61,450 bases of DNA. It comes from Massiliimicrobium timonense. GTDB lineage: Bacteria > Bacillota_I > Bacilli_A > Erysipelotrichales > Coprobacillaceae. Below, one piece after another: positions 1-61,450 of the stretch. The stretch covers positions 1-61,450 of the forward strand of contig NZ_NFLJ01000013.1 in the NCBI RefSeq assembly GCF_002160865.1. The letters run 5' to 3'. Numbering within the stretch: position 1 is the stretch's first letter; each line of letters begins with the position of its first letter. The notes under the pieces are model-generated. The model made no database searches. It was not told the origin of the DNA and saw only the letters and a program-made list of their open reading frames with translations. Made by a program: the position numbers and the translations under genes.

Positions 1-786
1 GATATGAAAGCAGGAGGAATCCTATCAGTCAATCAGGGAAGTGATATTCCTGCATATATGATTGTTCTTAAGCATAATGGAGATGGTGACAATGCATATA
101 AGGCAGTGATAGGAAAAGGACTGACATTTGACTCAGGTGGATACAATCTTAAAGGAAATAGCTATGGAATGAAATATGACATGTGTGGAGGAGCAGATGT
201 GCTAGGAGTTATGCAGATACTGGCAAGAAGTCAAGCGAAAACAAATGTGTATGGAATCGTACCAGTCACTGAGAATCTTGTCAGTGGAAAGGCATATAAA
301 CCACAAGATGTCATCACAACATTATCTGGAAAAACAGTAGAAATTGTAAGCACTGATGCTGAAGGACGTTTAATCTTATGTGATGCGATGACTTATGCAC
401 AACAATTAGGTGCAAAGAAACTTATTGATCTTGCGACTTTGACTGGAGCATGTGTCACAGCATTAGGAGATGCTTATACTGGAGTTTTCGCTAATGACGA
501 TGACTATTATCATGAATTTGAAGAAGCTATGAAAGCAGCAGATGAAAAAGGATGGCGATTACCATTAGATCAGGCATATCTTGACAAATTAAAATCAAAT
601 AGTGCAGATCTTAAAAATTCTGCTGGTAAACCCGGTGCTGGAGCAAGTATTGCAGCGAATTTCTTAGAATCATTTATTGAAAAAGATACACAATGGATTC
701 ATTTGGATATCGCTGGAACTGCTGATCAAGATGGGACAGGTGCAACAGGTGCTATGATTCGTAGTGTTGTTGAAGTGATGAAATAA
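1..786 (+). CDS. pepA: Leucyl aminopeptidase, M17 family (5' end outside window)
   Basis: C-terminal catalytic part of a cytosolic zinc/manganese aminopeptidase that removes N-terminal residues from peptides. The reading frame is open from base 1, so the first ATG in the window is internal and the N-terminal domain lies off the left edge. The M17 metal and catalytic signatures are in order: GKGLTFDSGG near the start, YDMCGGAD, then STDAEGRL, which corresponds to the family NTDAEGRL box, followed by LIDLATLTGAC. The C-terminal HLDIAGTA and GATGAMIR blocks are intact. A hairpin terminator follows 12 bases after the stop, so this is the last gene of its transcript. Confidence 0.93.
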   Translation, partial: DMKAGGILSVNQGSDIPAYMIVLKHNGDGDNAYKAVIGKGLTFDSGGYNLKGNSYGMKYDMCGGADVLGVMQILARSQAKTNVYGIVPVTENLVSGKAYKPQDVITTLSGKTVEIVSTDAEGRLILCDAMTYAQQLGAKKLIDLATLTGACVTALGDAYTGVFANDDDYYHEFEEAMKAADEKGWRLPLDQAYLDKLKSNSADLKNSAGKPGAGASIAANFLESFIEKDTQWIHLDIAGTADQDGTGATGAMIRSVVEVMK

Positions 787-797
787 ATAAAGTAGAG

Positions 798-831
798 AAA
801 GCTTTGATGATTTAACATTGAGGCTTTTTTT
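798..831 (+). terminator. Rho-independent terminator after pepA
   Basis: A 12-bp stem with several G-U pairs (798-809 with 816-827) closes a six-base loop and runs into a T tract. Confidence 0.75.
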
Positions 832-922
832 GCTATTCGTTTTGATTATAGTGGTATGTGATATTGATATTGTACTTTTTATGTTTGATTATATAAAATA
901 ATAATGAGGAGGAGATTTGAAA

Positions 923-1543
923 ATGAAAGTATTAATGATTAATGGAAGTCCACATGTAAAAGGTAATACAAGAATAGCTCTGGATGAAATGGTTAAGATA
1001 TTTGAAAAAGAAGGTATTGATACAGAGATTATTCATGTTGGTCATCAAGATATTAGAGGTTGTATAGCATGTATGACGTGTAAAAAAGGAAAGAATCAAT
1101 GTGTTTTTGATGATCTTGTCAATCAAGTAGCTCCGAAATTTGAACAATGTGATGGGTTCGTTGTAGGAACTCCTGTTTATTATGGTTCTGCTAATTCAAC
1201 ATTGATATCATTTCTAACAAGATTGTTTTATAGTACATCTTTTGATAAAACAATGAAAGTAGGAGCAAGTGTTGTTGTTGCAAGACGAGGTGGTATTTCA
1301 TCAACTTATGATGAAATCAACAAATTCTTTGCAATATCTGGAATGCCGATTGCTTCTACACAATATTGGAATGCGATTCATGGAAGGGAACAGGGAGAAG
1401 TTTTACAAGATGAAGAAGGATTACAAACAATGCGTGTTCTCGCAAGAAATATGTCATTCTTGTTAAAGAGTATTCATGATGGAAAAGAAAAATATGGATT
1501 ACCAGAAAAAGAAGAATTTCATAGAACAAATTTTATTCGATAA
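923..1543 (+). CDS. Flavodoxin-like NADPH-dependent FMN reductase family protein
   Basis: A 206-residue flavoprotein of the iron-sulfur-flavoprotein/NADPH-FMN reductase type, probably cytosolic. It opens with the flavin phosphate loop INGSPHVKGNT, has a Cys cluster CIACMTCKKGKNQC at about residues 48-61, and the VVGTPVYYGS strand-loop that contacts the isoalloxazine ring. The cysteines could hold a [4Fe-4S] cluster as in iron-sulfur flavoproteins, but the spacing does not prove it. ATG 923 is chosen over the in-frame TTG 917 because AGGAGGAG at 907-914 sits only a few bases from the TTG but at a good distance from the ATG. It stands alone between two terminators; the electron acceptor is unknown. 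Confidence 0.82.
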   Translation: MKVLMINGSPHVKGNTRIALDEMVKIFEKEGIDTEIIHVGHQDIRGCIACMTCKKGKNQCVFDDLVNQVAPKFEQCDGFVVGTPVYYGSANSTLISFLTRLFYSTSFDKTMKVGASVVVARRGGISSTYDEINKFFAISGMPIASTQYWNAIHGREQGEVLQDEEGLQTMRVLARNMSFLLKSIHDGKEKYGLPEKEEFHRTNFIR

Positions 1544-1547
1544 TCAG

Positions 1548-1574
1548 ACCATTCATTACTGAATGGTTTTTTTT
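1548..1574 (+). terminator. Rho-independent terminator
   Basis: Perfect 8-bp stem ACCATTCA/TGAATGGT with a four-base loop followed by eight T residues, just after the flavoprotein gene. Confidence 0.9.
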
Positions 1575-1576
1575 GT

Positions 1577-1652
1577 TATACTGTATATAAACAGTATTGA
1601 CAGTATGGTGATAATCTTATATACTGTATATGTAAGATATATACAGTATATA
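1577..1652 (+). promoter_or_regulatory. Promoter with overlapping GntR operator
   Basis: TTGACA at 1597-1602 and TATACT at 1620-1625 are separated by 17 bp. The -10 box is the first part of TATACTGTATAT (1620-1631), whose exact reverse complement ATATACAGTATA lies at 1639-1650. Another copy of TATACTGTATA lies upstream at 1577-1587. Binding to the 12-bp inverted repeat would cover the -10 and the start site. YtrA-subfamily GntR proteins repress their own ABC operons this way, so the gene at 1672 is the likely ligand; that assignment is inferred. Confidence 0.75.
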
Positions 1653-1671
1653 TAAAACAAGGAGAACATGC

Positions 1672-2046
1672 ATGGAAATTATATTGAGTCAAACAAGTTC
1701 TAAGCCTATTTATGAACAGATTGTCTTACAAATCAAAGCGATGATTATGAATGGACAACTCAAACCTCAGACTCCTTTACCTTCTATGCGCAAGTTGGCA
1801 AAGGATTTACATGTGAGTATTATTACAACACAAAGGGCTTATGATGAACTTTCTAAAGATGGATTTATTGTTGTTGTTCCTGCAAAAGGTGCCTTTGTAT
1901 CAACACCTAATCAGGATTCTATACGTGAAGAAAACTTAAAGAAAATCAAAGAACTTTTAAAAGAAGCTTATACTTTAACACAAGAGAGTGGGTTTTCTAA
2001 GGATTTCTTATTGAAATTGATTGAAGATATTAACGAGGAGAATTAA
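1672..2046 (+). CDS. GntR-family transcriptional repressor, YtrA subfamily
   Basis: A 124-residue DNA-binding protein. A GntR winged helix fills about residues 10-78 (PIYEQIVLQIKAMI, then LPSMRKLAKDLHV and the wing VVVPAKGAFV). Only about 40 residues follow, so there is no large effector domain, as expected for the YtrA subfamily that regulates adjacent ABC-2 transporters. The ATPase gene starts two bases after its stop, giving a regulator-ATPase-permease operon. The upstream inverted repeat is its probable operator. AAGGAGA near 1659 supports ATG 1672. Members often respond to cell-wall antibiotics, but nothing here shows the inducer. Confidence 0.9.
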   Translation: MEIILSQTSSKPIYEQIVLQIKAMIMNGQLKPQTPLPSMRKLAKDLHVSIITTQRAYDELSKDGFIVVVPAKGAFVSTPNQDSIREENLKKIKELLKEAYTLTQESGFSKDFLLKLIEDINEEN

Positions 2047-2048
2047 TT

Positions 2049-2915
2049 ATGGATTTTGCAATAGAAATAGAACATTTAACAAAAGTATTTAAAGATTTTT
2101 CATTAAATCATGTGTCATTGAAAATTCCTAAAGGAACAGTTGTAGGAATTATAGGTGAAAACGGAGCAGGAAAATCTACATTGATTCAGTCAATATTAGG
2201 TATTGTAGACTCACAATATGATAAATTAACATATTTTGGTAAAGATTTTAAACAGAATGAAAAAAATATTAAAGAAGATTTAGCAGTTATTTTTGATACC
2301 ACACATTATGATTTGGAATTGACACCACGCTGGATTGAACGTATTTTAAGTCGCACGTTTCAAAACTGGAATCATGAACTTTATCAAAGTTATTTACAGA
2401 AGTTTGAATTGCCTTATGATAAAAAAATAAAGTTATTTTCAAGAGGAATGAAAATGAAACTTGAATTTGCAATTGCTTTTAGTCATGATGCGAAAATTTT
2501 GATACTTGATGAAGCAACAAGTGGTTTAGATCCGATTATTCGAGATGAAATATTAAATCTCATTAGAGCTTTTACAGAAGATGAAAATCATACAGTTTTA
2601 ATCTCATCACATATTACAAGTGATTTAGATAAAATTGCAGATTATATTGTTTATCTTTATAAAGGAAAATGTATTTTTATGCAAACTTATGATGAAATGA
2701 ATGAAAATTATGGAATTATTCATGGAACAAAAGATTTATTAAACACATTATCTCAAGATGATATTGTTGCTTATATTCAAGAACCTTATAGTATATCTAT
2801 TCTTGTTAAAAATCGACAACAGATACAATCTGTTTTTCAAGATTTAGAGATAACGAGGCCAACAATAGAAGAAATCATGTTATTTTATGCAAAAGGAGTG
2901 AAAGAGATATGTTAG
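2049..2915 (+). CDS. ABC transporter ATP-binding protein (YtrB-like)
   Basis: A 288-residue nucleotide-binding subunit for the permease encoded next. Walker A is GENGAGKST at residues 36-44, Walker B is ILILDEATSGLD, and the H-loop lies in VLISSHITSD. The ABC signature is degenerate (FSRGMKMK instead of LSGGQ), common in this exporter subfamily. About 80 residues after the H-loop form a C-terminal extension without a recognised domain. It overlaps the permease gene by 7 bases, consistent with translational coupling. Substrate is unknown; family members act in drug or lantibiotic defence and envelope stress. Confidence 0.9.
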   Translation: MDFAIEIEHLTKVFKDFSLNHVSLKIPKGTVVGIIGENGAGKSTLIQSILGIVDSQYDKLTYFGKDFKQNEKNIKEDLAVIFDTTHYDLELTPRWIERILSRTFQNWNHELYQSYLQKFELPYDKKIKLFSRGMKMKLEFAIAFSHDAKILILDEATSGLDPIIRDEILNLIRAFTEDENHTVLISSHITSDLDKIADYIVYLYKGKCIFMQTYDEMNENYGIIHGTKDLLNTLSQDDIVAYIQEPYSISILVKNRQQIQSVFQDLEITRPTIEEIMLFYAKGVKEIC

Positions 2916-3559
2916 GGGTTATGATTAAAGATTTTTATGAAACATTTTGTATTAAAAAGAATATTATTGGTATGTGTATTTCTCTATTGTTTTTATTGAC
3001 AATGACTTTTCTATTAAATAATTTATATTCTTTGTTATTGATTATTAATCTTGCATTACCAATGATAGGTGTATCGACACTACAATATTCTATGGAACAA
3101 GATGATATTTCTCAATATAATCAAATACTATTAACCTTTCCAGTAACAAAAAAACAGATTATACAAGCAAAAATGTTGTCTATTCTTCTTTTTACACTCT
3201 GCGTTCAAATTTGTATATCTTTACCTATTACATTTATTCACACATATATTTTTCATACTGTTAATTTAGAAAATGGCTTTTTTATATGGGCAATTGGTTT
3301 TGTTTCAGCTTTTATTATGAATGCTTTATCAAGTATTGGTTTCTTTTGGTTAGGAAATAAAAAAGGAACAATTGTTTATATGATTCTGACAATTATATTT
3401 GCGTTTGGGTATATTTGTATTCATATATTATTTGGTATTGATGTACTTTTGAATTTAAAGTTAAATCAAATTTTAATGATAGGATGTATACTTGCTGTTA
3501 TATTGAATATTGTCAGTTATTATACTTGTTATATACTTTATAAAAGAAAATATGCATAA
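2909..3559 (+). CDS. ABC-2 type membrane permease
   Basis: A 216-residue integral membrane protein with about six hydrophobic segments, partner of the preceding ATPase by overlap and order. A cytoplasmic coupling stretch, EQDDISQYNQILLTFPVTKK, lies between the first two hairpins, the typical position in ABC-2 permeases (FPVT/LPVS motif). No substrate can be read from the sequence. ATG 2909 overlaps the ATPase end. Confidence 0.82.
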   Translation: MLGVMIKDFYETFCIKKNIIGMCISLLFLLTMTFLLNNLYSLLLIINLALPMIGVSTLQYSMEQDDISQYNQILLTFPVTKKQIIQAKMLSILLFTLCVQICISLPITFIHTYIFHTVNLENGFFIWAIGFVSAFIMNALSSIGFFWLGNKKGTIVYMILTIIFAFGYICIHILFGIDVLLNLKLNQILMIGCILAVILNIVSYYTCYILYKRKYA

Positions 3560-3646
3560 GGTGGAATGAAATATCATTTCATCTTTTTATTTAAAGTTTG
3601 ATTATAAGTATATATTTTTATACAATGAAATAAAGGAGATGAAATC

Positions 3647-4198
3647 ATGGATGAACAAATGAAGATGATCAAAGAAATATGCATGAATGAAAAGAGTATC
3701 AATCCCATTGAAATAGTAAAGTCATTAATGAAAATAAAAGATATTCCTATTCATGGACCTATACATCATATTATTGATGGATATGCCTTTTTAACAGCTA
3801 TGCATAATGCTGGTGTTGAATTTGATTTTAAAGAGGCATTAGATGAGATGGAAAAAAGAGGAAAGAAAATGCCAGGAGCAACATGTGGCCAATGGGGAAT
3901 TTGTGGTTCTGGTTCTTCTGTAGGAGCGGCTTTAGCGATTATTCATCAAACAACTCCATTATCAGATAATGAATATTATAAGGATAACTTAAGATTGACT
4001 TCTTTAGCCCTTGGTAATATAGCCGAAATTGGAGGACCAAGATGTTGCAAAAGAAATGCTTTTCTTTCATTAAAAACAGCTATTCAGTTTGTCAAAGAAC
4101 ATTATGATATTGTCTTAGAAGATACAGATGAAAAATGTGAGTTTTCTTATTTGAATCAACAATGTATCAAAGAAAGATGTCCATTTTATCAAAGATAA
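3647..4198 (+). CDS. Cysteine-rich DUF5714-like protein
   Basis: A 183-residue soluble protein I match to the DUF5714 type by its glycine/cysteine core. Residues from about 75 read MPGATCGQWGICGSGSS, a second block is IGGPRCCKRNAF, and a C-terminal cluster has C-x(12)-C-x(4)-CPFY. HGPIHHIIDGYAFL near residue 38 supplies several histidines. The conserved Cys and His residues suggest a metal or Fe-S site, but no biochemical role is known to me. In other genomes such proteins occur beside SAM methyltransferases and redox genes; here it is monocistronic between the ABC operon and a terminator. RBS AAGGAG precedes ATG 3647. Confidence 0.65.
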   Translation: MDEQMKMIKEICMNEKSINPIEIVKSLMKIKDIPIHGPIHHIIDGYAFLTAMHNAGVEFDFKEALDEMEKRGKKMPGATCGQWGICGSGSSVGAALAIIHQTTPLSDNEYYKDNLRLTSLALGNIAEIGGPRCCKRNAFLSLKTAIQFVKEHYDIVLEDTDEKCEFSYLNQQCIKERCPFYQR

Positions 4199-4201
4199 TA
4201 A

Positions 4202-4232
4202 AAATGACTGGTTTTCAGTCATTTATTCTTTA
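4202..4232. terminator. Bidirectional terminator between convergent genes
   Basis: Stem AAATGACTG/CAGTCATTT (9 bp) with a five-base loop and T-rich flanks on both strands, between the DUF5714-like gene and the leftward hydrolase. Confidence 0.8.
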
Positions 4233-5149
4233 ATATATTTATTCATGAATTCTATAATTGTACTTTCACATAGTTTTGGATCAACAAGATAACTTTGAGC
4301 ATGACCTGCACCTTCAACGATTAATAAATCTTTATCAGCACTACATGCATTATAAAGATCATAAACCATATAAGTTGGCACAAAATTATCACGATCACCA
4401 TGTATAAATAAAGTTGGTGTTTTAGATTTTTTTACTTGTTCAATTGTTGAAGCTTCTTTAAAGCTATATCCTACACGTTTTTTACTTAATAGAGTTGCTG
4501 TTGGTAAAACAAGTGATGCAGGAATATGTCTTTGGTGAAGTTCATGTTTAAATTCATCAAGAACACTTGTAAAACCACAATCTGAAATAATACATTTGAC
4601 ATCATCAGGTAGTTTTTCACCACTTGCCATTAAAACAGTAGCACTTCCCATTGATATACCATGTAAAACAATCTGTAAATCTTTATGAAAATATTCTTTC
4701 ACTTGATCAATCCATTGAATACAATCTAATCTATCTAACCACCCAAATCCAATATATGTTCCTTCACTTTCACCATGGGCACGATTATCGGGTAATAAAA
4801 TATGGAATCCTAAATCATGATAAAATTTAATATAATAAGCATATTCTTTCAAATTATATGAACGATAACCATGCACTGCAATCAATACCTTATTAGTATC
4901 CCTATCTGCTTTTAAAAATTTAGCTTTCAGTTTTAATCCATCATGTGAAGTCATTTCCCATGTTTCAAAATGTTGTTGTTTTAGCCAAGGAATATATTTT
5001 TCAATACGAGGATCTACTTTAGGTTTTTGTTTATTTAAAGGTGTATCTTTACGACATGCGAAATCAATTGCAGTGACTCCAACAAAACCAATAATAGCTC
5101 CAGATATTAAAGCACCATAAGCAAGAGTTTTCTTTTTCAATATCATCAT
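4223..5149 (-). CDS. Membrane-anchored alpha/beta hydrolase
   Basis: A 308-residue serine hydrolase with an N-terminal hydrophobic anchor (about residues 8-28). The fold landmarks are AVHGYRS, LPDNRAHGESEG, the nucleophile elbow HGISMGSAT, FIHGDRDNFVP with the probable acid, and GAGHAQSY with the catalytic His. It is a paralogue of the hydrolase at 53391, sharing these blocks and the FKEAST/S-xEQVKK stretch. The start is uncertain: AAAGGA directly abuts ATG 5149, leaving no spacer, while an in-frame TTG at 5140 has a 9-base spacing. The paralogue shows the same arrangement. Substrate unknown; esterase or lipase-like activity at the membrane is inferred. Confidence 0.85.
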   Translation of the reverse strand: MMILKKKTLAYGALISGAIIGFVGVTAIDFACRKDTPLNKQKPKVDPRIEKYIPWLKQQHFETWEMTSHDGLKLKAKFLKADRDTNKVLIAVHGYRSYNLKEYAYYIKFYHDLGFHILLPDNRAHGESEGTYIGFGWLDRLDCIQWIDQVKEYFHKDLQIVLHGISMGSATVLMASGEKLPDDVKCIISDCGFTSVLDEFKHELHQRHIPASLVLPTATLLSKKRVGYSFKEASTIEQVKKSKTPTLFIHGDRDNFVPTYMVYDLYNACSADKDLLIVEGAGHAQSYLVDPKLCESTIIEFMNKYIKE

Positions 5150-5803
5150 TCCTTTCTTAATGATAATATCATAACATAAATTTATACGAAAATAATACTC
5201 TTTTTCAACTATAATTAATATAGGTAGTGAAAATATAATGTATCAAAAAGATGGATATATTTTAAGAATATCAAAAAATGAAGATACTGATGAATCTTAT
5301 AAAGATGATTGAAATTTACATTTTAGTATAAAGTAAGAATATATAAACAATGAATAAAAATGCTTTTTATATTTATGGAATTTGAGAATAGTGTTAAAAT
5401 AGTAGTTATATAGAAAGATAAATATATAAATACTATGTATAATTAGCGACAATACAATAGGTATTTCTAACTATCTTTTCATTTGATTTCTATTTTTTAT
5501 CAATTTATATTATTCTTCTCTTTAAAAAATAATATAATCATATAATGAAATTGAATTTTTAAAAAGAGAAGCTTCATGATTGATGAGATAGAAAAACAAT
5601 TAATCAATGATGTTTTATGAATTGCTGTTGACTTAACTAAAAAAACATCTTAAAACTTTAGATAGTTTTGTCTTAAGGAATATAGTTTTAGTAAGATGAG
5701 ATGAAAGAGTTCTTTAACTGGAATTTATCCAAAATATTCTTTTAAAATAATTTATATGATGAAAATAGAAAAATAGTAATAATGAAATACAGGATGATTA
5801 TAT
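5150..5803. other. Intergenic region with no intact gene
   Basis: About 650 very AT-rich bases. Short open stretches exist at 5239-5314 (starts MYQKDGYILRIS) and 5576-5620 (starts MIDEIEKQLINDVL), each ended by an early stop and without a convincing ribosome site. They look like gene decay or chance. The leftward hydrolase promoter and the rightward TetR promoter must lie at the two ends; I could not assign their boxes with confidence. Confidence 0.5.
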
Positions 5804-6355
5804 ATGACAACAAAAGAAAAAATTAAAGATGCTTTTATTGCATTGGTCATTGAAAAACAAACAGTTAAAATCTCTGTCAAAGATATTGTAAAAAGAGCCA
5901 AAATATCAAGACGTTCTTTCTATAATTATTATGCAGATCGACAATCTATAACAGAAGATATATATATTGAGACTATAGAAAGTACAATTAAAGAATGTTT
6001 TGATAAAAAAATGACTACAGAAATGTTTATTACAGAGATTTATAAAGCTTTTTTTAAAAACAAAAACTTTTTCATCGTTGCTATAAAAGATGATGAACAA
6101 AATTCTTTATTTGATACAATTATTGAAAGAAATCAAATAGTATTTTCTTATTTATATAAAGATATTATTCAAGATCAAATCAAATTAGATTATTTATCAT
6201 ATAAATATGCTTCTACTCAAGTGATGCTTCTCAAGAAATGGTTGAATAATGGGATGGTAGAATCACCTGAATTTATGACTGAAGTCTATCTTGATTCACA
6301 TAAAAATTACGAAAATATGCATGAGTCTATCATTAATAAAAAAACAAACTGGTAG
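5804..6355 (+). CDS. TetR/AcrR-family transcriptional regulator
   Basis: A 183-residue regulator. The N-terminal helix-turn-helix covers about residues 5-50 (VKISVKDIVKRAKISRRSFY, then NYYADRQSI). The C-terminal ligand and dimer region resembles the TetR_C group seen in dihydroxyacetone-kinase-type regulators, but no ligand can be inferred. The zinc-type dehydrogenase gene starts 82 bases downstream on the same strand and is its most likely target. The upstream gene-poor DNA suggests its own promoter. Confidence 0.82.
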   Translation: MTTKEKIKDAFIALVIEKQTVKISVKDIVKRAKISRRSFYNYYADRQSITEDIYIETIESTIKECFDKKMTTEMFITEIYKAFFKNKNFFIVAIKDDEQNSLFDTIIERNQIVFSYLYKDIIQDQIKLDYLSYKYASTQVMLLKKWLNNGMVESPEFMTEVYLDSHKNYENMHESIINKKTNW

Positions 6356-6437
6356 TCTTGATATTACACATTTTATAGAAAATGTAAATTGAACACTTAA
6401 TCTATTTTGTTAAAATATTTTTAAGGAGGATGTTTTT

Positions 6438-7463
6438 ATGACAAAAATGATGAAATGTGCAATTTATAATTCTGTTCAAAATGTGACTGTTGAAGAGAGA
6501 CCTATTCCAGAAGTCAAAGAAAATGATGTTCTTGTGAAAGTGTTAAGAGCTGGAATCTGTGGTTCTGATGTTGGTATCTATTATCATGGTGGTGAAAACT
6601 ATGGTGTATTTCCCGGATCACAATTTGGGCATGAGTTTGTAGGTATTGTTGTCGAAAAAGGAAAAAATGTATCTGATGATATTAAATTAGAAGAAAAAGT
6701 ATTTGTTGATCCTGTCATGAGTCAACCGTATGGAGTTGCTGGTTCAACTATGGCAGGGGCATTTTCTGAATATGCTTTGGTACAAAATGCAAAAATTGGT
6801 GTGAATCTATACCCACTTGATGATGATGTCGATTTAGATCAAGCGGTTATTATTGAACCAATGTCTGTTGGAGCCCAAGGAGCATTAGCATTTAATCCTA
6901 AACTTGACGACAAGATTGTTGTGCTAGGTGCAGGTCCTATTGGATTAGGGGCTACTGCGGGATTGCTTGGAAGAGGTATAAAAAATGTTGTTGTCGTAGA
7001 TAGAAATGAATTGAGATTATCCAAAGCAGCATTATTAGGAGTAAAAACAATTAATACCTCTACTGAAAATTTGAAGGATAAATTAATAGAGATTTTTGGT
7101 ACTTATCCAAGTTATGATCCAATTCCTGATGTGGATATGTATGTAGACGCAGCAGGAGCTCCACCATTATTATCAGAAGTATTTAATTATGCGAGAAATC
7201 ATACAAAATATGCAATAATCTCAGTATTCCAAAAGGTTGAATTAGAAGGAAGACCTTTTATTGCAGCCCAACCAATTATTTATGGTTCTCAAGGTTATAC
7301 GCATGAGACAATTGTTGAAGTTATTGATCATATATTAAATAAAAAAACGCCAATTGCTTCTATTATGGTGACACATAAATTTAAACATGAAGATATCAGT
7401 AAAGCATTAGAATTTGCGGCTTCAGGACAAGGAATTAAAGTTATTATTGATTACGAACTATAA
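6438..7463 (+). CDS. Medium-chain zinc-type alcohol/polyol dehydrogenase
   Basis: A 341-residue NAD(P)-dependent dehydrogenase of the threonine/sorbitol dehydrogenase branch. The catalytic zinc ligands Cys41 (RAGICGSD) and His65-Glu66 (FGHEFVG) are present, and the Rossmann glycine motif VLGAGPIGLG is at about residue 160. The usual structural-zinc lobe with four closely spaced Cys, expected around residues 90-110, is absent: that stretch reads VDPVMSQPYGVAGSTMAG. The protein therefore resembles sorbitol dehydrogenases that dispense with structural zinc. RBS AAGGAGG before ATG 6438. The preceding TetR gene probably controls it; a hairpin follows. Substrate not determinable. Confidence 0.87.
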   Translation: MTKMMKCAIYNSVQNVTVEERPIPEVKENDVLVKVLRAGICGSDVGIYYHGGENYGVFPGSQFGHEFVGIVVEKGKNVSDDIKLEEKVFVDPVMSQPYGVAGSTMAGAFSEYALVQNAKIGVNLYPLDDDVDLDQAVIIEPMSVGAQGALAFNPKLDDKIVVLGAGPIGLGATAGLLGRGIKNVVVVDRNELRLSKAALLGVKTINTSTENLKDKLIEIFGTYPSYDPIPDVDMYVDAAGAPPLLSEVFNYARNHTKYAIISVFQKVELEGRPFIAAQPIIYGSQGYTHETIVEVIDHILNKKTPIASIMVTHKFKHEDISKALEFAASGQGIKVIIDYEL

Positions 7464-7494
7464 AATAATCTTATACAAATAAATAATAATTTTG

Positions 7495-7526
7495 ACCCAT
7501 GTGAAAATATCATATGGGTTTTCTTT
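7495..7526 (+). terminator. Rho-independent terminator after dehydrogenase gene
   Basis: Nine-base-pair stem (7495-7503 with 7511-7519, one G-U pair), loop of seven, then a T-rich run. Confidence 0.75.
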
Positions 7527-7825
7527 TACAAATTCATATATAGAATATCATATTGAAAATGAAGAAAATATTTCAAATAAAAAAGCATGCTCATAATTCC
7601 TCATTTACAAAGAGTCATTGTACAATAAAAAATGAATATTGAATAAACTGAAAAGAGCAAGACTTTATAAAAAATATGGGGTTTATAAATTATAAAATTT
7701 ATTGAGAGCCCATCATCTTATAAGCGTGATGAAGTTATTCGCTTTGTAGAAGCAAAAGATCATTATGATTTTATTTTCTTTGATTAAAGGGAGCATATTA
7801 TTGAAAAAGTGTTATTTTAAAATGA

Positions 7826-8005
7826 CACCATGTTTCTTTAGATGTCTTTGTCTTCAACCAAAGAGCTATTCATACTTATGAAAAAGTAGGCTTTAAACAT
7901 GAGGGTGTATTAAGAGATGCTATTAAAGTTGGCAATCAGTATGTAGATGATATTTTGATGTCAATGCTAGAAGAGGAATGGAAAGTTATCAAATCACAGA
8001 TTTAG
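7826..8005 (+). pseudogene. GNAT acetyltransferase remnant (C-terminal end)
   Basis: An open stretch of about 59 codons ending at TAG 8005 encodes VSLDVFVFNQRAIHTYEKVG, then FKHEGVLRDA and VDDILMSMLEEEW. This is the standard C-terminal acetyl-CoA-binding half of RimJ/RimL-like N-acetyltransferases (NxRAxxxYEKxGF motif). No start codon with a ribosome site and no N-terminal half is attached. A second short frame upstream (7701-7787, SPSSYKRDEVIRFVEAKD) could be another scrap, but I cannot place it in the same family. The whole 7.5-8.0 kb interval is gene decay. Confidence 0.7.
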
Positions 8006-8057
8006 TCATAATGTTTCCATATCTTTTTGTTATGATATATAAGAGGAGAAGATTTTT

Positions 8058-8264
8058 ATGAAGAAATTAATAGAAATTTTTGGATTGGGAGTCTTAATGA
8101 TTTTAGGTGGTTCTATGGCTGATTACTATCTTTCCACATTTTCACTGATGTTGGTTTATAGTGGTATTGCAGTTATGATTTGGGGTGAAGTCTTATTTAT
8201 TTGGAGAATCATTCAAAAGTGTATTCATTGGTTTAAAAAATCTATTGATAGTCAAACAGAATAA
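8058..8264 (+). CDS. Small two-helix membrane protein, unknown function
   Basis: A 68-residue protein with two hydrophobic segments (about residues 5-22 and 28-50) and a basic, tryptophan-containing tail. AGAGGAG precedes ATG 8058 and a strong terminator follows, which supports a real gene. No family recognised. Confidence 0.6.
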   Translation: MKKLIEIFGLGVLMILGGSMADYYLSTFSLMLVYSGIAVMIWGEVLFIWRIIQKCIHWFKKSIDSQTE

Positions 8265-8269
8265 TAGTG

Positions 8270-8305
8270 AGGCGATAGAAAAATAAAGAATCTATCGCCT
8301 ATTTG
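8270..8305 (+). terminator. Rho-independent terminator
   Basis: Perfect 10-bp stem AGGCGATAGA/TCTATCGCCT with an 11-base loop and a T-rich tail, ending the small membrane protein transcript just before the insertion element. Confidence 0.8.
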
Positions 8306-8373
8306 TATACAATAAAACCCACAGATAGTCTGTGGGTCAGTAAAAAGCTTTAGCGTAGTGATAATGTTAAAAA

Positions 8374-8426
8374 CCTCCTGTATAATAGTATTGCGGCCTG
8401 GAAACTGCAAAACTAAAAACAGGAGG
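8374..8426 (+). promoter_or_regulatory. Hairpin sequestering the tnpA ribosome-binding site
   Basis: CCTCCTGT at 8374-8381 is the exact complement of ACAGGAGG at 8419-8426, which contains the Shine-Dalgarno sequence of tnpA. The mRNA can fold so that the ribosome site is buried in an 8-bp stem. The IS200 group is known to silence its transposase by this kind of structure. Confidence 0.7.
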
Positions 8427-8434
8427 ATAATCAA

Positions 8435-8905
8435 ATGAATGAAAGAAATCAATCAAATGACTTACATAGTTTATCACACACAAAGTGGAATTGTAAATAT
8501 CATGTTGTATTTGCACCAAAATATAGAAGAGCAGTATTTTATGATAGCAAAAGAATAGAAATAGGAAAAATATTAAGAGAATTATGTGAATGGAAAGGAG
8601 TGAATATAGTAGAAGCAGAAGTATGTAAAGATCACGTACATATGCTGTTGGAAATACCACCAAAAATGAGTATATCAGGGTTCATGGGCTTTTTGAAAGG
8701 GAAAAGCAGCCAAATGATATATGAAAGATGGGGAAATATGAGATACCAGTATCGAGGAAGAAGTTTCTGGTGTAGAGGATATTATGTGGATACAGCAGGA
8801 AAGAATACGAAAAGAATACAAGAATATATCAAGAATCAATTGAAAGATGATAAAGAGGCAGAACAATTAAGTTTGGATTTAAGAGATCCATTCAGCAAGA
8901 AATAG
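8435..8905 (+). CDS. tnpA: IS200/IS605-family TnpA transposase (Y1 HUH)
   Basis: A 156-residue single-strand transposase. The HUH metal motif is His67-Val-His69 (CKDHVHMLLE) and the nucleophilic tyrosine is probably Tyr116 in RGYYVDTAG. KWNCKYHVVFAPKYRR at the N-terminus is the family opening. The length is normal and there are no internal stops, so the protein may be active. AGGAGG at 8421-8426 is the ribosome site and is occluded by the upstream hairpin. Confidence 0.95.
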   Translation: MNERNQSNDLHSLSHTKWNCKYHVVFAPKYRRAVFYDSKRIEIGKILRELCEWKGVNIVEAEVCKDHVHMLLEIPPKMSISGFMGFLKGKSSQMIYERWGNMRYQYRGRSFWCRGYYVDTAGKNTKRIQEYIKNQLKDDKEAEQLSLDLRDPFSKK

Positions 8906-9083
8906 TGCAAGAGGCAGGGACAGGTCGCATGAAATGAAGGGGCTTCAGCCTTCGCTCTGGGAGCAGGGCTTGCCCGCACAAGAAAAACCACCAGCTAAGC
9001 TGGTGGATATTTATTTAATTTTCAGGTGATATTAGTATAATTTTAGCAGCATTTGTGTTAGAATATCAGCTAAGGTGATGAAG

Positions 9084-9686
9084 ATGACAAAAGTTGTATT
9101 AGAAAATCAAATGAATGAGATTTGTGATGTGATTCAAAAGGGTGGTATTGTTGCTTTTCCAACAGAAACAGTTTATGGTGTAGGCATTCGTTTTGAAGAT
9201 GAAAAAGCATTAGATCATTTAATGGAAGCAAAGAATAGAGATTATTCAAAAGCCATTACATTGATGGTTGCAAATAAAGCAGATATTTCTCAATATGCCT
9301 ATGTGAGTGAAAAAGCACAAAAATTAATAGAGCATTTTATGCCGGGAATGATAACACTCATCTTTCAGAAAAAAGAAACTGTGAGTGAAGCCATGACAAA
9401 TGGGAAGCCAACTATTGGTATCAGAATACCAGATAGTTCATTTGTTTTGTCATTATTAGAAAAAGTAGGCCCGATGCTGGTAACAAGTGCAAATTTGTCA
9501 AATCATCCCAATACAACATCAACAGCAGAAGTTTTAGAGCAGTTAGATGGGCGAATTGATTTGGTTGTTGATGGAAAGACATCCGATAACATTGCCAGTA
9601 CAGTTGTTGATGTGAGTCAGGATGAAATCAAAATATTAAGAGCAGGAAAAATAACAAAAGAGGATATAGAGGAGGTAATCAAATGA
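9084..9686 (+). CDS. tsaC: Threonylcarbamoyl-AMP synthase (Sua5/YrdC/YwlC)
   Basis: Makes L-threonylcarbamoyl-adenylate from threonine, bicarbonate and ATP, the first step of t6A37 modification of ANN-decoding tRNAs. The single YrdC domain (200 residues) shows AFPTETVYGVG near residue 25, the KNRDYSKAITLMV nucleotide block, and TSANLSNHPNTTS. The Sua5 C-terminal domain is missing, so this is the short TsaC form. ATG 9084 is preferred to the upstream GTG and ATG because AAGG at 9072-9075 is then 8 bases away. Its stop overlaps the rpiB start (ATGA). Confidence 0.92.
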   Translation: MTKVVLENQMNEICDVIQKGGIVAFPTETVYGVGIRFEDEKALDHLMEAKNRDYSKAITLMVANKADISQYAYVSEKAQKLIEHFMPGMITLIFQKKETVSEAMTNGKPTIGIRIPDSSFVLSLLEKVGPMLVTSANLSNHPNTTSTAEVLEQLDGRIDLVVDGKTSDNIASTVVDVSQDEIKILRAGKITKEDIEEVIK

Positions 9687-10123
9687 AAATAGCAGTTGCA
9701 TGTGATCATGGTGGTTTTCGTTTAAAAAATGTTTTAATGGAAGATTTGAAAAAACAAGGATATGAAGTTGTAGACTTTGGAACGTATAATGAGGAAAGCT
9801 GTGATTATCCAGATTATGCTGCAAAGGCTGCCAGAGCTGTCGCAAATGGAGAATGTGAAAAAGGTGTTGTTGTTTGTGGAACAGGAATAGGTGTTTCAAT
9901 TACTTGTAATAAAGTCAAAGGTATTCGTTGTGCATTGGTTCATGACGTATTTAGTGCCAAAGCGACAAGAGCTCACAATGATACAAATATGATAGCAATG
10001 GGTCAAAGAGTTATTGGTGAAGGTTTAGCGTTAGAAATATTAAATGCATGGTTACATACTGATTATGAAGGTGGTAGACATGATCAAAGAATTGCCAAGA
10101 TGATGGCTTTGGAGAGTGAATAA
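9683..10123 (+). CDS. rpiB: Ribose-5-phosphate isomerase B
   Basis: Interconverts ribose-5-phosphate and ribulose-5-phosphate in the pentose phosphate pathway. The 146-residue protein opens with [13 protein letters not shown], has the catalytic Cys block [15 protein letters not shown], and the phosphate site [12 protein letters not shown]. The ATG overlaps the tsaC stop by four bases and GAGGAGGT lies upstream. The tsaC-rpiB-glyA order is common in Firmicutes and links tRNA modification with sugar and one-carbon metabolism only by co-transcription. A related enzyme, LacAB galactose-6-phosphate isomerase, is less likely in this context. Confidence 0.93.
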
Positions 10124-10124
10124 A

Positions 10125-11363
10125 ATGAGAGATAATGAAGTCTTTAAGAGCGTTGAAAAAGAATTAAACAGACAAAGAAATAATATTGAGTTAATTGCTT
10201 CAGAGAACTTTGTATCTGAGGAAATCTTAGAATTAGCTGGTAGTGTTTTAACAAATAAATATGCTGAAGGATATCCGGGTAAAAGATACTATGGTGGTTG
10301 TCAGTTTGTTGATGAAGTAGAAACCTTAGCAATCAATCGTTTAAAAGAATTATTTGGTTGTGAATATGCTAATGTTCAGCCTCATAGTGGAGCACAAGCC
10401 AATACAGCCGTTTACTTAGCTTTATTAGATCATGGAGATAAGGTATTAGGAATGTCATTAGCTGATGGAGGACATTTAACCCATGGACATCCATTAAATT
10501 ATTCGGGAATCAATTATGAATTTTATAGTTATGGTGTTTCTCGTGATACAGAAACAATTGATTATGAAGATTATAAACATAAGGTAGAAACAATTCGACC
10601 TAAATTGGTTGTTGCAGGAGCAAGTGCTTATTCAAGAATCATTGATTTTAAATATATGGCTCAAATTGCTCATGATAATGGGGCTTTATTTATGGTAGAT
10701 ATGGCACATATTGCTGGACTTGTAGCTGCTGGTTTACATCCATCACCTTTCCCATATGCTGATGTTGTTACCACAACAACACATAAAACTTTAAGAGGAC
10801 CACGTGGTGGTGTCATTATGTGTAAAGAAGAATTAGGGAAAGATATTGATCGAGCTGTTTTTCCGGGTATGCAAGGTGGTCCATTGATGCATATTATTGC
10901 TGCAAAAGCGGCATGTTTCTATGAAGCTTTACAACCAGAGTTTAAAGATTATGCGAAACAGATTATTAAAAACGCTAAAGCATTAGAACAATCTTTAAAA
11001 GAAGAAGGATTTAGATTGGTTGCTGATGGAACAGATAATCATTTGATTTTAATTGATGTTAAAGCAAGTTGTGGAATCAGTGGTAAAAAAGCAGAAAGAT
11101 TACTTGATGAAATCAATATTACAGCTAATAAAAATGCGATTCCATTTGATACTGAAAAACCTTTTAAAGCCAGTGGTATTCGAGTAGGAACACCAGCAAT
11201 GACAACGAAAGGTTTTAATGAAGATGATTTTAGAGAAGTTGGTAAAATCATTGCTTATCGTTTAAAAAATGATGAAACAGATGAAGTTAAAGAAGCATGT
11301 TTAAAAAGAGTGAAAGCATTAACAGATAAAGTGAGAATGTATCAAGGGAAATCTTATCTTTAA
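10125..11363 (+). CDS. glyA: Serine hydroxymethyltransferase
   Basis: PLP enzyme converting serine and tetrahydrofolate into glycine and 5,10-methylene-THF. The 412-residue protein shows [17 protein letters not shown] near the N-terminus, the PLP-lysine block [16 protein letters not shown], and [14 protein letters not shown] 10125 is chosen rather than GTG 10116 because GGAGAG at 10111-10116, inside the end of rpiB, is then 8 bases upstream. A terminator follows directly. Confidence 0.96.
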
Positions 11364-11371
11364 TAAGTATG

Positions 11372-11405
11372 AGGATTAATTTCAAGAATGAAGTTAATCC
11401 TTTTT
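11372..11405 (+). terminator. Rho-independent terminator after glyA
   Basis: AGGATTAA/TTAATCCT stem extended by an inner TTC/GAA pairing, followed by five T residues. Confidence 0.82.
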
Positions 11406-11447
11406 GGTATATGAAAATACTGTTGATGAATCATCAACAGTATCAAA

Positions 11448-11858
11448 TCATTTCTTTTCTATTATGGAATGAGTACATAATTTCATCCCAATGATTTTAC
11501 AAACAATATTGATACAACAAATGAATAAAGATAAATAAAATCCAAGAGATGTCATATCAAAAGAAAATGCGAGGCTTATATATCCGGTTATAGTTAAATA
11601 GTGCCAAGTTAAGAATTGATATATTTCTAATAAGAAAACACAGATAGACGCTATTAGAGATGTAACATGAATCTTTTTTGATGTAGAAAATAGCGAAAAC
11701 CATGTCCCAATATAAAAGAAAATAAGCCAACCCATAAATACATCAAAATCTACGCCTCTTAAAACAACCATATCTCCATCACCAAACCAAGTTAGAAAAA
11801 ATGATGCGAATAATAAAATTTCAACAATTATAAATAATATTTTTAAGCGTATTTTCAT
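11448..11858 (-). CDS. Four-helix membrane protein, unknown function
   Basis: A 136-residue leftward gene for a small integral membrane protein with four hydrophobic segments, each about 20 residues, and a basic C-terminal tail. Trp and Phe cluster at helix ends (FFLTWFGDGD after the first helix). I recognise no family. AGAGGTC precedes the ATG on the minus strand. It is monocistronic and convergent with glyA. The roughly 290-bp space before upp contains no gene that I can support. Confidence 0.6.
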   Translation of the reverse strand: MKIRLKILFIIVEILLFASFFLTWFGDGDMVVLRGVDFDVFMGWLIFFYIGTWFSLFSTSKKIHVTSLIASICVFLLEIYQFLTWHYLTITGYISLAFSFDMTSLGFYLSLFICCINIVCKIIGMKLCTHSIIEKK

Positions 11859-12144
11859 AATGACCTCTTTCTATATAGTTACATTTTATATATGATGCTT
11901 TACATATATAAAATGAGATTAACCCCATAATTTCATGGCTTTTATTCCAATATTTTCATCACTTCCTCTCTTTTTATATAACCGTATACTCCCTATAAAC
12001 ACATGTTATCAATTGATTATACCAGTGTCAAATAGATTTGTAGAAAATACTCTCTTTTTGAGTTTGTTGTTATTATGGTAGGCTTTGTATTTATAATTTG
12101 ATATAATAAAAAGTAGTAGAAATAAAAGAAAGAAGGTTTGATTC

Positions 12145-12771
12145 ATGGCAACAACAATTTTAAATCACCCACTTATTGACCATAAGCTCACAATTATGAG
12201 AAATAAAGAAACGGGGACAAAGGAATTTAGACAAAATTTAGATGAAATTGCAATGTTAATGGCATATGAAGTGACAAAATCATTACCATTACAAAATATT
12301 GAAATTGTGACACCTATATGCCCTATGACAGGAAAACAATTAATAAGACCAGTTGTTTTAGTACCTATTTTAAGAGCTGGACTTGGTTTGGTTGATGGTT
12401 TTAAAACAATTATTCCAACTGCCAAAGTAGGACATATTGGTATGTCAAGAAATGAGGAAACTCTACAACCAGAAGAATATTATGCGAAATTTCCATCATG
12501 TTTAAAAGAAGCAGATGTGCTTGTTCTTGATCCAATGTTAGCCACAGGTGGTAGTGCTTGCGCCGCTATTACAAATATCAAAAAGCGTGGAGCGAAGAAT
12601 ATTAAGTTTGCTTGTTTAGTGGCAGCACCAGAAGGTATTGAAGTGATGGAACAAAAGCATCCTGATGTGGATTTGATTGTTGCAGCATTGGATGAAAAAT
12701 TGAATGAAAAAGGATATATTGTTCCCGGTCTTGGTGATGCAGGGGATCGTTTATTTGGTACAGATCAATAA
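12145..12771 (+). CDS. upp: Uracil phosphoribosyltransferase
   Basis: Salvages uracil with PRPP to UMP. Length of 208 residues is normal. The PRPP loop [13 protein letters not shown] lies around residues 130-142, and the uracil-binding C-terminal motif [13 protein letters not shown] is complete. [15 protein letters not shown] is the conserved central strand. GAAGG lies before ATG 12145. It precedes the ATP synthase operon, an order seen in many Firmicutes, but a separate promoter lies between them. Confidence 0.96.
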
Positions 12772-12787
12772 AGGAATATCAAATAAA

Positions 12788-12816
12788 TTGTCAATGATTT
12801 TGAAACAGGGTATAAT
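12788..12816 (+). promoter_or_regulatory. Promoter of the ATP synthase operon
   Basis: TTGTCA (12788-12793), a 17-bp spacer and TATAAT (12811-12816) lie 30 bases upstream of the atpI start, a near-consensus vegetative promoter. Confidence 0.75.
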
Positions 12817-12845
12817 AAAGATGATATTTCAAAGGAGTGAGCAAT

Positions 12846-13211
12846 GTGAATGAAAAAGATGTTCAAAGAGAATCAAAAAAAATCTTTTTAATCATGTTGC
12901 TCATTTTTTGTTTTGTAGGTTTTCTATTCAAAAGTCTTTCTTATCCTATTGGTGTCATTGTGGGATATATGATATGTTATATCAATTTTATTTTAACTAT
13001 TCAATCCAGTGATATAATTTTAAAGGAAGGACATCATATTTTACTTATTATTTTGATGTTTTTGTCAAAATTAATTTTAATGACGTTGGGATTTTTAAGT
13101 GCTATTCTTTTTAAAGATTATATTCATCTTTTGAGTGTATTCTTTGGTTATTTAATTACCCCAATTACGATACAATGGTTAAATTTAAAAACAAGAAAGG
13201 AGTTGAAATAG
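12846..13211 (+). CDS. atpI: ATP synthase assembly protein I
   Basis: A 121-residue protein with four predicted helices at the head of the atp operon, the standard place for AtpI, which helps assemble the c-ring. Sequence conservation in this family is low and the call rests on position and topology. GTG 12846 is chosen because AAAGGAG at 12831-12837 overlaps the alternative GTG 12837 and would leave it no spacer. The TAG stop is followed directly by the atpB ATG. Confidence 0.75.
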   Translation: MNEKDVQRESKKIFLIMLLIFCFVGFLFKSLSYPIGVIVGYMICYINFILTIQSSDIILKEGHHILLIILMFLSKLILMTLGFLSAILFKDYIHLLSVFFGYLITPITIQWLNLKTRKELK

Positions 13212-13877
13212 ATGCATATTGTTATACAGGTAGAGTTGATATTTTCTTTGATTATCATGGCTATATTAGCAATCTTTTTTATTTACGCTGGTAGAAAAGT
13301 TGCTTTGGCGGATGCGACCAAAAGACCTAAGGGATTGGTATTGGTTGTAGAAACAGGTGTAGAAATGATTTATAACTATTTTAAATCTATTATGCCTAGT
13401 CATTTTGAAAAGAATTATTATCCTTATTTTGCAATGTTATTTTGTTATTTGATTGTTGCGAATATTAGTGGATTGATTGGTTTTGATGCACCAACATCCA
13501 ATTATTCGATTACACTTGCAATGACAATCATTACATTTGTTTTGATACAGTTTAATGCTATTAGAAAAAAAGGGGTCAAATCATATATTGTCGGTAATAT
13601 ATGGCCACCAACGAATATTTTTGGAACGATAGCTCCTTTAATTTCGTTATCTTTCCGTATCTTTGGTAATATTTTAAGTGGGAGTATTTTAATGTCACTG
13701 CTCTATCAGTTTACTGCTTGGTTATCTGGTTTGATTTTACCAACAACGGTCAACTTTTTAGGGCCAGTGATTGCTCCGGTATTTCATGTTTATTTTGATT
13801 TATTTGCTGGTGTTATTCAGACATTAGTATTTGTAACCATTTCATCTATATTAATTATGATGGAAAATGAGGATTGA
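13212..13877 (+). CDS. atpB: ATP synthase F0 subunit a
   Basis: Membrane stator that carries the ion half-channels beside the c-ring. The 221-residue protein has five to six helices, and the essential arginine sits in LSFRIFGNILSGSI. ANISGLIGFDAPTSNYS is the conserved loop before it. Start ATG 13212 follows AAAGGAG. A gap of 56 bases with its own GGAGGT leads to atpE, which fits the higher expression needed for the c subunit. Confidence 0.93.
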   Translation: MHIVIQVELIFSLIIMAILAIFFIYAGRKVALADATKRPKGLVLVVETGVEMIYNYFKSIMPSHFEKNYYPYFAMLFCYLIVANISGLIGFDAPTSNYSITLAMTIITFVLIQFNAIRKKGVKSYIVGNIWPPTNIFGTIAPLISLSFRIFGNILSGSILMSLLYQFTAWLSGLILPTTVNFLGPVIAPVFHVYFDLFAGVIQTLVFVTISSILIMMENED

Positions 13878-13933
13878 TCTTAACTATAGAAATAGTTTTG
13901 ATAGATAAAAAATATAATGGAGGTAAAAAACAT

Positions 13934-14176
13934 ATGACAGATTTTGGTTTAGTTGCGATTGCTGCAGGGATTGCAGTATGTGCAGGTTTAGGGACAGGTA
14001 TTGGTGAAGGTATTGCAGCAAGTAAAGCTGTTGAAGCTGTAGGGAGAAATCCTGAAGCTGAAGGTAAAATCAGAACAATGATGATTTTAGGTATTGCCTT
14101 AACAGAAACTGTTGCGATTTATGGATTGTTAATAGCAATTATTTTAATCTTCGTATTCCCATCTTTATATTTATAA
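13934..14176 (+). CDS. atpE: ATP synthase F0 subunit c with a glutamate in each helix
   Basis: An 80-residue hairpin that forms the rotor ring. Helix 1 ends in GIGEGIAASKAVEAVGRNPE and helix 2 contains IALTETVAIYGLLIA. The ion-binding carboxylate is Glu58. Glu25 lies 33 residues before it, the position of the sodium ligand Gln32 in Ilyobacter tartaricus, and Tyr63 matches Tyr70. Thr59 and Val60 replace the Ser-Thr pair. Glutamates at both places recall the two-carboxylate motif described for the Fusobacterium nucleatum c-ring, so sodium coupling is possible but not shown. ATG 13934 is preferred over an upstream in-frame start because GGAGGT at 13919-13924 fits it and the length is then normal. 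Confidence 0.95.
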   Translation: MTDFGLVAIAAGIAVCAGLGTGIGEGIAASKAVEAVGRNPEAEGKIRTMMILGIALTETVAIYGLLIAIILIFVFPSLYL

Positions 14177-14211
14177 AAAGTAAAAGCTTTTTATAAGAAG
14201 GGAGGCATACA

Positions 14212-14715
14212 ATGAGTATTGATGTGGCAGGAAAGTTGTTTCCTAATCTTGCGACGATTGTGATTCAATTAATATCAACAGGTGTCTTATTGATTATTTT
14301 TAAGAAGTTCTTTTGGATTCCAGTACAAAAATATTTTCAAAAACGTGCTGATTTTATAGAATCACAGATTGAAGATGCGAGAACATCTCAAGAAAAAGCG
14401 AAGCAATTAATGCTTGAAAGTGAAGAACAGGCACGTCAATCAGCTAAGGAGTATCATGATATTATAGAAAAAGCGAAAGATGATGCTTTGAGAGTACGTG
14501 ATGATTTACTAACAAAAGCAAAAGAAGAAGCTGCTCGCAAAATAGAACAGGCACAAAAAGAAATAGAAGCTGAAAAACAACAGGCAAGAGAAGAAATGAA
14601 AAAAGAAATGGTGGATATTGCAATTGAGGCAGCAACAAAAGTGATGAGTAAAGAAATGAATTCTCAGGAAAATCAACAGATGGTTGAAGAATTTGTTGAT
14701 CAGGTTGTCCATTAA
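14212..14715 (+). CDS. atpF: ATP synthase F0 subunit b
   Basis: Peripheral stalk protein of 167 residues. One N-terminal membrane helix (about residues 13-33) is followed by a long charged coiled coil rich in Ala, Glu, Lys and Gln, the usual b-subunit architecture, with the conserved FFWIPVQKYFQKR at the helix exit. GGGAGG precedes ATG 14212. Its TAA overlaps the atpH ATG by one base. Confidence 0.93.
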   Translation: MSIDVAGKLFPNLATIVIQLISTGVLLIIFKKFFWIPVQKYFQKRADFIESQIEDARTSQEKAKQLMLESEEQARQSAKEYHDIIEKAKDDALRVRDDLLTKAKEEAARKIEQAQKEIEAEKQQAREEMKKEMVDIAIEAATKVMSKEMNSQENQQMVEEFVDQVVH

Positions 14716-15245
14716 TGGATACAGTTGCTTTACGATATGCTGAAGCTTTATTTGCTTTAGCTAAAGAAGAAAATGCCATCAAGCAATATCAAAAAGATAT
14801 GGAAGCAGTTGAAGCTGTTTTTCATGATAAAAGTATTCTTCAGTTTTTTAGTCATGTTGCGATTCAAGATGAGGATAAATATCAAGTCTTGAAACAAAGC
14901 TTTCATGGAAAGATACAAACATATGTTTATCAGTTTTTATTATTATTAATTAAAAAAAGAAGAATTCAATGTGTTCTTTTGATTTGTCAACAATTTCAGC
15001 AGTTGTGTTATGATGCCTTGGGTATTCAAGTAGGAAAAGTATGGAGTGCTTATGAATTGACAGAAGATCAGATTAAAAAGATTCAAGATGCTTTGTCTAC
15101 TCAATTGAATAAGCAGGTATTGTTAAAACAGCAAGTAGATACACAATTAATAGGTGGAATTAAAGTTGAAATTGATAATCATGTTTATGATAATTCTCTT
15201 GCTTATAAGATGGGATTATTGAAACAGGAATTATTAAGAAAGTAG
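14715..15245 (+). CDS. atpH: ATP synthase F1 subunit delta
   Basis: A 176-residue stalk subunit connecting the b dimer to the alpha3beta3 crown. The N-terminal helical domain starts [15 protein letters not shown], the family signature, and the C-terminus has the conserved [20 protein letters not shown] block. The start overlaps the atpF stop. Confidence 0.92.
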
Positions 15246-15253
15246 GTGAGAAT

Positions 15254-16777
15254 GTGGATTTAAGACCAGATGAGATTAGTGCATTAATTAAAGAACAAAT
15301 TAAACATTTTGCTGATCAGCTGGAATCTAAAGATATTGGAACAGTTATGACAGTAGGTGATGGTGTCACTTTAATTCATGGTTTAGATGATGCAATGCTT
15401 GGAGAATTGTTGTTATTTCCGGGTCAAGTGTATGGAATGGTCATGAATTTAGAGGAAGATGCTGTTGGAGCTGTGTTACTTGGTGATGAAGGAACAATCA
15501 AAGAAGGAGATGAAGTGAAGCGTACAGGAAGAATTATTGAAGTTCCTGTAGGTGATGGACTTTTAGGTAGAGTTGTTAATCCTTTGGGACAACCAATTGA
15601 TGGACAGGGAGAAATTGTTTATCAGCATACACGTCCTATTGAAAAGATTGCACCGGGTGTTATGACAAGAAAATCTGTTGATCAGCCACTTCAAACAGGA
15701 ATTACATGTATTGATGCGATTATTCCAATTGGTAGAGGACAGCGTGAGTTGATTATTGGAGATCGTCAGACTGGGAAAACAGCGATTGCGATTGATACTA
15801 TTTTAAATCAAAAAGGACAAAATATATATTGTATTTATGTTGCGATTGGTCAGAAAAATTCAACAGTTGCCCAAATTGTAGAAAAATTAAGACAAGGTGG
15901 AGCAATGGAATATACAACAGTTGTATCTGCTGGAGCCAGTGAATTAGCACCTGTTCAATATATTGCACCTTATGCAGGTTGTGCAATGGCAGAAGAATGG
16001 TTAGAAGAAGGTAAAGATGTCTTGATTGTTTATGATGATTTATCTAAACATGCGGTTGCTTATCGTACTGTATCTTTATTATTAAAAAGACCACCGGGGC
16101 GTGAAGCTTATCCGGGAGATGTTTTCTACTTGCATTCACGTTTATTAGAAAGAGCTTGTCGTTTAAATGAAGAACATGGTGGAGGCTCTATTACTGCTTT
16201 ACCAATTATTGAAACACAGGCAGGAGATATCTCTGCTTATATTCCAACAAATGTGATTTCAATTACAGATGGGCAGATTTTCTTGCAGCAGGATTTATTT
16301 AATTCAGGAATCAGACCGGCTATTGATACGGGATTATCTGTCAGTCGTGTTGGTTCATCAGCTCAAATCAAAGCTATGAAACAAGTATCAAGTTCTTTAA
16401 AATTAGAACTTGCACAATATACTGAAATGCAGGCATTTGCGCAATTTGGTAGTGATTTGGATGCTGCAACAAAAGCGACACTCGAACATGGTCAAAGAGT
16501 TCGTGAAGTTTTAAAACAGGCACAATACTCTCCTAGAAGTGTTGCTAAACAAGTGGTAACATTGTTTGCTTTAAAATATGGATATACAAAACAAATTGCA
16601 GTAACAAAAGTCAATATGTTTATGGATGAATTATATCAGTTTATACAAAATCAACATCCAGAAATTATTGATCAAATACAACAAGAAAAATCTATTGATG
16701 ATGAATTAACATTAAAGATGAAAGAAGTAATGAAAGCTTTTGTAGAAAACTTTTTAAAAGTGAATAAGGATGGTTAG
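15254..16777 (+). CDS. atpA: ATP synthase F1 subunit alpha
   Basis: Non-catalytic nucleotide-binding subunit of 507 residues. Walker A is GDRQTGKTA, the [14 protein letters not shown] strand and the [17 protein letters not shown] signature are present. Translation starts at GTG 15254 after AGGTGAG; the overlapping ATG 15252 is out of frame and stops after three codons. The gene begins eight bases after atpH. Confidence 0.97.
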
Positions 16778-19438
<2,661 letters not shown>

Positions 19439-19466
19439 CATAGAGATTTTTTCTCTATGTTTTTTT
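19439..19466 (+). terminator. Terminator of the ATP synthase operon
   Basis: CATAGAGA/TCTCTATG, perfect 8-bp stem with a five-base loop and seven T residues, immediately after atpC. Confidence 0.92.
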
Positions 19467-19521
19467 AAAATATTTTACATCTTCAATTGAAATTGGTATA
19501 GTTATAGATGGAGGAATAGCT

Positions 19522-19830
19522 ATGAAAATTTTATTAGTATGTTCTGCAGGAATGTCAACAAGTTTATTAGTTGAAAGAATGTTGGCATCTGCAAAAGAAA
19601 GACATTTAAATGTTGATATTGAAGCCAGACCAATTGCTGATACTGTTATTTATGGAAAAGATGCAGATGCAATTATGTTAGGTCCACAAGTTCGTTTTCA
19701 AGAAGATCACATTCGTTCATTATTTGATAAAACAAAACCAATTGCTGTTATTGATATGAAAGATTATGGAATGATGAATGGAAAAAAAGTTTTACAAGAT
19801 GCTTTAGATTTAATTGAATCTAAAAAATAG
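19522..19830 (+). CDS. PTS lactose/cellobiose-family IIB component, orphan
   Basis: A 102-residue phosphotransfer protein with the phospho-cysteine Cys7 in the loop VCSAGMSTS, typical of cellobiose/chitobiose-type IIB proteins. In a working PTS it takes phosphate from IIA and passes it to the sugar at IIC. No IIA or IIC gene is near, and terminators lie on both sides, so it must either serve a system encoded elsewhere or have a signalling role. AGGAGGA-like site (GGAGGA) before ATG 19522. Confidence 0.9.
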   Translation: MKILLVCSAGMSTSLLVERMLASAKERHLNVDIEARPIADTVIYGKDADAIMLGPQVRFQEDHIRSLFDKTKPIAVIDMKDYGMMNGKKVLQDALDLIESKK

Positions 19831-19863
19831 TCATATCGAGATTTTCGGTATGATTTTTATTTT
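19831..19863 (+). terminator. Rho-independent terminator after PTS IIB gene
   Basis: TCATATCGA/TCGGTATGA, nine pairs with one G-U, five-base loop, then a T-rich tail. Confidence 0.82.
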
Positions 19864-19945
19864 CTCAATAAATAAAAAAATTATTTTATTTGAATATATG
19901 ACAAAAAATGATAAAATAACAACGATTATAAAAGGAAGTGATGAT

Positions 19946-20722
19946 GTGGTTAGAAAAAAGAAAAAATTAAGAGTAGAAAGAGTTATTATTGTATGTGTTA
20001 TTGCATTGGTTATAGGGTTTGGTCTATATAAAGGAATAACATGGGCGTTTCAAAGTATAACGTCATTATTAACACCTGATGTTCAAGAAGAAGTCGTAGA
20101 GCCAGAAATTGAAAAACCTAAAAATTATATTGCAACAGTTGTGATTGATCCGGGACATGGAGATTGGGATCCGGGAGCTAATGTGGGTAATGTATTAGAA
20201 AAAGATATTTCCCTTACAACATCAAAAGCAATTGAACAAGCTTTAGATGAAGCAAATATTAAAGCCGTTTTAACAAGAGAAACGGATATTTCATTATCCG
20301 ATAATAAGATTGATGATCTGAAAAAAAGAGCTGCGAAAAGTGCTGAAAATAATGCCAATTATTTTGTTTCTATTCATGTGAATTCTTTTGATGAATCTGA
20401 TGAAGTATCAGGCTTTGAAATTTATAAAAAAAATGATGAAAGTCATAGCTTAGCACAAAATATTGGTAAAAACATTGAAACATTAAATTATTCTAAAAAT
20501 AGGGGAATATTAGATGGAGGAAAGTCTTTACAAGTATTAAGAGATAATATGGTTCCATCAGTCCTTATAGAATTGGGCTATTTAAATAATGATAATGATT
20601 ATAGTTATTTAAGTAATGATGAAAAATTACAGGAAATGGGAAAAGCTATCGCAAAAGGAATTATTGAAGAAGTACAAACTCATCTTTTAGACAATTCAAC
20701 ACAGAATAATATAAATAAGTAG
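19946..20722 (+). CDS. Membrane-anchored N-acetylmuramoyl-L-alanine amidase (Amidase_3)
   Basis: A 258-residue cell-wall hydrolase that cleaves the bond between muramic acid and the stem peptide. A basic N-terminus and one hydrophobic helix (about residues 10-32) anchor it outside the cell. The zinc amidase domain follows: VIDPGHGDWDPG (first His), EKDISL (Glu), FVSIHVNSF (second His) and the catalytic glutamate in VLIELGYLNN. GTG 19946 is chosen because AAAGGAAG at 19931-19938 is well placed, whereas an upstream in-frame extension runs back through the terminator of the previous gene. It is followed by another surface carbohydrate enzyme. Confidence 0.9.
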   Translation: MVRKKKKLRVERVIIVCVIALVIGFGLYKGITWAFQSITSLLTPDVQEEVVEPEIEKPKNYIATVVIDPGHGDWDPGANVGNVLEKDISLTTSKAIEQALDEANIKAVLTRETDISLSDNKIDDLKKRAAKSAENNANYFVSIHVNSFDESDEVSGFEIYKKNDESHSLAQNIGKNIETLNYSKNRGILDGGKSLQVLRDNMVPSVLIELGYLNNDNDYSYLSNDEKLQEMGKAIAKGIIEEVQTHLLDNSTQNNINK

Positions 20723-20783
20723 AAATATCCACAAAAATTTCAAAACTATTTGATATGATGGTCAGTAAGGAAAGGTGTTAAAT

Positions 20784-22217
20784 ATGAGTTTAAAATTAAA
20801 GAAAAATGTAAAAAGAAATTTCATATTATTAGCTGGTGTTTTATGTATTGTGGTTATGATGTTTTTTGTGTTTCGATTATTCAATAAGCCAAACATTCAG
20901 TTTAAAAAGAATCAAATAGATATAGAAATTAATGAGAAATTAGCTGATCCATTGACTTATATTGAAAAGGTGAATGGAAAGTATAAAGAGAGTGATATTA
21001 AAATTGATTCAAGTCAAGTAAATACAAAAAAATTAGGTGAGTATAAGATAAAATATACACTGAATGATAAAGAATATGATTTATTAGTTCATGTTGTAGA
21101 TACAAAGGCACCAACATATAAAACAAAGAATTTAGATATTGATGTTGGAATGAAAGTTGATATAAAAGATGTTGTATCTGATATTAAAGATTCTACAAAA
21201 ACAAAAGCATATTTTAAAAAGGATTATGATTTTACCAAAGAAGGTCAACAAAAAATGACTGTTGTTGTAGAAGATGAAGCAGGTAATAAAACAGAAAAAG
21301 AAATAGAAGTGAATATTGTTAAGGATAAAGAAAAGCCTCAATTAAAAGGATTACATGATTTGACTGTAAAAGTGAATGGAGAAGTAGATTATCTTTCTGG
21401 TTTATCAGCAACAGATAATCGAGATCCAAAGCCTGAAGTGACAGTTGATTCAAGTGAAGTGAATTTGAAAAAAGAAGGGACTTATAAAGTTAAATATACA
21501 GTTAAAGATCGTAGTGGAAATACAGCAACTTTTTCAAGAAATGTTAAAGTTTTAAAAAAGGTTGTTTCCAAAGCTGTACCAGCTTCTCAAGAAAAGATTG
21601 TTTATCTAACATTTGATGATGGACCATCACAAAATACAAAGAAAATTCTTGATATATTGGAAAAATATAATGCAAAAGCAACATTCTTTGTCACTGGTAA
21701 TGGAAAGAAATATAACAAATATATTAAAGAAGCTTATGAAAAAGGACATACAATAGGATTACATACTTATTCACATAAATATGATCAAGTTTATGCTTCT
21801 GTTGATGCTTATTTTGAAGACTTAAATAAAATTGGACAAATGGTTAAAGAACAAATAGGATTTGTTCCTAAATATATTCGTTTTCCGGGAGGAAGTTCAA
21901 ATACAAAATCTGCAAGTTATTGTAAAGGATTAATGACAACATTAGTGACAGAAGTCCAAAATAGAGGTTATCAGTATTATGATTGGAATGCTGATTCAAC
22001 AGATGCTGCAAGAAACAATCAGGCTGTTTCAGTCCTAGTGAAAAATGGAACATCAAGTAAAGCAAAAAATATTAATCTTTTAATGCATGATACAGCTGCA
22101 AAATCAACAACAGTGGAAGCTTTACCAAAGATTATTGAACATTATCAAAAATTAGGATATACTTTTAAAGGTATTGATGATACATCATTTACACCTCATC
22201 ATGGGGTTAATAATTAG
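20784..22217 (+). CDS. Membrane-anchored polysaccharide deacetylase with Ig-like repeats
   Basis: A 477-residue extracytoplasmic enzyme, probably acting on peptidoglycan GlcNAc or a related glycan. After an N-terminal anchor (about residues 11-31) come two or three DUF5011-type Ig-like domains (VVDTKAP, VKDKEKPQLKGL, YTVKDRSGNTATF) to about residue 265. The C-terminal NodB domain has the metal and catalytic motifs YLTFDDGPSQ, HTYSHKYDQ, RFPGGSSN and LLMHDTA. ATG 20784 is preferred over GTG 20775 because the AAGG/AAAGG site is better spaced. Substrate and linkage are inferred from the family. Confidence 0.9.
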   Translation: MSLKLKKNVKRNFILLAGVLCIVVMMFFVFRLFNKPNIQFKKNQIDIEINEKLADPLTYIEKVNGKYKESDIKIDSSQVNTKKLGEYKIKYTLNDKEYDLLVHVVDTKAPTYKTKNLDIDVGMKVDIKDVVSDIKDSTKTKAYFKKDYDFTKEGQQKMTVVVEDEAGNKTEKEIEVNIVKDKEKPQLKGLHDLTVKVNGEVDYLSGLSATDNRDPKPEVTVDSSEVNLKKEGTYKVKYTVKDRSGNTATFSRNVKVLKKVVSKAVPASQEKIVYLTFDDGPSQNTKKILDILEKYNAKATFFVTGNGKKYNKYIKEAYEKGHTIGLHTYSHKYDQVYASVDAYFEDLNKIGQMVKEQIGFVPKYIRFPGGSSNTKSASYCKGLMTTLVTEVQNRGYQYYDWNADSTDAARNNQAVSVLVKNGTSSKAKNINLLMHDTAAKSTTVEALPKIIEHYQKLGYTFKGIDDTSFTPHHGVNN

Positions 22218-22238
22218 AGTCAAAAACTGACTCTTTTT
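22216..22238 (+). terminator. Rho-independent terminator after deacetylase gene
   Basis: AGAGTCA/TGACTCT stem with a five-base loop and five T residues, overlapping the stop codon. Confidence 0.82.
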
Positions 22239-22291
22239 ATTTTCTATTATCAAAAAATATGTTATTCTGTCTAAAGAAAAGAGGCGAGTTT

Positions 22292-22687
22292 ATGAAAAAG
22301 TTTATTAATGAATTTAAACAATTTGCAATGCGTGGAAATATGCTCGATATGGCTATTGGGGTTATCATTGGTGGTGCTTTTACGGGAATAGTGACATCAT
22401 TAACTGATAATTTTATAAACCCTATTTTAAATTTCTTTACTGGTGGAAGAATCTATTCTTTACAAGATATAGCTGGTTTTGCTTCATCATTCATTTCATC
22501 AGTTGTTAATTTCTTGATTATGGCATTTATTTTGTTTTGTTTATTAAAGATGTTTAATAGATTAATGTCAATTGGTAAGAAAGAAGAACCAGTTGCTCCA
22601 AAAACAAAAATATGTCCTTATTGCCAATCAGAAATCCATATACAAGCTTCACGTTGTCCACATTGTACATCACAGTTAGAAAAATAA
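22292..22687 (+). CDS. mscL: Large-conductance mechanosensitive channel with C-terminal zinc ribbon
   Basis: A 131-residue MscL homologue that opens under membrane tension to relieve hypo-osmotic shock. It begins with the N-terminal amphipathic helix (FINEFKQFAMRGNMLDMAIG) and the gate helix VIIGGAFTGIV, followed by a periplasmic loop and a second helix. Instead of the usual C-terminal helix bundle it ends in a C4 zinc-ribbon-like stretch, CPYCQSEIHIQASRCPHC. ATG 22292 follows GAGGCGAG; the in-frame upstream extension has no ribosome site. Confidence 0.9.
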   Translation: MKKFINEFKQFAMRGNMLDMAIGVIIGGAFTGIVTSLTDNFINPILNFFTGGRIYSLQDIAGFASSFISSVVNFLIMAFILFCLLKMFNRLMSIGKKEEPVAPKTKICPYCQSEIHIQASRCPHCTSQLEK

Positions 22688-22692
22688 AAACC

Positions 22693-22731
22693 GCAAGAAC
22701 AGCTTATGTCGCTTATTCTTGCAGCTTTTTT
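22693..22731. terminator. Terminator between mscL and a convergent gene
   Basis: GCAAGAA (22693-22699) pairs with TTCTTGC (22716-22722), with further inner pairing AGC/GCT, then a T tract; it overlaps the end of the leftward zinc-finger gene. Confidence 0.75.
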
Positions 22732-22966
22732 ATTCTCCACCAAAGATTTCAAGAATATCTAATAAGGTAGAGCTTTTTTTCTTTTTATGTGATTTGTCAT
22801 GATCTTTAGATGCATGTTGTTTTTGTTCTCCTGAAGCTCTTGCAATGATTTTATCTAGTTCACCACGATCTAACCAGATACCTCTACATTCAGGGCAATA
22901 ATCAATCTCAACACCATGCTTTTCACTCATTAATAATGTGACATCTTTACATACGGGACATTTCAT
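22730..22966 (-). CDS. Small zf-TFIIB-type zinc-finger protein
   Basis: A 78-residue protein with an N-terminal C4 zinc ribbon, MKCPVCKDVTL and IDYCPECRGIWLDRGEL, matching the zf-TFIIB family of small bacterial proteins of unknown role. A flexible Lys/His-rich linker (KQHASKDHDKSHKKKKSS) leads to a short C-terminal helix. GGAGG precedes the ATG on the minus strand. It stands alone. Confidence 0.85.
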   Translation of the reverse strand: MKCPVCKDVTLLMSEKHGVEIDYCPECRGIWLDRGELDKIIARASGEQKQHASKDHDKSHKKKKSSTLLDILEIFGGE

Positions 22967-23042
22967 AATTTATACCTCCAAATGAATGATATAAAGATAT
23001 TATACATGATTTTGTTTAAGGATATGTTAAGATTGTGTAAAA

Positions 23043-24413
23043 TTATTTCACAAACATACGAATCAATTTATCTTTAAAAGAATTATAAGGATAATAACGC
23101 ATTGGTAAATCAATCCATGTTGCTTTTTTTACAATACTTCTTGTATGTGAGAAAGTTTCAAAACTCTTTTTACCATGATAAGCACCCATACCACTATGCC
23201 CTACACCACCAAAACCAAGTTCACTTGTTGCAAGATGGATAATTGTATCATTGATACAACCACCACCAAAGCTACAATGTTTTAATAGTTTCTTTTGAAT
23301 GGCTTTATCATGCGAAAAGATATAGAAAGCTAAAGGTTTTTCTCTTTGGTTGATAAAAGCTATAGCTTCATCTATATGTGAATAAGTCAGAATAGGAAGA
23401 ATAGGACCAAAAATTTCTTCTTGCATTAATGGATTATTTTGATCAACATGATCTACAACCGTTGGTTCTATTTGTAAAGTTTCTGGATTTCCTGTTCCAC
23501 CAATCACGATATCTTGATTTTCTAATAAATGAGAGAGTCTATCAAAATGTTTTTGATTAATAATCTTGACAAGCTGACTATTATTTAATGGCTGATCTCC
23601 AAAAAACTCTTGAATAATATCTTTCATATGTTGAATGAACATATCCTTATATTCTTTTTTAATCAATAAATAATCAGGAGCAACACATGTTTGACCAGCA
23701 TTTAAGAACTTACCAAAAGCAATACGTTTAGCAGCCAGTTTTAAGCTTTTATCATCATCAACGATACAAGGACTCTTACCACCTAATTCTAATGTAACAG
23801 GCGTTAAATAGCGACTGGCTTTTTCCATAACAAGTTGACCTACAGTCACACTACCAGTAAAGAATATATAATCAAAACGTTGTTCTAAAAGCTCAGTATT
23901 TTCAGCTCTACCTCCTTCTACAACTGCCACATATTTTTCATTACAACTTTCATCAATCATTTGTTTAATGACATGTGATACATGAGGAGCATAGGCACTT
24001 GGTTTAATAATGACAGTATTTCCAGCAGCTATAGCTCCTATTGCTGGTTCAACCGATAACATAAAAGGATAATTCCAAGGACTCATAACTAATGTGACAC
24101 CATAAGGTTCATAAGATTCAAAGCTTGTTCCATAAAATTGAGCTAAAGGTGTCCAGACATATTTGTTTTTACTCCATTTTTTAATATGTTTTAACTGATA
24201 ATTTAATTCACTTAAAACCAAACCAATTTCACACATATAAGATTCTACTGCATCTTTATTTAAATCTTTTTTTAAAGCATCAATAATACGATTTTGATGT
24301 TCTAAAATCCAAGTTTTTATAGATTTAAGTGTTTGTATTCTATGGTTTACATCTTTTGTATATTGTGTTTGATAAAACTCACGTTGTGTTTGAACTAATT
24401 CTTTAATATCCAT
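23043..24413 (-). CDS. NAD(P)-dependent aldehyde dehydrogenase, class 3 type
   Basis: A 456-residue enzyme oxidising an aldehyde to the acid. The class 3 features are VTLVMSPWNYPFML with the oxyanion Asn, the base glutamate in VTLELGGKSPCIV, and the nucleophilic Cys in FGKFLNAGQTCVAPDY. The C-terminus has a basic-hydrophobic end (DKLIRMFVK), as in membrane-associated long-chain forms. Start ATG 24413 follows GGAGGGTC on the minus strand. The longer frame upstream overlaps the alcohol dehydrogenase gene; real overlap is 11 bases. With that gene it would carry an alcohol or aldehyde toward a carboxylate, or run in the opposite direction. Confidence 0.9.
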   Translation of the reverse strand: MDIKELVQTQREFYQTQYTKDVNHRIQTLKSIKTWILEHQNRIIDALKKDLNKDAVESYMCEIGLVLSELNYQLKHIKKWSKNKYVWTPLAQFYGTSFESYEPYGVTLVMSPWNYPFMLSVEPAIGAIAAGNTVIIKPSAYAPHVSHVIKQMIDESCNEKYVAVVEGGRAENTELLEQRFDYIFFTGSVTVGQLVMEKASRYLTPVTLELGGKSPCIVDDDKSLKLAAKRIAFGKFLNAGQTCVAPDYLLIKKEYKDMFIQHMKDIIQEFFGDQPLNNSQLVKIINQKHFDRLSHLLENQDIVIGGTGNPETLQIEPTVVDHVDQNNPLMQEEIFGPILPILTYSHIDEAIAFINQREKPLAFYIFSHDKAIQKKLLKHCSFGGGCINDTIIHLATSELGFGGVGHSGMGAYHGKKSFETFSHTRSIVKKATWIDLPMRYYPYNSFKDKLIRMFVK

Positions 24414-25572
24414 AATGACCCTCCAATATATTACGAATGTCTTGTTTATTTGCATACTTATTATTAACAATCAATGCCCCATCATTTAATGCTTTTTCTA
24501 TGACTTCGTCTATATGTTCATTTAAATTTTCAATACTTTCTAAAGAAATAGGAAGATTTGTCTTTTCATGTAAAGTCTGTAATAAAGAAGCAATATAATC
24601 AATAGCTTTTTGTCCTAATTGTTCTTTTGGTGTTTGACTATAAAGTTCTTTTTGTCCAAGATATAATAATAAATCCCCATATAAGTCTTTATTGACTTCA
24701 AGATTATAACGCATACAAGGAACTAATAACATACTCATTGCATCACCATGTGCAATATGACAGACAGCACCTAAAGCATGACCAATCGCATGAACAATAC
24801 CAACCATTGAATTTGAAAAAGCACATCCTGCTTCATAAGAAGCTAAAGCTAAATTCAGTCGAATGTTTTCATCTTTAGGGTTTTCAACAACTTTTAAAAT
24901 ATTTTGTGATATGGTTTGGATAGCTAAAATTGCATAGGCATCACTGATAGGATTTTTTTGTGAACATGTGTAAGCTTCAATCGCATGTGTTAAAGCATCA
25001 ATACCAGTAGAAGCTGTTGTTTTTAATGGAAGATTTTGTGTTAAAACAGGATCAAGAAAAGCCACATGACTTTGAATGTGTTGAGAAATAATTTCTAGTT
25101 TGACTTGCTTTTCAGGATGACTGACTACAGCAACACATGTCGCTTCACTACCAGTACCACTTGTTGTTGGAATAGCAAAGAATGGCACATCTTTACCAAG
25201 TTTTAAATCTTCAAAACCTAAAATATCTTCAATGGATTCACATTCCTGTGATAACATCAAATAAACACCTTTAGCAGTATCTAGAACACTTCCACCACCT
25301 AAAGCAATCAATCCATCACAATTTTCTTTTAAATAATAATTTGTAATATTTTCAATGGTATGAATAGAAGAATCAACAGGAATATCTGTATATAGACTAT
25401 AATCTAATGATAAATGTTTGGTAAGAATATCAACATATTTGAGTTGATATAAAACATGGTCTGTTAAAATCAGAGGATGTTTCATATGATATTGTTGACA
25501 TTCGTATTCAAGTTGGCTTAAAGCATTTTGCCCAGCACATACCTTTGTTTTATTGACAAATTCAAAATACAT
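24403..25572 (-). CDS. Iron-containing alcohol dehydrogenase
   Basis: A 389-residue group III dehydrogenase. The NAD-binding glycine block is LIALGGGSVLDTAKG and PTTSGTGSEAT follows. Iron ligands are recognisable in TGIDALTHAIEAY (Asp, His) and in the two His of VHAIGHALGAVCHIAHGD. It belongs to the leftward operon SCP2-like / ADH / ALDH: 11 bases separate it from the upstream gene and it overlaps the ALDH start. The alcohol substrate cannot be read, but the pairing with a class 3 ALDH and a lipid-binding-like protein points to a hydrophobic alcohol. Confidence 0.92.
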   Translation of the reverse strand: MYFEFVNKTKVCAGQNALSQLEYECQQYHMKHPLILTDHVLYQLKYVDILTKHLSLDYSLYTDIPVDSSIHTIENITNYYLKENCDGLIALGGGSVLDTAKGVYLMLSQECESIEDILGFEDLKLGKDVPFFAIPTTSGTGSEATCVAVVSHPEKQVKLEIISQHIQSHVAFLDPVLTQNLPLKTTASTGIDALTHAIEAYTCSQKNPISDAYAILAIQTISQNILKVVENPKDENIRLNLALASYEAGCAFSNSMVGIVHAIGHALGAVCHIAHGDAMSMLLVPCMRYNLEVNKDLYGDLLLYLGQKELYSQTPKEQLGQKAIDYIASLLQTLHEKTNLPISLESIENLNEHIDEVIEKALNDGALIVNNKYANKQDIRNILEGHYGY

Positions 25573-25583
25573 AATGATCCCTC

Positions 25584-26042
25584 CTAAGCAAATAAAGCTT
25601 TTATATAAATCAATAAAGTCGGTTTATATTTCTTTTCCTGATGATTTAAAATACGTTTTGTCATAAAACGAGGGAAAAGATAAGTTTCCACCAAATCCAC
25701 ACATCTGACAAATCTCATGCTTTCAAAAACATCTCCTCTTAAAGAAAAACGATGTTCTAAATAAGCACTCTTGACACTCATCATACCTGTAAAAACAAGC
25801 AAAGCTGTCTGAATGCTTTTAAAGGTAATACAAATATCAGGTTTTACATTTTTGACTTTCTGTAATCCTTTTTGATATGTGTACTTGATTGTGATGGAAG
25901 GTCCATGCATGACTTGTAATGTTAAAACTTTATCTTGTTTCCATCCGTCTAATTCCTCTTTCATACGTGGATCATCATGATAAAGAACTTTCATACCGCG
26001 ATATAAAAACTGCATCACAACCCAAATAATCAGCTTTTTCAT
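25584..26042 (-). CDS. SCP2-like sterol/lipid-binding domain protein (tentative)
   Basis: A 152-residue protein that heads the ADH/ALDH operon. A hydrophobic N-terminal segment (LIIWVVMQFLYRGMKV) is followed by a region like SCP2 folds: LTLQVMHGPSITIKYTYQKG, then KPDICITFKSIQTALLVFTG and RFSLRGDVFESMRFVR. SCP2 domains bind fatty acyl or isoprenoid lipids. The match is by pattern only. ATG 26042 fits AAGGAG at nine bases; a GTG six bases upstream is too close to it. Context suggests it could present a lipid alcohol or aldehyde to the two dehydrogenases. Confidence 0.5.
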   Translation of the reverse strand: MKKLIIWVVMQFLYRGMKVLYHDDPRMKEELDGWKQDKVLTLQVMHGPSITIKYTYQKGLQKVKNVKPDICITFKSIQTALLVFTGMMSVKSAYLEHRFSLRGDVFESMRFVRCVDLVETYLFPRFMTKRILNHQEKKYKPTLLIYIKALFA

Positions 26043-26123
26043 ATGCACTCACTCCTTATCAATATTATAACATTTAAAAAAGTGATAGTAAAAAGATAAA
26101 ACTTGACCATTATTTTTTATACA

Positions 26124-26393
26124 TTATCCTTTTCCCCTCATTATGTTTATTGTTTCAATAATGATAAGAACAATATAAATAATCAAAGTTATGATATATA
26201 TAATAGAATAAGAAGAAATAAAAGAGATGACACTATCTCTTTGCGTGTTGATAATCAGTAGATAAATCAATAACAAAGCAGTGAAAAGAGAATTAGCTTT
26301 TTTTAAATGCTCTTGGTCACGATATTTTATATTCAAAATCTTGACTATGATACAAGAAACAACAATGAACTCTAAAATAATACCTAAAATCAT
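26124..26393 (-). CDS. Small membrane protein, unknown function
   Basis: An 89-residue protein with three hydrophobic helices and a short charged turn (KYRDQEHLKKANSL). AAAGGTG precedes its start on the minus strand. No family recognised; neighbours give no hint. Confidence 0.55.
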   Translation of the reverse strand: MILGIILEFIVVSCIIVKILNIKYRDQEHLKKANSLFTALLLIYLLIINTQRDSVISFISSYSIIYIITLIIYIVLIIIETINIMRGKG

Positions 26394-26481
26394 TATTTTT
26401 CACCTTTCTTTCATGTATTCCATATCTGTTTTTGATGAGATCATTCAAACAATAACAAGATTATCATTATGATGTCTTGTT

Positions 26482-26823
26482 TTATAAGCTCTTTAATTCA
26501 TCTAAAGTTAATCCTCTTACTAAAATAAAATTGCTATCTTCAGCAAGGATATAAGGCTGTAATTTCTTTAAAGCCATAAAATAATCCATATCACCTATCA
26601 TAGAATCATTTGTCGCATCGATAAGAGCGATTCTCCATTGTGATATACGCTGACCTTCAACTTCAAAATGTATTTGAGGCTGTTTTAAGAACATTGTTTT
26701 CACACCTTCAGTTAAACTCATCGCACCAAATACATTCCCATCAGACTGCTTATAAAAATGGGGTGTGGCTTTATAAGCATCTTCCCAAACGTCAATTTTT
26801 TTCTTTTTGTTAAATAAACCCAT
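26482..26823 (-). CDS. Hypothetical cytosolic protein
   Basis: A 113-residue soluble protein beginning MGLFNKKKKIDVWEDAYKA, with a plausible mixed alpha/beta core (IHFEVEGQRISQWRIALIDA; FILVRGLTLDEL). The ribosome site AAAGGACTG lies upstream on the minus strand. I do not recognise the family. It is divergent from the metG leader. Confidence 0.6.
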   Translation of the reverse strand: MGLFNKKKKIDVWEDAYKATPHFYKQSDGNVFGAMSLTEGVKTMFLKQPQIHFEVEGQRISQWRIALIDATNDSMIGDMDYFMALKKLQPYILAEDSNFILVRGLTLDELKSL

Positions 26824-26955
26824 AAAATCAGTCCTTTCTATTCTTATTTATTTTATTATATCATTATAATTGTTATGAAATCATTTATTTCGTTTATTTA
26901 AATAGAAAAGATAGATCTTTATTTTGTGGTTTATAAAAATAGTTATGAAACTTTA

Positions 26956-27208
26956 TTGACTTTAAAAAAAATATTTGATAATGTTTAAGAGTATAAAAAA
27001 GGCAAAGAACAGCAGAGATTAAAAGGGCGTTGTAGAGAACTGATGGTTGGTGCAAATCAGGACATAACTTTTATGAAGATGGGCTGGGAGCTGTTATCTT
27101 GAATAGTGAGAGATAAACGTTAACTGCGTTAAAGTTTTGAGGGTATATCGACAGATATAAAAAAAGGTGGTACCGCGTATAATACGTCCTTTTATAAGGA
27201 CGTTTTTT
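26956..27208 (+). ncRNA. T-box riboswitch leader of metG
   Basis: A tRNA-sensing leader. Stem I is closed by AACAGC (27008-27013) with GCTGTT (27090-27095) and has the distal GGTTGGTGCAAATCAG element; ATG at 27079-27081, just after GAAG, is the likely methionine specifier. The T-box AGGTGGTACCGCG is at 27165-27177, with TGG to pair the tRNA CCA end. The terminator is ACGTCCTT/AAGGACGT (27184-27203) plus T run. A promoter candidate, TTGACT at 26956, lies upstream, its -10 box less clear. Uncharged tRNA-Met would favour read-through into the synthetase gene. Confidence 0.93.
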
Positions 27209-27225
27209 ATTTTGAAGGAGGAGAT

Positions 27226-29151
27226 ATGATGAAAGATCCAAAAGATTATTATTTAACTACGGCGATTACTTATACTTCAGGAAAACCTCATATTGGAAAT
27301 ACATATGAAATTATTTTAGCTGATGCTATCGCAAGAAGTAAAAGACAGGAAGGATACAATGTTTATTTTCAGACTGGAACTGATGAACATGGGCAAAAGA
27401 TTGAGTTAAAAGCTCAAGAAGCTGGTATCCCACCTAAACAATTTGTTGATGAAAAAGCAGCTGTTGTCAAAGAAATTTGGGATATGATGGATACAACATA
27501 TGATCGTTTCATGAGAACAACAGATGAATACCATGTGAAACAAGTGCAAAAAATCTTTAAAAAATTATATGATCAGGGAGATATTTATCTAGGACATTAC
27601 GAAGGTAAATATTGTACAGCATGTGAATCATTCTTTACTGAATCTCAATTGGTTGATGGAAAATGTCCTGATTGTGGTGGAGAAGTTCATGATGCAAAAG
27701 AAGAAGCTTATTTCTTTAAATTATCTAAATATGCTGATCGTTTAATTCAACATATTGAAGAACACCCTGAATTTATTCAACCTATTTCAAGAAAAAATGA
27801 AATGATGAATAACTTCTTAAAACCAGGTTTACAGGATTTATGTGTTTCACGTACTTCGTTCAAATGGTCTATCCCTGTAGACTTTGATCCTAAACATGTT
27901 GTGTATGTATGGATTGATGCTTTAACAAACTATATTACAGGACTTGGCTATGATGTTGATGGAAATCATGGTGAATTATATAAGAAATATTGGCCAGCAG
28001 ATTTACACTTAATTGGTAAAGATATCGTGAGATTCCATACGATTTATTGGCCTATTATGTTGATGGCTTTAGATATTCCTTTACCAAAACAAGTTTTTGG
28101 ACATCCTTGGTTATTACAAGGTGAAAGTAAAATGTCTAAATCTAAAGGAAATGTAATCTATGCAGATGATTTGGTTAAAATTTTTGGTGTCGATGCTGTC
28201 AGATACTATGTTTTACATGAAATTCCTTATGACAACGATGGAAGTATCACATGGGATTTATTAGTTGAACGTATTAATTCTGATTTAGCTAATATTTTAG
28301 GTAACTTAGTCAATAGAACCATTGCCATGACAAATAAATATTTTGATGGTATTGTAACAAATCCAGGTGTGAGTGAACCTGTTGATGATGAATTAAAAGA
28401 AATTGCTTTAGCTATGCCAAAGAAAGTTCAGGCTTACATGGATGAATTTAAAGCATCTAAAGCCTTAGATGAAATCTTTGTCTTATTAAGAAGAACAAAT
28501 AAATATATTGATGATACAATGCCTTGGGCACTAGCAAAAGATGAAAGCAAGAAAGATCGTCTAGCAACAGTTCTTTATAACTTAATTGAAGCCATCCGTT
28601 TTGCTGCTATTGCATTAGAACCTTATATGCCTTCAACATCTACAAAGATTTTAGATCAAATCAATACAGATCAAAGAAACTTCTTAGACTTAAATGCTTT
28701 TGGTTTATATCAAGAAGGAACAAAAGTCACTGAAAAACCTCAACAGTTATTTGCAAGATTAGATCCTAAAGAAGTAGAAAAGAAAGTAGCAGCTTTATAT
28801 CCTCAAAAAGAAGAAAAACAAGAGGATGACAATCAAATTACAATTGATGATTTTGCAAAAATTGAATTGGTTGTAGGAACAGTTGAAAAATGTGAAAAAC
28901 ATCCTGATGCTGATAAGTTATTAGTTTCTCAAATCAATATCGGTAAAGAAACAAGACAAATTGTCAGTGGTATTGCAGATTTCTATACACCAGAAGATAT
29001 GATTGGTAAGAAAGTTATTGTTGTATCTAACTTGAAACCTGCAAAATTAAGAGGTGTTGAATCTCAAGGTATGATTCTTGCAGGATCTAAGAAAAAAATG
29101 TTAGAACTTGTGTCTGTAGAAAACTTACCAAATGGTACAAAAATAAGATAA
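27226..29151 (+). CDS. metG: Methionyl-tRNA synthetase with C-terminal tRNA-binding domain
   Basis: Charges tRNA-Met. The 641-residue protein has the class I motifs YTSGKPHIGNTYE (HIGH box) and KMSKSKGNV (KMSKS), and a C4 zinc knuckle CTACESFF...CPDCGG near residues 128-150. The anticodon-binding helical domain follows and the last 105 residues form the Trbp111/EMAP-II-like OB domain (ELVVGTVEKCEKHPDADKLL). Two adjacent ATG codons (27226 and 27229) follow AAGGAGGAG; either could start. Expression is governed by the T-box. Confidence 0.97.
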   Translation: MMKDPKDYYLTTAITYTSGKPHIGNTYEIILADAIARSKRQEGYNVYFQTGTDEHGQKIELKAQEAGIPPKQFVDEKAAVVKEIWDMMDTTYDRFMRTTDEYHVKQVQKIFKKLYDQGDIYLGHYEGKYCTACESFFTESQLVDGKCPDCGGEVHDAKEEAYFFKLSKYADRLIQHIEEHPEFIQPISRKNEMMNNFLKPGLQDLCVSRTSFKWSIPVDFDPKHVVYVWIDALTNYITGLGYDVDGNHGELYKKYWPADLHLIGKDIVRFHTIYWPIMLMALDIPLPKQVFGHPWLLQGESKMSKSKGNVIYADDLVKIFGVDAVRYYVLHEIPYDNDGSITWDLLVERINSDLANILGNLVNRTIAMTNKYFDGIVTNPGVSEPVDDELKEIALAMPKKVQAYMDEFKASKALDEIFVLLRRTNKYIDDTMPWALAKDESKKDRLATVLYNLIEAIRFAAIALEPYMPSTSTKILDQINTDQRNFLDLNAFGLYQEGTKVTEKPQQLFARLDPKEVEKKVAALYPQKEEKQEDDNQITIDDFAKIELVVGTVEKCEKHPDADKLLVSQINIGKETRQIVSGIADFYTPEDMIGKKVIVVSNLKPAKLRGVESQGMILAGSKKKMLELVSVENLPNGTKIR

Positions 29152-29159
29152 AAACACAA

Positions 29160-29197
29160 GACCATAGAAATGGAATCATTTCTATGGTCTATTTTTT
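29160..29197 (+). terminator. Rho-independent terminator after metG
   Basis: Perfect 12-bp stem GACCATAGAAAT/ATTTCTATGGTC with a six-base loop and T run; it overlaps the end of the convergent gene. Confidence 0.92.
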
Positions 29198-30145
29198 AAA
29201 TAAGAAACGATATGATTTTATGTTTCTCACTAATTTATATAATGAAATAAAGTAGATAAAGAATAAAGCTGTAATAATAAATGCATTAACAAGAATATAT
29301 TGAAAATTTGTATTTATAGGTAATAAATATTGACTCAAAAAATGAGAATTCACAACAAAGATTGTTAAAGAAACAATAGTAAATAAATTAATGATAAAGC
29401 TATATTTTAAATATTTTTTGGTGTATATTTTTTTGGTCATATCTATAAAATAATCAAAAATAATGATCATAATAAATGGTTGAAAGAAATAGGTCATCAT
29501 ATGAATCATTTGATATGATTCATGTTGTATTTTAATAATAATATCACTAGAAAAGAAAAAACCATAACAAATAAAGAAAGCAATAAATATAATCATAAAG
29601 ATGGTTTCAATAGTATGATTTGGATAATGGGATGGATGGGGTAAATGATCCAGATCTTGTATATTCCAACGGAGATTTAAATCTTGAGGAATAGGCTCTT
29701 TTTTATCCAATATGATTAAAGCTAAGATTGCTATGGCAATGATACCAATCATTATAATGATTGGATAAGAAAGAAAAGCTTCAAAGATAGATGAAGTATT
29801 CATTGTTGTCACAACATTGTTTGTTGATTGAAATGATAAACAACCAAATTGTTCAAGATAATAAAGGGTTGATAAAAAAAGATAAATACCTGAAATTAAA
29901 AAAACAAGTTTTTCAATGAAATTAACTATTTTAGGATTAAAATGATGATAAATTGTAGGACGATAGCCATATGAGTAAGCAACACTTAGTGGATGTCCAT
30001 AACTCATTAATAAGTCTTCCATATCTTCATATTGATGTACCGATTGACTGATTTGAGTTTTTAAATCATGATAAACATATTGGCGTTTTCTTCCAAAAAA
30101 ATAAGAACACACAGCACCTAGATATCTTTCTAATAAATCATTCAT
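29189..30145 (-). CDS. Multi-helix membrane protein with N-terminal HAAS-like domain
   Basis: A 318-residue protein. The first 75 residues look like a HAAS-type cytosolic domain (NDLLERYLGAVCSYF, MEDLLMSYGHPLSVAYSYGY), in which a short helical unit senses or signals in front of a membrane region. Seven or so hydrophobic segments follow in three blocks, with a cytosolic loop at about residues 165-185. No enzyme motif. ATG 30145 is favoured over GTG 30154 because GAGGTG is then six bases away. HAAS genes often sit beside PadR regulators; none is here. Confidence 0.55.
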   Translation of the reverse strand: MNDLLERYLGAVCSYFFGRKRQYVYHDLKTQISQSVHQYEDMEDLLMSYGHPLSVAYSYGYRPTIYHHFNPKIVNFIEKLVFLISGIYLFLSTLYYLEQFGCLSFQSTNNVVTTMNTSSIFEAFLSYPIIIMIGIIAIAILALIILDKKEPIPQDLNLRWNIQDLDHLPHPSHYPNHTIETIFMIIFIAFFICYGFFFSSDIIIKIQHESYQMIHMMTYFFQPFIMIIIFDYFIDMTKKIYTKKYLKYSFIINLFTIVSLTIFVVNSHFLSQYLLPINTNFQYILVNAFIITALFFIYFISLYKLVRNIKSYRFLFKK

Positions 30146-30280
30146 TGACTTCACCTCATTTATGCATCCATTATAACACGATTTTATGAACTCTTTTTGA
30201 TAAATGTATGATTTTATAATTTAAGTTATGTTAAAAAGATTATATAATAGAAATATCGAATAAAGATGGGAGGCTTTTTT

Positions 30281-30925
30281 ATGTATGTCAATGAACAAGC
30301 AGTAAAAGAAATATTAGAGAAAGTGAAACCAGCTAAACTTGTTGCAGCAACGAAATATATAGATGAAAAAGAAATAGAAAAACTGGAAGCATGTGGTTGT
30401 TTATATTTTGGAGAAAATAGAGTTCAGGCTTTCTTAGATAAATATGAACAATATCATGGTCAAGGACATTGGCATTTTATTGGAACATTACAAAAGAATA
30501 AAGTGAAATATATTATTGATAAGGTTGATTTGATTCATTCTGTGAATAGTTATCATTTGATTGATGAATTAGAAAAACAGGCAAAAAAACATGATTTAAA
30601 AGTTCATATATTATTACAAGTAAATATTGCTAGAGAGGAAAGCAAACATGGGTTTGATATAGAAGAAATGGATGAAGTGATGAATTATTTGATGAAATGT
30701 CCATCTTTGATTGTTGATGGACTGATGATGATGGCACCAAATATTGAACCAGAAGATACACGTATTTATTTTAGACAGACAAGAGAATTATTAGAAAGAT
30801 TAAAAGAAACATATCCACAATATCCATTACATGAATTATCAATGGGTATGTCACAAGACTATCAGATTGCTTTAGAAGAAGGGGCAACAATAGTCAGAAT
30901 TGGCAGAGCTTTATTTCATGAGTAA
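30281..30925 (+). CDS. yggS: YggS/PipY-family PLP homeostasis protein
   Basis: A 214-residue PLP-binding protein that buffers vitamin B6 and has no proven catalytic role. The Schiff-base lysine is in KLVAATKYID, followed by YFGENRVQAF, WHFIGTLQKNKV, and LSMGMSQDYQIA near the C-terminus. It is of the short single-barrel type. ATG 30281 is chosen because GGGAGG at 30268-30273 is upstream; the earlier in-frame ATG 30266 lies before that site. Its stop overlaps the start of the HD gene by eight bases. Confidence 0.93.
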   Translation: MYVNEQAVKEILEKVKPAKLVAATKYIDEKEIEKLEACGCLYFGENRVQAFLDKYEQYHGQGHWHFIGTLQKNKVKYIIDKVDLIHSVNSYHLIDELEKQAKKHDLKVHILLQVNIAREESKHGFDIEEMDEVMNYLMKCPSLIVDGLMMMAPNIEPEDTRIYFRQTRELLERLKETYPQYPLHELSMGMSQDYQIALEEGATIVRIGRALFHE

Positions 30926-31097
30926 CAGTCTTTATAATTTATATCATGAATTTATTCCTGATTATGTACAGGATATAATGAAAACATCTCTTTTTCAAAG
31001 ATTGAAAGATGTGGGTATGAATTGTGGTATGGAGTATACTCAGTTTGAACCATTTAAAGATTGTCGAGGTGTATCAAGATATAATCATAGAGTGGGA
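30918..31097 (+). pseudogene. HD-domain phosphohydrolase, 5' fragment (split by the element)
   Basis: Codons 1-60 of an HD-superfamily gene, ATG 30918 overlapping the end of yggS. It encodes LFQRLKDVGMNCGMEYTQF and ends at SRYNHRVG, the first metal-binding His of the HD motif. The next bases belong to the mobile element, so the protein would run into about 21 unrelated residues and stop at 31163. The remainder resumes in frame at 43188, and the rejoined gene would encode 325 residues. dGTPase-like or other HD hydrolase activity is inferred from the fold only; the gene should be inactive in this integrated state. Confidence 0.88.
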
Positions 31098-31158
31098 ATA
31101 AAACGAAACACCGCAAAAACCCAGTATTTATGCGGGCTTGCGGCGTTTCAAGAAGTCT

Positions 31159-31179
31159 TTTGATAACAATTTGATAACA
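31159..31179 (+). repeat. Left-end arm-type repeat of the element
   Basis: GATAACAATTTGATAACA (31162-31179) holds two direct copies of GATAACA and matches the right-end copy at 17 of 18 positions. Confidence 0.7.
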
Positions 31180-31273
31180 GCCATACAAGAGCCATTATTC
31201 TTGTAGCCCAGTGGTTTACGGGTTACAGAATGATAAAAGGCGGCTTGTATGGCGAAAGAAATCCATATTAGAA

Positions 31274-31315
31274 AGCCCTTAGCTGTGGGTAATAACTCAT
31301 AGCTAAGGGCTTTTT
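31274..31315. terminator. Terminator at the left end of the element
   Basis: Perfect 11-bp stem AGCCCTTAGCT/AGCTAAGGGCT and T run on the + strand, just beyond the end of the leftward XRE gene; it probably insulates the element from host transcription. Confidence 0.85.
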
Positions 31316-31322
31316 GTCGTTC

Positions 31323-31856
31323 TTATTCATCTTTTTTGAGCTTGTCCTGAAACGCCTCCACCAGCGTATCGCTTAACTCCTGCGAAGGCACTTTCGCCCA
31401 GAGCTGCGAGGTATCGTATTTCGGATAGTAGTAACGCCAGTTGTTGTATTCTTCCCTGCTGATTTCCTCGGAAGATAGCTTGTCCGCCTGCTCTTTCCAA
31501 GCACAGAGCATTTTTGATAGCTCGGCAGCGTCCTTGCCTTTGTCCTTATTGACTTTCAGACAGACTTCTCCGTCTGCTTCGCTGACAGTAAGACCGTAAA
31601 TATCTTCAAGGGTAAATAAGGTGTGCATAAGACCGATGTAGCTGTCAATGTCGGGAACATCAAGAGCCTGCGGGGAAACATCAAGCACCTGCGCCAATGC
31701 AGCCGTTAAGTCTGCTTTTGGTTTTCGGGAGCCTGTTTCATATTGCGCCAATCGCACATCGGCGCTTCGTTCGGGAAAACCGACAGCCGTACCAAGATAT
31801 TTTTGCGTCATGCCACGCAGAAGCCTGAAAAAATGGATTCTCTCACCAATAGCCAT
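31323..31856 (-). CDS. XRE-family repressor of the element
   Basis: A 177-residue regulator with an N-terminal helix-turn-helix (RIHFFRLLRGMTQKYLGTAV and ADVRLAQYETGSRKPK) in about residues 6-60 and an acidic C-terminal domain that I do not recognise. It is divergent from xis-int and is probably the immunity-like repressor that holds excision genes off, with operators in the shared 280-bp region. Its codon use is that of the element, not of the host. Confidence 0.85.
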   Translation of the reverse strand: MAIGERIHFFRLLRGMTQKYLGTAVGFPERSADVRLAQYETGSRKPKADLTAALAQVLDVSPQALDVPDIDSYIGLMHTLFTLEDIYGLTVSEADGEVCLKVNKDKGKDAAELSKMLCAWKEQADKLSSEEISREEYNNWRYYYPKYDTSQLWAKVPSQELSDTLVEAFQDKLKKDE

Positions 31857-31883
31857 AGTGTTATCGCTCCTTGCTTTATGTAG

Positions 31884-32022
31884 TGTATTTAGTATAGCAG
31901 ATATGTTTAGTAAAAGTCAAGAGAAAACGAAACAAAAAAGTTTAATATTTTCTCGCAAACCGCTTGACAAAAGCAAATATGCTTAGTATAATGAAATGGA
32001 ATTAAGCAAATAAGTTTAATTA
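31884..32022 (+). promoter_or_regulatory. xis-int promoter with repeated operator candidates
   Basis: TTGACA (31964-31969), a 17-bp spacer and TATAAT (31987-31992) form a consensus promoter reading into xis. A TATGYTTAGTA-like word recurs: TGTATTTAGTATA at 31884, ATATGTTTAGTA at 31901, ATATGCTTAGTATA at 31977 inside the spacer, and a weaker AATAAGTTTAATTA at 32009. The copy between the -35 and -10 boxes suggests direct repression by the divergent XRE protein. Confidence 0.75.
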
Positions 32023-32137
32023 AATATCCGTCGTGCGTCACGGTAATGGCGTACCCGCCCGGGCAAATCGGAAGGCGGCAAGAAAGTATTCCGACACGAA
32101 ATAAATGAAACTAAAAACAGAAGGGAAGGTGATGTAT

Positions 32138-32326
32138 ATGGAAAACAGGTTTATCCGTGCCGACGATGTGGCGCAGGAACTGAATGTATCCAAGCCCTAT
32201 GCCTATAAGCTCATCAGGAAGCTGAACGAGGAACTGAAAGCGAAGGGATTTATTACGATTGCGGGGCGTGTCAACCGCCAGTATTTTTATGAAAGGCTCT
32301 ACGGAGCCGGAAAGGAGAAGGAATAA
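32138..32326 (+). CDS. xis: Excisionase-like small winged/HTH protein
   Basis: A 62-residue basic protein with one helix-turn-helix (RADDVAQELNVSKPYAYKLI) of the type used by element excisionases and recombination directionality factors. It is directly upstream of int, overlapping its start by one base. ATG 32138 fits AGGGAAGG at 32122-32129; the in-frame ATG codons at 32105 and 32132 are too early or too close. Confidence 0.8.
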   Translation: MENRFIRADDVAQELNVSKPYAYKLIRKLNEELKAKGFITIAGRVNRQYFYERLYGAGKEKE

Positions 32327-33417
32327 TGCCGGTATTTAAAAATGAGGACAACGGTACTTGGTATGTGATGGCAAGGTATGTGAACTGGAAAGGCGAGCGC
32401 AAGCAGAAATGCAAGCGTGGCTTTGCCACAAAGAAAGAAGCGCAGGAATGGGAGCGAATGTTCCAGTTGCAGAACTCATCTGACCTTGATATGAGCTTTG
32501 AGGCTTTTACGGAGCTGTATATCCGAGATGTGAAAAACCGTCTGAAGGAAAACACTTGGCTGACGAAGGAGCATATTATCCGCACGAAGATACTGCCCTT
32601 TTTCGGCAAGCTAAAAATCAGCGAGATTTCTACAAAAGAAATCATCACTTGGCAGAATGAAATGCTTGCCTATCGTGACGAGAAGAAAAAACCGTACTCA
32701 CAGACTTATCTGAAGACGCTGCACAATCAGCTTTCCGCTATCTTCAACCATGCTGTGCGTTACTACGAGCTGCGTTCCAATCCCGCCGCAAAGGTGGGAA
32801 ATATGGGAAGCGAGGAACACAGGGAAATGCTGTTCTGGACGAAAGAGGAATACAAGAAGTTTGCCTTTGAGATGATGGACAAGCCCGTTTCCTTTTACGC
32901 CTTTGAAATGCTCTACTGGTGCGGTATCCGTGAGGGCGAGCTGCTGGCGCTGACTCCTTCGGACTTCGACTTTGACAAGGAAACGGTCACGATCAACAAA
33001 TCCTATCAGCGTTTGCACGGGGAAGATGTGATTACTACGCCGAAAACAAAGAAAAGCAACCGTACCATTAAAATGCCGCATTTTCTCTGTGAGGAAATGC
33101 AGGAATATCTCGGTATGCTCTACGGACTCAAAAAGAAAGACCGTATCTTTACAGTAACGAAAAGCTATCTTCATCACGAGATGGACAGAGGTGCAAAAGC
33201 CGCAGGCGTGAAGCGTATCCGTATTCATGACCTTCGTCACAGCCATATCAGTTTGCTGATTGATATGGGATTTTCGGCGGTGGCGATTGCCGACCGTGTA
33301 GGACACGAAAGCATTGAAATCACTTATCAGTACGCTCATCTGTTCCCGTCCAAACAGACGGAAATGGCGAAGCGATTAGACGATTTAGGGAAAGGAGATT
33401 TTGAAAATGTCAGCTAA
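32326..33417 (+). CDS. int: Tyrosine recombinase (integrase) of the element
   Basis: A 363-residue phage/ICE-type integrase. An N-terminal AP2-like arm-binding region (about 1-55) is followed by a SAM-like core-binding domain (about 60-160) and the catalytic domain. The active site is readable: Arg202 (CGIREGELLAL), His301 and Arg304 (HDLRHSH), His327 (VGHESIEI) and the nucleophile Tyr336 (QYAHLFPS). All are present, so it should be functional. The site in the HD gene is its presumed target. A 3-bp identity at the junctions suggests a Tn916-like loose or coupling-type crossover, not a long att core. Confidence 0.95.
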   Translation: MPVFKNEDNGTWYVMARYVNWKGERKQKCKRGFATKKEAQEWERMFQLQNSSDLDMSFEAFTELYIRDVKNRLKENTWLTKEHIIRTKILPFFGKLKISEISTKEIITWQNEMLAYRDEKKKPYSQTYLKTLHNQLSAIFNHAVRYYELRSNPAAKVGNMGSEEHREMLFWTKEEYKKFAFEMMDKPVSFYAFEMLYWCGIREGELLALTPSDFDFDKETVTINKSYQRLHGEDVITTPKTKKSNRTIKMPHFLCEEMQEYLGMLYGLKKKDRIFTVTKSYLHHEMDRGAKAAGVKRIRIHDLRHSHISLLIDMGFSAVAIADRVGHESIEITYQYAHLFPSKQTEMAKRLDDLGKGDFENVS

Positions 33418-33739
33418 GAACAGAGACAACAAAAACCGTTGGAGAAATATCACGGTGGGATTTCGGGTATCGCCCGAAGAAAATGAACGCATTAACAAAG
33501 CGGTCGCCTTATCGGGACTGCCGAAGCAGGAATACTGCTACCGTCGCTGTCTCAATCAGGATGTGGTGGTGCAGGGCAATCCGAGGGTGTATAAGGCTCT
33601 GAAGCAGGAGCTTTCCGCCGTCCTTACGGAGTTACAGAGGATTGAAGTGGGAAATGGTGTAGATGAGGAACTACTCAATGTCATTGAGCTGATTTCCGTC
33701 ATTCTCGGCGGCTTGAAAGGAGAGGAACAGAATGAATAA
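33407..33739 (+). CDS. MobC-like relaxosome accessory protein
   Basis: A 110-residue protein with a ribbon-helix-helix start (NITVGFRVSPEENERINKAV) and the helical RLPKQEYCYRRCLNQD-like stretch (here GLPKQEYCYRRCLNQDV) typical of bacterial mobilisation proteins that bend oriT for the relaxase. It overlaps the end of int by 11 bases; ATG 33407 is 9 bases after AAAGGAG while TTG 33401 is too close. Confidence 0.82.
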   Translation: MSAKNRDNKNRWRNITVGFRVSPEENERINKAVALSGLPKQEYCYRRCLNQDVVVQGNPRVYKALKQELSAVLTELQRIEVGNGVDEELLNVIELISVILGGLKGEEQNE

Positions 33740-33878
33740 GCAAAAAGAAATGACCGCCCGAACATCATCTGTTGGCGCAGATGAAAGGCAGTCACTCCAT
33801 GTAACCAATAATAGTATAACCAATCAAGGCAGAAATATCAATGCTTTTCTTCTGGAAGGCGGTGACAGGAATGGCTGA
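33732..33878 (+). CDS. Small 48-residue protein of the element backbone
   Basis: A short open frame, ATG 33732 to TGA 33878, beginning MNKQKEMTARTSSVGADE. It starts inside the end of the MobC-like gene after AGGAGAGG and overlaps the start of the ATPase gene by eight bases, so it fills the gap and would couple the two genes translationally. It is polar, without recognised motif. Confidence 0.6.
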   Translation: MNKQKEMTARTSSVGADERQSLHVTNNSITNQGRNINAFLLEGGDRNG

Positions 33879-34833
33879 ACTGAAAATCATCAGTATGGAC
33901 GAAGTACAGAGCAAGGAAGTAAATTGGCTCTGGTATCCATATATTCCATACGGGAAAATCACAATCATTCAGGGCGATCCCGGCGAGGGCAAAACAACTT
34001 TGGCGTTAAGACTGGCGGCGCTTCTCTCGAAAGGAGAGCCGCTGCCCTACGATGATGCCAAGCGTGAGCCTGTTAAGATTATCTATCAAACTGCCGAGGA
34101 CGGACTGGAAGATACCATCAAGCCGAGACTGGAATCCGCTGAGGCAGACTGTACGCAAATTAAAGTCATAGATGAATCGGAAGCTGCACTCAGTATGCTG
34201 GATGAACGAATTGAAAAAGCAATTATAGAAGTCGGTGCAAGGGCGGTAATCCTTGATCCGATTCAGGCGTATGTTGGTGCGAATATCAATATGAACAACG
34301 CTAACGAAGTCCGTAATGTGATGGCACAGCTCGGACGAGTCGCAGAAAAATATGACTGTTCTATTTTGCTTGTTGGTCATATGAACAAAGGCAGCGGAAA
34401 TAAATCTTCCTACCGTGGACTTGGTTCGATTGACTTTCAGGCTTCGGCGAGAAGTGTTCTGATTGTCGGGAGAATTAAAGACAATCCACAGGTCAGAGTG
34501 ATGGTACAGGACAAATCCTCCCTTGCTCCAGAGGGCGAAGCGATTGCTTTTGAGCTGGACAGGGAAAACGGATTTCGCTGGCTCGGTCATTACGATATAT
34601 CAGTGGACGATTTACTCAGCGGGATTCCAAAAGAAAAGAAATCCGAGCAAGCGGAAAATCTTATCCTTGAATATCTTTCAAAGGGGAGATATCCGCAGAA
34701 AGAATTGGTAAAGAAAGCACAGGCGATGGGTATTTCGAAGCGTGTGCTGGATGAGGCAAAGAAAGCGCTGAATGTCCAATCGGTTAGGGAAGGCAGTCAG
34801 TGGTACTGGCAGCTTCCCGAAAAAATGGAGTGA
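33871..34833 (+). CDS. RepA/RecA-like AAA ATPase (replicative helicase-like)
   Basis: A 320-residue RecA-fold ATPase of the AAA_25/RepA group found in plasmids and mobilizable elements. Walker A GDPGEGKTTLAL is at about residues 32-43; Walker B is ARAVILDPIQAYVG; a sensor-like LVGHMNKGSG follows. The C-terminal 60 residues resemble a winged helix (YPQKELVKKAQAMGISKRVL). It may unwind the transferred or circular form during maintenance. ATG 33871 is chosen over 33841 because it overlaps the stop of the small gene and follows a purine-rich site. Confidence 0.85.
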   Translation: MAELKIISMDEVQSKEVNWLWYPYIPYGKITIIQGDPGEGKTTLALRLAALLSKGEPLPYDDAKREPVKIIYQTAEDGLEDTIKPRLESAEADCTQIKVIDESEAALSMLDERIEKAIIEVGARAVILDPIQAYVGANINMNNANEVRNVMAQLGRVAEKYDCSILLVGHMNKGSGNKSSYRGLGSIDFQASARSVLIVGRIKDNPQVRVMVQDKSSLAPEGEAIAFELDRENGFRWLGHYDISVDDLLSGIPKEKKSEQAENLILEYLSKGRYPQKELVKKAQAMGISKRVLDEAKKALNVQSVREGSQWYWQLPEKME

Positions 34834-35121
34834 GTTTTTTCAAGGTTGCAACATTGCAAAAGCTAGCACATCTGCAACCTTGCAATGTTCCTTTTTCGGG
34901 AAGTGATAAAGTTTGGACGGGGTTGCAAGGGTGTCCTTTTCAAAGGACAGCCCTTACGGGGGAGTTGTCCGCAGACAACGGGGCAACGCCCCATAACCCC
35001 CTCGGAGAGCGCAATAGCAGCTTTTGATGGCAGTAGGCTGTCAAAAGTGCTTTTGCGTTACTCTTGGCAAGAGTAACAGAACCGAGGAAGAACGATTTTT
35101 AAGAGATTGGAGGTGTAATTT
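34834..35121 (+). other. Hairpin-rich non-coding region, candidate oriT
   Basis: No gene; instead a ladder of inverted repeats precedes the relaxase gene: AAGGTTGCA/TGCAACCTT (34842, 34873), TGTCCTTT/AAAGGACA (34932-34949), GTTGTC/GACAAC (34964-34979), GGGGC/GCCCC (34980-34992), CTTTTGA/TCAAAAG (35021, 35041) and the perfect GTTACTCTTG/CAAGAGTAAC (35057-35077). MobV relaxases commonly act at an oriT just upstream of their own gene, so the nick site is probably here; I cannot point to the nucleotide. Confidence 0.65.
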
Positions 35122-36282
35122 ATGCAAAGAACGATCAGCGCAATGGTCGGAAAAGGCTCAGTCAACCACAACAGCCGCAAATTCAAAGCGGAGAATGTAG
35201 ACGGCAACCGCACTCATCTCAATATAGATTACTGCAACGAGCCGATAAGGAAAGTGTATCACGAATTATTCGATGATGCGCTGAAAAGATACAACGACAG
35301 GCAGACAAGAGCTGACCGAAAGATAGAAAACTACTATGAAAAAATCCGCAGTTCCAAACAGGAAAAACCGTTTCACGAACTGATTTTGCAGATAGGCGAT
35401 AAGGAAAATATGAGCGCTGAAAGCGAAAACGGGACGCTTGCCCGACAGATTTTAGATGAATACTATCGTGGGTTTCAGGAGCGAAATCCGCAGTTAAAAG
35501 TATTTTCGGCTCATCTGCATATGGATGAGGCAACACCGCATCTGCACATTGATTTTGTTCCCTTTACCACCGGCAGCAAGCGTGGACTGGATACAAGAGT
35601 GTCGTTGAAACAGGCGCTTGCAGCACAGGGCTTCAAGGGCGGTACTCGTGGAGATACCGAGTGGAATCAATGGGTAAGCGCAGAAAAATCCGCCTTAGCG
35701 TTTGTTATGGAACGCCACGGAATTGAGTGGGAACACAAGGGGACTCATGAAAAACATCTCTCTGTTTTGGATTACAAAAAGCAGGAGCGAGAAAAGGAAA
35801 TTAACGCTCTTGAAGATAAGCTTGTCGAGAAAAAAGATGAGTTTCGTGTTATGGCTGACCGTATTAAAAACTTTGATAATGGCGAAAGAGCGTTGCAAAA
35901 TCTTGATGAGAGTATCATGAACGGGCCTGAATATCAGCTCCCTGAGCCTTCTGCGATGATGTCGGCAAGGAGCTACAAGACAAAGTTTGTTGAGCCGCTT
36001 GTAGCCCGATTTAAATCTTTAATCAGCACCTTATTTGCACGATATTTCAAGGCGTTGGACAGTTATCACAGCTTGAACATCACAAACGGAAATCTATATC
36101 GTGAAAACGAAAAGCTCTCAAAAATTAACGGTAAGCTTACCGAAGAAAACACAAGGCTGAGGGCTGAAAACAAAGATTATTCGCTGCTTCGCAGAGTATT
36201 CGGACACAAACAGATAGACAGCTTGCTTGAACAGGCGAGAAATCTCAAAGGTCAAAAGCGTGATTACACACGCTCAAGATAA
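35122..36282 (+). CDS. mobV: MobV-family relaxase (Mob/Pre)
   Basis: A 386-residue single-strand endonuclease that nicks oriT and pilots the strand in mobilization. The opening RTISAMVGKGSVNHNSRKF and NVDGNRTHLNIDYCN are family motifs I and II; motif III is HLHMDEATPHLHIDFVP, beginning at His131, with the metal-binding histidines. The C-terminal third is a charged coiled coil (KINGKLTEENTRLRAENKD). GGAGG precedes ATG 35122. No type IV secretion genes are near, so a co-resident conjugative element would have to supply the channel. Confidence 0.93.
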   Translation: MQRTISAMVGKGSVNHNSRKFKAENVDGNRTHLNIDYCNEPIRKVYHELFDDALKRYNDRQTRADRKIENYYEKIRSSKQEKPFHELILQIGDKENMSAESENGTLARQILDEYYRGFQERNPQLKVFSAHLHMDEATPHLHIDFVPFTTGSKRGLDTRVSLKQALAAQGFKGGTRGDTEWNQWVSAEKSALAFVMERHGIEWEHKGTHEKHLSVLDYKKQEREKEINALEDKLVEKKDEFRVMADRIKNFDNGERALQNLDESIMNGPEYQLPEPSAMMSARSYKTKFVEPLVARFKSLISTLFARYFKALDSYHSLNITNGNLYRENEKLSKINGKLTEENTRLRAENKDYSLLRRVFGHKQIDSLLEQARNLKGQKRDYTRSR

Positions 36283-36306
36283 ATCATTTTTCAGGAGGAA
36301 AACAAA

Positions 36307-36684
36307 ATGGCAAAGATGATTTTTGAAGAACTGGGCGGCACTTATATACAGCAGGGAGATTATTTTCTTCCTTGTCTGTCTTTACCCGCCGAAAAAGAAA
36401 CCAAGCCTATCGGCGTATGGGGGCAGCGGCATTTGCGCTATCTCAAACAGCACCGCAAGGTGCTTTATACCAACCTGCTTACAAGCGGCAAGCTGAACAG
36501 CTATCTTGTGGATATTGACGAGCAGGCGGAAGATACGTTTCTTCGGCTGGTAAAACAGATAGCGGAGCGAGAGGGCTTAACTGAACAGCTAAAGGCAGAA
36601 AATTCAATGCTGTGGGTACAGACAATGAACAGTATTCGTAATAGAGCAATGGATATTGTAAACGAGGAAATTATCTATAATTAA
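36307..36684 (+). CDS. tnpV: TnpV family element protein
   Basis: A 125-residue protein of the TnpV type, named from the Tn4451 group of clostridial mobilizable transposons; function unproven. Recognisable blocks are YIQQGDYFLPCLSLP, IGVWGQRHLRYLKQHRK and LTSGKLNSYLVDIDEQA. AGGAGG before ATG 36307. It is the last backbone gene; cargo starts after the following repeat. Confidence 0.8.
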   Translation: MAKMIFEELGGTYIQQGDYFLPCLSLPAEKETKPIGVWGQRHLRYLKQHRKVLYTNLLTSGKLNSYLVDIDEQAEDTFLRLVKQIAEREGLTEQLKAENSMLWVQTMNSIRNRAMDIVNEEIIYN

Positions 36685-36691
36685 AGCATTA

Positions 36692-36802
36692 TAACGCATA
36701 CAACTGTAAAATTGTGGCGGGTAGGGATAAACTCCTTACCCGTCTTTTTTTGCTCTCTTAAACGCTTAAACAGGGCGGTTTGACACCGAAAAGCGTTACA
36801 TA
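36692..36802 (+). repeat. 111-bp repeat, copy 1 (contains terminator hairpin)
   Basis: Matches 39376-39485 with two substitutions and one T-run length change. It includes a stem-loop (CGGGTAGGGA with CTCCTTACCCG) and T run that can terminate tnpV transcription, and it ends in GCGTTACAT. The left end carries TAACGC in inverse orientation to it. Confidence 0.9.
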
Positions 36803-36825
36803 CTTCACTTGTTAGTCACAATCTC

Positions 36826-36873
36826 TTGACTTTTTGAACTGCGTTCAGCATAATGTATTTGAACAATGTTCAA
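36826..36873 (+). promoter_or_regulatory. Promoter and twin operator of the first cargo module
   Basis: TTGACT (36826-36831) and CATAAT (36849-36854) are 17 bp apart. Two palindromes with the same half-sites, TTGAAC-tgc-GTTCAG (36834-36848) and TTGAAC-aat-GTTCAA (36859-36873), lie 25 bp apart: one fills the promoter spacer, the other follows the -10 box and runs to the ribosome site. They are the probable binding sites of the TetR protein encoded next. Confidence 0.78.
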
Positions 36874-36886
36874 AAGGAGGTATAGT

Positions 36887-37459
36887 GTGGATAATAAAGA
36901 AGCCATTATACAGGCGACGATTAAACTAATTGAGGAAAAAGGGGAACATTTAGACGAAGTTACAGTCCGTGAGATATGCAAAAGAGCAGGCGTTGGATTA
37001 GGCCTTGTAAATTATCATTTTGGAAACAAGGATCAACTCATCGAGCAATGTATTGAGCGTATGATAAACGGAACAGTTGAGCATTTTCAGAATATACGAG
37101 AGAAAACAGACGGCTTTACTCCTTTTGAGAAGCTCACTTATCTCGGCAATATAACCCTTGATTTTCTGTTTGAACATTATGCCATTTCCAAAATTTCTGT
37201 TCTTACCGATATGCAGTCACCGAAAGAAAATGACAACACTTACAGAACTTATGCGGCATATCTTCCGCTTGTTGCAGCCTGCCGTCCTGACCTTGATGAA
37301 GCGGCGATAAGACGAAAAACGCTGTATTTGATTACCGTTATGCAGCAAATGTTCCTACGATACGAAATTATATCGCAAATATTGGGGATTGACCTTAGAC
37401 AGAAAGAAAACCGCAGGAATTTTCACACACAAGTTTTACACGATATTTTGGAGGTATAA
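36887..37459 (+). CDS. TetR/AcrR-family regulator, cargo module 1
   Basis: A 190-residue repressor with an N-terminal helix-turn-helix (VTVREICKRAGVGLGLVNYH, then FGNKDQLIEQ) and an all-helical ligand domain. GTG 36887 is chosen because AAAGGAGG at 36873-36880 is well spaced, whereas the in-frame ATG 36866 lies inside the operator and before the ribosome site. It is separated by three bases from the flavoprotein gene, its likely co-regulated target. Confidence 0.87.
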   Translation: MDNKEAIIQATIKLIEEKGEHLDEVTVREICKRAGVGLGLVNYHFGNKDQLIEQCIERMINGTVEHFQNIREKTDGFTPFEKLTYLGNITLDFLFEHYAISKISVLTDMQSPKENDNTYRTYAAYLPLVAACRPDLDEAAIRRKTLYLITVMQQMFLRYEIISQILGIDLRQKENRRNFHTQVLHDILEV

Positions 37460-37462
37460 AGA

Positions 37463-38179
37463 GTGAATATAACAGTGATAAACGGAACGGAAAAACACGG
37501 CGTTACCTATCGTCTAAAAGAGATGTTTTTAGCAGACTTTAGTGATAATGCGAATATTACAGAATATTATCTTCCAAAGGATTGCCCCGCTTTCTGCGCT
37601 GGCTGCACAAACTGTATCTTAAAGGGCGAACAGAAATGCAAGGATGCTGAATATATCAGGAAAATTGAAAAATCACTTTTGGAAGCGGACTTGATTGTGA
37701 TGACATCGCCTGCATATGTCTTTCATGCGACCGGTGCAATGAAAGCGTTACTTGACCATTTTGCCTATCGTTGGATACCGCACCGTCCTGCTCCTGAAAT
37801 GTTTGGAAAACGAGCTGTCATCATAACACAATGCTTGGGCAGCGGAGCAAAATCTGCGGCAAAAGATATGAAGCACAGCTTATCGTGGTGGGGCATTTCC
37901 AAAATCGAGATATTTACCGGTGCATTGATGAGCGATATCGTCTGGGAAAAATTGCCGCAAAAGAAACAAGCCGAGCTTGCGGGAAAGCTTCAAAAGCTGT
38001 CTCGGAAGTTTGCTCATATAGATTATACAAAGCCCGCACATACAAATTTGATTACGAAATTTAAGTTTTTCTTCTGCCGTATGATGCAGAAATCCATACA
38101 TAGATCAGATCCCGAATACCTTGACGGAAAGTATTGGGCGGAGCAAGGCTGGCTTGCCGACAGCAGACCGTGGAAATAG
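37463..38179 (+). CDS. Flavodoxin-like NAD(P)H-dependent reductase, cargo
   Basis: A 238-residue FMN-binding protein of the NADPH-dependent FMN reductase/iron-sulfur flavoprotein group. The flavin loop INGTEKHGVTY, a Cys set CPAFCAGCTNCILKGEQKC at about residues 35-53, and the VMTSPAYVFHATGAMKALLD loop are present. The C-terminal extension of about 60 residues (KFKFFFCRMMQKSIHRSD) is basic and hydrophobic and could contact the membrane. GTG 37463 follows GGAGGT. TetR-flavoprotein pairs usually respond to quinone-like or electrophilic compounds; that is inferred. Confidence 0.82.
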   Translation: MNITVINGTEKHGVTYRLKEMFLADFSDNANITEYYLPKDCPAFCAGCTNCILKGEQKCKDAEYIRKIEKSLLEADLIVMTSPAYVFHATGAMKALLDHFAYRWIPHRPAPEMFGKRAVIITQCLGSGAKSAAKDMKHSLSWWGISKIEIFTGALMSDIVWEKLPQKKQAELAGKLQKLSRKFAHIDYTKPAHTNLITKFKFFFCRMMQKSIHRSDPEYLDGKYWAEQGWLADSRPWK

Positions 38180-38323
38180 TTTGTATTGTATGGAAAAATA
38201 CTTCTGCAACCGCAGGTTGACACATTTCAAACCGCCGTTTGGTGGTATGCAACCTTTGAAAAGAGTATCCTATACATAGAAATAGGGCGATTGCACTACA
38301 GTATCAAACGGAGGTAAATGATT

Positions 38324-39295
38324 ATGATTTTAGCGGATAAGATTATTCGATTGAGAAAAAGAAATGGCTGGTCTCAGGAAGAACTGGCTGCAAAAATGAA
38401 TGTGTCCCGTCAGGCGGTATCCAAATGGGAGGCTGCACAGACTACACCGGATTTAGAAAAAATTCTTCAGCTTGGAAATTTGTTCGGCGTGACGACCGAT
38501 TATCTTCTCAAGGACGAAATGGAAGATGAGGAGTTCACAGATGAAACAGATATACCTGTGAAACGGATTACTTTGTCACAGGCAGATCATTTTTTGAAAT
38601 GGAGAAAGTCTGCGTCCGTAAAAATTGCCGTAGCAACTTTTCTTTGCGTTATTGCGGTAATCCCTCTTTTGCTTTTGGGAGCGGTGTCCGAGGTTGCTCT
38701 CTCCATATCTGAAAATGTCGCCGGAGGGATCGGGCTTGTTTCTCTGTTCGTTTTTGTTGCTGTTGCAGTTGCGATCTTTCTGCACTGCGGCTTTAAAAAT
38801 GCACCCTATGACTTCATTGATAAAGAACCTTTTGAAACAGAATATGGCGTAACGGGAATGGTTAAAGAAAGACAAAAAGAATATAGACCTGTCTATGTAA
38901 GGAGCAATATGATTGCAACCGGTATCTGTATTCTATCCCCCGTTCCTCTGCTGGTCGGTGCGTTTACCGAAAACGAATTTTTAATCGTTATCATGCTGGC
39001 AATTACTTTGCTGCTCGCCGGAATCGGAGCAGGAATATTTATCATAGCCGGCGTTCGATGGGCGAGTATGCAGAAGTTGCTGAAAGAGGGTGAATATACA
39101 CCCCAAGAGATAAGGAAAAGCTACATTAAGGAAACGATTGCAACAGCGTACTGGCTGTCAGCAACAGCTATATACCTTGTCTGGAGCTTTTTAACAAACG
39201 CATGGGAGACTACCTGGATTGTGTGGCCGGTGGCAGGGGTCTTGTTTGCAGGTGTTATGGCGATCTGCCGTTTATTCACAGACAAGAAAGATTGA
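38324..39295 (+). CDS. XRE-family DNA-binding protein with membrane domain, cargo
   Basis: A 323-residue protein: cytosolic N-terminal helix-turn-helix (IIRLRKRNGWSQEELAAKMN, SRQAVSKWEAAQTTPDLEKI) then, from about residue 95, six hydrophobic segments in three pairs. Such HTH-membrane fusions are thought to couple envelope state to transcription, but this is not established here. ATG 38324 is 8 bases from CGGAGGT; ATG 38318 is too close. A 144-bp gap separates it from the flavoprotein gene. Confidence 0.82.
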   Translation: MILADKIIRLRKRNGWSQEELAAKMNVSRQAVSKWEAAQTTPDLEKILQLGNLFGVTTDYLLKDEMEDEEFTDETDIPVKRITLSQADHFLKWRKSASVKIAVATFLCVIAVIPLLLLGAVSEVALSISENVAGGIGLVSLFVFVAVAVAIFLHCGFKNAPYDFIDKEPFETEYGVTGMVKERQKEYRPVYVRSNMIATGICILSPVPLLVGAFTENEFLIVIMLAITLLLAGIGAGIFIIAGVRWASMQKLLKEGEYTPQEIRKSYIKETIATAYWLSATAIYLVWSFLTNAWETTWIVWPVAGVLFAGVMAICRLFTDKKD

Positions 39296-39372
39296 TAAAA
39301 TCCTATCGCATTTTAAGGGCAGAAGTGATATTAACACGCTTAAGACGAAGAATGACAACTGCAAATAACGCA

Positions 39373-39485
39373 ATGTAACGCATACAACTGTAAAATTGTG
39401 GCGGGTAGGGATAAACTCCTTACCCGTCTTTTTTGCTCTCTTAAACGCTTAAACAGGGCGTTTTGACACCCAAAAGCGTTACATA
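39373..39485 (+). repeat. 111-bp repeat, copy 2, with terminal inverted repeats
   Basis: Second copy of the repeat at 36692. This copy is bounded by a perfect 9-bp inverted pair, ATGTAACGC (39373-39381) and GCGTTACAT (39476-39484), and includes the same hairpin and T run, which would end the first cargo transcript. The second TetR module begins right after it. Confidence 0.9.
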
Positions 39486-39500
39486 TTCCGTTTCACTGTT

Positions 39501-39567
39501 ATAGCTGTTTGACAAAAAGCAGCTATTTCTATATAATAAGAAACAAATGTTGCGTAATAAATGTTGC
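39501..39567 (+). promoter_or_regulatory. Promoter and operator candidates of the second cargo module
   Basis: TTGACA (39509-39514), 17 bp, TATAAT (39532-39537): consensus. ATAGCTG/CAGCTAT form an inverted repeat around the -35 box (39501-39507, 39520-39526), and AAATGTTGC is directly repeated at 39545-39553 and 39559-39567, between promoter and TetR gene. Confidence 0.75.
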
Positions 39568-39584
39568 CTTAAGGAGATGAACAA

Positions 39585-40163
39585 ATGCCCCCGAAATTTA
39601 AGTTTACAAGAGATGAAATAACTAATGCCGCTTTGAATGTAACACGGAAGAATGGAATATCTGGATTGACCGCAAGAGCGTTGGCTGCGGAGCTTGGATG
39701 CTCTGTCAAACCGATTTTCGGACTGTTCAAAAATATGGAGGAAGTCGGGCAGGAGGTTTTTATAGCTTCTGACCTGCTGTATCAGAATTATTTGCGTGAA
39801 GATATGGCTAAGGGAAAATATCCCCCCTATAAGGCAAGCGGCATGGCATATATCCGCTTTGCCAAAGAAGAAAGGGAGCTTTTCAAGCTGCTTTTTATGC
39901 GTGACCGAAGCCGTGAAAAAATAGAAGAAAACAAAGAAGAAATCAGACCCCTTATGCAGTTAATACAGCAAAATTTAGGGATTAGTGAAGATGAAGCATA
40001 TTTGTTTCATCTGGAAATGTGGCTCTATGTTCACGGTATTGCTACGATGATAGCCACTTCCTATCTTGATTGGGACGATGAATTTATCAGCAGAGTGCTT
40101 ACCGATGCTTATATGGGACTTAAATACCGCTATACGGAGGGAAAAGACAATGCAGGCAATTAA
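39585..40163 (+). CDS. TetR/AcrR-family regulator, cargo module 2
   Basis: A 192-residue regulator with helix-turn-helix near residues 8-52 (LTARALAAELGCSVKPIFGL) and a C-terminal domain of the WHG/TetR_C_13 appearance (FAKEERELFKLLFMRDRS). Its last 14 bases overlap the ABC ATPase gene, a strong sign that it controls that transporter. AAGGAG precedes ATG 39585. Confidence 0.87.
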   Translation: MPPKFKFTRDEITNAALNVTRKNGISGLTARALAAELGCSVKPIFGLFKNMEEVGQEVFIASDLLYQNYLREDMAKGKYPPYKASGMAYIRFAKEERELFKLLFMRDRSREKIEENKEEIRPLMQLIQQNLGISEDEAYLFHLEMWLYVHGIATMIATSYLDWDDEFISRVLTDAYMGLKYRYTEGKDNAGN

Positions 40164-40881
40164 AACTGTTCAGCTTACAAAAAAATATAAGGATGTAACC
40201 GCCGTTGACGGCCTTGATTTGACGGCCCGGCAAGGCGAATTATTTGCTCTGCTTGGCGTAAATGGGGCAGGAAAAACGACCACAATTAAAATGCTTACTT
40301 GCTTGACAAAGCCCGACAGCGGCAACGCCTTTGTGAACGGCAACAGTATTGTTACTGATGTGGCTGCGGTGAAAAGTATCATAGGCGTATCTCCGCAGGA
40401 GACAGCCGTTGCCCCAAATTTAAGTGTAAGGGAAAACCTTGAGCTGATGTGCGGTGTTCACGGTTTTACAAAAGAGAAGATGCATGCTAAAACCAAGGAG
40501 CTTTCCGAACAATTTGATTTAACCGCTATTTTGAGCAAAAGGGCAGGTAAATTATCGGGCGGGTGGCAACGCAGGTTAAGCATTGCAATGGCTCTTATCA
40601 GCGAGCCGCAGATACTTTTTCTTGACGAACCGACATTAGGGCTTGATGTTCTGGCACGAAGCGACTTATGGGATACCATTCGTACACTTAAAGGGAAAAT
40701 AACCATTATCTTGACCACGCACTATATGGAGGAAGCGGAAGCTCTTGCAGACCGTATCGGTATTATGAAGGACGGCAAGCTGCTTGCGCTCGGAACAGCG
40801 GAGGCATTGAAAGCAAAGGCGGGAACGGAAAAATTCGAGGACGCTTTTGTTGCTATTGTAAAAGGGAGTAAAAAATTATGA
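40150..40881 (+). CDS. ABC transporter ATP-binding protein, drug-export type, cargo
   Basis: A 243-residue ATPase of the DrrA/CcmA type. Walker A is GVNGAGKTT, signature LSGGWQRRLS, Walker B ILFLDEPTLGLD, H-loop ILTTHYMEEAEALADR. ATG 40150 lies 9 bases after GGAGGG; the longer upstream frame overlaps the TetR gene and lacks such a site. It overlaps the permease start by four bases. Export of a toxic compound recognised by the TetR protein is the natural reading. Confidence 0.92.
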   Translation: MQAIKTVQLTKKYKDVTAVDGLDLTARQGELFALLGVNGAGKTTTIKMLTCLTKPDSGNAFVNGNSIVTDVAAVKSIIGVSPQETAVAPNLSVRENLELMCGVHGFTKEKMHAKTKELSEQFDLTAILSKRAGKLSGGWQRRLSIAMALISEPQILFLDEPTLGLDVLARSDLWDTIRTLKGKITIILTTHYMEEAEALADRIGIMKDGKLLALGTAEALKAKAGTEKFEDAFVAIVKGSKKL

Positions 40882-41609
40882 GATTGCTTGCATTTTCGGG
40901 TAGAACGGCAAAAGAAATACTGCGTGACCCGCTTAACCTGTTTTTTGGCTTAGGCTTTCCTCTTGTCCTTATCGGTTTGCTTACTGCAATACAGGCAAAT
41001 ATTCCTGTGCCGATGTTTGAGCTTGACAATCTAACCCCCGGCATAACGGTATTTGGATTATCCTTTATGACTTTGTTTGCCGCTGTCCTTATTTCAAAGG
41101 ATAGAGAAAGTGCATTGCTGCAAAGGCTTTATACTACTCCGCTTACCGCTTCGGATTTTATTTTCGGCTATACCCTGCCAATTTTACCGATTGCAGTAGC
41201 ACAGGGGGTTATTTGCTACATAGCGGCGGCTCTGCTCGGCTTGAAGCTGACAATCACTGTTTTATATGCCTTGCTGTTTCTCATTCCCGTAGCATTGTTT
41301 TATATTGCTTTGGGGCTTATCTGCGGAAGCGTTTTTAATTCAAAGCAGGTCGGCGGTATCTGTGGAGCGTTACTTACCAATTTGTCCGCTTGGATGTCGG
41401 GGATTTGGTTTGATGTAGACCTTGTAGGCGGCGTATTTAAGAAAATCGCAAATGCTTTGCCTTTCATCCATGCTGTTGAATTGGAACGGGCTGTCTTTAG
41501 TGCGGATTATTCGGGTATCCTGTCGCACCTTTGGTGGGTGCTCGGTTATACCATTGTGGCTGTTGCAGGGGCTGTGCTTTTATTTTTGCGGCAGATGAAA
41601 AAACAATAA
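40878..41609 (+). CDS. ABC-2 type permease, cargo
   Basis: A 243-residue membrane protein with six helices in the standard ABC-2 arrangement. AKEILRDPLNLFFGLGFPL at the N-terminus, KDRESALLQRLYTTPLTASD as the coupling helix, and NLSAWMSGIWFDVDL near helix 5 are family features. Start overlaps the ATPase stop (ATGA). Confidence 0.9.
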   Translation: MRLLAFSGRTAKEILRDPLNLFFGLGFPLVLIGLLTAIQANIPVPMFELDNLTPGITVFGLSFMTLFAAVLISKDRESALLQRLYTTPLTASDFIFGYTLPILPIAVAQGVICYIAAALLGLKLTITVLYALLFLIPVALFYIALGLICGSVFNSKQVGGICGALLTNLSAWMSGIWFDVDLVGGVFKKIANALPFIHAVELERAVFSADYSGILSHLWWVLGYTIVAVAGAVLLFLRQMKKQ

Positions 41610-41636
41610 TAGTAGCCGACAAAGGAGGGCGGTACA

Positions 41637-42308
41637 ATGACAATAAAATTATTTTGCAATGCAATCATAAAATTTGTGCTTGGAATTATTCTTGTAGGGC
41701 TACTTCTGTTTCTGCCTGCGGGAACAGTGCAATATCCCAACGGTTGGTTGCTTATGGGAGTTTTGTTTGTTCCTATGTTTGTCGCCGGTATTGTGATGAT
41801 GTTCAAAAACCCCCAATTATTAAGTAAGCGTCTTAACGCTAAGGAACAGCAAAGCGAGCAAAGTCTTGTAATAAAACTTAGCGGCTTGATGTTTGTTGTT
41901 GGCTTTGTATTGGCAGGGCTTGATTTTCGTTTTGGCTGGCTGTCGCTTCCTAAAACAGTGCCTTACATAGCGGCTGCTATATTTTTGATTGCGTATTTGC
42001 TTTATGCAGAAGTCTTACGGGAAAATACATATCTCTCCAGAACGATTGAGGTGCAGGAAAATCAAAAGGTAATTGATACAGGACTTTACGGTATTGTCAG
42101 ACATCCAATGTATAGTGTAACAATTATTCTTTTCCTTACAATGCCGTTGATGCTTGGATCAATACTCTCTTTCGTTGTGTTTCTCTTTTATCCTCTGATT
42201 TTCGCAAAAAGAATAAAAAACGAAGAACAGGTACTTGAAACCGAACTTGACGGATATGCAGATTATAAAAAGAAAGTTAAATACAGGTTAATACCTTATA
42301 TTTGGTAG
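41637..42308 (+). CDS. Isoprenylcysteine methyltransferase-like (ICMT/PEMT) membrane protein, cargo
   Basis: A 223-residue membrane protein with five or six helices. The C-terminal SAM-binding signature is present: VIDTGLYGIVRHPMYS with the RHPxY motif, followed by LFYPLIFAKRIKNEEQVLE and YADYKKKVKYRLIPYIW. Bacteria lack the prenylated CaaX substrates of true ICMT, so this may methylate a lipid or small molecule. It sits 27 bases behind the ABC-2 permease and probably belongs to the same transcript, perhaps modifying the exported compound. GGAGG precedes ATG 41637. Confidence 0.8.
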   Translation: MTIKLFCNAIIKFVLGIILVGLLLFLPAGTVQYPNGWLLMGVLFVPMFVAGIVMMFKNPQLLSKRLNAKEQQSEQSLVIKLSGLMFVVGFVLAGLDFRFGWLSLPKTVPYIAAAIFLIAYLLYAEVLRENTYLSRTIEVQENQKVIDTGLYGIVRHPMYSVTIILFLTMPLMLGSILSFVVFLFYPLIFAKRIKNEEQVLETELDGYADYKKKVKYRLIPYIW

Positions 42309-42472
42309 TCTTAAATTATATTATTTAGAAAAAGGTAACAGGGATTAAATTGCTATCAGCTAAGATGCAGAGCTGGAGAACTGAGTATTAAATTTAAAAA
42401 CGGAAATTTTAAAACCGTCTCATTGCATAGGTTTTTTCATTGACTTATACTTGTGTACAGGAGGTGCTTACA

Positions 42473-42949
42473 ATGGCAAATGAAGATAAAAAAGATTTTA
42501 ATGCGATGCTGCATGATAGTAAGGATATGCCCAAATTTCAGACGATCACAGATGAAAAAAGCATAGAGAAGTATGGCGGAAACAAAATGTATTTTGCGCC
42601 GCCGATTGATTATGATAAGGTTATGCGTCTTGTGCCGTATGGAAAACTGCTTACTGTTGGTGCGATAAGAGAATATTTTGCAAATGAAAATGGAGCCGAT
42701 TTTACAGAGCCGATTACAGCAGGAATATTTGTTTCGATTGTTGCGTGGGCGAGCTATCAGCGTTCCAAGGATGTAACACCTTATTGGCGCACCTTAAAGG
42801 CGAATGGGGAATTAAACGCCAAATATCCCGGCGGCATAGAAGCTCAGAAAGAAAAGTTGGAAGCGGAAGGACATACGATTGTCCAAAAAGGCAGGAAAAA
42901 TATCAGATACTATGTTAAAGACTATGAAAGAGCTCTATTTGTGTTATAG
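42473..42949 (+). CDS. MGMT-like DNA-binding domain protein with PYWR in place of PCHR
   Basis: A 158-residue protein with the methylguanine-DNA-methyltransferase DNA-binding fold: RLVPYGKLLTVGAIREYFA (winged-helix entry), FVSIVAWASYQRSKDVTPYW and the C-terminal KEKLEAEGHTIVQKG. At the active site, where repair methyltransferases have PCHR and alkyltransferase-like proteins PWHR, it reads Pro103-Tyr104-Trp105-Arg106. It thus lacks the acceptor Cys and cannot be a suicide methyltransferase. Damage sensing or another DNA-related role is possible but unproven. ATG 42473 follows AGGAGGTG. Confidence 0.72.
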   Translation: MANEDKKDFNAMLHDSKDMPKFQTITDEKSIEKYGGNKMYFAPPIDYDKVMRLVPYGKLLTVGAIREYFANENGADFTEPITAGIFVSIVAWASYQRSKDVTPYWRTLKANGELNAKYPGGIEAQKEKLEAEGHTIVQKGRKNIRYYVKDYERALFVL

Positions 42950-43049
42950 ATGTTTTTGGGAAACGATTTTAATATCTTGATTTTCTAAACAAAATCGCTT
43001 ATAATGTGAGCCAGAACATATTGTTATTATCCGCAGTTTCAGAGCCAGT

Positions 43050-43079
43050 GTTATCAACCCCGATAACAAATTGATAACA
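43050..43079 (+). repeat. Right-end arm-type repeats of the element
   Basis: GATAACAAATTGATAACA (43062-43079) matches the left-end copy at 17 of 18 positions, with an inverted GTTATC at 43050-43055 beside it. Likely Int or Xis binding sites near attR. Confidence 0.7.
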
Positions 43080-43187
43080 TTAGCCCATATAGGCAGGATA
43101 ATATGGATATATCAAATAATCAAAAGTACCACGAATACGACAGAGAATAATCTCTAAACAAAATTGATTAGGCTTTGTCGTATAGGA

Positions 43188-43985
43188 GTCGCTTTGATTG
43201 TTTATCATTTTACACACGATAAACATCAAACGATTGCTGCATTACTTCATGATATAGCCACACCTGTATTTGCTCATGTGATTGATTTTATGTATCATGA
43301 TTATATACATCAAGAAACAACAGAAAATTTAACAGAGGAAATGATTCAAAAGAGTTTAGAACTTCAATCTATTTTTGAATATTATCATATTGATAGTGAT
43401 AAAGTCATGAATTATCATGATTATCCCATTGCTGATAATGATACACCCCAATTATCAGCTGATCGTTTAGAATATACATTATCAAATGCAGTCTATTATA
43501 AAATAATGACTAAAGAAGAAATAGGCAATATTTATAAACATGTTCAAGTCAATGATTCCAAAGACGAATTGATTTTTGATGATTTCAAGATAGCTAGACT
43601 ATTTACTCAAGTGATGTTGAAATGCAGTTTATGTTATACAAGTGATGAAAATCGTTATTGTATGGAATATCTTGCAAGATTAATGCGTTTAGCTATAAAT
43701 CTTCATGTTTGTTCATATGATGATTTATATACAACCGAAACACAAGTTATTCAAAAATTAATAAGTCATTCCTTAACAAAAGAACTTTATGAAAATTATA
43801 CACACTTTCATAAAGTTCTGAGATCTTCATTTCCTCAAACTGGATATTTAAAGGTGAACGCTAAAAAAAGATATATTAATCCTATAGTCAATCATCAACG
43901 TATTTTAGATATTGATTCAAAGCTCAATGCACTCGTTCAGGAATATTTAAGTGATAATTTTGAACGTTATATAAAAGCTATATAA
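43188..43985 (+). pseudogene. HD-domain phosphohydrolase, 3' fragment
   Basis: The continuation of the HD gene from codon 61. It has the HD pair in TIAALLHDIATPVFAHVID, a downstream Asp in LSADRLEYTLSN, and a long helical C-terminal region. Joined to 30918-31097 it would restore VALIVYHF directly after SRYNHRVG. Translation of this half alone would need the TTG at 43164, which has no ribosome site. Loss of the first metal-binding His means a fragment protein could not be a normal HD hydrolase. Confidence 0.88.
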
Positions 43986-44040
43986 AATTATTTCATTAGA
44001 ATATTTTCAAAAAAGTGCGAGAAAAAAGTGCGAGAAAAAA

Positions 44041-44244
44041 AGTTCAGGAAAAACATTCAAACAATATGAACAAATTCTTTCTTATATGGAATATGGACAA
44101 TGGTATAAGGTAAAAGATTTTATAGATATTTTGGGTGTTAAGGAAAGACGTGTTCAAACATTATTAAAAGAACTAGTAGAAAATGAAAAACTTATTGATA
44201 ATGGTGTAACCAAAGGAAAACGTTATAAGAAAGCTAATAAATAA
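44041..44244 (+). pseudogene. Winged-helix C-terminal remnant
   Basis: About 67 codons open to TAA 44244, reading KQYEQILSYMEYGQWYKVKD, then IDILGVKERRVQTLLKELVE. The arrangement is a C-terminal winged helix as at the end of AlbA-like or ATP-binding regulatory proteins. No start or upstream domain is attached and the DNA just before is a low-complexity repeat (AAAAGTGCGAG), so I read it as a gene scrap. Confidence 0.5.
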
Positions 44245-44248
44245 TGAA

Positions 44249-44291
44249 AAGGCATAAAAGATACTTGATTTGTATCTCTTATGCCTTGTTT
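44249..44291. terminator. Bidirectional terminator
   Basis: AAGGCATAA/TTATGCCTT outer and AGATAC/GTATCT inner stems with flanking T and A runs, between the remnant and the leftward amidohydrolase. Confidence 0.82.
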
Positions 44292-45595
44292 TCATGAGAA
44301 AGATAATAGATAAGACTTGCAAAGATGCGAGGTCCTAATGCTAGAACTTTTTCATCAAAATCAAAAGCATCATTATGAGGGGAAGAAGTCATAGGTGTTA
44401 AAAGTTTCATGTAAGTGGCTTTACCACCATGAGCTTGAACACGTTCCATGAAATATGAAAAGTCATCACTACCCCCAAGTGGACTTAAATTATAAGGTGG
44501 TAATTTTAGATCAGGAAGATACTGTTGACACATAGAGCGAATGGTATTCATGAAGTCATCGTCACAGTTGAGAGCATAGGCTTTACCCATTTCTTTGATT
44601 TCTACAACAGTATCATGCATACGTGCAGAACCTTCAATAATATCTCTGGCATAGATTTCCATATAGCGATTGAGTTCACTTGTCACCCCACGAACTTCAA
44701 TTTCAAGTTTAGCTGTTTCAGGTACAACGTTTCTTCCCGTTCCTGCATGAACAGTTCCAACGTTCACACGTGTTTGACCATCACTGTTTCGAGGAATAGA
44801 GTGTAAATTTAAAATACAGTTGGCAGCTGATAATAAAGCATTTTTTCCAAACTGTGGCGATTCAGCAGCATGAGTCGAAACACCATGATAAGTAATATCA
44901 AGTTTTGTTGTCGCAAAAGATTCATCCATACCAAAATACAAATCATAAGGTTGATCTTCTTGAGGCATAATATGAGCTGCACAAATATAATCAACATCAT
45001 CCAAGAATCCACTTTCAGCAATACTTCTTGCTCCCATGACACCTTCTTCAGCAGGCTGAAATATAAGTTTGATTGTTCCATGTAAATGTTCTTTGATTTG
45101 CATAAGTATTCTCGCTGTGGTTAAACCAATTGCAGTATGACCATCATGACCACAGGCATGCATTGTTCCACGATGTACAGATGCAAAACCATTCGTAAAA
45201 GGAAAATGACTTGATGATGATTCTTCAATGAGGCCTAAAGCATCAATATCAAATCTTAAAGCAAGTGTTGGACCTTCGCCACATTTTAAAACACCTGCCA
45301 CGGCAGTCATTCCCATTTTAACTTTTTCCAAATAGTAAGGATTTGCTCCCTGCTTTTGAGCACGGTGGTAATTTAAATGTAAAATTGTTTCTGCTGGCAC
45401 ACCCATACGTGCTTCTTTTTTCATAATATCTTCACCAACAAGCACTTCGTATCCTAATTCCTCTAATGTAGAAGCAATATAACAGGCTGTTCGCATTTCT
45501 AACCAGCCTTTTTCAGCATACTTATGTAAATCACGACGACAATTTACAGTATCAGGATAATATAACTTTGCAAGTTCTTTTATTTTTTCATACAT
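44279..45595 (-). CDS. M20-family amidohydrolase, AbgA-like
   Basis: A 438-residue zinc peptidase/amidohydrolase. The metal-site motif MHACGHDGHTAIGL and QPAEEGVMGARSIAESG are characteristic; the opening NCRRDLHKYAEKGWLEMRTA and the insertion IMKKEARMGVPAE match the p-aminobenzoyl-glutamate hydrolase A subunit and not the shorter hippurate hydrolases. AbgA normally works with AbgB; no B gene is adjacent. Substrate is therefore uncertain (aminobenzoyl-glutamate or another N-acyl amino acid). GGGGGAGA precedes the start. It is divergent from a MarR gene. Confidence 0.85.
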   Translation of the reverse strand: MYEKIKELAKLYYPDTVNCRRDLHKYAEKGWLEMRTACYIASTLEELGYEVLVGEDIMKKEARMGVPAETILHLNYHRAQKQGANPYYLEKVKMGMTAVAGVLKCGEGPTLALRFDIDALGLIEESSSSHFPFTNGFASVHRGTMHACGHDGHTAIGLTTARILMQIKEHLHGTIKLIFQPAEEGVMGARSIAESGFLDDVDYICAAHIMPQEDQPYDLYFGMDESFATTKLDITYHGVSTHAAESPQFGKNALLSAANCILNLHSIPRNSDGQTRVNVGTVHAGTGRNVVPETAKLEIEVRGVTSELNRYMEIYARDIIEGSARMHDTVVEIKEMGKAYALNCDDDFMNTIRSMCQQYLPDLKLPPYNLSPLGGSDDFSYFMERVQAHGGKATYMKLLTPMTSSPHNDAFDFDEKVLALGPRIFASLIYYLSHENKA

Positions 45596-45744
45596 ATGTA
45601 TCTCCCCCCTCTTTTCTTTATTGTATCAACATCAAATTTGAACATCAAACAATATCGCTTATTTTTCACAAATAGACAAATAAACAAAAAAATTGACAAA
45701 AGTAATAAAGTTGTATAAAATGCTCATAGTGTGAGGTAAATAAA

Positions 45745-46173
45745 ATGGATTATCGTAAATATGCTAGAAAATTAATAGGTTATATGATAGAAAATGAACA
45801 GGCATTTAAGTTTTGTCATCGTGATATCAGTGAAATTGCCAGAGGGGAATGTGCAGTTCTTATTTATTTGATGGATGGTGATGGAGTCAATGCTTCCGAG
45901 ATTAGTCAGCGTTTTGATATTAATACGTCAAGAGTTGCAGCAGTGCTTAATACATTATCTAAAAAAGGTTATATCCAAAGGATAGTCGATCCATTAGATA
46001 AAAGAAAAATAAAGGTGTTTATTACGGATAAAGGGAAAGCATTTGCTAGAGAAAAACAAAAAGAAATTGAAGCCTATTTTGGTCATCTTTTAGAATGTTT
46101 AGGAGAAGAAGATACTAAAGAATATTTACGTTTATCGTTAAAGATTAATCAAATTATTAAAGATTTGAAGTAA
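45745..46173 (+). CDS. MarR-family transcriptional regulator
   Basis: A 142-residue winged-helix regulator: GVNASEISQRFDINTSRVAA is the recognition helix region and KKGYIQRIVDPLDKRKIKVF the wing with the MarR DxRD-like motif (here DPLDKR). It lies 81 bases upstream of the activase gene in the same direction and 150 bases from the divergent abgA-like gene, so either may be its target. GTGAGG precedes ATG 45745. Confidence 0.88.
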   Translation: MDYRKYARKLIGYMIENEQAFKFCHRDISEIARGECAVLIYLMDGDGVNASEISQRFDINTSRVAAVLNTLSKKGYIQRIVDPLDKRKIKVFITDKGKAFAREKQKEIEAYFGHLLECLGEEDTKEYLRLSLKINQIIKDLK

Positions 46174-46254
46174 AGCATATCAATTGAAGATAATGTCGAA
46201 ATAAGATAAGATTAAAAATTATAGATAAGTTGTAATGTTTAAAGGAGAAGTGTT

Positions 46255-49200
46255 ATGAGTCAATATTATTTAGGAATTGATGTGGGATCTACAACAGTTA
46301 AAGCTTATTTAACAGATGAAAAGGATGTCTGTTTATTTTCACGTTATGTCAGACATAACTCAGATGTCAGAAATACAATACTTACATTATTAGAAGAAAT
46401 TCATCAAGAATATCCAGGAATCAATATTTATCCAGTTATTACAGGATCAGGAGGATTGTCAATTTCTCAATCATTGAATGTCAAATTTGTACAGGAAGTG
46501 ATTGCATGTACCAAAACAATAGAAACTTATATTCCACAAACAGATGTTGCCATTGAATTAGGTGGAGAAGATGCGAAAATTACATACTTTGAAGGTTCGT
46601 TAGAACAACGTATGAATGGAACTTGTGCCGGTGGAACAGGTGCATTTATTGATCAGATGGCCACTTTATTACAGACTGATGCTTCAGGATTGAATGAATT
46701 AGCCAAAAATCATCAGCGTATTTATCCAATTGCTTCTCGTTGTGGGGTTTTTGCGAAAACTGATGTTCAGCCTTTAATCAATGAAGGCGCAAGAAAAGAA
46801 GATATAGCGGCTTCTATTTTTCAGGCAGTTGTGAATCAGACTATCAGTGGGTTAGCCTGTGGAAAACCGATTAAAGGAAAAGTGGCTTTTTTAGGAGGAC
46901 CTTTATACTTCTTAAGTGAACTAAGACAACGTTTTATTGAAACATTAGAGCTTCAAGATGATGATATTATTTTCCCAGATAATTCCCAATTGTTTGTAGC
47001 TATGGGAGCTGCATTAAATGCAAAAGATGTTGAAGAATCACTTTCATTAGAAAAATTGATTCATGATTTAAAAGTTTTAAAAGATAATGGAACAGAAGCA
47101 GCTCATACATTAGAACCTTTATTTCATAATGAAGATGAATTAAGAGGATTTAGAGATCGTCATCTTCAAGCAATGACAAAGAAAAGAAATCTAAAAAAAT
47201 ATCAAGGCAATATTTATGTTGGTATTGATGTTGGTTCAACAACATCTAAAGTTGTATTAATTGATGATGAAGGATCAATATTATATTCTTTCTACAATTC
47301 TAACGAAGGAAATCCTTTAGATTTAATTATTAGAATTATGAAGGAAATCTATGATTTAATTCCTGAAGGATGTCATATTCAAAAAACTGGTGTCACTGGA
47401 TATGGTGAAGCTTTAATTAAAGCAGCATTAAAAGTGGATTATGGTGAAGTAGAAACAATTGCTCATTACACAGCAGCTAAACACTTTGAACCTGATGTTG
47501 ACTTTATTTTAGATATTGGTGGACAGGATATGAAGGCTATCACCATTAAGGATGAAGTCATTCAAGATATTACATTGAATGAAGCATGTTCATCTGGATG
47601 TGGGTCTTTCCTTGAAACATTTGCTCATTCTTTAGGATATGAAATTGATGAATTTGCCGAGATGGCATTGATGTCAAAACATCCACTTGATTTAGGAAGT
47701 CGTTGTACAGTTTTCATGAATTCAAAAGTGAAACAGGCTCAAAAAGAAGGTGCATCTTTAGCAGATATTTCAGCAGGATTATCATATTCCGTTATTAAGA
47801 ATGCCTTATATAAAGTTATTAAGTTAAGAAGTAAAGACCAAATCGGTAAAAATGTTGTTGTACAAGGTGGAACATTCTATAATGAAGCCGTTTTACGTGC
47901 TTTTGAAAAAGAAGCAGGTATTGAAGTCATTAGACCTGATATTGCAGGATTGATGGGTGCTTATGGAATGGCAACAATTGCGAAAGAAAAAGATGATGGC
48001 AAAGGGACAACTTTATTAACACGTGAAGAATTAGAACATTTAACATATCAAAATAGTATGAAAAATTGTGGTAAATGTACAAATAACTGTATGTTGACAA
48101 TTACTTCATTTAATGATGGAAGAGAGTTTATTAGTGGAAATAGATGTGAAAGAGGAGCTAATTTACCATTAAAATCTAAATCATTACCAAACTTATTTGA
48201 TTATAAATATCGTCGTGTTTTCAATTATCGTTCTTTACCAATTGAAGATGCTCCTAGAGGTATTGTTGGTATCCCTAGAGCTTTAAATATGTATGAAAAC
48301 TATCCTTTCTGGCATACTTTCTTTACAGAATTGAAATTTAGAGTTGTTTTATCATCTCGTTCATCTAAAGCCATCTATGAAAAAGGAATTGAATCTATTC
48401 CAAGTGAAAGTGCTTGTTATCCTGCTAAAATTACACATGGACATATTGAAAATCTGATTGCTAGAGGAGTGCCTTTTATCTTCTATCCATCAGTCGCTTA
48501 TGAAAGAATGGAAAATGAAAATGCCGGAAATCATTACAATTGTCCTGTGGTGGCTTCTTATCCAGAAGTCATTAGAAATAATGTTGATAATCTTGAGCAG
48601 AAAAATATAAAATTTAAAAATCCATTTATTTCTTTAAATAATAAGAAAACATTATTCAATGTTTTAAAAGAAGAATTAAGTGAATTTCATATTACAGATC
48701 AGGAATTACATCATGCCATTGATAAGGCGTATGAAGAATTGGATCACTGTCAGCAGGATATTCGTGCAGAAGGAAAACGTGCCATGGAATATATGCGTGA
48801 AAACCATATGCAAGGTATTGTTTTGGCAGGTCGTCCTTATCATGTGGATCCTGAAATTAATCATGGAATTCCAGATTTAATTACGAGTGAAGGATTTGTT
48901 GTCTTAAGTGAGGATAGTGTTTGTTATTTAGATGAAGAACATTTAAAATTACGTGTTGTTGATCAATGGACTTATCACTCTCGTTTATATAAAGCCGCAT
49001 CTTTTGTATCATCACAAAAAGATTTACAGTTGATTCAATTAACATCATTTGGTTGTGGTTTGGATGCTGTTACAGCTGATCAGGTAGCTGAAATTTTAAA
49101 AGCAAGAAATAAAATATATACTTTAATTAAAATTGATGAAGGAAGCAATTTAGGAGCTATTCGTATCCGTATTCGTTCTTTAAAAGCTACAATTGAAAAG

Positions 49201-50475
49201 AAAGAAGATATTATTGATTTATCTAAGAAGTATGAACAGGTGAAAGTACCTTTTACAAAACAGATGAAAGAAGATCGTTATACAATTCTTTGTCCACAGA
49301 TGTCACCGATTCATTTCCAGTTTGTTGAAACCGCAATGAATTCGGAAGGCTATAACTTTGAAGTGTTGCCTTCAGTTGATAAAGATGCAGTAGAACAGGG
49401 ATTAAAATATGTCAACAATGATGCATGTTATCCAAGTATTTTGGTTGTAGGACAAATGATGAATGCTTTAAATAGTGGAAAATATGATTTGAATAAAGTG
49501 GCGTTGATTATCTCTCAAACAGGTGGAGGATGTCGTGCAACGAACTATATTGCATTTATCAGAAAAGCTCTTAAAGATGCAGATATGGAACAAATTCCAG
49601 TTATCTCTGCAAACTTATCTGGATTAGAAAGTAATCCTGGATTTAAGATTACATATAAGATTGCTAAAAAAGTAATCATTGGTGCTATGTATGGGGACTT
49701 ATTTATGCGCGTTCTTTATCGTGTACGTCCTTATGAAAAAGTCAAAGGTTCAGCCAATAAACTTTATGAATCATGGGTTGCAAAATGTCAGGAAAATGTG
49801 AAAAATGGTAGTATGAAAGAATTTAAAAAGAATGTTTATCAAATTGTCAAAGACTTTGATGAATTGCCATTATTAGATATTAAAAAACCAAGAGTTGGAT
49901 TGGTTGGAGAAATCTTAGTTAAATTCCATCCTACTGCCAATAATGAAATTGTGAAAATCATTGAATCAGAAGGTGGAGAAGCCGTTATGCCTGATTTAAT
50001 TGATTTCTTCCAGTATTGTTTCTATAACACTTGGTATGAACATGAACATTTTGATGCTTCACAATCTTCAGTATGGTTATGTAATTTTGCCATCTGGTTT
50101 GTTGATTTCTTAAGAAAAGATATGATTAAGGCATTAAGAGATTCAAAACGTTTTGATCCACCAACACCTATTGATCAAATTGCGAAAAAAGCAAGTGAAG
50201 TTGTCTCTATTGGAAATCAGACAGGTGAAGGATGGTTCTTAACTGGAGAAATGATTGAATTAATTGAAGAAGGTGCACCAAATATTGTGTGTATGCAGCC
50301 ATTTGCCTGCTTACCAAATCATGTAACAGGTAAAGGTGTTATTAAAGCCTTACGTAAAAAATATCCACAAAGTAACATTGTGGCTGTGGATTATGATCCA
50401 GGTGCGAGTGAAGTTAACCAATTAAATAGAATTAAGTTGATGCTTTCAACTGCATTTAAGAATATGAAGTCGTAA
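46255..50475 (+). CDS. Giant 2-hydroxyacyl-CoA dehydratase activase-related protein
   Basis: A 1406-residue protein joining the parts that are separate in HgdC-HgdAB systems. Two ASKHA ATPase domains (about 1-285, LGIDVGSTTVKA; about 320-580, VGIDVGSTTSKV) each retain the cluster cysteines: CAGGTGAFIDQ with SRCGVFAK, and CSSGCGSFLE with SRCTVFMN. A Cys knot CGKCTNNC (about 603) leads to a DUF2229-like region, and the last 400 residues resemble dehydratase D components with ITQ-like cysteine blocks (NDACYPSILV; TGGGCRATNY). ATP-driven low-potential electron transfer is the family chemistry; the acceptor is unknown. AAAGGAG precedes ATG 46255. Confidence 0.9.
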   Translation: MSQYYLGIDVGSTTVKAYLTDEKDVCLFSRYVRHNSDVRNTILTLLEEIHQEYPGINIYPVITGSGGLSISQSLNVKFVQEVIACTKTIETYIPQTDVAIELGGEDAKITYFEGSLEQRMNGTCAGGTGAFIDQMATLLQTDASGLNELAKNHQRIYPIASRCGVFAKTDVQPLINEGARKEDIAASIFQAVVNQTISGLACGKPIKGKVAFLGGPLYFLSELRQRFIETLELQDDDIIFPDNSQLFVAMGAALNAKDVEESLSLEKLIHDLKVLKDNGTEAAHTLEPLFHNEDELRGFRDRHLQAMTKKRNLKKYQGNIYVGIDVGSTTSKVVLIDDEGSILYSFYNSNEGNPLDLIIRIMKEIYDLIPEGCHIQKTGVTGYGEALIKAALKVDYGEVETIAHYTAAKHFEPDVDFILDIGGQDMKAITIKDEVIQDITLNEACSSGCGSFLETFAHSLGYEIDEFAEMALMSKHPLDLGSRCTVFMNSKVKQAQKEGASLADISAGLSYSVIKNALYKVIKLRSKDQIGKNVVVQGGTFYNEAVLRAFEKEAGIEVIRPDIAGLMGAYGMATIAKEKDDGKGTTLLTREELEHLTYQNSMKNCGKCTNNCMLTITSFNDGREFISGNRCERGANLPLKSKSLPNLFDYKYRRVFNYRSLPIEDAPRGIVGIPRALNMYENYPFWHTFFTELKFRVVLSSRSSKAIYEKGIESIPSESACYPAKITHGHIENLIARGVPFIFYPSVAYERMENENAGNHYNCPVVASYPEVIRNNVDNLEQKNIKFKNPFISLNNKKTLFNVLKEELSEFHITDQELHHAIDKAYEELDHCQQDIRAEGKRAMEYMRENHMQGIVLAGRPYHVDPEINHGIPDLITSEGFVVLSEDSVCYLDEEHLKLRVVDQWTYHSRLYKAASFVSSQKDLQLIQLTSFGCGLDAVTADQVAEILKARNKIYTLIKIDEGSNLGAIRIRIRSLKATIEKKEDIIDLSKKYEQVKVPFTKQMKEDRYTILCPQMSPIHFQFVETAMNSEGYNFEVLPSVDKDAVEQGLKYVNNDACYPSILVVGQMMNALNSGKYDLNKVALIISQTGGGCRATNYIAFIRKALKDADMEQIPVISANLSGLESNPGFKITYKIAKKVIIGAMYGDLFMRVLYRVRPYEKVKGSANKLYESWVAKCQENVKNGSMKEFKKNVYQIVKDFDELPLLDIKKPRVGLVGEILVKFHPTANNEIVKIIESEGGEAVMPDLIDFFQYCFYNTWYEHEHFDASQSSVWLCNFAIWFVDFLRKDMIKALRDSKRFDPPTPIDQIAKKASEVVSIGNQTGEGWFLTGEMIELIEEGAPNIVCMQPFACLPNHVTGKGVIKALRKKYPQSNIVAVDYDPGASEVNQLNRIKLMLSTAFKNMKS

Positions 50476-50491
50476 TTCATATTCTTTTTTT
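50458..50491 (+). terminator. Rho-independent terminator overlapping the activase stop
   Basis: Perfect 11-bp stem AAGAATATGAA/TTCATATTCTT; the TAA stop codon lies in the loop; T run follows. Confidence 0.9.
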
Positions 50492-50640
50492 CGTCAAAAT
50501 TCAAATGATATCTATGTTATTATTTAGGATATAAATAAAAAAACTCTATATTTTAAGGATATAAAGATATAGATAATTAAAGAATTCACATAAGAGTCAC
50601 ATCTAAGATATAAAATGTATTTAAGTGAGGTGTTTTGCTT

Positions 50641-51762
50641 ATGATAGAATTTCAAAATGTTTACAAGTCATTTAAAGATAAACATGTATTGGAAGATATC
50701 AATTTTACAGTGAATGATGGTGAATTTGTTTGTTTGATTGGACCCAGTGGGTGTGGAAAAACGACTGCTTTAAAGATGATTAATCGGTTGATTAAACCAA
50801 GCCAGGGGACAATTTATGTAAATGGAAAGGATATTAGTGAGGAAAATGAAATTGAATTAAGACGTAATATTGGTTATGTTATTCAACAAACAGGATTATT
50901 TCCTCATATGACAGTGAAAGAAAATATTGAACTGATTCCAAAGTTAAAAAATAAAAATGATAAACATCTTTTGGAAAAAGTGAAAGATGTTTTAAATATG
51001 GTTGGTTTAGATCCAGATGAATATTTAGATAAGTATCCTGTTCAGATGAGTGGTGGTCAACAACAACGTGTAGGTGTTGCAAGAGCTTTTGCAAGTGAAC
51101 CAGATATTATTTTAATGGATGAACCTTTTAGTGCGTTAGATCCTATTACGAGAAATCAATTACAGGATGAACTGTTGACATTACAAAATAGTGTTCAAAA
51201 GACGATTGTGTTTGTGACACATGATATGGCAGAAGCTATCAAATTAGCAGATCGTATATGTATTATGAGTGGTGGAAAGATTCAACAGTACGATACACCA
51301 GAACAAATCTTAAAACATCCTGCCAATGACTTTGTTTTAAACTTTGTTGGGAAAAAGCGTATCTGGGATTCACCAGAATTAATCAAAGCAGCAGACATTA
51401 TGATAGATCGACCAATTACCTGTTATGATCGTTTAAAATGTGTAAAAGCTTTAAATATGATGTTTAATTCAAGCGTTGATAGTTTGATGGTAATAGATCG
51501 TCAGGGACATTTTAAAGGTGTTATTCATGCGGCTGATGCAGCTGATGAAAAAAATAAAGATGAAATTGTGGGTCATGTTATGCAAAAGGAATGTATCACA
51601 GTTTCTTCACAGGAATCAATCGTTGATGTTTTAAATATCACCAAAGAGAAGAATATGTATACAATTCCTGTTGTAGATGATGGGATCTTAAAAGGTTTAA
51701 TTACCAAGAGTACCCTGGTTACAACGCTTTCTAAAAAATATGATGAAAGTGAGGGAGAATAA
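50641..51762 (+). CDS. opuCA: Glycine betaine/carnitine/choline ABC importer ATPase (OpuCA-like)
   Basis: A 373-residue ATPase of the osmolyte importer. Walker A GPSGCGKTT, signature MSGGQQQR, Walker B IILMDEPFSALD. The C-terminus carries two CBS domains (about 265-370), the module that senses ionic strength or nucleotides in OpuA/OpuC transporters. ATG 50641 follows GTGAGG at nine bases; the in-frame TTG 50635 is too near it. Its stop overlaps the next start by one base. Confidence 0.93.
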   Translation: MIEFQNVYKSFKDKHVLEDINFTVNDGEFVCLIGPSGCGKTTALKMINRLIKPSQGTIYVNGKDISEENEIELRRNIGYVIQQTGLFPHMTVKENIELIPKLKNKNDKHLLEKVKDVLNMVGLDPDEYLDKYPVQMSGGQQQRVGVARAFASEPDIILMDEPFSALDPITRNQLQDELLTLQNSVQKTIVFVTHDMAEAIKLADRICIMSGGKIQQYDTPEQILKHPANDFVLNFVGKKRIWDSPELIKAADIMIDRPITCYDRLKCVKALNMMFNSSVDSLMVIDRQGHFKGVIHAADAADEKNKDEIVGHVMQKECITVSSQESIVDVLNITKEKNMYTIPVVDDGILKGLITKSTLVTTLSKKYDESEGE

Positions 51763-53327
51763 TGCAGGCATTTATAGATTATTGTTCCCAAAACTATATG
51801 CAGATTTTTGATTTATTAATAGGTCATGTTCAATTGACTGTTATGGCTATTTTGATTGCGATTATTATAGGTGTCCCTTTAGGTATTTTTATTACTTATT
51901 TTAAGCCATCTAAAAAACCAATTATGGCATTAGCAAATATTATTCAGGCGATTCCATCAATGGCCTTATTAGGTTTTATGATTCCTCTTTTAGGCATTGG
52001 AACAAAACCAGCCATTGTCATGGTGATACTTTACTCTTTATTACCTATTATTAAAAATACAGTCACAGGACTGGACAATATTAACGGAGAAACTTTAGAA
52101 GCAGCTAAAGGTATTGGTTTAAATAAATTTCAGGTTTTATATAAAGTTCAGATTCCATTAGCTGCACCTGTTATCATGGCTGGTGTCAGAGTCAGTGCAG
52201 TTAGTTCGGTTGGTTTGATGACTTTGGCAGCTTTTATTGGCGCTGATGGTTTAGGATATTTGGTTTATGCGGGTATTCGAACGGTCAATAATGCTCAAAT
52301 CTTAGCTGGAGCTATACCTGCCTGCTTACTGGCATTACTTATAGATTATATATTTTCTATTTTAGAGAGATTAGTCACACCAAAGAGTTTCCAATTATCA
52401 AAACCAAGATCCAAAATGAAAGGTATATTGGATAAAGTTGTCATTGTTATTTCATGTCTTGCTTTAGCAGCCAGCTTTGTTTATACAGGCTTAGCAAAGA
52501 CAAATGGCAGTCAAGTCATTAGAATTGGAAGCATGGATTTTACTGAACAAGAGATTTTAAATTATATGTTGAAGTATTATATTGAAGGGAATACAGACAT
52601 AGATGTGGAACAGTCATTATCTCTAGGTTCAAGTTCTATTGTCTTAGATGCTGTGCGTACGGGATCCATTGATATGTATGTAGAATATAGAGGAACAATT
52701 TATGGTAATGTCTTAGGAAATGAACCTAATGGAAATGTTGATGAAGTCTATAACACTGTCAAAGAACAGATGAAAGAACAATATGATTTAAATGTTTTAG
52801 ATTCTCTAGGCTTCAACAATACTTATACACTTGCGATTAGAAAAGATACAGCTGAGCAGTATCATATCAAAACAATAAGTGATTTATGTAAAGTTTCTCA
52901 ACAACTCACATTTTCACCAACATTAATGTTTATGGAAAGAGAAGATTGCTGGGTAGGATTACAAAAAGCATATCCTATTCATTTCAAACAGACTGTTCCT
53001 ATTGATGGAGCACCACGTTATACAGCATTAATGAACAATGAATGTGATGTCATTGATGCTTATTCAACTGATGGACTATTAAAGAAGTTTGATTTACAGG
53101 TTTTAGAAGATGATAAAAATTTCTTCCTGCCATATCATGCGATACCGATTGTCAATAATACTATTGTTGATGAATATCCAGAAGTTGTTGATTTGATTAA
53201 TCAGTTACAGAATTATTTAAATGATGATGTTATGGTAGAATTGAATTATCAAGTTGATGAATTAAATAAGAAAACAAGTGATGTTGCAAAACAGTTTTTA
53301 ATTGAAAATAAATTAATTAATGAGTAG
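51762..53327 (+). CDS. opuCB: Fused permease and substrate-binding protein of the osmolyte importer (OpuCB-OpuCC)
   Basis: A 521-residue fusion. The N-terminal permease (about 15-210) has the ProW-type EAA loop GLDNINGETLEAAKGIGLNK and IQAIPSMALLGFMIPLLGIG. A helix near 225-245 leads to an extracellular OpuAC-like binding domain from about 255, starting IRIGSMDFTEQEILNYML, with aromatic residues for a quaternary amine. With OpuCA this gives a complete two-gene importer of glycine betaine, carnitine or choline; which one is not readable. A palindromic terminator follows. Confidence 0.92.
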   Translation: MQAFIDYCSQNYMQIFDLLIGHVQLTVMAILIAIIIGVPLGIFITYFKPSKKPIMALANIIQAIPSMALLGFMIPLLGIGTKPAIVMVILYSLLPIIKNTVTGLDNINGETLEAAKGIGLNKFQVLYKVQIPLAAPVIMAGVRVSAVSSVGLMTLAAFIGADGLGYLVYAGIRTVNNAQILAGAIPACLLALLIDYIFSILERLVTPKSFQLSKPRSKMKGILDKVVIVISCLALAASFVYTGLAKTNGSQVIRIGSMDFTEQEILNYMLKYYIEGNTDIDVEQSLSLGSSSIVLDAVRTGSIDMYVEYRGTIYGNVLGNEPNGNVDEVYNTVKEQMKEQYDLNVLDSLGFNNTYTLAIRKDTAEQYHIKTISDLCKVSQQLTFSPTLMFMEREDCWVGLQKAYPIHFKQTVPIDGAPRYTALMNNECDVIDAYSTDGLLKKFDLQVLEDDKNFFLPYHAIPIVNNTIVDEYPEVVDLINQLQNYLNDDVMVELNYQVDELNKKTSDVAKQFLIENKLINE

Positions 53328-53347
53328 GAATTCCTACTCATTTTCTT
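53321..53347 (+). terminator. Terminator formed by a 22-bp perfect palindrome
   Basis: ATGAGTAGGAATTCCTACTCAT (53321-53342 reads the same on both strands) overlaps the stop codon of the importer gene and precedes a T-rich run. Confidence 0.75.
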
Positions 53348-53390
53348 GAAGAATTCATATTTTTTCAGTACAATAAGCCAGTATGAAAGG

Positions 53391-54377
53391 ATGATGGTTT
53401 TGAAAAAAAGATGGTTTATTATCACTTTTATTGTTGTTTCTATTCTTTTAAGTGCTGGATATGGAGTAGGGAGTTATTTTGTAAATTATGCATTATCGCC
53501 AAGTAGTTCTTCTGATCAAAGAGAAATAGATGAAAGTGATGAAGTTCAACTCAGTGATTCTGTTCAAAAACAGATTGATCAAAATCAAGAAAAAGAAATG
53601 GTGAAAGGGATTGATTTTGAAAGTCAAACGAAACCTATGATTGTGAGTAGTGATGATTCACTAAATTTAAAAGGTAAATATTTAGATCATGAAAATACAC
53701 ACCAATGGGTCATTTTGATTCATGGTTATAAATCAAGTAATGAAAATATGATGTCTTATGGGGCAACTTATTATGAACATGGATATAATGTTGTCTTACC
53801 AGATAATCGTGCTCATGGGAAAAGTGATGGAGAATATATTGGTATGGGTTGGCTAGATAAAGATGATATCGCCTGTTGGGTTAACTGGATTATTGAAAAA
53901 GATAATCAAGCTCAAATTATTTTACATGGTGTTTCAATGGGTGGAGCAACAGTGATGATGGCTTCAGGAGATCATTTACCACATGTGGTTGGATATATTG
54001 AAGATTGTGGTTATACAAGTGTGTGGGATATTTTTGCTAGTGAACTGGATAAGCGTTTTTCTTTACCAACATTTCCAGTATTAGATATTTCCAATTTTAT
54101 GGCACAAATAAGAGCAGGATATGATTTTAAAGAGGCTTCGAGTTTAGAACAGGTTAAAAAAGCGAATGCACCAATGTTATTTATTCATGGGGGTAAAGAT
54201 GATTTTGTGCCTGTAGATATGGTTTATGAAGTCTATGATGCTTGTCCTACGACGAAAGAGCTTTATATTGTAAAAGAAGCTGGTCATGCTCAAGCAAAAG
54301 ACTATGATGTTGAAGACTATTGGAATAAAGTGTTTGATTTTATTGATCAAAACATTTGGAAAGATGGAACATTATGA
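53391..54377 (+). CDS. Membrane-anchored alpha/beta hydrolase, paralogue of 4223-5149
   Basis: A serine hydrolase of about 328 residues with an N-terminal signal anchor (WFIITFIVVSILLSAGYGVG) and an acidic linker (about 45-75). The core has LIHGYKSSNENM, LPDNRAHGKSDGEYIG, nucleophile elbow HGVSMGGATVMM, GGKDDFVP and EAGHAQAKD. Start choice is uncertain: AAAGG abuts ATG 53391, while TTG 53400 has an 8-base spacing; the paralogue has the same layout. The acetyltransferase gene overlaps its end by four bases. Substrate unknown. Confidence 0.85.
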   Translation: MMVLKKRWFIITFIVVSILLSAGYGVGSYFVNYALSPSSSSDQREIDESDEVQLSDSVQKQIDQNQEKEMVKGIDFESQTKPMIVSSDDSLNLKGKYLDHENTHQWVILIHGYKSSNENMMSYGATYYEHGYNVVLPDNRAHGKSDGEYIGMGWLDKDDIACWVNWIIEKDNQAQIILHGVSMGGATVMMASGDHLPHVVGYIEDCGYTSVWDIFASELDKRFSLPTFPVLDISNFMAQIRAGYDFKEASSLEQVKKANAPMLFIHGGKDDFVPVDMVYEVYDACPTTKELYIVKEAGHAQAKDYDVEDYWNKVFDFIDQNIWKDGTL

Positions 54378-55180
54378 GTGAAGCAAGTGTTATTCAAAAG
54401 AGTATAAGACCACAAACTAAAGATACTTTGAAAGAAGATTTTCAAAAGATAGGAATACAAAAAGGAGATATTGTTTTAGTGCATTCGTCCATGTCACAAA
54501 TAGGATGGATTGCTGGACGAGAAATAGCTGTGATTGAAGCATTAATTGAAACAGTGGGAGAAGAAGGAACAATTGTTATGCCAAGCTTTAGTGGAGAAAA
54601 CAGTCAGCCAGAATTGTGGCAAAATCCTCCTGTTCCAGCCGATTGGATATCTGTGATTAAAGATTATATGCCTCCTTTTGAATGTGATAAAACACCAACA
54701 AGAGAAATGGGAAAGATTGCGGAAGCCTTTTGGCATTATCCTCAAGTTTTGCGTTCCTATCATCCAGAAGTATCATTTAGTGCTAGAGGAAAAATGGCAA
54801 ACATGATTGTTGAAAAACATCCATTATCACCAGGATTTGGCAAAGATTCACCTTTACAAAGATTATATGACTTGAATGCACATGTTTTACTATTAGGAGT
54901 CAGCTATGAGCATTGTACTTGTATGCATTTAGCTGAAGTTTGGCAAGAGTGTCCTCAATGGTATACCAATGGGGCAGCCATCATTGAAAATGGCAAACGT
55001 GTGTGGAAAGAGTTTTTAGAGATTGCTTATGATGATAGTGATTTTTTGGATATAGGTCAGGCTTATGAAAGCCAATATCATATCGAAGCTGGAACTGTGG
55101 GTTTAGCAAAAACGAGGTATTTAGAAATAAAACCTCTTTGTGATTTTGCATATGAATGGATCAAAGTAAATAGACTATAA
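54374..55180 (+). CDS. AAC(3)-family N-acetyltransferase homologue
   Basis: A 268-residue protein of the aminoglycoside 3-N-acetyltransferase (Antibiotic_NAT) fold, using acetyl-CoA. KGDIVLVHSSMSQIGWIAG, VMPSFSGENSQPELW, MGKIAEAFWHYPQVLRSYHP and CTCMHLAEVW match conserved blocks, the last with the catalytic His. Chromosomal homologues also act on other amines or in antibiotic biosynthesis, so resistance should not be assumed. ATG 54374 overlaps the hydrolase stop; the longer in-frame TTG start is unlikely. Confidence 0.88.
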   Translation: MSEASVIQKSIRPQTKDTLKEDFQKIGIQKGDIVLVHSSMSQIGWIAGREIAVIEALIETVGEEGTIVMPSFSGENSQPELWQNPPVPADWISVIKDYMPPFECDKTPTREMGKIAEAFWHYPQVLRSYHPEVSFSARGKMANMIVEKHPLSPGFGKDSPLQRLYDLNAHVLLLGVSYEHCTCMHLAEVWQECPQWYTNGAAIIENGKRVWKEFLEIAYDDSDFLDIGQAYESQYHIEAGTVGLAKTRYLEIKPLCDFAYEWIKVNRL

Positions 55181-55206
55181 AAAGGACAAAATTTTTGTCC
55201 TTTTTA
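55179..55206. terminator. Bidirectional terminator between convergent genes
   Basis: AAAAAGGACAAA/TTTGTCCTTTTT perfect stem with a three-base loop; A and T runs make it work on both strands. Confidence 0.9.
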
Positions 55207-56016
55207 AATAATCTGAAAATGTTTTAAAGCTTTGAAGATGCCATCATTTTTAACAACATCAGTGACATAAGTGGCTGCTTTTTTGGCTGCCTCTCTACCA
55301 CTGCCTACACAGATACTTGTACCAGCACATTCAAACATAGGAATATCCACTTCAGCATCACCAAAAGCATAAATATCAACTTGATCTATTTGTAGATAAT
55401 CTATTAATTGTTCAATGGCTTTCTTCTTATCAATATGAGGTAAAGCACAGTCACCAAATAAAGCTTCTTCTCCTTGTCCACCCCAAGTTAAACATTGAAA
55501 TTGTGGAAAATGCTCTTTGAAATCAAGATAATCTTGATAACTATTTAAAATATAATTGATTTTTGTAATATTTTCTTGATACATGCTTTCAGGAAATGTC
55601 ATCATTGGATAAATATCACGAATTTTAATATCACCTTGATGACCATATTTTTGATAAGTAGGAACCGCTCTTGTTTCAAAATCATGGGAACCATATAAAC
55701 CATCATTCCCTTCCATGAAATAACATAAATCATGACAATCTAAATAATCAGTAATTTCTTTCACTTGTGCTAATGAAAGTTTTTGATCTTTTAGCACCTT
55801 TCCTTCACATTCAATATAAGCACCATTTCCACAAATCATACCACTGACTTCAATATCTCCTACAGTTGCACGATTACGTGTTCTTCCTGTCACAACAAAT
55901 ACATAATGTCCTAAATCTTTCGCTTGTTTTAATGCATCTTTGCAACTTTGAGGAACGGTCCCATCATAGCTGATCAGTGTACCATCAACATCAAATAATA
56001 GTAATTTTTTATTCAT
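55204..56016 (-). CDS. Cof-type HAD-superfamily phosphatase
   Basis: A 270-residue haloacid dehalogenase-like phosphatase, subclass IIB. Motif I LLFDVDGTL contains the nucleophile Asp and the acid Asp; motif II is VVTGRTRNR; motif IV is FGDAEVDIPMF. The cap lies between about residues 85 and 185. Substrates of Cof proteins are sugar phosphates or pyridoxal phosphate. ATG 56016 overlaps the end of the peptidase gene by eight bases; the longer frame lies inside that gene. Confidence 0.88.
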   Translation of the reverse strand: MNKKLLLFDVDGTLISYDGTVPQSCKDALKQAKDLGHYVFVVTGRTRNRATVGDIEVSGMICGNGAYIECEGKVLKDQKLSLAQVKEITDYLDCHDLCYFMEGNDGLYGSHDFETRAVPTYQKYGHQGDIKIRDIYPMMTFPESMYQENITKINYILNSYQDYLDFKEHFPQFQCLTWGGQGEEALFGDCALPHIDKKKAIEQLIDYLQIDQVDIYAFGDAEVDIPMFECAGTSICVGSGREAAKKAATYVTDVVKNDGIFKALKHFQII

Positions 56017-57043
56017 GATTTTCACCTTGATGAATATAGGCAAGAACTAAGCGATACGTATTTTCTACAGCTTGGATATGTGTTCTTTCCATACCATGTG
56101 AAGCATGAACGCCCGGTCCTATTAAAGCACCTTTGATGTTTTGTCCACCTCTTAAAGCAGCAGAAACATCACTACTATAGAATGGATAAATATCAACTGC
56201 ATATTGTAAATTCTCTCTTTTTGCAAGTTCTATAAATGTAGATGTGATTTCATAGTCATAAGGACCACTGGAATCTTTCGCACAAATACTGACATCATAT
56301 TCACTACAAGCTAAATCTTCTCCAATACATCCCATATCTACCGCAATCAATTCATCAACATTTGAATCAACATAGCTACTACCATGCCCCACTTCTTCAA
56401 ATGTAGAAATCATAAAGTAAAGATTATGTTGAGGTTGAATATGATTTTGTGATAAATATTTCAAAACACCAAAAAGTATCGCAACACTCATTTTATCATC
56501 TAAAAATCTTGACTTAATAAATCCTGAATCAGTGAATGTTGTTTTAGGTTCAATCGCAATATAATCACCATTATCAATACCAAGCTTTTTTACATCTTCT
56601 TTTGTTTTAACGACTTCATCAAGACGAATATGCATTGTATCACATGATCTTTCTTTGTCTTTAGAATCTTTATAAACATGAGCAGCAGGTGAATTGGAAA
56701 GAATTGTTCCTGTATAAACATCATGATTTCTTGTCATAATACGACAATATTCACCATCTAATGTTGGAATAATAGGACCACCAACATTCGTAAAAGCTAA
56801 AGTTCCATCATCTTTAATACTTCTGACCATTAATCCTAGTGTATCAACATGAGCACAGAACCCAATTGTATAATCATCTTGTCCATCTACGAATATTTGT
56901 AGATTACCTTTTTTAGTCAGTTTTGTTTCAAATCCTAAATTTTGTGCTTCTTTTTGACAATATTCAATGACTTCTTTAGTATAACCAGAAGGACTGTCAA
57001 TCGCCATAATATCTTTTAAAATAGAAAGTATGTATTCATTCAT
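56009..57043 (-). CDS. M42-family glutamyl aminopeptidase/endoglucanase-type metallopeptidase
   Basis: A 344-residue dinuclear metallo-aminopeptidase that forms large tetrahedral assemblies in this family. Metal ligands and catalysts are readable: FCAHVDTLG (His, Asp), SRFLDDKMSV (bridging Asp), STFEEVGHGSS (Glu-Glu), AVDMGCIGED (Asp) and GVHASHGMERTH (His). It is the middle gene of Rrf2-M42-HAD, overlapping both neighbours by 4 and 8 bases. Confidence 0.92.
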   Translation of the reverse strand: MNEYILSILKDIMAIDSPSGYTKEVIEYCQKEAQNLGFETKLTKKGNLQIFVDGQDDYTIGFCAHVDTLGLMVRSIKDDGTLAFTNVGGPIIPTLDGEYCRIMTRNHDVYTGTILSNSPAAHVYKDSKDKERSCDTMHIRLDEVVKTKEDVKKLGIDNGDYIAIEPKTTFTDSGFIKSRFLDDKMSVAILFGVLKYLSQNHIQPQHNLYFMISTFEEVGHGSSYVDSNVDELIAVDMGCIGEDLACSEYDVSICAKDSSGPYDYEITSTFIELAKRENLQYAVDIYPFYSSDVSAALRGGQNIKGALIGPGVHASHGMERTHIQAVENTYRLVLAYIHQGENHE

Positions 57044-57477
57044 AAATTTTCTCCTCCTTGATGGGCTGCATTTATAATTTGTGATAAAGTGATTTCATTT
57101 AATTTTTGTTTATATTGATATTCAGCAGCATTTAAATAATCAACAATAAAATCTTCTGTTTCCTTAACCTTTAAATGAGAATCAAAAACCTTATCAACCA
57201 AATGTGTTGTTTTCACAAAAGGTTCTTTTCCTTCCATAGCTTCAAAAATATCCAATAAAGAAATATTTTCAAGCGATTTTGTTAAAACAAAACCACCACG
57301 CTTATTAGCCATAGATTGAATCAAACCAGAAACAACAAGTTGTCTGGTGATTTTTTTGAGATAAGAATCTGATACCAATAGTTTTTCACTCAGTTCATGA
57401 CTTTTAATGGGTTTATCATTAGCACCTATTAAAAGTAATATACAAATAGCTTGTTCAAAACTCTTTCTAATCTTCAT
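57040..57477 (-). CDS. Rrf2-family transcriptional regulator
   Basis: A 145-residue winged-helix regulator: FEQAICILLLIGA, then SHELSEKLLVSDSYLKKITR and GFVLTKSLENISLLDIFEAM, the family signature. The Cys triad that holds Fe-S clusters in IscR and NsrR, normally around residues 90-110, is absent (that region is FVKTTHLVDKVFDSHLKVK), so it probably does not sense Fe-S or NO directly. ATG 57477 is 8 bases from GGAAGG; closer ATG and GTG codons are too near. It is divergent from the YhgE gene, a probable target. Confidence 0.9.
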   Translation of the reverse strand: MKIRKSFEQAICILLLIGANDKPIKSHELSEKLLVSDSYLKKITRQLVVSGLIQSMANKRGGFVLTKSLENISLLDIFEAMEGKEPFVKTTHLVDKVFDSHLKVKETEDFIVDYLNAAEYQYKQKLNEITLSQIINAAHQGGENL

Positions 57478-57533
57478 TTTCATCACCTTCCTTTCTATTT
57501 TAACAGAAAATCAATTCTTTGTATCTAAAAGAG

Positions 57534-57561
57534 TTGACAATTATAAGGAAATTTATATAAT
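57534..57561 (+). promoter_or_regulatory. Promoter of the yhgE-like gene
   Basis: TTGACA (57534-57539) and TATAAT (57556-57561) with a 16-bp spacer, followed after one base by the leader palindrome. Confidence 0.78.
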
Positions 57562-57562
57562 A

Positions 57563-57606
57563 ATCTTTAGATATTTTATATCTATGGATATTAAATATCT
57601 AAAGAT
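57563..57606 (+). promoter_or_regulatory. 44-bp near-perfect palindrome in the yhgE leader
   Basis: Arms 57563-57582 and 57587-57606 pair at 19 of 20 positions (only 57577/57592 mismatch) around TATG. It lies immediately after the -10 box and 20 bases before the start codon, with no T run, so it is not a terminator. It could be the operator of the divergent Rrf2 protein or an mRNA hairpin close to the ribosome site. Confidence 0.8.
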
Positions 57607-57626
57607 AATAAGAAAGAAGGGGTTTT

Positions 57627-60062
57627 ATGCTTAAACAGGAGTGGAAGAATATTTTTCATCATACTTGGATGAAGGTCGTTCTTGTAGCGATTATTTTGAT
57701 ACCAAGTTTATATGCTTGTATTTTTTTAGGATCTATGTGGGATCCTTATGGAAATACAGGAAAGATTCCCGTAGCTGTGGTGAATCTTGATTTATCAGTT
57801 AAGTATGGGAATCGTACTTTAGATGTAGGGAAAGAATTGGCAGATCGACTCAAAGACAATACAAGTATGGATTTTCAATGCGTGGATAAAGATAAAGCAC
57901 AGAAAGGATTAAAAGATGGTCAATATTATATGATCATTACTATTCCTGAAGATTTTTCAAAAAATGCAACAACGCTTCTAGATGAACAACCACAAAAAAT
58001 GAAACTTCATTATGCAACGAATCCAGGAAGTAACTATATTGCTTCTAAAATGGATGATTCAGCAATCGAAAAAATCAAATCAGAAGTTTCACAAACTGTG
58101 ACAAAAACATATGCTCAAACAATTTTTGAACAAATTACAACGTTAACAGATGGTTTAAAACAAGCCAATAATGGGGCACATCAATTATCTGATGGAAGTC
58201 AAGCATTGGTAGATGGAAACCAGTTGATTTCAGATAATCTTCAAGTTTTAGCAGACAGTACACTTTCATTTGAAAACGGAGCACAAACACTGACAAAAGG
58301 ATTAAAAGATTATACGGAAGGTGTTTTAACAGTGCATAATGGTGTCTATACTTTAAAAGATGGATTGGACACATTGTATCAATCAACACAACCACTTCAT
58401 GATGGAGTGGAGGCATTATCTCAGGGGTCTTCAGTATTAAACACAGGACTACAACAATATACAAAAGGTGTTTCAAGTGTTTATCAAGGAACACAACAAC
58501 TTATGAAAAATCAAGAACCAATAACTCAAGGAATGCAAAGTTTGGATCAAGGAACTGATAAACTTATAGAAGGCAATCAACAGGTTTATCAAGGATTGAA
58601 TCAACTCAATCAACAGTTATCTTCAATCAATACGGAACAAATACAAACAATCACACAGGCTAATGATTCTTTAAATCAAGCAACAATATTGTTGAATCAA
58701 TTGATGTCTTCCAATCCATCAATGGCTCAAAAATGGATGAACCAAAAGTTAAGTGATGCAGAAGCCAAGAATATCGCTTTGAATCAACAAGATGTACAGT
58801 ATCTTTTAACACATTATTCGTATATAGAATTAGAAAAAAGTGTAATCACAGGGAATCAAGAAGCTATCCGTCAATTCAGTACAAGTTTAACACAAGTGTA
58901 TAAAAATACACAAAAACTAGAAAAAGGAAGCCAACAACTCCAAAGTGGTTTAGAAGACTTGAATACATCAGTGAGAACATCATTAATACCGGGTATTGAA
59001 GCTTATATGAAAGGTGTTAGTCAGATTCATGATGGCTTAGGAAAATTAGAACATCAAAATCAAACATTATTGCAGGGAAGTCAACAATTAACAGATGGAT
59101 TATTATCGTTTAAACAACAGACACCAGCTCTTTTCGGTGGAATAGAACAATTAAATCAAGGAGTAAAAGCATTATATGATGGTACAACCACATTAATATC
59201 TCAAAATGAAACAATCATGCAAGGATCAACACAATTAACTCAAGGTTCAACACAGATTAAAGCAGGTGCAAAACAACTGAGTGATGGTTCATTAACATTA
59301 AGTGATGGTTTACAGACACTTCAAAATGGGACTCAAAAATTAGATGAAAGTTTGAAGGAAGGAGTAGAAAAGGCTAATTTTCATATTCAAGATTCAACGT
59401 TGGATATGATGTCCGCACCAGTAGAAACAAGTCATGAAGCGATTTCCACAGTCACAAACAATGGTCATGCGATGGCACCTTATATGATGAGCGTGGCTTT
59501 ATATGTTGCTGCTTTAGCTTTTACACTTATGTATCCAATAAGAAAAGGTATAAAAAAAGCTTCATCACCATTCAAGTATTGGCTATCAAAAGCCTCTGTG
59601 ATGTATAGTGTATCAACATTATCAGCTATCATTTTAATCACAAGTTTAAGATGGATATGTGGCTTTGAACCTCAACAATTATTGATGACTTATCTCTTTG
59701 CGATTATTGTTTCAGCTGCTTTTATGTCACTTGTGATGTTGTTGTCACTGACAACAGGTTATATAGGAGAATTTTTATTGTTAGTCTTTATGATTTTAAA
59801 TTTAGGTGGATCAGCAGGAACTTATCCATTAGAAACATCAAATCTATTTTATCAATGGCTACATCCATTTGTCCCTTATACTTATAGTGTCAATGGATTT
59901 AGAAAAGTCATTAGTATGACAGAAATGCCCATTACAAATGAAATCATCATCTTTTTAGGAATTCTTATGATTTGTTCACTTCTTACAATTCTTTATTATC
60001 GTTTTAAAAATAAAGAAGATAAACATCTTATTCCACAGGCATTTGAAAAAGTTAATGAATAA
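57627..60062 (+). CDS. YhgE/Pip-family membrane protein
   Basis: An 811-residue protein with one N-terminal helix (VVLVAIILIPSLYACIFLG), a long extracellular region, and about five C-terminal helices from residue 625 on, as in YhgE and phage infection protein. The N-terminal WDPYGNTGKIPVAVVNLDL is the family hallmark. The extracellular region of about 450 residues is a helical stalk built from repeats with G-x(2-3)-L spacing (LSDGSQALVDGNQLISDN, LSDGSLTLSDGLQTLQNG). Homologues are phage receptors or export-related proteins; the role here is unknown. GAAGGGG precedes ATG 57627. Confidence 0.9.
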   Translation: MLKQEWKNIFHHTWMKVVLVAIILIPSLYACIFLGSMWDPYGNTGKIPVAVVNLDLSVKYGNRTLDVGKELADRLKDNTSMDFQCVDKDKAQKGLKDGQYYMIITIPEDFSKNATTLLDEQPQKMKLHYATNPGSNYIASKMDDSAIEKIKSEVSQTVTKTYAQTIFEQITTLTDGLKQANNGAHQLSDGSQALVDGNQLISDNLQVLADSTLSFENGAQTLTKGLKDYTEGVLTVHNGVYTLKDGLDTLYQSTQPLHDGVEALSQGSSVLNTGLQQYTKGVSSVYQGTQQLMKNQEPITQGMQSLDQGTDKLIEGNQQVYQGLNQLNQQLSSINTEQIQTITQANDSLNQATILLNQLMSSNPSMAQKWMNQKLSDAEAKNIALNQQDVQYLLTHYSYIELEKSVITGNQEAIRQFSTSLTQVYKNTQKLEKGSQQLQSGLEDLNTSVRTSLIPGIEAYMKGVSQIHDGLGKLEHQNQTLLQGSQQLTDGLLSFKQQTPALFGGIEQLNQGVKALYDGTTTLISQNETIMQGSTQLTQGSTQIKAGAKQLSDGSLTLSDGLQTLQNGTQKLDESLKEGVEKANFHIQDSTLDMMSAPVETSHEAISTVTNNGHAMAPYMMSVALYVAALAFTLMYPIRKGIKKASSPFKYWLSKASVMYSVSTLSAIILITSLRWICGFEPQQLLMTYLFAIIVSAAFMSLVMLLSLTTGYIGEFLLLVFMILNLGGSAGTYPLETSNLFYQWLHPFVPYTYSVNGFRKVISMTEMPITNEIIIFLGILMICSLLTILYYRFKNKEDKHLIPQAFEKVNE

Positions 60063-60112
60063 ATATGTATATTTCTTCATTCTTTGACCATGATATGAAT
60101 ATGGAGGTTAAG

Positions 60113-60559
60113 ATGATGAAAAAAATATTAGCATTACTTTTATGTATGACTGTATTTACTGGTTGTAGTAGTCAGACAGATACATCGGATGATACAGCCA
60201 ATAACAATCGTTCAACAGATAATGTGACAGAAAATGAAAATAACAATAACACACCAACTAACAAAACAGATGATTGGTATGCTCAATTTGAAAATGGCTT
60301 GAAAGAAGGAAACATTGATTATTCTTCTAAAAATGTCTTAGATGCAACAAATGTTGGTGGTGTAGAAGGTTATCGTTATGTAACGGATAATGGAAATATT
60401 GACGTTTATCGTTATGAAGATGGTGATGAGTTTGAACGTATCATGGATGAAAAAACAATTGGTGATGATAAAAAGAAAGTAGAAGTCAATGACCATATGG
60501 TGATTGTATCTGATGGGTTATCAGAAGATGTATTGGATATATTTAGAAATTTAAAATAA
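60113..60559 (+). CDS. Small lipoprotein, unknown function
   Basis: A secreted protein of about 148 residues. The signal peptide ILALLLCMTVFTGCSS ends in a lipobox (FTGC), so the mature N-terminal Cys would be lipidated. A low-complexity Asn/Thr/Asp linker (about 22-55) leads to a compact domain with YRYVTDNGNIDVYRYEDG and DHMVIVSDGLS. GGAGG at 60103-60107 supports ATG 60113 or 60116. It is 50 bases behind the YhgE gene and may be co-transcribed with it. Confidence 0.82.
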   Translation: MMKKILALLLCMTVFTGCSSQTDTSDDTANNNRSTDNVTENENNNNTPTNKTDDWYAQFENGLKEGNIDYSSKNVLDATNVGGVEGYRYVTDNGNIDVYRYEDGDEFERIMDEKTIGDDKKKVEVNDHMVIVSDGLSEDVLDIFRNLK

Positions 60560-60565
60560 ATAGGA

Positions 60566-60594
60566 AAGGTCTTGTAGAAATACAGGACTTTTTT
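60566..60594 (+). terminator. Rho-independent terminator
   Basis: GTCTTGTA/TACAGGAC stem with one G-U pair, GAAA loop and six T residues. Confidence 0.85.
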
Positions 60595-60639
60595 GTACTG
60601 TTTGACTATAATATAATCAAAAAGAAAGGAAAAATCATA

Positions 60640-61450
60640 ATGAAGCGTATCACAACAGGAACAGAAAATTTTAAAGAATTCATTGATAAGATTTATTATT
60701 ATGTTGATAAGACAATGCTTATAGATGATGTCTTAAGCGATAAGGTCATGTTGTATACAAGCCCTAGACATTTTGGAAAGACATTAAACATGAGTATGCT
60801 TTATTATTTCTTTTCTAATAAGGAAAAAGAAAATGCTTATCTTTTTGAGGGTTTGAATGTATCAAAACATCAATATCTCATGCTTCATCAAAATTAATAT
60901 CCTGTCATTTTTCTATCTTTGAAAGATATGAATGCAATACTTTTCAATCTCAGATTTATATTTTTGCCAATATCATTGCAAATATTGTTGATAAATATAG
61001 TGATATACAAAATAGTGATATAAACATCAATATTAATGAATTACATATGTCTTTAAAAGATATTTCATCTATTCTATTTAACTATTATCATCAAAAAGTC
61101 ATCATTCTCATAGACGAATATGATGTGCCTTTACAGAGTGCCTATCATCATGGTTACTATGATGAAATGGTTGATTTTATAAGAAGCGTCTTTTCATCTG
61201 CATTAAAAACTAACGATGCACTGGAAAGAGGAGTATTGACTGGCTGTCTTAGAATATCTAAAGAAAGCATCTTTACAGGTCTTAATAACTTTACAGTGAG
61301 AACCATTATGGATGTAGAGGCATCTGATTGTTTTGGATTTACCCAAGAAGAAATTGATGAACTTTTGAAATACTATAATCTTATGGATAATCGTCAAGAG
61401 ATGAAGGAATGGTATGATGGCTATCTGTTTGGAAAGACGGAAATCTATAA
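60640..61450 (+). pseudogene. AAA-ATPase-like/DUF1703 protein gene, disrupted, cut by window edge
   Basis: The N-terminus matches AAA-ATPase_like proteins that carry a C-terminal PD-(D/E)XK-like domain: KIYYYVDKTMLIDDVL, then SPRHFGKTLNMSMLYYFF with the P-loop variant. An in-frame TAA at 60895-60897 interrupts the frame, the same frame continues YPVIFLSLKDMNA, and a shift near 60931-60945 moves the coding signal to another frame (IANIVDKYSDIQ; VIILIDEYDVPLQSAYHHGY with Walker B; KEWYDGYLFG). Both defects would have to be repaired for function, so it is a pseudogene unless the sequence has errors. Confidence 0.85.

Follow-up and report, generated by a model that had tools for sequence, protein, structure and literature searches.

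A 44-bp near-perfect palindrome lies between an Rrf2-family regulator gene and a divergent yhgE/pip gene in a 61,450-nucleotide stretch of Massiliimicrobium timonense DNA (hereafter the window). We consider that the palindrome is very probably a double DNA operator at which the divergently encoded Rrf2 protein would repress yhgE by steric block. Four features are supported by sequence comparison: the site is built of tandem dyads, it lies over the transcription start, it co-occurs with rrf2 and it is unique in the genome. We further infer binding by Rrf2 itself, an effect by repression, occupancy by two dimers and the existence of a signal. In the proposed mechanism, each 17-bp dyad would take one Rrf2 dimer, and the end-to-end dyads would reach from about +1 to about +34 relative to the yhgE transcription start. 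With both dimers in place, RNA polymerase would be unable to bind the promoter or to leave it, until a signal freed the dimers and allowed the expression of yhgE.

The palindrome and its flanking genes

An inverted-repeat search placed the palindrome at 57563–57606 (unstranded), with 20-nt arms at 57563–57582 and 57587–57606 that pair at 19 of 20 positions around TATG (57583–57586). Allowing one extra mismatch extends it to 57560–57609, with 23-nt arms that are 91% paired. It is the sole inverted repeat in the 61-kb window with 20-nt arms, at most one mismatch and a gap of 0–12. No comparable repeat is found among 60 simulated first-order Markov windows, and the chance estimate for the intergenic region, in which the local base composition was used, is about 2e-5.

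The yhgE promoter, TTGACA-16-TATAAT (57534–57561, + strand), agrees with the consensus at all 12 positions and is conserved in relatives; its boxes are TTGACA at 57534–57539 and TATAAT at 57556–57561, separated by a 16-nt spacer. The ribosome site agaagggg, read from the sequence at about 57615–57622 (+ strand), falls outside the palindrome, and the ATG start codon of yhgE is at 57627. Much of the description in an earlier note on this DNA is upheld by these coordinates: the 44-bp near-perfect palindrome with 19 of 20 positions paired around TATG, and its location between the promoter and the ribosome site. The note had given it as 57534–57626, which is the tract from the promoter to the ribosome site; the palindrome proper is 57563–57606. 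Its phrase "directly after the −10 box" holds for the outermost arm bases, with a gap of 1 nt, and becomes 6 nt when only the conserved dyads are counted. The note had also judged termination unlikely, and rightly, as a search for terminator-like sites gave none. An intrinsic terminator with a GC-rich stem and a T run is ruled out by the lack of any such site after the promoter. A known cis-regulatory RNA is likewise ruled out, with no Rfam match at the palindrome at the gathering score. Elsewhere in the window Rfam gives a single match, a T-box leader (RF00230, 26996–27194, + strand, 124.9 bits).

The central 34 bp of the palindrome consist of two abutting 17-bp dyads, TAGATAT-TTT-ATATCTA followed by TGGATAT-TAA-ATATCTA, with the consensus TRGATAY-N3-RTATCYA. 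Dyad 1 (TAGATATTTTATATCTA, 57568–57584, unstranded), the proposed site of the first Rrf2 dimer, is an exact match to TRGATAYNNNRTATCYA and begins at the expected yhgE transcription start. Dyad 2 (TGGATATTAAATATCTA, 57585–57601, unstranded), the proposed site of the second dimer, is also an exact match, and both are kept in relatives. Because any palindrome in tandem copy is itself palindromic, the 44-bp length needs no special mechanism. The 5-bp flanks outside the tandem dyads are symmetric too, here and in several relatives, which is beyond what the tandem-dyad model alone explains.

The gap between the dyads is 0, 3 or 13 bp depending on the lineage. Most loci have dyad centres 17 bp apart; the distance is 20 bp in L055, L065 and L094, and L050 has 30 bp. 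In both L050 and L065 each dyad is perfect (14/14). Since the spacing varies while the dyads persist, the 17-bp dyad is the unit. Where the spacing is 17 bp, the dyad junction (57582–57587 in the window) reads CTATGG, CCATAG or CCATGG, with CCACGG and CCCTAG found once each. CTATAG never occurs among the aligned tandem-dyad sequences with this spacing, which hints that GGATA is needed in one or both inner half-sites.

The proposed repressor gene rrf2 (57040–57486, − strand) encodes a protein that matches PF02082, the Rrf2 winged-helix domain (E 6.2e-23, residues 7–139), which makes its fold clear, and passes TIGR00738 with 74.1 bits against a cut-off of 73.3, in agreement with the divergent Rrf2 gene described in the note. 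Homologues begin with MKIRKS, which makes the ATG at 57477 its more likely start. No further Rrf2 relative is found in the window's genome at E ≤ 1e-3. The protein has a single cysteine in its whole length and lacks the three-Cys Fe-S cluster of IscR and NsrR. It misses the equivalog cut-offs of the Fe-S members of the family (IscR, 39 against 207.55 bits; NsrR, 22.2 against 182; RirA, 35.5 against 193), scores far below the cut-off of CymR, and reaches 32.3 bits against 180 for the HypR model. The single cysteine, in helix 1 (EQAxC), is kept in the homologues read, a count biased by an extraction step that itself demanded this cysteine for 29 of them; it is also kept in L009 and, as read by eye from the DNA, in L038, L050 and L137.

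The proposed regulated gene yhgE/pip (57627–60062, + strand) encodes an 811-aa membrane protein. Its assignment to YhgE/Pip in the note is confirmed by TIGR03061 (212.5 bits, cut-off 96.15) and TIGR03062 (205.8 bits, cut-off 102.2), and it carries the heptad repeat TIGR03057. Some YhgE/Pip proteins are phage receptors. Directly 3′ of yhgE lies a lipoprotein-like ORF without a Pfam match (60065–60559, + strand), possibly in the same operon. An AAA-ATPase_like protein at the end of the window seems to be split into two ORFs (60640–60897 and 61047–61448, + strand) by a possible frameshift or stop. On the other side of the locus, 54356–55180 (+ strand) encodes a predicted protein with an Antibiotic_NAT (aminoglycoside 3-N-acetyltransferase) Pfam domain.

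Conservation of the tandem dyads and association with rrf2

Homologues were collected from 40 related genomes and from a one-genome-per-species scan, with Massilimicrobiota and Erysipelatoclostridium as the nearest named records. The note had named lack of conservation in close relatives as a result that would refute its proposal, and on comparison the palindrome is conserved. Where rrf2 adjoins yhgE, 27 of 28 loci carry a tandem dyad scoring at least 22/28 and the remaining one scores 21; no dyad pair reaches 22/28 in any of the 47 YhgE loci without rrf2. The nominal Fisher p for this association is 1.5e-19; the loci are related, so it overstates their independence, and a subset of the counted loci had supplied the dyad consensus. 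Shuffles of four upstream regions score 18–19 on average and 22 at most. L137, a more distant rrf2–yhgE locus, was left out because its sequence ends before the rrf2 promoter.

In the Coprobacillaceae relatives rrf2 is divergent from yhgE, and all divergent loci have the tandem dyad just past the −10 box. The operator, as scored in these loci, begins 0–13 nt past that box; in Trichococcus it overlaps the apparent −10. The order rrf2→yhgE is found in Trichococcus, Aerococcus, Sedimentibacter, a Streptococcaceae MAG, Konateibacter, Galacturonibacter and a Ruminococcus MAG, a range that includes Lachnospiraceae. In these operons the dyads precede rrf2, and none stands before yhgE in 12 of 12 (best score there, 19).

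A strict tandem pattern is present in 15 of 43 family genomes, as a single site in 14 and as two sites in G002, and all matches examined lie between rrf2 and yhgE; the reversed pattern gives no site in the same 43 genomes. Within the window's genome these two dyads are the only exact 17-bp matches. With at most one mismatch allowed there are 17, against 10 for the reversed-pattern control. A wider regulon is disfavoured by the lack of any other exact dyad, and six near-matches that were checked have neither rrf2 nor yhgE nearby. The metagenome-derived genome G002 carries two rrf2–yhgE loci on contigs C98 and C1, with 98% and 73% identity to the protein of the window, and may be a mixed bin.

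Because the operator misses the likely rrf2 start, autoregulation is not accounted for in the divergent layout. A lone half-site-like element, GTATCTA (57521–57527, + strand), stands before the −35 box and upstream of rrf2. On comparison with relatives it is found in 8 of the 21 divergent loci listed, the window included, is altered in L033, L038 and L039 and is absent in others; that it gives a weak contact for rrf2 autoregulation is speculative. A third dyad-like site, GTGATATTTTATATCTA, is seen on the rrf2 side of L043, 220 nt short of where the sequence read ends, with a seemingly weaker counterpart in L109. The L043 site possibly serves autoregulation.

Alternatives to an Rrf2 operator

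The comparison gives an association with rrf2 rather than contact, and the palindrome might instead be the operator of another host DNA-binding protein. We regard this as very unlikely. The motif is confined to loci with an adjacent rrf2 across several families and two gene orders, the scattered sites of a regulon are absent from the genome, and YhgE loci without rrf2 lack the motif. Among the latter, L012 and L049 have other inverted repeats upstream of yhgE, and in L012 a TetR-like protein adjoins the gene, which suggests that the regulator was swapped in these loci.

The note had offered an Rrf2 operator of unusual length or, alternatively, an mRNA hairpin that controls ribosome access. The first option gains strong comparative support, and the length resolves into two 17-bp dyads whose spacing varies elsewhere. 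A 5′-leader hairpin governing ribosome access to yhgE does find some backing in folding: the window leader folds better than its shuffles (−11.9 kcal/mol, z −2.2), and the leader of L050 still folds (−20.9, z −3.9) despite 13 bp between its dyads. Several lineages have lost the hairpin, however: the Trichococcus leader L097 is no better than shuffles (z 0.04), and the Trichococcus element alone reaches −2.8 to −5.7 kcal/mol. In the folded window leader the ribosome site is outside the long stem. The element lies at varying distances from the ATG (L007 and L009 differ from the others) but keeps its place over −10/+1, and in the rrf2-first operons it follows the operon promoter, before rrf2, and not the ribosome site of yhgE. 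Ribosome gating by the hairpin, as the note proposed it, appears very unlikely on these grounds. A related possibility is that the hairpin chiefly shields the 5′ end of yhgE mRNA from decay, besides or instead of acting as an operator. The predicted transcript would begin with it, and many Coprobacillaceae have a stable stem there, but Trichococcus keeps the dyads without the stem, and we hold this role to be extremely unlikely.

The note had suggested comparing compensatory changes in related strains. The arms do co-vary within Coprobacillaceae, but symmetric DNA recognition predicts arm co-variation too. In a set of 28 different 34-mers, most positions of the GATA/TATC core do not vary. Positions 4/29 are paired in 28 of 28 sequences against 19.8 expected, and positions 7/26 in 24 against 13.5 expected. 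Full pairing of the spacer triplets between the arms is possible in just 4 of the 28, which counts against the hairpin; their pairing is above permutation (3 of 2000 reach the observed value), in a permutation that ignores relatedness. A single event in one clade may lie behind the AGACAT/ATGTCT change. In Coprobacillaceae the symmetry exceeds that of two tandem dyads, in that the outer arms and flanks are matched as well and certain arm positions co-vary; the complex may thus be a symmetric one of four subunits, or the hairpin may play a minor part.

Relation to known regulators and significance

HypR of S. aureus, SifR of S. pneumoniae and SaiR of B. subtilis resemble the Rrf2 protein of the window in lacking an Fe-S Cys cluster and, on the reading proposed here, in having a near-palindromic operator at target promoters (PMC9218516). 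Their operators share a 19-bp core, TGTAA-N9-TTACA, with one dyad per site (PMC9218516), whereas the proposed operator has the 17-bp TRGATAY-N3-RTATCYA, doubled in every locus; neither dyad of the window matches the HypR/SifR-type core. SifR has several targets (PMC9218516), whereas the sequence described here has a single location in the window's genome. The closest mechanistic parallel that we found, by analogy, is QacR of S. aureus, a regulator of the TetR family that binds as a pair of dimers to IR1, a long inverted repeat overlapping the promoter of the membrane-protein gene qacA (PMC3022030). The regulator family differs, and two-dimer binding in the present case is deduced from the two complete dyads. 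The target protein, with both YhgE/Pip domains and heptad repeats, is similar to lactococcal Pip and the EsaA-like group. No Firmicute EssC over the cut-off is found in the window's genome, and a link to type VII secretion was rejected on this ground.

A literature search found Rrf2 and YhgE together in a single paper, on butanol tolerance, and did not find Rrf2 with "phage infection protein". Judged from sequence, the palindrome is most likely an ordinary kind of switch, with a recognition sequence that we did not find described and an unusual doubled, spacing-variable layout. More tentatively, and at slightly less than an even chance, the proteins might form an undescribed Rrf2 subgroup (EQAxC, no Fe-S cluster) in Firmicutes, in which a doubled-dyad operator with 17, 20 or 30 bp between centres makes a single-target YhgE/Pip switch, with possible cysteine sensing of a membrane-active or redox signal.

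The operator model would account for the conspicuous palindrome with no need of a novel RNA switch and would tie the control of YhgE/Pip to a dedicated proposed repressor. It also gives an uncharacterised Rrf2 group a testable recognition sequence and target, and the varied dyad spacing is a natural series on how two dimers would cooperate on DNA.
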